A stretch of DNA of 24,878 bases from the IMG/VR virus record IMGVR_UViG_3300032285_004733, positions 1 through 24,878 of that record, one strand, 5' to 3'. Numbering within the stretch: the first letter of the stretch is position 1; each line of letters starts with the position of its first letter. Source of the DNA: a virus. The notes under the pieces were generated by a model, which saw only the letters and a program-made list of their open reading frames with translations, ran no database searches and was not told the DNA's origin. Positions 1-24,878 of the stretch are shown here, piece after piece. The position numbers and the translations under genes were made by a program.

Positions 1-720
1 CCTGATTATTCAAAAAATTATGTTGTGGTAGCTGACGTAGCTAGAGGAGATGGAAAAGATTACTCAGCATGTCATGTTATTGACGTATTAGAAGCAAAAC
101 AAGTAGCAGAATATAAGGGTCAGGTTGGAACTAGAGATTATGGACATATGTTAGTAGCGTTAGCTAGTGAATATAATGATGCTTTACTTGTAATTGAAAA
201 TGCTAATATAGGATGGGATACAGTACAAACAGTTGTAGATAGAGGATATAGAAACATGTATTATTCATCTAAGTCTGATACTACAAATATAAGCATGGAT
301 AATTTTTTAAATAGAAATGAAAATAATTTAGTACCTGGTTTTTCAAATACAATAAAAACACGTCCGTTGGTTGTTTCTAAATTAGAAGCATATATGAGAG
401 ATAGAGCTTGTATAATTCAATCACGTCGATTACTTGAAGAATTACGAACATTTATTTGGAAAAATGGTAAAGCCCAAGCTACAGATGGTTACAATGATGA
501 TCTTGTAATGGCATTTGGTATAGGTATGTTTTTAAGAGATACAGCTTTACGTTTTCAACAAACAGGAATGGATTTAGCTAGAGCTTCGCTTGGAGGAATA
601 GGAAAAGTATCATATCTTAGCGGTCCAACCACATATAATCCTCATTCACCAACCCAACAAAATCCATGGCAGATGGATACAGGTAATGGAGGTATGGAAG
701 ATATTAGCTGGCTGATATAA
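1..720 (+). CDS. Terminase large subunit, C-terminal nuclease domain (gp17-like), 5' partial
   Basis: The packaging motor's nuclease cuts concatemeric phage DNA at the start and end of head filling. The reading frame is open from base 1, so the gene begins upstream; the GTG at 25 is an internal valine. About 239 residues are visible. Three acidic clusters expected of the RNase H-like terminase nuclease fold can be seen: Asp12 in VVVADVARGDG, Glu66 in LLVIENANIG, and Asp166/Asp167 in DGYNDDLVMA. The N-terminal ATPase domain (Walker A and B) lies outside the window. The C-terminal tail ends in NGGMEDISWLI, which may be the portal-contacting end. The portal gene follows after 29 bases, as terminase and portal usually neighbour each other. 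The family assignment is from motif recognition and is strong. Confidence 0.93.
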   Translation, partial: PDYSKNYVVVADVARGDGKDYSACHVIDVLEAKQVAEYKGQVGTRDYGHMLVALASEYNDALLVIENANIGWDTVQTVVDRGYRNMYYSSKSDTTNISMDNFLNRNENNLVPGFSNTIKTRPLVVSKLEAYMRDRACIIQSRRLLEELRTFIWKNGKAQATDGYNDDLVMAFGIGMFLRDTALRFQQTGMDLARASLGGIGKVSYLSGPTTYNPHSPTQQNPWQMDTGNGGMEDISWLI

Positions 721-724
721 ACAA

Positions 725-733
725 ATATTTATA
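725..733 (+). promoter_or_regulatory. ATATTTATA element upstream of portal gene (candidate late promoter)
   Basis: Nine-base ATATTTATA ends 16 bases before the portal start codon, in the 29-base gap after the terminase stop. The same nonamer precedes five other genes in this window. A promoter role is inferred from its recurrence and from two copies sitting directly after terminators; it has not been shown experimentally. Confidence 0.5.
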
Positions 734-749
734 ACATATACAAATTATT

Positions 750-2639
750 ATGGGATTATTTCAAAATCTTAAACGTTTATTCTCTTCAGACGTTGTTATT
801 AGGAACATAGGTGGAGATGAGTTAAGAGTAATAGACACAGATCGTATTCAATCATTAGGTACATTACAAACTAACGCGTTAGTTGATAGGTTTACTAAAA
901 TATACACAACATCTGGTGCTGGAATTTACAATGTAAACAACGTTTACAACTACCAAACATTAAGAGTACAACTTTATACTGATTATGAATCAATGGATAC
1001 AGACGCTATTGTGGCCTCTGCACTTGATATTATAGCTGATGAATGTACTTTAAAAAATGAACATGGAGAAATGCTTCATATTCGCTCAAGTGACGAAAAT
1101 ATTCAGAAAATACTTTATAATTTATTTTATGATGTATTAAATATTGAATTTAACTTATGGAGTTGGGCTCGTAATATGTGTAAGTATGGAGATTTTTATC
1201 TTAAATTAGAAATTGCTGAAAAATTTGGTGTGTATAATGTAATACCATTTTCAGCTTATTCAATTATACGTGAAGAAGGAACTGATGTTAAAAATCCAAC
1301 GTATGTTAGATTTAAATATGACCCAACAAGTGTATCTGGTATTACATCTCCACAAACACAATATGCTTTAGGCACATCTACATCAGATATTTACTTTGAA
1401 AACTACGAAATGGCTCACTTTAGATTAATAAGTGACGTTAACTATTTACCTTATGGTAGAAGTTACCTAGAACCAGGTCGTAAGATATTTAAACAAATGA
1501 TATTAATGGAAGATGCGATGTTAATACATCGTATTGTTCGTGCTCCTGAAAAGAGAATATTTTATATGAACGTAGGTGCTATTCCTCCAAACGAGGTAGA
1601 AGCATTTATGCAAAAAACAGTACAAAAACTTAAGAAAGTACCTTATGTCGACCCAACAACTGGTCAATATAACCTTAAGTACAATATGATGAACATGATG
1701 GAAGACTTTTACATACCTGTAAGAGGAAATGACCAATCAACTCGTATTGATACAGCAAAAGGATTAGAATATAACGGTATTGAAGACGTTGCTTATTTAA
1801 GAGACAAATTATTTGCTGCTCTTAAGATACCTAAAGCATTTATGGGATATGAAAAAGATTTAACTGGTAAAGCTACATTAGCAGCCGAAGATATCAGATT
1901 CGCTCGTACAGTTGAACGTATCCAAAGAATATTATTATCAGAATTAACCAAAATTGCCTTAGTACATTTATATAGTCAGGGATATGATGGTGAGTCTTTA
2001 ACAAATTTTGATTTATCATTAACTACACCTTCTATCATTTATGATCAAGAACGTATAGCGTTAATGAAAGAAAAAGTTGATTTAGCTTCACAAATAATGG
2101 AAAATAATTTGTTACCAACAGATTGGATTTACGATAGTATATTCCACTTTAGTGAAGATCAATTTGATGAATATCGTGATTTAATAGCTGAAGATAAAAA
2201 ACGTAAATTTAGACTAACTCAAATTGAAGAAGAAGGAAATGATCCATCAGAAACAGGTCAAGTATATGGTACACCACACCAACTAGCAACAGCATATGGT
2301 AAAGGTAGAAATGATGGTGAAGTACCAACAGGATATAATGAGAAAAATCCAAATGAACCAGTACACTTAGTTGGTCGTCCTGAAAAATCTGTATCAAATA
2401 TTAATAGACAAGATAACGCTTTTGGTAAAGATCGTCTTGGAACTAAAACATATCGCGCTGCAGGAGCAGACCAAGAAGATGTTTTAGCTAAAACCCAATG
2501 GAAGGGTGGTTCACCTTTAGCATTAGAAACGTATCTAAAAAATAAAGCAATGTTTGAAAAACTACCAGTGAGTCGTAAAACAACATTATTTGAAAATGAT
2601 ATGTTAAATGAAGATAATATTCGCGATGAAATTAAATAA
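750..2639 (+). CDS. Portal protein (gp20-like)
   Basis: This is the dodecameric ring at the unique head vertex through which DNA enters and leaves, and on which prohead assembly is nucleated. It is 629 aa, longer than T4 gp20 (about 524 aa). Recognisable features are the N-terminal MGLFQNLKRLFSSD start, the DAIVASALDIIADECT segment (about residues 87-103), and the stretch around residues 338-367 containing IEDVAYLRDKLFAALKIP, which matches the gp20 pattern of a displayed helix followed by a proline-rich turn. The last 110 or so residues (from about 515) are polar, glycine- and lysine-rich and probably account for the extra length. The start ATG has no Shine-Dalgarno but lies 16 bases after an ATATTTATA element. 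Position directly after the terminase supports the call. Confidence 0.9.
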   Translation: MGLFQNLKRLFSSDVVIRNIGGDELRVIDTDRIQSLGTLQTNALVDRFTKIYTTSGAGIYNVNNVYNYQTLRVQLYTDYESMDTDAIVASALDIIADECTLKNEHGEMLHIRSSDENIQKILYNLFYDVLNIEFNLWSWARNMCKYGDFYLKLEIAEKFGVYNVIPFSAYSIIREEGTDVKNPTYVRFKYDPTSVSGITSPQTQYALGTSTSDIYFENYEMAHFRLISDVNYLPYGRSYLEPGRKIFKQMILMEDAMLIHRIVRAPEKRIFYMNVGAIPPNEVEAFMQKTVQKLKKVPYVDPTTGQYNLKYNMMNMMEDFYIPVRGNDQSTRIDTAKGLEYNGIEDVAYLRDKLFAALKIPKAFMGYEKDLTGKATLAAEDIRFARTVERIQRILLSELTKIALVHLYSQGYDGESLTNFDLSLTTPSIIYDQERIALMKEKVDLASQIMENNLLPTDWIYDSIFHFSEDQFDEYRDLIAEDKKRKFRLTQIEEEGNDPSETGQVYGTPHQLATAYGKGRNDGEVPTGYNEKNPNEPVHLVGRPEKSVSNINRQDNAFGKDRLGTKTYRAAGADQEDVLAKTQWKGGSPLALETYLKNKAMFEKLPVSRKTTLFENDMLNEDNIRDEIK

Positions 2640-2644
2640 ACTAC

Positions 2645-2653
2645 ATATTTATA
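2645..2653 (+). promoter_or_regulatory. ATATTTATA element upstream of the 284-aa gene
   Basis: An exact copy of the nonamer in the 36-base gap between the portal stop and the next start, 22 bases before the ATG at 2676. Candidate late promoter for the run of core-region genes that follows; its role is inferred from recurrence. Confidence 0.5.
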
Positions 2654-2675
2654 GGTAGTATCATTATACTAAATT

Positions 2676-3530
2676 ATGCGTATTAAACATAACAAATTTC
2701 GTAACACAGGTGTATTATTTGAGCTATTAGTGCGTCAAATTGCATCTGATACGTTAGCAAATACCGACTCTAAAGCGGTAAAAATTGTAAAAAAATTTTT
2801 TACTAACAGTGAATTAGCAAAAGAACATAAACTTTACCACACTATCTTAACCGCACCTCGTTTAAGTGAAGGTAAAGCTGAATCTTTAATTAATACCGCT
2901 GTTGATCTAGCTAAAAAATTAAAAAAAGAAGAATTACTTAAGGAAAAATACAACTTAATTAAAGAAATTAAGAAACATTATAACTTAGAAAGCTTCTTTA
3001 AGTCAAAAGTAAACAACTATAAAACATTAGCCGCCGCTTATACATTATTTGAAGCAGCAATGGAAAATAAGTTTGTTGAACCGAAACAAATCGTGATCAA
3101 TAAACTTACTATTATGGAACATATCACGAAAAAACAGTTAATTGAGAATACTGATTCGGATGAACTTAAAAGTTTCAATAAAGAAGATAAAAATATACGC
3201 ATATTAGCATACAGAATGTTAATTGAAAAATTCAATTCTAAATATTCTGACTTAAGTGACAGACAGAAAAATGTACTTAAAGAATTTATTAATAATATAT
3301 CTAATCCTGAACATCTTAAAACTTACATTAACGAAAACCTAAATAAAGTTAAACAAGAACTAACTGATTTAGCTAAACAAGTTAATGATAAGACAACTGA
3401 AATTAAGTTAAACGAAGTTATAACGTTAATTAAACCGATATCTACTAAATCATCTGTAAAAGATGACCATTTAGTAACCTTACTTCAATATCAGCAGTTA
3501 GCTGAAGAAATCAAAAAAGTAAATGGATAA
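2676..3530 (+). CDS. Uncharacterised head-region protein, 284 aa
   Basis: I do not recognise a named family. The protein is lysine-rich and looks almost wholly alpha-helical. It begins [20 protein letters not shown], followed by long amphipathic helices such as [18 protein letters not shown] (about residues 73-90), and ends in a helix rich in Lys and Glu. There is no signal peptide, membrane segment or catalytic motif. Its place between portal and protease, where T4 carries the prohead core genes 67 and 68, suggests a core or internal head protein, but this rests on position only. It overlaps the next gene by 8 bases (stop at 3528-3530, next ATG at 3523), so the two are probably translationally coupled. 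Confidence 0.8.
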
Positions 3531-5355
3531 AAAGAAATTAAAACAGGAATTAGCCACCGCTCTTAGAAAAGAAATGTCTGGTACTGGTACTGGAGCTTCT
3601 GTTACTGCTGGCGCTGGTGAAGGTGTAGCTACAAAATACGCTTTTGGTAAAAGTAATAACAAAGGTACTCCTAAAGATTGGAAAGCAGCTCCATCAATTC
3701 CAAATCGTCCATCTAAAGCTATGGATTATAAAGAATTATGGGAAGATTTTAAAGTAGGAGACAAAATAACTTACTTAGGACACCCAGGTGAAATTACAGC
3801 TGTTAATAAAGAAATGAGTGGTGATATTACTTATAATGTTCTTTATGATAAAGGAACAGGTAAAACCAAAGTAACAAATGTATGGAATAAAGGTGGTGAA
3901 ATTAAACCATTAAAAGAAATAGATAGAAATGATCGTGTTTTAATGGCCATGAGAGCTAAAAAAGATGCCCAAAAACCAGTAGCTTCAATACCATCAAAAC
4001 CAACAATATCACCAGCTATTAAAAATGCAGATAAAATTAAAGTGCTTATGAATCATAGAGCGCAAATAATGCGTGATATGGAACAAGAAGCAGAACCAGA
4101 AGGTGGACCAATCGCTGATAGATACGGTGAGGAATTGAATAAAATTGATAAAGTACTTGCTGCATTAAAAGGACAAAGCGAAACTAATCCATATATGGAT
4201 AAAGGAGAAATTGAAAGAAGAGCAGCTATGATTGAATTAAATACTAAAATGAATAATACATCAGATAAAATTCATATTGGTACAGATACTAAAACTGATT
4301 CTGATATTTATTTTGAACCAGCAACAGGTACTTTTTCTATTAATGTAATTGATGCTGCGGGAAACAGAACCAATAAATTACAAGTTAATACTATCGATGA
4401 TGTATTAGCTAAATTTCCAAACTGGAAATGGACAAGAGAAGGTGAAATTGAATTTCAACCTGAAGAACAAGATGATGATGAAGGTACTTATGATTGGTTT
4501 ACTAATAAAAATATAAAAGAAGACGATAGTACTGATAAAATATTAGCTTATCTACAAGCAGCAAAACAACAAGGTAAACTATCTCCAGATGCTCAAAAGG
4601 TTTTAATACAATGGATGAACAGTCCAGGTGCTTCAAGAGAAGAAATTATTAAAGTATTAAGACAATTAACTGGTGTGTATTTAAATGAAGAATATAAAGT
4701 AGATGATATAATTCATTTTAAAGATGGTGAAGATTGGAAAGTAATGAAAGTAAAAGATAAGGTTAATAAACTTGTTATTAAACCTTATAACGAAAAAGCC
4801 AAAGAAAATAACACTAGTTTAGAAATTGATGTTGACCTAGATTATGTTAAGAAAAATCTAAATAAAGATGATAATACTAATATAACAATACTAGATATAA
4901 AACCAGGAAGAGATTCAGGATATTCTAGAGGAGCTATAGGTAGTTATTATGATATAAAATTGTCTAATGGAAAAACCATCGAAGCAAGTGATGAAGATTT
5001 TTTAGAAAGATTTAAAGAATTAAGAACAGATGATAAATTACCATTCAAACAACTTAAACAAGTATTGGTAGGAAAAAAATGGAATGAACTTGATGAATCT
5101 TTAAATGAAGGATATGCTCGTTTTAGAAACGAAACCAAAACACGTACTAAACCAGAACAATTCCATAGTGCAGTTAAACAAGTAAAACAAAAAGTAAACG
5201 AAATTAATCGTTTATTTGAATATATGAATCGCTTACAAAGTGAATTAAGCGAAAGTGAAGGTGGATTGAAATATAAAAAATATACTGAAAAATCAATCCA
5301 ACAAATTAAAGAATCAACAAAATCCTTATTTTTTAAATCAACAAAACTAAAATAA
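3523..5355 (+). CDS. Uncharacterised head-region protein with SH3/KOW-like segments, 610 aa
   Basis: No named family is recognised. The N-terminus ([20 protein letters not shown]) is a short basic helix followed by a Gly/Thr/Ala-rich linker. Residues about 75-125 ([19 protein letters not shown]) read like a small SH3/KOW-type beta barrel, and a second similar stretch lies near residue 390 ([20 protein letters not shown]). The middle is acidic and polar. The last 85 or so residues, from [13 protein letters not shown] onward, are predicted helical or coiled coil ([18 protein letters not shown]). Several L-x-E tripeptides (SLNE, ELSE) match the T4-type prohead protease consensus. It starts inside the previous gene and ends 2 bases before the next. 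A prohead-core or internal-protein role is inferred from context. Confidence 0.78.
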
Positions 5356-5357
5356 AA

Positions 5358-6056
5358 ATGGCAGACAATTTTGATATGAAAAAATTCCTAACAGAAAATA
5401 AGTTAGGACCTTACGCTAAAGCTAAAGCAAATGAAGACATGGGTCATGATATTGAAGATGCTGAAGCTGAAAAACAAATGGATTTCTTAGCTGAATTTGA
5501 AAATGAAGCTAAAGAAGAAGAACAATTTGGTGGTGTTAACGAAGCAGTTGACCAAGCTAAAGTACAGGAAATGTATGATAAAATTACCGCTGTAATTTCT
5601 AAAGTAGCTAAAAAATTATCTGACGATGACGCTTCTGCTCTACATGATAAATTAAAATCATTTTTCAATAAATTATTTGAAACTAAAAAACCAGTTGAAG
5701 AATCAATGGATCTTAATAAAATAGCAAGTGCTGATGATAAACTTCGTAGATTAATTAGTAATATATCTACTAACTCTAATATTCCAACTGCTGATAAAGA
5801 AGGTTTATTAGATGCTTTAAGTGAATTACAAGATTTTGTTGATGAAGTAGGATTTGATGCTGAAGTAGGACAAGACGAAGAACCAGTTAGTGATTATTCA
5901 AGACGTAGACAAAATGAATTAAGTGAAGCATCAGATAATCCTGAAGGTGATAAATTAGTATTAGGTTTTCTTAAAAGAATAGCTAAAGACTTTGATTATC
6001 CAGTAGCCCAAGCAGCTATGTTTGTTAAAGAAAGAATTAAAAAATTAGGATATTAA
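5358..6056 (+). CDS. Acidic putative prohead core protein, 232 aa
   Basis: Not assignable to a named family. The start MADNFDMKKFLTENKLG resembles in form the T4 capsid-targeting leader, which also ends in a hydrophobic-x-Glu cleavage site (T4 internal proteins end ...EFIAE). Here FLTE at residues 10-13 would be the cut. The rest is acidic (for example residues about 30-62 with runs of Glu) and helical, with a central segment VQEMYDKITAVISKVAKKLS and a C-terminal helix ending RIKKLGY. There are no transmembrane or enzymatic motifs. It is two bases from the upstream gene and ten from the downstream one, so they very likely form one operon. Core or scaffold-associated function is an inference from composition, leader and position. 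Confidence 0.78.
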   Translation: MADNFDMKKFLTENKLGPYAKAKANEDMGHDIEDAEAEKQMDFLAEFENEAKEEEQFGGVNEAVDQAKVQEMYDKITAVISKVAKKLSDDDASALHDKLKSFFNKLFETKKPVEESMDLNKIASADDKLRRLISNISTNSNIPTADKEGLLDALSELQDFVDEVGFDAEVGQDEEPVSDYSRRRQNELSEASDNPEGDKLVLGFLKRIAKDFDYPVAQAAMFVKERIKKLGY

Positions 6057-6066
6057 AATTAAGACA

Positions 6067-6654
6067 ATGAAAAAACCAATAAACGAAATAGCAAAATTAA
6101 AACGCTTAGCTGGCTTAATCACTGAAAGTGAATACCAAGAAGAAGTAGCAAACGTAGAAGAAGCTAAAACTCCAGTTTCTAAAGATAAAAAAATTCAAGT
6201 AATTAAAGAATGGATTTGGTACACATGCGATGAAGGGCAAATGAAAGATGATATCAACAAATATAATAAAATGGTTGATATGTATTTTGCTGATAAAGAT
6301 GATGTAACTAAAGAAGATTTTAAAAAGATTTGGGCTAAAGTGACTGAAGAATATGGTGTTGGTGATGTAGGTGCAGATTGGGACGCATTTCCTGAAACAT
6401 GGAATGATGTACAAAAAGGTAATTTAGTTGATCCTACACAACAATATGAAGGTAAAGAAAAAGTAGAAGAAGTAGAAAAAGTAGAAGAAGTAAGTGGTGA
6501 AGCATTTAAAAGAATGAATAGTTTAGTTAATAGAAATCATATTTTAAGTTTATTAGCTGCCGCTGAAGGTATAATGGGAGATTTATCTGCTGATGGATTT
6601 GAAGTTGAAGATATTCGTGATTATATTAATCAAATTATAGTAAACGATATTTAA
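6067..6654 (+). CDS. Putative prohead core / internal protein with RLAGL leader, 195 aa
   Basis: Unrecognised family. The N-terminus MKKPINEIAKLKRLAGLITE is notable. The KRLAGLI peptide reappears in variant form at the C-termini of the proteins at 9225 (NRLQKLAGLK) and 10207 (RRMQQLAGIIK). It is followed at once by I-T-E, a match to the (L/I)xE cleavage consensus known for T4 gp21. The body contains a Trp-rich globular part (EWIWYTC, IWAKVTEEY, DWDAFPETW, about residues 50-120), then a short acidic Lys-Val-Glu linker (about 130-145), and a helical C-terminus. A cargo or core protein with a cleavable targeting leader is plausible, but only by analogy with T4 internal proteins. The next gene starts two bases after the stop. 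Confidence 0.78.
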   Translation: MKKPINEIAKLKRLAGLITESEYQEEVANVEEAKTPVSKDKKIQVIKEWIWYTCDEGQMKDDINKYNKMVDMYFADKDDVTKEDFKKIWAKVTEEYGVGDVGADWDAFPETWNDVQKGNLVDPTQQYEGKEKVEEVEKVEEVSGEAFKRMNSLVNRNHILSLLAAAEGIMGDLSADGFEVEDIRDYINQIIVNDI

Positions 6655-6655
6655 T

Positions 6656-6784
6656 ATGGCAAAGGCAACACGCGGTGGTGATTCTAAAAAATTATCATTT
6701 GGTAAACGTAAAACAGGTAAAGCAAAAAAATCATATAACAAACACGATCGTTCTGAAAAGAATTACCGTGGTCAAGGACACTAA
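6656..6784 (+). CDS. Small basic protein, 42 aa
   Basis: A short frame running from the ATG at 6656, two bases after the previous stop, to TAA at 6782-6784. The product is very basic, with about 16 Lys/Arg in 42 residues, and has a tripartite look: MAKATRGGDSKKLSFGKRK, then GKAKKSYNKHDRSEKNY, then RGQGH. There is no hydrophobic core, so it is probably disordered or nucleic-acid bound. Its exact fit in an otherwise 141-base gap, in a tight operon of core-region genes, supports it being real. Candidate roles are a DNA-binding head protein or a neutralising partner for the very acidic scaffold; neither is shown. Its stop codon shares its last base with an ATATTTATA element. Confidence 0.72.
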   Translation: MAKATRGGDSKKLSFGKRKTGKAKKSYNKHDRSEKNYRGQGH

Positions 6785-6792
6785 TATTTATA
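6784..6792 (+). promoter_or_regulatory. ATATTTATA element 3 bases before a start codon
   Basis: An exact copy of the nonamer, overlapping the last base of the upstream stop codon and separated from the ATG at 6796 by only CAT. If it is a -10-type late promoter, the transcript would begin at or next to the ATG, giving a leaderless or almost leaderless mRNA. Confidence 0.45.
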
Positions 6793-6795
6793 CAT

Positions 6796-8583
6796 ATGAC
6801 AACATTAGAATTATATAGAAAACATAAGTCTGGCGGCATTAGTCGTGAGAAATTCTTATATGAAGTAAGACGCGATAACAATTTACCGTTTATCACTAAT
6901 TTAACCTCATACACTGATGCGGTTCAAATCCTTAAAAACAAAGGTATTGTAACTGAAGAAACTAAAGAATCTAAAGCAGATGAAGCGGTTAAAGCTGAAG
7001 TTAAGCCTAAAAAAGCTACAGAACCTAAGTTAAAAGAACTTCATATTGATTATGCTAACCCATACGAATATCGTCATGGTTTAGCTCATGAATTAGACGC
7101 TATAGGTGAATACACAGACGAAGCTTTAGAAAAAGCTAAAACAACTGTATTAAAAAATCTAGCTAAAGATGCTAATTTTTATTCTAGTTTATTAAATCAA
7201 GAAAAATCACCATATGCTTTCAAAGCACCTGAAACAGACGCTCCAGGAATGCAAGCTAAAGCTGATGGTTACTTGAAAAAAGAATTAAAGAAAGACGAAA
7301 AAGCCAATGTTAAAGATAACTTAGGTAAGAAAGAAGAAGGTTCAGCTAAACCTAAAGGTGTTAAAGTAATGCCTGATAAAGGTGTAACTGGCTCTCAAAA
7401 AACTATTAAAGAAGGATTTGATGGTAAAAAAGTAGATGACATGATTAAATCAGGTAAAATAAAACCTGAAGAAGTAAAAGCAGCTGCTGAAAAAGCTATG
7501 AAAGGTGATTCAACATCTTTGATAGCTTTAATGGCTGGTCTTCCTGGTATTAGTTTATCTGAAGACACAGTTGAAGAAGGTAAAGCAAATAAATATATTA
7601 GTGTTGAAATTGAAGGTAACGAACAATTTCCTACATTAAATAAAGTATTAATTTCTGATTATCTTAAATCAGTAATTGATCCTGAAGAAATTGAATCTGT
7701 AGACACATTTATGAATGATGAAGAAGGATTTGAAGAATCATCAATGTATTTCTTTGATGCTGATGGAGATCCAACTGAAAAAGATGTTGAAGATTGGGCT
7801 AAAATGGAAATGAGTTATTATTTATTTTCTCAACCAGATGAATTTCCAGGCAAAGATGATATGATGGAAGCTAAAATAGAAGAAAATAAAATTGGTGGTT
7901 TATTAAACGCTGTAGCAGATGATTGGGGAGAGGATAGTGATTTATATAGTGAATTAGAAGATTCTCTTTCAGGATGGGCAGATAGAAATGGTCAATTATC
8001 ACCAAAAGGTAAAATTGCTGTTAAAGCGCTTTTATCTAACTGGGATGTATTAGATGATTATGGTCATTTTTTAGACGATACATCAGATGATGATTTAGCT
8101 CCTATAGACAGAATGTATAATTCAGATGCTTGGGTACAAGCTCAAAAAGATATGAATGAAGTAGATGCTCCTGACGCTCCAAATACAAATGAGTTATCTG
8201 ATGAGAATACTTTTGAAGATCTAATGAAAAAATATGATTGGTATTATGAGATGAGTGATGATCCAAGAGAATATAACGCTGGAACTGCTCTAGATAAACA
8301 ATTAAAATCATTAGCAAAATCAATTGGTATTGATAGAGCTGTTGAATTATTTAATCAATACGCTCCTGCTGATAGAAAAGTTGCAACTTCATTTTTTCAA
8401 ATGAATGAAGATAAACATGCTAAACTTAAAGAATTATTAAAAAAAGGATTAAAAGAATTAATAGATCCTAAAGCTATTCAAGCTGCTAAAACAACAGGTG
8501 TTGTAGTTAATATACCTGCTCAAGATACAACAGCTCAAACAGCAGCTAGAAATGCTAAAATTAATTTTAGTACATACAAATAA
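6796..8583 (+). CDS. Large acidic putative internal head protein, 595 aa
   Basis: No named family is recognised. The first 60 residues (MTTLELYRKHKSGGISREKF...) form a compact, basic helical domain. They are followed by a low-complexity Lys/Glu/Ala-rich stretch (about 60-80 and 150-215) and two acidic, Trp- and Asp-rich segments: about 265-355, including YISVEIEGNEQFPTLNKV, and about 365-520, including DWGEDSDLYSELEDSLSGWA. The C-terminus (about 540-595) returns to basic helices (HAKLKELLKKGLKELI) and an Ala/Thr-rich tail. L-S-E and I-V-T-E-type sites are scattered through it. The protein lies immediately before the prohead protease, so an inner-core or ejected protein is the likeliest role, inferred from context. 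The protease gene starts 4 bases after the stop. Confidence 0.78.
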   Translation: MTTLELYRKHKSGGISREKFLYEVRRDNNLPFITNLTSYTDAVQILKNKGIVTEETKESKADEAVKAEVKPKKATEPKLKELHIDYANPYEYRHGLAHELDAIGEYTDEALEKAKTTVLKNLAKDANFYSSLLNQEKSPYAFKAPETDAPGMQAKADGYLKKELKKDEKANVKDNLGKKEEGSAKPKGVKVMPDKGVTGSQKTIKEGFDGKKVDDMIKSGKIKPEEVKAAAEKAMKGDSTSLIALMAGLPGISLSEDTVEEGKANKYISVEIEGNEQFPTLNKVLISDYLKSVIDPEEIESVDTFMNDEEGFEESSMYFFDADGDPTEKDVEDWAKMEMSYYLFSQPDEFPGKDDMMEAKIEENKIGGLLNAVADDWGEDSDLYSELEDSLSGWADRNGQLSPKGKIAVKALLSNWDVLDDYGHFLDDTSDDDLAPIDRMYNSDAWVQAQKDMNEVDAPDAPNTNELSDENTFEDLMKKYDWYYEMSDDPREYNAGTALDKQLKSLAKSIGIDRAVELFNQYAPADRKVATSFFQMNEDKHAKLKELLKKGLKELIDPKAIQAAKTTGVVVNIPAQDTTAQTAARNAKINFSTYK

Positions 8584-8587
8584 TAAT

Positions 8588-9217
8588 ATGTCCAAACAAA
8601 TATTAATAGAATATTTTTCATTCTCACCTTCGCCTCGTTCTTTGAATGAGGCAAAGTTGTCTCCATCAAAAAACTTAGTTGTTTCTGGTGTTGTACAACG
8701 TGCTGAAGCTAAGAATCAAAACGGTAGAGTATACCCTAAAGAAACATTAGAACGTGAAGTAGAAAAATATGTAGCTGGACCAATTGCCGAAAACAGAGCA
8801 TTAGGTGAATTAGACCATCCAGATTCTTCTATTATTAATCTTAAAAACGTAAGCCATAATATTATAAAATTATGGTGGGATGGAGATGATTTGATGGGTG
8901 ATATTGAAGTATTACCAACACCAAGTGGTAATATATTAAAAGAATTATTTTTAAATAATATAACGGTAGGTATTTCTTCACGTGGTATGGGCTCAGTAAA
9001 ACCATTAGGTGAAAATACAGTCGAAGTACAAGATGACTTTGAATTATTATGTTGGGATTTCGTAAGTACACCTTCAACACAAGGTGCTTATATGAGACCA
9101 GTTGGATTAAATGAAAATTTTAATTCATCATTGTTCAAAGGAAACAAATATAATAAAATAAACAATTTAATATCAGAAATTATCTGTTCTCAAACAGGTA
9201 TTTGCTGTATAAAATAA
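8588..9217 (+). CDS. Prohead core protease (gp21-like, peptidase U9/S78-type)
   Basis: This serine protease is activated inside the closed prohead, where it degrades the scaffold and trims capsid proteins before DNA packaging. I choose the ATG at 8588 (209 aa) over an in-frame upstream TTG at 8552, because the twelve extra residues lie inside the previous gene and do not look like family sequence. The fold markers are a conserved VVSGVVQRAEAKNQNGRVYP start to the catalytic domain (residues 31-50), His77 in GELDHPDSS, Ser130/Ser131 in VGISSRGMGS, and Asp157 in LCWDFVSTPS. This His-Ser-Asp order and spacing matches T4 gp21. LIE (residues 6-8) and LNE (19-21) are possible self-cleavage sites. 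The size is close to T4 gp21 (about 212 aa). Confidence 0.92.
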   Translation: MSKQILIEYFSFSPSPRSLNEAKLSPSKNLVVSGVVQRAEAKNQNGRVYPKETLEREVEKYVAGPIAENRALGELDHPDSSIINLKNVSHNIIKLWWDGDDLMGDIEVLPTPSGNILKELFLNNITVGISSRGMGSVKPLGENTVEVQDDFELLCWDFVSTPSTQGAYMRPVGLNENFNSSLFKGNKYNKINNLISEIICSQTGICCIK

Positions 9218-9224
9218 TTTTAGT

Positions 9225-10016
9225 ATGCGTATTAGGATTAAAGAAGATGAGAATCAAGATTTAAAGGATCTCCTTAAAATGGATTATCCTTTATTTGTTA
9301 AAGAATTAGGTGATAACGTTAAAGATCCTAAATTTATTAACGCTATTAAATCTTTATCTGATAAACACCCACTTAATTTTAGAACAGTAGATCCTGTAGT
9401 TGGTAAATTAAAACCAACTCAAAATGAAATTGATGTTGATAAATCATTAAAATTCCCTTTAACTAATCCTACTTCAGCTAAAGTATGTTTAGACGGAGGC
9501 GTAATAGCAGTTGCTGGTAAACGTATTATTACTGGTGGTGGTGGTAAATTCATTATTGATGGTCATCATAGATGGTCTCAAGTATGCGCTTTAAATCCAG
9601 AAGCAAAAATTGCCGCTATTGATTTATCTGATATTAAAGACCCAATGAAAGCTCTTAAAGCAACTCAATTAGGTATTGCAGCTGATTTAGGTAAAATAGA
9701 TACTCAAAAAGTTGAAGGACAAAATTTACTTAAAATGAGTAAAGATGCTTTAATAGCGTATGTTATTAAAACAATTACTCCTGAAGTATTAGAAGTATTT
9801 AAAAAAGCAGGTAAAGGTGATAGTGCAGAAGCAGTAGCCCAATTTATTTGGTCTAATATTGAAAAAATGCAACAAAATAATCAACCAGTATCTGGAGCTC
9901 CTGAACGTGGACTTATGCCACAAACAGATGATGCTAAAAATTGGCAAGACTTAGCACCAAATGTAGATGCTATAAAAGAAATTAATCGCTTGCAAAAATT
10001 AGCAGGCTTAAAATAA
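9225..10016 (+). CDS. ParB/sulfiredoxin-fold domain protein with LAGL C-terminal tail, 263 aa
   Basis: Residues about 55-150 carry the ParB/Srx-like signature: KLKPTQNEIDVDKS (62-75), a glycine-rich turn GGGGK (104-108) and DGHHRW (112-117). In this superfamily the latter loop binds nucleotide or phosphate, and in some members it supports CTPase or nuclease activity. The N-terminal 50 residues are a charged helix pair, and the C-terminal 100 are helical and polar. The very end, INRLQKLAGLK, is a short peptide shared with the scaffold C-terminus and with the N-terminus of the protein at 6067, suggesting the domain is recruited to the prohead. No helix-turn-helix is seen, so a partition role is unlikely. 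The gene lies 7 bases after the protease and is closed by a strong terminator. The enzymatic activity is unknown. Confidence 0.82.
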   Translation: MRIRIKEDENQDLKDLLKMDYPLFVKELGDNVKDPKFINAIKSLSDKHPLNFRTVDPVVGKLKPTQNEIDVDKSLKFPLTNPTSAKVCLDGGVIAVAGKRIITGGGGKFIIDGHHRWSQVCALNPEAKIAAIDLSDIKDPMKALKATQLGIAADLGKIDTQKVEGQNLLKMSKDALIAYVIKTITPEVLEVFKKAGKGDSAEAVAQFIWSNIEKMQQNNQPVSGAPERGLMPQTDDAKNWQDLAPNVDAIKEINRLQKLAGLK

Positions 10017-10022
10017 TTCCCC

Positions 10023-10043
10023 TCCATCGATAGTATCGTTGGA
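10023..10043 (+). other. Imperfect hairpin preceding the terminator
   Basis: TCCATCGAT and ATCGTTGGA form a 9-bp stem with one T-T mismatch around a 3-base loop, immediately upstream of the terminator stem at 10046. It may protect the 3' end of the mRNA or help termination; I cannot say which. Confidence 0.4.
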
Positions 10044-10045
10044 TT

Positions 10046-10078
10046 GACCCAGCCCTGTAAGGCTGGGTCTCGTTTTTT
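10046..10078 (+). terminator. Rho-independent terminator after the protease/ParB-like gene block
   Basis: A perfect 9-bp GC-rich stem (GACCCAGCC / GGCTGGGTC) with a 6-base loop CTGTAA, followed by TCG and six T. It ends the transcript covering the core-region genes and separates it from the scaffold-capsid unit. Confidence 0.88.
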
Positions 10079-10206
10079 CGCTTTTCCTATACTTGCATAT
10101 ATTTATGAATATCCCCATATGAGATCTCCAATATCTCATTAATTAAACATTTATAATCTTATATTGCTTCCCCAAATTTAATAAGCAATCACAGGAGAAT
10201 TTCAAG
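10079..10206 (+). promoter_or_regulatory. Leader region of the scaffold-capsid unit
   Basis: A gene-free stretch between the terminator and the scaffold start. It holds two near-matches to the ATATTTATA element (ATATTTATG at 10099-10107 and ACATTTATA at 10147-10155). It also holds two 7-bp inverted repeats: ATGAGAT/ATCTCAT with a 7-base loop at 10119-10139, and ATTGCTT/AAGCAAT with a 13-base loop at 10163-10189. A Shine-Dalgarno AGGAG follows at 10193-10197. This is the longest and most structured leader in the window, ahead of what should be its two most highly expressed genes. Promoter and hairpin roles are inferred. Confidence 0.55.
10193..10197 (+). promoter_or_regulatory. Shine-Dalgarno AGGAG of the scaffold gene
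   Basis: AGGAG lies 9 bases before the ATG at 10207. It is the only clear Shine-Dalgarno I see before any gene in this window; all others have A/T-rich leaders without one. Confidence 0.7.
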
Positions 10207-11328
10207 ATGACAAATCAAGAATTATTCAAGCAAGCAATTGCTGACGCTAAATCTGTACGTGATGCAGCAGTAGCGAATGCCAAAGCCGCTCTTGAAGAAA
10301 CTTTCACTCCAAGAATCATGAACATGCTTTCTGCTAAACTCAATGAGTTAGAAGAAGATATGGAAGAAGAAGGTAAGAAAGTTGAAGAAGAAGGCTTAGA
10401 AAACAATTATGGTTATGAAGGTGGAAAACAAAAACCTGAAATCGAAGAAGAAAACTACGAAGAAGGTAAAATGGAAGAAGCCGACCTTGAAGAAATTTTA
10501 GCTGAACTCGAAGCCGAGGAAGAAGGTAAAATGGAAGAAGGTAAAAAAGAAAAAGAAGAGGAAAGTAAAAAAGTTGAAGAATCTGCTGACGCTGACGCTG
10601 ACGACAAAATGGAAGAAGCTAAAGACGACGAAGCTAAAGAAGACGACGAAATTACCGAACTCACTGTTGACGAACTTAAAGACATTATTCGTGACGTATT
10701 AAAAGACGTTTTGGATAGTGAAGACGGAGAAGACCACGCTGAACCAGATGCTGATAACGCAGGTGGTGAAAGTGATCATGATGCCGATAATGCTGATGAA
10801 GATTCAATTAGCTTAGATGAACTTTTAGCCGAACTTGATAAAGAAGAAGAAGGCAAGAAAGTAGAAGAAGCTAAAAAAGAAGAAGAAGAAGGTAAAATGG
10901 AAGAAGGTAAGAAGAAAGACATGAAAGACATGGAAGAAGGTAAGAAAAAAGACATGGAAGAAGCTAAAAAAGATAAAAAAGATCTTGAAGAAGCTATCAA
11001 AACCATTAAATTCTTACAATCTGAACTTAATGAAGTTAATCTTTTAAATGCTAAACTTCTCTACACAAACAAAATCTTCAAAGCTAAAACTTTAAGTGAA
11101 GTTCAAAAAGTAAAAGTGGTTAAATCACTTGACAAAGCTACAAATGTTAAAGAAGCTAAAACTATTTATGATACTTTAGTTGAATCTTTAACAACCAAAG
11201 CTAAGTCTAACATTAGAGAATCAGTTGGATTTGCTTCTAAAGCAGTAGGTGTTGCACCTAAACAACCAATTGTAGAAAGCGACGCCGCTATTCGTCGTAT
11301 GCAACAATTAGCAGGTATTATTAAATAA
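10207..11328 (+). CDS. Prohead scaffold / core protein (gp22-like)
   Basis: The main internal scaffold on which the capsid shell assembles; in T4 it is destroyed by the prohead protease before packaging. The 373 aa begin with a basic helical part, then a very acidic Glu/Lys/Asp tract (about residues 45-260) made of repeats around MEEGKK and KKVEEA, with many L-x-E sites (LNE, LAE) suitable for gp21-type cleavage. The C-terminal 110 residues are a less charged helical domain (FLQSELNEVNLLNAKLLYTN, residues about 269-288) ending RRMQQLAGIIK, a likely shell-contact peptide. Position directly before the capsid gene and extreme acidity both match gp22. Isoleucine is written ATT or ATC, not ATA, unlike most genes here. 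T4 gp22 is about 269 aa, so this one is longer. Confidence 0.88.
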   Translation: MTNQELFKQAIADAKSVRDAAVANAKAALEETFTPRIMNMLSAKLNELEEDMEEEGKKVEEEGLENNYGYEGGKQKPEIEEENYEEGKMEEADLEEILAELEAEEEGKMEEGKKEKEEESKKVEESADADADDKMEEAKDDEAKEDDEITELTVDELKDIIRDVLKDVLDSEDGEDHAEPDADNAGGESDHDADNADEDSISLDELLAELDKEEEGKKVEEAKKEEEEGKMEEGKKKDMKDMEEGKKKDMEEAKKDKKDLEEAIKTIKFLQSELNEVNLLNAKLLYTNKIFKAKTLSEVQKVKVVKSLDKATNVKEAKTIYDTLVESLTTKAKSNIRESVGFASKAVGVAPKQPIVESDAAIRRMQQLAGIIK

Positions 11329-11357
11329 ACAAAAAACAATTTTAAATTCATTCAAAA

Positions 11358-13013
11358 ATGAGTACAGTTCAATCTTTAATCGAATCTGCTAACCCATGGC
11401 AGTCACAGCAAGGCGATGCTAATCGCTTAGCTAAAAAATGGGATAAATCAGGTTTGTTGGAAGGTCTTAAAGATCACGACAAATCTAACATGGCAATGAT
11501 GCTTGAAAGTCAAGCAAAACAATTAGTAGTAGAATCTTCTCAAACTGGTACTGGTGGTACATTTGCTCCAGGTACAGGTGAACAATGGGCTGGCGTTGCT
11601 CTTCCATTGGTTCGTAAAGTGTTTGGTCAGATTGCTTCTAAAGAGTTCGTTTCAGTTCAACCAATGTCTCTACCAGCTGGTTTAGTATTCTATCTTGATT
11701 TCCAATACGGAACAACTAAGAATCCTTTCTCTTCTGGTGATTCTATGTATGGTACTGCTGATGCAACTGAAGGATTTGGTAACTTAGCTTCTGGTGGTCT
11801 TTATGGCTCTGGTCGTTTTGGTTATTCAATCAACCAATTCTCTGCTTCTGTAACTGTAACTACAGCTTCTGATGTAGCTTCAGCTTCTTTTGCTCAGATT
11901 GGATTTGATTCTAACTATTCTTCTTCTATCGTTGGTGGTTCTGATACTGCTTTATCAACTGTTAAAGCTATCACAATCGCAACTTCATCTATCAGTGTTA
12001 ATTTAGATTACAATGCTGTTAAAGCTATCTCTATTATCTCTGGTTCTATTGTTGAAGCTGATAACTTACATCAATTTGCTTATTTAAGTGGTGGTAATGT
12101 AGTATTATTCGTTTCTGCTTCTTCAGCTGAAGTAGCTGGACCAACTTCTGTTACTACTGTTTATTACAATAAGAAAACTGCTGATAACGCACGTGGTGAC
12201 TTCGAAGACGGAGCTGCTTATTCTAATACAGGTGGTGCTGCAGGTGTTGCTATTTCTATTCCAGAAATCAACGTTCAACTTCGTTCTGAAACTATTGCTG
12301 CTAAAACTCGTAAGTTAAAAGCACAATGGACTCCGGAATTTGCTCAAGACTTGAACGCTTACCAAAATCTTGATGCTGAAGCTGAATTGACTAGCATGTT
12401 AAGTGAGTACATCTCTCTTGAGATCGACCTTGAAATCTTAGACATGTTAATTGAGAATGCTCCAATTCAAGAATTCTGGTCTGCTAAAGTTGGTAACCAA
12501 ATTAATGGTAACAACCAATCTTTTGTTTCAAATACATCTGGTGTTTATTACACTCAAATGACATGGTTCCAAACTTTAGGTATTAAATTACAAAAAGTTT
12601 CTAACCAAATCCACCAAAGAACTTTACGTGGTGGTGCTAACTTCATGGTTGTTTCTCCAAACGTAGCTACTATCCTTGAATCAATTCCTGGATTTGCAGC
12701 TGATACTGATGGCGCAGCAGATAACATGAAATATGCATTTGGTGTTCAGAAAATTGGTCAATTGAATAGTCGTTACAAAGTATATAAGAATCCTTATATG
12801 ATCGAGAACGTTATTCTTATGGGCTTCCGTGGTAACCAATTCCTTGAGACTGGTGCCGTTTATGCTCCATATATTCCATTGATTATGACTCCATTGGTAT
12901 ACGATCCAAATACCTTCACTCCACGTAAAGGTATCATGACTCGTTATGCTAAGAAAATGGTACGTCCTGAATTCTACGGTAAGGTATTAATAGCTGATTT
13001 AAACGCTATCTAA
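11358..13013 (+). CDS. Major capsid protein (gp23-like)
   Basis: This HK97-fold protein forms the hexamers of the head. The 551 aa are close to T4 gp23 (521 aa). The clearest family block is residues about 314-350, beginning AKTRKLKAQWTPEFAQDL and continuing with DAEAELTSMLS, matching the gp23 'AKTR.LKAEYT.ELAQDL...DAE.EL' pattern. The N-terminal 60 or so residues are a charged helical delta-like region with LIE (7-9), LLE and LVVE (about 54-57) before SSQTGTGGTFAPG; cleavage near LVVE is the best guess by analogy with gp23 maturation after Glu65. Residues about 135-290 form a Ser/Thr/Val-rich insertion. Codon use is biased (almost no ATA, many C-ending codons), fitting high expression. It lies 29 bases after the scaffold, and a terminator follows. 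Confidence 0.95.
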   Translation: MSTVQSLIESANPWQSQQGDANRLAKKWDKSGLLEGLKDHDKSNMAMMLESQAKQLVVESSQTGTGGTFAPGTGEQWAGVALPLVRKVFGQIASKEFVSVQPMSLPAGLVFYLDFQYGTTKNPFSSGDSMYGTADATEGFGNLASGGLYGSGRFGYSINQFSASVTVTTASDVASASFAQIGFDSNYSSSIVGGSDTALSTVKAITIATSSISVNLDYNAVKAISIISGSIVEADNLHQFAYLSGGNVVLFVSASSAEVAGPTSVTTVYYNKKTADNARGDFEDGAAYSNTGGAAGVAISIPEINVQLRSETIAAKTRKLKAQWTPEFAQDLNAYQNLDAEAELTSMLSEYISLEIDLEILDMLIENAPIQEFWSAKVGNQINGNNQSFVSNTSGVYYTQMTWFQTLGIKLQKVSNQIHQRTLRGGANFMVVSPNVATILESIPGFAADTDGAADNMKYAFGVQKIGQLNSRYKVYKNPYMIENVILMGFRGNQFLETGAVYAPYIPLIMTPLVYDPNTFTPRKGIMTRYAKKMVRPEFYGKVLIADLNAI

Positions 13014-13041
13014 ATATAACTGATCTAGAATCATAAAAAAT

Positions 13042-13073
13042 AACCCGGCCTTTTGTTAGGTCGGGTTTTTTTT
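13042..13073 (+). terminator. Rho-independent terminator after the capsid gene
   Basis: AACCCGGCC / GGTCGGGTT forms a 9-bp stem with one G-U pair and an 8-base loop, followed by a run of T. An ATATTTATA element begins three bases after the T run, so the end of one unit and the start of the next are adjacent. Confidence 0.87.
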
Positions 13074-13075
13074 AT

Positions 13076-13084
13076 ATATTTATA
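13076..13084 (+). promoter_or_regulatory. ATATTTATA element after the capsid terminator
   Basis: An exact nonamer directly after the capsid terminator and 26 bases before the next ATG. The downstream bases CTGGAATAA are nearly identical to those after the copy at 14413 (TTGGAATAA), extending the shared block to about 18 bases with one difference. This is one of the two strongest placements for a promoter role. Confidence 0.6.
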
Positions 13085-13110
13085 CTGGAATAAATTACAT
13101 TTAGAAAAAT

Positions 13111-13647
13111 ATGCAAAATCAAATAGATATCGCTAAACATCCTTATGGATTAGGTGGTGGAACAATATTAACAGGATCAATGTCTACATCTGGAGATTAT
13201 TTTTGGTTTTATCCAATATCTTCTTCAGTATCTACTCTTAAAATGGCTGACCCAGCAGGTACTATACCAAGCACAGCGTATCCAAATGGTGTAGGAGTAT
13301 ATGGGTATATTACAGAAATAACTCAATCATCAGGAGCTTCTATAGTTTATTTAGGGGCGCCAAGTGAGCCAAGATATAATACTTTTGTACCTTATCCTAG
13401 TTTAACACCTAGTATAACTAAAACAATTAGTGTAACACCTAGTGCGACTTTACCAATTAGTGTTTCAGTAACACCTAGCATAAGTTTAACACCTAGTATA
13501 ACACCTAGTATAACCGCAACACCTAGTATAACACTTACTCCAAGTATTTCAAGAACACCTAGTATAAGTTTAACACCTAGTGTAACACCAAGTATTTCAA
13601 AAACACCTAGCATAACACCTAGTATAACACCAAGTCGTATACCATAA
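13111..13647 (+). CDS. Putative head decoration protein with Ser/Thr-Pro repeat tail, 178 aa
   Basis: Two parts are visible. Residues 1-95 look like a small beta-rich domain (GGGTILTGSMSTSGDYFWFY, then YGYITEITQSSGASIVYLGA). Residues about 96-178 are nothing but TPSI(S/T)x units of four or six residues, such as TPSISLTPSITPSITATPS. Such Ser/Thr-Pro tracts are usually extended and surface-exposed, and can be glycosylated in some systems. There is no signal peptide or membrane segment. The gene is its own transcription unit, with a terminator and ATATTTATA element on the 5' side and a terminator on the 3' side, immediately after the capsid gene. A capsid-surface (Hoc-like) decoration role fits this position, but that is inference; no named family is recognised. 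A related repeat occurs in the neck protein at 16476. Confidence 0.75.
   Translation: MQNQIDIAKHPYGLGGGTILTGSMSTSGDYFWFYPISSSVSTLKMADPAGTIPSTAYPNGVGVYGYITEITQSSGASIVYLGAPSEPRYNTFVPYPSLTPSITKTISVTPSATLPISVSVTPSISLTPSITPSITATPSITLTPSISRTPSISLTPSVTPSISKTPSITPSITPSRIP
13396..13644 (+). repeat. TPSI(S/T)x repeat tract
   Basis: About a dozen units of TPS plus one or three residues (4- or 6-residue spacing), ending TPSITPSRIP. At DNA level ACACCTAGTATAA-type units recur, so the tract could change length by slippage or recombination. Confidence 0.85.
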
Positions 13648-13671
13648 TTAATTTTTTATTATAAAATAAAG

Positions 13672-13696
13672 ACCCGAGCATACGCTCGGGTTTTTT
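13672..13696 (+). terminator. Rho-independent terminator after the Ser/Thr-Pro repeat gene
   Basis: A perfect 8-bp stem ACCCGAGC / GCTCGGGT with a 4-base loop ATAC and a six-T tail. It is followed five bases later by an ATATTTATA element. Confidence 0.9.
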
Positions 13697-13700
13697 ATTC

Positions 13701-13709
13701 ATATTTATA
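13701..13709 (+). promoter_or_regulatory. ATATTTATA element upstream of the PhoH-like gene
   Basis: An exact nonamer just after the terminator T run and 15 bases before the chosen ATG at 13725. Terminator followed at once by this element is the same arrangement as at 13042-13084. Confidence 0.6.
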
Positions 13710-13724
13710 TTAAACATATTGTTT

Positions 13725-14393
13725 ATGAAGGAACCAAATCGTGAGCGTAAAAATGATATTAAACTAATTAATGCATTACAATTAAATGAAGAACAAAAAG
13801 AAGCAAAACGATTAATAGTAGAAAACCAAATAGTAATAGTCACAGGTAGAGCAGGCAGCGGTAAATCATTAGTATGCGCTCAATCAGCATTAGATTTCCT
13901 TAAGAAAAAACAAATTAGTTGTATTTACAATACAAGAGCAGCAATTGAAGTAGGCAAATCATTAGGATATTTACCAGGCGCATTAAGTGAAAAATTTGAT
14001 CCATACATGGAAGCACTTATTGAAAATCTTAACAAATGTTGCTCTAATAAAACTGAAGTACCTAACCTTATAGAAGAAGGTAAAATTAAAGCATTACCAG
14101 TACAATTTATACGTGGTAAAACAATTGACGATATATTAATTGTTGAAGAGGCCCAAAATTTAACTAAAGGTGAAATGTTAGCTATATTAACACGTTTAGG
14201 TAAAACCGGTAAAATCGTTATTAATGGCGACAATGAACAAACTGATATCAAATCATCAACTGGAGAAATGAATGGTTTATCTTATGCTATTGAACTATCT
14301 AAAAAAATTGAAGAAATTAAATGGATCAAATTAAAAGAAAATCATAGATCCGATTTAGTGGGTAAAATATTAGAATACGAGTACGGAAAATAA
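13725..14393 (+). CDS. phoH: PhoH-like P-loop ATPase
   Basis: PhoH-family proteins are P-loop ATPases related to the nucleotide-binding half of superfamily 1 helicases; they are frequent in marine phages, but their phage role is unsettled. I choose the ATG at 13725 (222 aa) over an in-frame TTG two codons earlier. Walker A is GRAGSGKS at residues 41-48, Walker B is ILIVEEAQN (about 142-150), and a later sensor-type stretch is IVINGDNEQTDIKS (about 164-177). The C-terminal KENHRSDLVGKIL carries the Arg typical of the family's last motif. The gene is isolated between a terminator and the neck gene cluster, with its own ATATTTATA element, and no other metabolic gene accompanies it. The family call is strong; the function in infection is unknown. 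Confidence 0.92.
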   Translation: MKEPNRERKNDIKLINALQLNEEQKEAKRLIVENQIVIVTGRAGSGKSLVCAQSALDFLKKKQISCIYNTRAAIEVGKSLGYLPGALSEKFDPYMEALIENLNKCCSNKTEVPNLIEEGKIKALPVQFIRGKTIDDILIVEEAQNLTKGEMLAILTRLGKTGKIVINGDNEQTDIKSSTGEMNGLSYAIELSKKIEEIKWIKLKENHRSDLVGKILEYEYGK

Positions 14394-14412
14394 AATTGTT
14401 TAATATTTAGCA

Positions 14413-14421
14413 ATATTTATA
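14413..14421 (+). promoter_or_regulatory. ATATTTATA element upstream of the neck gene cluster
   Basis: An exact nonamer in the 48-base gap after phoH, 20 bases before the ATG at 14442, followed by TTGGAATAA as at the 13076 copy. It would drive the gp13-14-15-fibre gene series. No terminator is visible after phoH, so read-through is also possible. Confidence 0.55.
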
Positions 14422-14441
14422 TTGGAATAATACTAATATAA

Positions 14442-16463
14442 ATGGCCAATCAATTATCATCAAATACATTATTCGGATCAGGATACGGAAACCGAATAAA
14501 TTTAGAACGTGTTAAAAATAATACTCCATTTGGATATTATGATAATGATTCTGAATTTATTAAAGACGCAATGAAAGCAGCTGCTTTTGTCGCCCAAAGA
14601 TTAGGTGTAGGTGGTACAAGTAATGCTACAACTTATATAACTGAATTAACAGTTTATGCTGCTATGGAAGAAGCTATTACCACTTATGGTAATATGGTTT
14701 ATCAATATAAAATTCGAGATAATTATATTAACTTAGAAGGTTCTGAAACACTTCCTTTTAATCAAACTGAAACAGCTGATAAAATAGTATTAAGTGAAGA
14801 CCCAAATATTGGATCACCTATATATTGGTCTGATTCTAGATATGCTACATGGGGAGAAATAGGGAATGATGGACCAAATTCATCATCAATAGCAGGCAAT
14901 GAAATATATGTCGCTTCTTCATCATTAAATGATTATCTATCACCAGATGTTACCAAAGTAAAAAACTGGAATTTTTATTACTATCAAAACCCATCAGCTC
15001 CAAATGCTCCTGAATCAGATTGGAGTCAAGCAACATATCCTCAATTTAGTAAAATAGCAGGACCTACAGTTTCAACTACCCATTATTCAGAATCATATGC
15101 TAATTTTGATGTATATAATATAGCTAGTAATGCTATTTTAATAGGAAATAGTTCATTTTCTATAACAGGAAGTAATGGTTATAACTTTTTATTTGTTGTA
15201 ACAGCTTCTGATTTACCTAATGATAGTGTAACAACATTCTATATACCAACTGGCAGCAATATTGATAAAACTGCTTTTAATATAGCTAATAAAATTAATT
15301 ATGTTTCTCCATTATTTGGATTAACAGTTAATTCTATAACTGGTTCAACACCAACTTTATTAGAATTAACTTCATCATTTGGTTCTACTGTAAATCCATC
15401 TATTGATTTTCAAATAAATGATGGGGTAAATACAGCACAATTTGGTCAACCTGATACTTGGTTAACATACCAAATAACTTCTGGTGAATCTTGGGTTTAC
15501 TTTTTTACATCATTTCCTATTCAAAATTTTTTCTATGATGGGACTACTATTAATACAGCTTATTATCAAGATATATTACTAGGAAGAGGATTAAATGGTA
15601 AAGTAATAAATAATATTTTACAAACTCAAATTAGAATAGCTGAGGGGTATGCCCAAGAAGCTAGTGTAGGAGGATATGTAACAGAATATACAGGATCACT
15701 TCATTTAATTCCTGGCCAACAAGTATATGATTTAAATGCATGGGCAGCTGATTCAGCTTCATTAGATGAGGGAGATAGAATAGAAATTAGACAAATTTTT
15801 TATCAAGAACCTCCTGCTATTGTAAGATACTTTGATCCATATGCTGGTACAGGTACTGGTGTTCAAGGTTTACTTGAAACATTTGGATTTGGATCTTATT
15901 CACCTGGTATTAACTTTATGTTAATGCCTGTATATTGGGATATTCAAAAAATACAAGCCATTGAATTCAATGACCAAGTAAGAAAATCAGCATATTCATT
16001 TGATTTAGTAAATAATCAATTAAGATTATTTCCTGTACCAGGATCAGATCATGAACGTATGTTGCTTTTTAAATATATGAAAATAAGTGATAAATATAAA
16101 GCTGTAACTGATCTTAGACCTAATTTAGTATCTGATGTAATGAATGTTCCTTATAGAAATCCTATCTACACTGATATAAATCAGGTTGGTAGATCTTGGA
16201 TATTTAGATATGCTTTAGCTATATGTAAAGAAATTGAAGGACAAATTAGAGCTACATTCCAAGGTTCAAATTTTGGAGGTCTAATTGTTAATGGATCTGA
16301 GCTATTAACAGATGCTAGAACTGAAAAATCAGAATTAATGACTGAATTAAAAGAATATTTAGATCAAACAACTCGTAGATCTCAATTGGAAAGAAAACAA
16401 CAAGAATCTGATTTTACTCGCCAATCAATGAACCAGATACCTTTATTAATATATGCTCTTTAA
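14442..16463 (+). CDS. Neck / head-completion protein (gp13-like) with large insertion, 673 aa
   Basis: gp13 joins the packaged head to gp14 at the neck. The C-terminal 190 residues match the gp13 plan: a beta strand block NNQLRLFPVPGSDHERMLLF, then RSWIFRYALAICKEIEGQIR, then FGGLIVNGSELLTDARTEKS followed by a charged helix. T4 gp13 has closely similar words in the same order ('W.KEYA.AL.K...G', 'GGI.LNG..IL.DA.TE'). The N-terminal 110 residues (DAMKAAAFVAQRLGVG, VYAAMEEAITTYGNM) are helical, as in gp13. Between them lie about 250 extra residues rich in Ser/Thr/Asn (for example VTASDLPNDSVTTFYIPTGS), doubling the usual length of about 309 aa; they read like an inserted beta-rich, probably surface-exposed domain. 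Assignment is from remembered family sequence. The gp14-like gene follows 12 bases later. Confidence 0.82.
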   Translation: MANQLSSNTLFGSGYGNRINLERVKNNTPFGYYDNDSEFIKDAMKAAAFVAQRLGVGGTSNATTYITELTVYAAMEEAITTYGNMVYQYKIRDNYINLEGSETLPFNQTETADKIVLSEDPNIGSPIYWSDSRYATWGEIGNDGPNSSSIAGNEIYVASSSLNDYLSPDVTKVKNWNFYYYQNPSAPNAPESDWSQATYPQFSKIAGPTVSTTHYSESYANFDVYNIASNAILIGNSSFSITGSNGYNFLFVVTASDLPNDSVTTFYIPTGSNIDKTAFNIANKINYVSPLFGLTVNSITGSTPTLLELTSSFGSTVNPSIDFQINDGVNTAQFGQPDTWLTYQITSGESWVYFFTSFPIQNFFYDGTTINTAYYQDILLGRGLNGKVINNILQTQIRIAEGYAQEASVGGYVTEYTGSLHLIPGQQVYDLNAWAADSASLDEGDRIEIRQIFYQEPPAIVRYFDPYAGTGTGVQGLLETFGFGSYSPGINFMLMPVYWDIQKIQAIEFNDQVRKSAYSFDLVNNQLRLFPVPGSDHERMLLFKYMKISDKYKAVTDLRPNLVSDVMNVPYRNPIYTDINQVGRSWIFRYALAICKEIEGQIRATFQGSNFGGLIVNGSELLTDARTEKSELMTELKEYLDQTTRRSQLERKQQESDFTRQSMNQIPLLIYAL

Positions 16464-16475
16464 TAAAAATAATTC

Positions 16476-17291
16476 ATGTCATTTAATAACCCAGTAAGAA
16501 AATTCTATGTAGGAATACCAGCAGGAGGAAGTCCACAATCTCCTTCTCCTTCAAAGTCAGTTAGTCTAACACCTAGTAAGTCAAAAACACCTAGTGCTAC
16601 TATTTCAGTTAGTATGTCTCCTTCATTTAATGCTTCTAACTCTGCTACACCAAGTGTAACACCAAGTGTAACAACTACACCTAGTATTTCTAAAACACCT
16701 AGTATAACTCTTAGTGTAACACCTAGTAATACTTTATCACCATCTATATCAAGGACACCTTCTCCTACAACAACACCTACTCCTTCATTAGATTGCACTG
16801 ATTTAAATGTGTTTTCTCAAATGCAAGCAGCTGCTTTACAATTTATGCAAACTGCTATTGCTTACTATAAAATAAATTTACATGAAACTAAGAAAAATAT
16901 ATATGGTGAATCATTAGAAAAATGGTTTTATCAACCCTTCTTAATTAAATGTACTATTGAAAGAGATCCAGATACTTTAAATAGTGAAATGTTTGGACCT
17001 GATATTTCTAGAAATATAAAATTAACAATACCTAGAATAGCTTGGGATAATGAATTTTCAGGACAAATCCAAGGTGTTAATGTATTACCAGAAATTGGAG
17101 ATATAATATTTGATAGATCAACAGAAAGATATTATGAAATACATAATATTATATCTAATTATATTCCTATTAATGCTAATATTAATCCTGGATCATCTCT
17201 ATGTCCTCAAGCTGAATTAATAACTTATAATATAGAATGTGTACAAACAAGAGCAACAAGATTAAATTTATTACCTTATAAATTAATATAA
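16476..17291 (+). CDS. Neck protein (gp14-like) with N-terminal Ser/Thr-Pro repeat arm, 271 aa
   Basis: gp14 completes the head-to-tail connector with gp13 in T4. Residues about 115-271 fit gp14: a helix MQTAIAYYKINLHETKKNIY with GES, an RNIKLTIPRIAWDNEF stretch, then PEIGDIIFDRSTERYYEIHN, matching the T4 gp14 order of 'YGE', 'L.I.R' and 'P.EGDL.....L.EI'. Ahead of this, after MSFNNPVRKFYVGIPAGG, residues about 19-104 are a TPS/SPS repeat (TPSISKTPSITLSVTPS) of the same kind as in the protein at 13111. T4 gp14 lacks such an arm to my knowledge. If the core sits at the neck, the arm should project from it like a whisker or decoration. The stop overlaps the next ATG by one base, showing coupling with the gp15-like gene. 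Confidence 0.78.
   Translation: MSFNNPVRKFYVGIPAGGSPQSPSPSKSVSLTPSKSKTPSATISVSMSPSFNASNSATPSVTPSVTTTPSISKTPSITLSVTPSNTLSPSISRTPSPTTTPTPSLDCTDLNVFSQMQAAALQFMQTAIAYYKINLHETKKNIYGESLEKWFYQPFLIKCTIERDPDTLNSEMFGPDISRNIKLTIPRIAWDNEFSGQIQGVNVLPEIGDIIFDRSTERYYEIHNIISNYIPINANINPGSSLCPQAELITYNIECVQTRATRLNLLPYKLI
16530..16787 (+). repeat. TPS/SPS repeat arm in the neck protein
   Basis: An irregular series of TPS and SPS units with Ser/Thr/Lys/Val between them, some identical in protein and nearly identical in DNA to units at 13396-13644 (for example the SISKTPSIT block). It is less regular than the post-capsid copy. Confidence 0.8.
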
Positions 17292-18526
17292 TGGCCAAAA
17301 CAAAAAAACCAAGACCTAAAAATATAAATGAGGTATTAGATGAACAACTAGGACATGAAGCTGCTGATCCAATATCTGGTCGTCCTGTAGTTTTACCTCA
17401 TAATAGAGGTAATGATGTCTCTACTAAAGGTGATAGAGTAAAAGATGTATCCATTAGTATAATGGATATAGACTCTGCTATTATAAAATATATTGAAGAA
17501 AAAATTCAACCTTCAGTTATACAGGATAGTAATAGAATACAAGTACCTGTGATGTATGGTTTTCCTGAAAGGTGGCAAACAATACAAGAAAAAGGATACT
17601 TAAGAGAATACTCAGGTAGATTTGTAGCTCCTGTCATTGTTATAAAACGTGACAACATGGAAGCAAATAGGAATTTAGGTACTAAAATTGATGCTAATAA
17701 TCCAAAAAATCTTCATGTATTTGGAACAGGATATACAAAGAAAAATCAATATGATAATTTTACAGCATTAACAAATAGAGATCCTATCAAAGAATTTAGA
17801 TTAGTAGTAATGCCTGAATATGTAACTATGACTTATAGTGCTGTTATATTCACTAATCATTTAGAACAAAATAATAAAATAATAGAAGCATTTCAATATG
17901 CTTCTAACACATATTGGGGAGAATCAGGAAGATTTTTATTTAGATCTAGAATTGATAGCTTTGCTACATCAACTGAATACGCTGTTGGTGAAGATAGAAC
18001 TACAAGAACTAATTTTACTATTACTTTAAATGGATATATAATCCCAGATACAGTAAATAGAGATATTTCTTACCCTAAAAAATACTTATCTAAAGCACAA
18101 GTAATATTTAATCTAGAAACAGACGATACAGAAATATTTATAGCGGGTATAAAAGGTAAAAATAAAGTTAAGTCTAAAGGAGTTAACTTCCCTAACCAAG
18201 CTCAAACTATTAATATTGTATCTACACCAAATGAAGCTTTAGCTTATTTAGGAACAATTGTAACTAAAACAGATGGTGATTTATCATTAGTTAGTGGAAA
18301 TACAGTACGTGTTTTAAATAGTACTATATATCCTGCTCCTGCTCCTTTACCACCAACTGATAAATCACAGTTTGAAATTATTATAAATACAACTTACGTA
18401 CCTAATAATCTTATTTCATCAGTCACACAAAATGGAAGTAATGTCGACATAGTTATTGACACAACAAGTTTAGGATATAGTTTAACAACAACTGAAGGAA
18501 TATCAGTATTTGGCAAATTTATTTAA
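17291..18526 (+). CDS. Tail terminator / sheath stabiliser (gp15-like), 411 aa
   Basis: In T4, gp15 caps the tail tube and sheath and docks to the gp13-gp14 neck. Family resemblance runs through residues about 50-255. RIQVPVMYGFPERW (about 81-94) parallels T4 'FIRVPITYASKEHF'; then comes a charged PVIVIKRDNME segment; then PIKEFRLVVMPEYVTMTYSA with NKIIEAFQYASNTYWG, matching the T4 'PI...YELSIFT.....IVEQILPYF' region; and finally TTRTNFTITLNGYIIPDT (about 237-254), matching 'RR.EWSLTFEVNGWMYPP'. T4 gp15 is 272 aa; the extra C-terminal 150 residues here are Thr/Ser/Asn-rich beta-type sequence, ending TTEGISVFGKFI. It overlaps the gp14-like gene by one base and precedes the fibre gene by 5 bases. 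The call rests on remembered sequence patterns. Confidence 0.8.
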   Translation: MAKTKKPRPKNINEVLDEQLGHEAADPISGRPVVLPHNRGNDVSTKGDRVKDVSISIMDIDSAIIKYIEEKIQPSVIQDSNRIQVPVMYGFPERWQTIQEKGYLREYSGRFVAPVIVIKRDNMEANRNLGTKIDANNPKNLHVFGTGYTKKNQYDNFTALTNRDPIKEFRLVVMPEYVTMTYSAVIFTNHLEQNNKIIEAFQYASNTYWGESGRFLFRSRIDSFATSTEYAVGEDRTTRTNFTITLNGYIIPDTVNRDISYPKKYLSKAQVIFNLETDDTEIFIAGIKGKNKVKSKGVNFPNQAQTINIVSTPNEALAYLGTIVTKTDGDLSLVSGNTVRVLNSTIYPAPAPLPPTDKSQFEIIINTTYVPNNLISSVTQNGSNVDIVIDTTSLGYSLTTTEGISVFGKFI

Positions 18527-18531
18527 AAGAT

Positions 18532-21500
18532 ATGAGTAATTTAATACAAGGATATCAAATAGCGTTACCTTTTGAATTAAGTGGAAGTGATGGCTCTCTT
18601 TTATATAGTGGAAGCCAATTAATCATATCTGGATCAGTTGAAGCTTCTCAAGGATTTACAGGTTCATTATATGGAACATCTAGTTGGGCTGAAAATGCTG
18701 TAACAGCATCTTACGCTTTAAATGGAGGTGGAAGTAATATAGATACAGGTTCATTTGCTACAACTAGCTCAAATACATTTACAGGAATTCAAATAATAAC
18801 AGGAAGTAATGGTATATTAAAATATGGTGGAGATGCAAATTCAGTCAATCCAATATTTCCAACTCTAGTAGATATACATGCTAATAACTCATATCCATGG
18901 TTAGAAAGATTCTATAATGATTCATTTTCTCAACAAAATGCAGTAATGGCTTATTTTGCTTGGGATGATGGTAGATTCGTATTTCATAATGAAACAAATC
19001 AAAGTATCGGATTACAAGTAAATGGATATCAAGGTGAAAATGGATTATTAGTATATTCTGATAAAGTTGCTTTTGTTAATAATATAGAAGTAACAGGATC
19101 AATAAGTAATGGATTTGAAACTATAGCATCTGGTCCTTATTCACACGCAGCTGGAGATTTAACAGTAGCAAACGGATATGCGTCTCATGCTGAAGGATGG
19201 ACTACATATGCTAATGGAGGATTTTCTCACGCTGAAGGAATATATACTTCAGCTTCTGGATATAGTTCTCATGCTGAAGGTGATGAAACAGAAGCTAAAG
19301 GATATTACTCCCACGCTGAAGGAAATCATACCTTAACATCAGGATCTTGGTCACACGCTGAAGGATTTTACACAATAGCAGAAGGAATATATTCACACGC
19401 TGAAGGAGAAGCTACAAAAGCAATAGGTGAAGGTTCACACGCTGAAGGACTTGGTACAATAGCGTTAGGACCTTACCAACATGCTCAAGGTAGATATAAT
19501 ATTAGTTCATCTGATTCATCTGCTTTTATTATAGGTAATGGAATTAATGATGCTAATAGAAGTAATTTAATTTTTGCTTCAGGATCTGAACTTCAAATGA
19601 CAGGATCATTAAATGTAACAGGAAGTATAAATGTTGATGGTAACATAACAGGTTCTTTATATGGTACATCTAGTTGGGCAGAAAATACTATAACAGCTTC
19701 TTATTCTGACACTACAATAAGCGCGTCTTACTCAGACACTGCGGTAAGTGCTTCATACGCATTGACCGCTTCATACTCTTTAAACGTACCTACAGCCTCA
19801 TTAACTGCGTCTTACGCTTTAACAGCTTCATATGTTAATCAACTTAATCAAGACGTTACAATAACAGGATCATTAACAGTATCAGGTAGCACTGGAACAA
19901 CTATATTTTCATCTAATATTGATACTTTAATTTTAACTGGTTCTGCTATCATAACAGGATCATTAGATATAATTGGAAATGTAAATGTTGATGGTGGTAT
20001 AACTAGTTCATTACAAGGAACATCTAGTTGGGCTGAAAATGCTACCTCTGCTTCTTACGCTAAAACATCTAGTTATTCTAACAATATAAAAGGATCAACA
20101 AACCATATTCCTGTATTTGACTCACCAAATAGTTTAGTAACAAGCTCAATATATCAATCAGGTTCTTACAGTATCATTATAAACCAAGATAATGCTACTT
20201 CAGCTAACCCAGAAGCATTATATGTTTGGCAGCCAAGTACATCATCATTTAATGTAATAAGTGGTAAAGGTAATTTAAATAACTACTTACAACTTAATAT
20301 ACAAAATACTAATAATGGAAATTCTGCCTCTTCAGATGTTGTAGCTACTGCTAATAACGGGGATGAAACTACCAACTATATTGATATGGGTATCAATAAC
20401 CAAAATTTCAATGGTGGTATTGGAATAGGAAATGATGCTTATTTATATTCTACAGGTCGTCACCTTCATATAGGTAATGTTTCAAATTATCCAATTCAGT
20501 TTTTTGTTGGGGGTAATGATACAGATGCTAATAGAAAATTCTCATTAAGTCCTGATGATCAACATCAAATGACTGGTTCATTAAATATTAGTGGTAGTTT
20601 AATAACATCTAAAGATGTTTTAATTAATGGAATAACAGTTGGTCGTGGGTCTGGAAATGATAGTGATAGTGTTGTTATAGGGTTAACTGCGTTAGCAAAT
20701 AATAATAGTGGGTATCAAAATGTAGCTATAGGAGCGTTTGCTTCTCAATATAATATTGAAGGATCTCAAAATGTAGCTATAGGATATGAATCTTTCGCTG
20801 CTAACCATAACGGTACTAGTAATGTTATTATAGGATATCAAACCTTTACTAACAATATAGATGGAAATGATAACACTGTTATAGGTAAAAGTTCAGGTGG
20901 AGGAATTGTAACAGGATCCTATAATACAATTGTAGGAGCCAATACTTTTATACCTGCCGTCACTAACAATAATATTATCCTATCAGATGGTCAAGGTAAT
21001 ATTAAATATCGTTGGGATGGAATTCAAAATACTATATCTGGTGATTTAATAGTAACAGGTTCATTAACTGTCACACAAGGATTTACAGGATCATTATTAG
21101 GTACATCATCATATGCTACAAGTGCTTCATATGCTGCTACAGCTTCCTCTGCAAATAATTTTACTGTTAGAGGTACTCTCACAGCTCAAACTATTATAGC
21201 TCAAACTATAACTTCATCAACTGAATATATTACAGGTTCTACTCGTTTTGGTAGTTTACAAACAAATACTCATCAATTTACTGGTTCAGTAAATATAACA
21301 GGAAGCATAACAGGAACAAATGGAGTAGTAAATAATTTAACAGCTTCAAATGCTGTGACAGCATCTTACGTTCTTAATTCTGTAAGTGCATCTTTTGCAA
21401 CTAATGCTTCTACTGCTTCATATGTTTTAAACGCTATAAGTAGTTCATTTGCAACTAATGCTTCAACTGCATCTTATATTTTAAACGCTGTATCTGCATC

Positions 21501-24500
21501 GTATGCAACTAACGCCGCGACATCTTCTTATATATTAAATGCTATTTCAGCTTCATTTGCTTCAACAGCATCTTATGTTTTACAAGCAGTAAGTGCTTCA
21601 TTCGCTACAAACTCATTAACTGCTTCTTATATACTAAATGCTATTAGCTCATCATACGCTGCCACTGCTTCTTTAGCTCCATTATATGTACTCACTAGCG
21701 TAACATCTTCAATGTCTGTAGCTACAGCTTCTTTTGTAACAACTGCTCAAACAGCATCTTATGTTCTTCAAGCTGTATCTGCTTCATTTGCAACTAATGC
21801 AAATACAGCTTCATTTGTAGCAACAGCTCAAACAGCCTCATATGTTTTAAATGCTATTTCTTCATCTTTTGCTTCAACCGCATCTTTTGTTAATACAGCG
21901 CGAACAGCATCATATGTCTTAAACGCTATAAGTAGTTCATTTGCTACTAACGCTTCAACAGCTTCATATGTTGTGACAGCCAATACAGCATCTTATGTTC
22001 TTAATGCTGTGAGTGCTTCATTCTCAACTAATGCTTCAACAGCTTCATATGTTTTACAAGCAGTGAGTAGTTCATATGCTTCAACTGCTTCATATGTTAT
22101 AACAGCGAATACTGCTTCCTATGTTCTTAACGCGGTGAGTAGTTCATTTGCTACTAATGCTTCAACTGCATCATATGTTCTTCAAGCTGTATCTGCTTCA
22201 TTTGCTACTAATGCTTCAACATCATCTTATGTTTTACAAGCTGTATCTTCCTCATTTACTTCAACAGCATCTTATGTTGTAACAGCTAATACAGCATCAT
22301 ATGTTCTTCAAGCTGTTAGCGCTTCATTCGCTACACAAGCAGCAAATGCTACAACAGCCTCTTTTGTTATAACGGCTCAAACAGCTAGTTATGTACTTAA
22401 CGCAGTAAGTAGTTCATTTGCGACTAACGCCTCTACTGCCTCTTATGTTGTAACAGCTAACACAGCATCATATGTTTTACAAGCAGTAAGTGCTTCATTT
22501 GCTACTAATGCTAATACAGCTTCTTTTGTAACCACTGCTCAAACAGCTTCATATGTTCTAAACGCTGTAAGTAGCTCATTTTCATCAAATACAATTAGTG
22601 CTTCATACGCCGCGACAGCATCTTATGTTATAACAGCAAATACATCCTCATATGTTTTAAACGCTATAAGTAGTTCATTTGCTTCAATAGCATCATCAGC
22701 AGATAACTTTACTGTTAGAGGAACTCTTACAGCTCAAACTTTAGTAGTTCAAACTATAACCTCCAGTATTGATTATGTTACTGGTTCTACTAGGTTTGGT
22801 AGTTTACAATCTAACACACATATATTCACTGGTTCAATAAGTGTAAGTGGTAGTATAACAGGTACAAATGGAGTAATAAATAATTTAACAGCTTCAAACG
22901 CTGTGACATCATCTTATATATTACAAGCAGTAAGTGCTTCATTTGCAACAAACGCATCAACTGCTTCATATGTTTTACAAGCAGTAAGTGCTTCATTCGC
23001 TACACAAGCGGCAAATGCTTCAACTGCTTCATATGTTTTAAATGCTATAAGTTCTTCTTTCGCAACTAATGCTTCTACAGCTTCTTATATACTAAACGCT
23101 GTAAGCGCATCATTTGCTACAAATGCTTTAACAGCGTCTTATATTTTAAATGCTGTTAGTTCATCATTTGCTACTTCAGCATCATATGCTGTAAGTACTT
23201 CTTTAGCCGCTAACTCTATTTTATTAAATGGTACTGGTTCAACTGTATTTGCGACTACAGGTTCAAACATATTTAAAGGAAACCAAACTGTAACTGGTAG
23301 TTTATTCACTAGTGGATCAAATACTTTAATAGGTAATACTGTTTTAAGTGGTAGTATTAATATAAGTGGATCTACAATTGTAGACGGAACAAGTATTTTT
23401 AAGAACCACTCAATGACTGTTACAGGTTCAGTATTAATTAGTGGATCTACAACACAAATAGGGAATAACACTTTAACAGGAAATACTACACTATCAGGTA
23501 GTGTTATAATGTCAGGTTCTTTAGGTCAACCAAACCCAACACTTAGTATTTATGGAGACTTAAATCAAACAGGATATACTAGATATTTACCTGTAACTAC
23601 AAATATAGATACTTCAATATCTGCTTCTTATATATTTGTAAGTGGATCTACAAATGACTTATATTTTTCTCAAAATGGGTATGGATATAATAACGTAACT
23701 CGTTTACGTTGGTTAGAAGGTAATCTATATACTGGTTTATTATCAGGAGGTGTTTTAAGCTCAACAATAGGATCAACAACATTCAATTTATCATCAGGTA
23801 GTGGTATTATAGTAACATTAAATGCATTTACTAGTAGCCAAGATCCATTCCCTACAATACAATATGTTAGTTGGCCAACATATACTAACCAACCAATTAT
23901 AAATTCAGGTTCAGCTAAAATTACTTATGTTAGCATAACTTCAAATGGTTCTATTAATCAACAAACATTTCCAATTGGTAGTACAGACACTAACCAATGG
24001 GATACTCAAATTGAATTAGGAGTTGTATTACATTTGTCTGGTAGTGTGTCTACAGGTGTATATAATGCACCTCAATTAGCATATGGTTATGCTCAAAGAA
24101 CAGATGACTTTTTAAGAGCTTTTGGACCATTAAAAATATCAGGCCATACATTACAAGCTAGTGGTAGTTCACCAACATTAAGTATTAAAAAATCAAGCGG
24201 TACTGCTTACAATAATGGATCTAACTATGTTAATAATCCAAATCATCCATCATTAACATCTGATCCTGATATTAATATATCTAAAATTTATCGTTATTAT
24301 ATTTCTGGATCTACTCCTATAATTGACACTGGTATTGCAAATGCTGGATATACAGCAATTGATAGTAAACAATATGTTGACACAACAACAGGAACTTTAA
24401 CTGCAGTAGGTGCTGGTTTTTTTAGTATTCAAAGAGTTTTTTGGATTCCAAATTCACCAACAAATGCCTTTATTGTTTATTATGGTAATGCTAGATACGG

Positions 24501-24878
24501 TAATTTAGTAGATGCAAAAAATGGTATTGATACTGAAACTTTTTTAGAAGCTCCTAATACTGCTCAAAACGGAATATTATTAGGATATATTATTATTCAA
24601 GGTGGAGGAGCAGGAACCCCAGCGCGTGACTTATTAAACGCTAGTGAAGCCGCTATTATTCAAGCTGGATTATTTAGAAATGTAGGAGGAATAGGGTCAT
24701 CAGGTACCGCTCCTATAGCCAGTACATTAGCTGGACTTGCAGATGTATCCATTGCTAGTAGAACATCTGGTGATTTATTAGTTTATAATGGAGCTCTATG
24801 GGTTAATAATAAAACATTAAATGGTAACTACACTGTTAGTGGATCATTTACTACAAATGATGGTATAACAGCAGTAAC
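18532..24878 (+). CDS. Giant modular fibre / adhesin protein, 3' partial (at least 2,115 aa)
   Basis: One frame stays open from the ATG at 18532 to the window end with no stop. In order it contains: an N-terminal Ser/Gly-rich beta region; four copies of a GSLxGTSS(W/Y)A module (18661, 19651, 20005, 21088); a nine-unit 14-residue SHAEG repeat (19141-19491) like the YadA head beta-roll; an NVAIG-type repeat (20668-20940) common in phage fibres; a 70-residue module present twice (21151 and 22699); two arrays of a nine-residue repeat (TASYVLNAV type); and a globular region (about 23600-24700) ending in a DVSIASRTSGDLLVYNGALW module. Such repeat families are typical of trimeric fibres. A tail-fibre or whisker role, possibly with receptor binding at the unseen C-terminus, is inferred. 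The chaperone or attachment end lies outside the window. Confidence 0.88.
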   Translation, partial: MSNLIQGYQIALPFELSGSDGSLLYSGSQLIISGSVEASQGFTGSLYGTSSWAENAVTASYALNGGGSNIDTGSFATTSSNTFTGIQIITGSNGILKYGGDANSVNPIFPTLVDIHANNSYPWLERFYNDSFSQQNAVMAYFAWDDGRFVFHNETNQSIGLQVNGYQGENGLLVYSDKVAFVNNIEVTGSISNGFETIASGPYSHAAGDLTVANGYASHAEGWTTYANGGFSHAEGIYTSASGYSSHAEGDETEAKGYYSHAEGNHTLTSGSWSHAEGFYTIAEGIYSHAEGEATKAIGEGSHAEGLGTIALGPYQHAQGRYNISSSDSSAFIIGNGINDANRSNLIFASGSELQMTGSLNVTGSINVDGNITGSLYGTSSWAENTITASYSDTTISASYSDTAVSASYALTASYSLNVPTASLTASYALTASYVNQLNQDVTITGSLTVSGSTGTTIFSSNIDTLILTGSAIITGSLDIIGNVNVDGGITSSLQGTSSWAENATSASYAKTSSYSNNIKGSTNHIPVFDSPNSLVTSSIYQSGSYSIIINQDNATSANPEALYVWQPSTSSFNVISGKGNLNNYLQLNIQNTNNGNSASSDVVATANNGDETTNYIDMGINNQNFNGGIGIGNDAYLYSTGRHLHIGNVSNYPIQFFVGGNDTDANRKFSLSPDDQHQMTGSLNISGSLITSKDVLINGITVGRGSGNDSDSVVIGLTALANNNSGYQNVAIGAFASQYNIEGSQNVAIGYESFAANHNGTSNVIIGYQTFTNNIDGNDNTVIGKSSGGGIVTGSYNTIVGANTFIPAVTNNNIILSDGQGNIKYRWDGIQNTISGDLIVTGSLTVTQGFTGSLLGTSSYATSASYAATASSANNFTVRGTLTAQTIIAQTITSSTEYITGSTRFGSLQTNTHQFTGSVNITGSITGTNGVVNNLTASNAVTASYVLNSVSASFATNASTASYVLNAISSSFATNASTASYILNAVSASYATNAATSSYILNAISASFASTASYVLQAVSASFATNSLTASYILNAISSSYAATASLAPLYVLTSVTSSMSVATASFVTTAQTASYVLQAVSASFATNANTASFVATAQTASYVLNAISSSFASTASFVNTARTASYVLNAISSSFATNASTASYVVTANTASYVLNAVSASFSTNASTASYVLQAVSSSYASTASYVITANTASYVLNAVSSSFATNASTASYVLQAVSASFATNASTSSYVLQAVSSSFTSTASYVVTANTASYVLQAVSASFATQAANATTASFVITAQTASYVLNAVSSSFATNASTASYVVTANTASYVLQAVSASFATNANTASFVTTAQTASYVLNAVSSSFSSNTISASYAATASYVITANTSSYVLNAISSSFASIASSADNFTVRGTLTAQTLVVQTITSSIDYVTGSTRFGSLQSNTHIFTGSISVSGSITGTNGVINNLTASNAVTSSYILQAVSASFATNASTASYVLQAVSASFATQAANASTASYVLNAISSSFATNASTASYILNAVSASFATNALTASYILNAVSSSFATSASYAVSTSLAANSILLNGTGSTVFATTGSNIFKGNQTVTGSLFTSGSNTLIGNTVLSGSINISGSTIVDGTSIFKNHSMTVTGSVLISGSTTQIGNNTLTGNTTLSGSVIMSGSLGQPNPTLSIYGDLNQTGYTRYLPVTTNIDTSISASYIFVSGSTNDLYFSQNGYGYNNVTRLRWLEGNLYTGLLSGGVLSSTIGSTTFNLSSGSGIIVTLNAFTSSQDPFPTIQYVSWPTYTNQPIINSGSAKITYVSITSNGSINQQTFPIGSTDTNQWDTQIELGVVLHLSGSVSTGVYNAPQLAYGYAQRTDDFLRAFGPLKISGHTLQASGSSPTLSIKKSSGTAYNNGSNYVNNPNHPSLTSDPDINISKIYRYYISGSTPIIDTGIANAGYTAIDSKQYVDTTTGTLTAVGAGFFSIQRVFWIPNSPTNAFIVYYGNARYGNLVDAKNGIDTETFLEAPNTAQNGILLGYIIIQGGGAGTPARDLLNASEAAIIQAGLFRNVGGIGSSGTAPIASTLAGLADVSIASRTSGDLLVYNGALWVNNKTLNGNYTVSGSFTTNDGITAV
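19141..19491 (+). repeat. 14-residue SHAEG repeat, nine units (YadA-head-like beta-roll)
   Basis: SHAAG at 19141, seven SHAEG units, then QHAQG at 19477, every one exactly 42 bases after the last, with Gly/Ala/Ser/Thr between. A 14-residue period with a Ser-x-Ala-x-Gly core is the known repeat of the trimeric YadA head, a left-handed beta-roll. Confidence 0.88.
20668..20940 (+). repeat. NVAIG-type fibre repeat
   Basis: SVVIG, NVAIG, NVAIG, NVIIG, NTVIG and NTIVG units separated by polar, Asn/Gly-rich spacers (GYQNVAIGAFASQ, GSQNVAIGYESFAAN). This pattern is well known in phage fibres and trimeric adhesin-like proteins. The repeat is looser in spacing than the SHAEG one. Confidence 0.75.
21151..21360 (+). 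repeat. 70-residue fibre module, copy 1
   Basis: Codes for the NFTVRGTLTAQT... VTGSTRFGSLQ-type module ending NNLTASNAVT, immediately before the first nonapeptide array. A second copy of the same length lies at 22699-22908. Confidence 0.85.
21361..22698 (+). repeat. Nonapeptide array 1 (TASYVLNAV / SASFATNAS type)
   Basis: Consecutive nine-residue units of the form (T/S)(A/S)S(Y/F)xxxAx, typically alternating TASYVLNAV and SASFATNAS, with occasional six-residue units that break the phase. Roughly 48 units fit in 1.34 kb. Unit DNA sequences differ at synonymous positions (TCA/TCT, GCT/GCA, GTT/GTA), so the repeat is much better conserved in protein than in DNA. Confidence 0.88.
22699..22908 (+). 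repeat. 70-residue fibre module, copy 2
   Basis: The second copy of the module at 21151-21360, 210 bases with no length change. Clear residue matches include FTVRGTLTAQT, TGSTRFGSLQ, GSITGTNGV and NNLTASNAVT, with substitutions between. It is followed by the second nonapeptide array. Confidence 0.85.
22909..23202 (+). repeat. Nonapeptide array 2
   Basis: About eleven further units of the same nine-residue repeat (for example TASYVLQAV SASFATQAA), directly after the second 70-residue module, before the sequence turns into GSxxxSGS-type beta repeats. Confidence 0.85.

Follow-up and report, generated by a model that had tools for sequence, protein, structure and literature searches.

In phage T4, internal head proteins and Alt carry a capsid targeting sequence (CTS), one short terminal peptide shared by otherwise unrelated cargo and adjoined by an L/I-x-E site cut by gp21; Alt is trimmed at both ends in the parts of the sources that treat processing (PMC9026906, PMC3012670), and the cut falls after L/I-X-E (PMC9026906). 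The T4 signal is N-terminal, and the portion of PMC9958956 that deals with the core finds it absent from other T4 core proteins and still describes the holding of cargo in the prohead core as mysterious. In P1, a terminal signal of DarB, also N-terminal, suffices to load a reporter into the head, and the phage appears to have no separate scaffold in the relevant section of PMC9024508. ParB/Srx domains occur in late phage proteins as well, as in the DdrB-like ParB of polyvalent proteins, and the passages on DdrB locate it in the P1 head (PMC5512222, PMC9024508). Two further groups with this domain are the ParBc_2 (PF08857) or Tox-ParB domains of polymorphic toxins, which are delivered enzymes with a DGHHR motif, and the free serine kinases SerK and SbnI.

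We analyzed positions 1-24,878 of the IMG/VR record IMGVR_UViG_3300032285_004733, and these 24,878 bases in full are referred to as the window. The genes follow a T4-type head operon order: a terminase fragment, portal gp20 (750..2639, + strand; family matches), five hypothetical genes, a gp21-type prohead protease (8552..9217, +; Peptidase_S77, Pfam 9.1e-29; phrog_207, 8.7e-55), a ParB-fold gene (9225..10016, +; an ORF of 263 aa whose fold was modeled), the scaffold, the major capsid protein (11358..13013, +; 57.5% identity to an annotated major capsid protein), and a gene named as PhoH-like from its sequence and its synteny with Flavobacterium phage immuto. The scaffold, of 373 aa in the gp22 position (10207..11328, +), was assigned by position since its gene lies directly 5' of the major capsid protein gene; it is acidic and had no family match in Pfam or PHROGs. 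The preliminary description of this DNA had placed the ParB-like gene between protease and scaffold within a head assembly operon, and both statements held. The embedding is also true of relatives with only about 35-38% identity to the window protein (L076, L086, L089), so the position after gp21 is either old or repeatedly regained. The gene directly follows gp21 in the window, L001-L004, L007, L076, L085, L086, L089 and L090.

The ParB-fold gene begins 7 nt past the protease stop. The start at 9225 has a poor ribosome site and was chosen by its closeness to that stop and by alignment with relatives; an internal ATG at 9279, with a better ribosome-site score, was dropped because the residues before it align with relatives. 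If 9279 were the true start, the leader described below would be absent. A promoter scan around the gene gave no excess over shuffles, and the interval between the ParB-fold and scaffold genes contains a terminator-like hairpin of nine pairs with a T run (10046..10069), such hairpins being seen once against 1.5 expected by shuffles. It was noted that two proteins with TPSITPS-type repeats are encoded near the head and neck genes (13111-13647 and 16476-17291), and that a reading frame with TASYVLNAVSASFATNA-type repeats (18532-24876), 2115 aa or more in length and probably a tail fibre-like protein, runs off the window.

The window protein had no Pfam match at E<=1, and hence no Pfam helix-turn-helix, so its assignment to the ParB/Srx group rests on a structural model and profile searches. 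The AF2 model, built with 24 sequences, reached a pLDDT of 87.8 and a pTM of 0.83, and its predicted fold is the alpha+beta fold of ParB/Srx proteins. Foldseek against the PDB is weak by itself, with nothing at E<=0.001 and a best hit at E 0.016 (ParB with CDP). After re-alignment with VIA, 29 of the first 31 rows were titled ParB, Noc, KorB, PadC, free serine kinase, SbnI or sulfiredoxin (Z 5.0-3.4), and the first unrelated row after those 31 came at Z 2.6. A free serine kinase headed the rows (Z 5.0; 85 residues at 2.9 A), SbnI (4.8) and ParB (4.7) being tied with it, and the best viral model match was an unstudied 'ParB/Sulfiredoxin' phage protein (E 9.5e-24). The ParB-like domain with DGHHRW that the preliminary description saw, and with it the ParB/Srx pocket fold, have computational support.

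The pocket is highly conserved among the 49 aligned members. In the motif P64-T-Q-N-E68 (9414..9428, +), P64 and Q66 are invariant and T65 and E68 are conserved in at least 90%. D112-G-H-H-R-W117 (9558..9575, +) is invariant in 49/49, an invariance inflated because the relatives were found partly through this hexapeptide, and it includes G113-H-H-R116, also in 49/49, which fits the GxxR phosphate motif (Box II) of the superfamily as given in the part of PMC12704722 that defines it. L144, N167 and N211 are likewise invariant, and L62, S74, S118, N124, P140 and R228 reach at least 90%. A family-specific motif, M231-P-Q-T-D-D (9915..9932, +), follows the fold, with M231, P232 and Q233 at 90% or more.

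DGHHRW is identical in free serine kinase chains, SerK among them. The catalytic residue of SerK is Glu30, for which E68 is a candidate equivalent. PF08857, described as 'putative ParB-like nuclease', matched 23 of 49 members weakly at E<=0.01 (best 1e-4), and the SerK profile matched 11 of 49 at the same threshold. The phage-encoded window protein itself falls below the curated cut-offs of both PF08857 (23.6 bits; no match at E<=1) and SerK NF053625 (380 bits), the latter being its only NCBIfam match at 15.7 bits. Unlike DdrB, it is a single domain with a scaffold-type tag, and no profile similarity to DdrB was found (hhalign probability 0.1-0.2, against a single P1 sequence). The catalytic Cys of sulfiredoxin sits in G-G-C-H-R; the invariant D-G-H-H-R has no Cys there in the 49 members, and a sulfiredoxin was rejected. 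A partition protein seems unlikely as well, since there was no Pfam helix-turn-helix match and, in agreement with the preliminary description, the ten head-operon proteins scanned included no ParA-like family that could serve as a partner.

A single-sequence scan yielded 29 viral loci from 34 candidate stretches. An alignment scan gave, among the matches listed, at least 206 relatives in 600 stretches, of which the best 80 of 206 were kept. In all, 96 family members were readable. Three of the 50,697 phage records matched, those of Microcystis phage Mel-JY01 and of two huge phages. In 29 of the 96 family loci, many of which are short, the fetched DNA contained a T4-type gene for terminase, portal, protease, capsid or PhoH. 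The ParB-fold gene of L009 lies among genes for SSB, a UvsX-like protein, an exonuclease and a DnaB-like protein, and in L016 and L018 it is followed by ORFs of matching sizes.

Beyond the phages, and beyond the preliminary description, exported-looking bacterial proteins carry the same domain. We found 26 bacterial loci in genome contigs from 81 stretches. Mycobacterial members have a signal-peptide-like N-terminus, as read by eye, one of them with DUF4214 (L251; 1.5e-9), a planctomycete member has FG-GAP repeats (L257), and one TM6 member has a hydrophobic N-terminus; from their sequences, these relatives look exported. Export of the domain would be consistent with a delivered enzyme and speaks against a partition clamp. 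The domain was present in 6 of 118 genomes of one genus, and a PF08857 search of 229 genomes of one bacterial class gave nothing at E<=1e-6, with the controls silent too. It was also noted that the exported-looking actinobacterial proteins with the DGHHRW domain (L251-L256, L259, L260, L262-L266, L271) are mostly mycobacterial.

We then compared the tail of the window protein with that of the scaffold. After a predicted cut at E252 (I-K-E), the window protein ends in INRLQKLAGLK (9981..10013, +; modeled as a helix over residues 251-260), and the scaffold ends in SDAAIRRMQQLAGIIK after I-V-E (11278..11325, +). The LAGL-type tail that the preliminary description regarded as shared with the scaffold proved real and more general: it is a portable tag at protein termini, present on scaffolds and on many further phage proteins. 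Among 1266 non-redundant complete ORFs from the first 97 loci including the window, from which ORFs with identical last 60 residues had been removed beforehand, the motif occurred 30 times, with 23 C-terminal, 7 N-terminal and 0 interior cases against shuffle expectations of 0.03, 0.09 and 0.23; the tag and tail patterns were defined after looking, and the shuffles, like the permutations below, ignore common descent. One N-terminal case in the window, MKKPINEIAKLKRLAGLITE (6067..6126, +), belongs to a further head-operon protein found by the motif search. Since this first motif was derived from the same loci, a narrow form, R-M-Q-K-L-A-G, was fixed before the viral collection was scanned, and it gave at least 123 matches in at least 120 stretches. 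The matches listed were 83 C-terminal, 34 N-terminal, 4 interior and 2 at contig ends, the 83 C-terminal ones lying 2-6 residues from the stop. Among these 83, 70 were in the scaffold position, directly before the capsid gene, which identifies the tag as the scaffold tail. In the same matches, the remaining tagged proteins were unrelated to one another, and the N-tagged ones were mostly short. Pfam on ten tag-bearing proteins and PHROGs on ten returned nothing informative, and five tag strings were not found in the open-access PMC papers searched. Unlike the T4 CTS, the tag is the C-terminal tail of the scaffold and can stand at either end of a protein.

Within the ParB family, the tag is N-terminal in L005, L008, L012, L062, L066 and L069, and C-terminal in the window, L001-L004, L006, L060, L061, L078-L080, L082, L085, L088 and L093. 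LAG-like tails were found on 17 of 71 family C-termini as compared with 12 of 537 control ORFs, 11 of these 12 being the gene before the capsid gene; ORFs largely covered by a longer ORF, and family members whose 3' ends were open, had been removed before the comparison. It was noted that the ParB-fold ORFs of L005 (3012-4019), L008 (3264-4256) and L196 run in frame into a second tagged sequence; one tag stands at the N end and another close to the C end, which resembles a fusion of two tagged cargo proteins. In addition, three N-tagged proteins (L131:949-1575, L192:5275-5901, L211:904-1488) have hydrophobic stretches and are possibly membrane-active cargo.

Tags also resemble the scaffold tail of their own phage, with tag and own tail reading RFQKLANL and RFQTLANI in L012, RWAKLANI and RWKKLANL in L093, ILSG and ILSG in L022, and VLAG and VLSG in L098. 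Across eight lineages, the mean identity was 5.12 of 8 positions with the own scaffold versus 3.73 with other scaffolds, and 9 of 40,320 permutations were as good, in a test that ignores common descent and takes in only lineages with a LAG-type tag on the ParB-fold protein. Minus the two LSG lineages, the count was 3 of 720; with L076, whose degenerate tail placed it outside the main test, 183 of 362,880 permutations reached the observed value. The untagged clades are the main unexplained fact against the packaging reading. The large L033-L059-type clade has tails (RRLKELMKYNKK) that match the LAG tag weakly, and its three phages with a scaffold seen (L042, L045, L046) have LAG scaffold tails. 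The combination of a LAG scaffold tail and an untagged ParB-fold protein occurs in L024, L031 (the isolated phage Mel-JY01), L042/L045/L046, L068, L073, L086, L089/L090 and L092. Such clades may use other leaders, or may not be packaged; an [LI].E site lies in the leader region of 66 of 71 members, in the last 30 residues of 41 and in both of 40, as counted without a control. A second kind of basic C-terminal tail, of the LRKAIRKAVLQEIKRLKK type, was seen in L019, L068 and L073, and it may be another loading tag.

The tag adjoins gp21-type L/I-x-E motifs at both ends of the window protein, a feature that the preliminary description did not include. The N-terminal leader MRIRIKE (9225..9245, +; pLDDT below 50 for residues 1-7) has a predicted cut after E7 (I-K-E), and E7 and E252 are the only two [LI].E sites in the protein, bracketing its folded part, whereas the scaffold has 15. 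More generally, in 32 of 33 distinct cases an [ILVM]-x-E lay no more than ten residues after the N tag (control rate at interior positions 0.354), and for C tags the motif stood in the 18 residues ahead of the tag in 49 of 61 (control 0.46). Core [LI].E sites were depleted in the 21 tagged members (17 seen, 31.8 expected; a count this low in 1 of 1000 shuffles), weakly depleted in the 53 untagged members (71 against 83.3) and not depleted in 20 bacterial relatives (34 against 26.6; observed/expected 1.28), counts in which related members are not independent draws. The [LI].D motif showed no depletion. By pattern, the window protein has the terminal peptide with an adjoining L/I-x-E of T4-type internal head proteins.

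Cultured phages with the tag were also examined. In immuto the motif occurred twice in 160,000 of 160,366 bases (352 ORFs of at least 60 aa, spurious ones included), once in the scaffold tail and once as the N-terminal MKKQILSEQFRRMQKLAGIITE of immuto35A_187, an ORF of 154 aa whose tag has an I-T-E, and no ParB-fold homologue of this family was found. The laboratory host of immuto is Flavobacterium sp. LMO8. The immuto scaffold, recognized by its tail and its position before the capsid gene, is immuto35A_203 (L293:11095-12336), whose annotation as 'DNA polymerase phi-like protein' is, on these grounds, likely a misannotation. Mel-JY01 has the tag on its scaffold and one chance-looking interior match, and its ParB-fold homologue (WWT39393.1) lacks the LAG tag, its gene lying a long way from those of the head. 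No paper naming Mel-JY01, and none joining 'ParB-like nuclease' with 'virion proteome', was found among the open-access PMC papers searched.

From the computed fold, conserved pocket, tag, terminal tag placement, tag-scaffold similarity and cut-site placement, we infer packaging, cleavage, ejection and chemistry as follows. The C-terminal helix RLQKLAGLK would copy the tail of the phage's scaffold, and the protein would consequently dock in the prohead core at the scaffold's site, which is probably the inside of the capsid protein; the major capsid protein is the likely docking partner. After assembly, the gp21-type protease, as the presumed trimming enzyme, would cleave behind the two I-K-E sites, at residues 7 and 252. 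Leader and tag would be lost and a compact ParB/Srx domain released, with a predicted mature form of residues 8-252. As no further L/I-x-E lies in 8-252, the domain would survive when the scaffold is degraded. By analogy with T4 Alt and internal proteins, it would stay with the DNA and most likely be ejected into the next host cell, where the P-T-Q-N-E/D-G-H-H-R-W pocket may bind a nucleotide and a phosphoryl group may be transferred or hydrolyzed, most likely as in SerK. Uptake into the head through the scaffold-shared tail, as the preliminary description had suggested, gained computational support, and we regard packaging as quite probable. The whole explanation, an internal T4-type head protein with a scaffold-mimicking tag, trimming at both ends, probable ejection and SerK-like chemistry, is favored with some reserve. 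SerK-like phosphoryl transfer is itself a tentative first guess, with a nuclease as the second.

The position of the gene between protease and scaffold, and the tail common to the latter, would also suit a head assembly factor, a prohead core component whose tail builds or sizes the core and whose fold is an undelivered relic; T4 gp67 and gp68 are core proteins degraded by gp21 in the relevant part of PMC9958956. We consider this quite unlikely, given that the pocket is invariant in 49 members, unlike a relic, and that immuto, a related isolate, does without the gene. Degraded core proteins should moreover be rich in cut sites, as the scaffold is, and both sites of the window protein are terminal. 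The replication-gene neighbours in L009 would instead suit a cytoplasmic enzyme or regulator of DNA metabolism made during infection, with the tail as a general interaction helix and an incidental head-operon placement, and ParB-fold proteins commonly bind DNA or nucleotides as far as the pertinent section of PMC12704722 goes. This is hardly probable either, as, with one exception among the 537 control ORFs, LAG-type tails occur only in this family and on the gene that precedes the capsid gene, the head-operon position is conserved at about 35% identity, and the bacterial relatives look exported.

A delivered nuclease would share packaging and ejection with the favored internal head protein, but its pocket would cut DNA, such as the host chromosome, instead of moving a phosphoryl group. 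The PF08857 matches in 23 of 49 members speak for it. So does DGHHR, the motif conserved in ParB toxin domains; the part of PMC3482391 that covers them proposes a nuclease activity, which is a prediction for that group. DNase activity is reported for some ParB/Srx proteins in the corresponding passage of PMC5512222. A free nuclease beside packaged DNA would have to be held inactive, however, and a kinase heads the structural matches (ParB is tied with it, within 1 Z), so that we view a nuclease as unlikely, while deserving consideration.

Taken more broadly, it is possible, at somewhat short of even chances, that a whole group of T4-type phages from aquatic settings employs the scaffold's C-terminal tail for loading, as a portable tag that is cleaved off and stands at one or the other terminus of dozens of proteins unrelated to one another. 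The ParB/Srx enzyme would then belong to this cargo, as a phosphotransferase or toxin that the phage delivers and that has bacterial relatives leaving the cell by ordinary export. Tox-ParB differs in this respect, phage head delivery being what is proposed here. The idea is testable now, because a cultured phage, immuto, bears this tag on its scaffold and on a further ORF that the scan detected. If true, the cargo ejected into the host would be readable from sequence, including that of uncultured phages. A tag equal to the scaffold tail would give a concrete, testable answer to how cargo is held in the prohead core, namely that cargo docks where the scaffold docks, and it would add a delivered ParB-fold enzyme and a loading tag that can be cleaved off and functions at the N or the C end of a protein.
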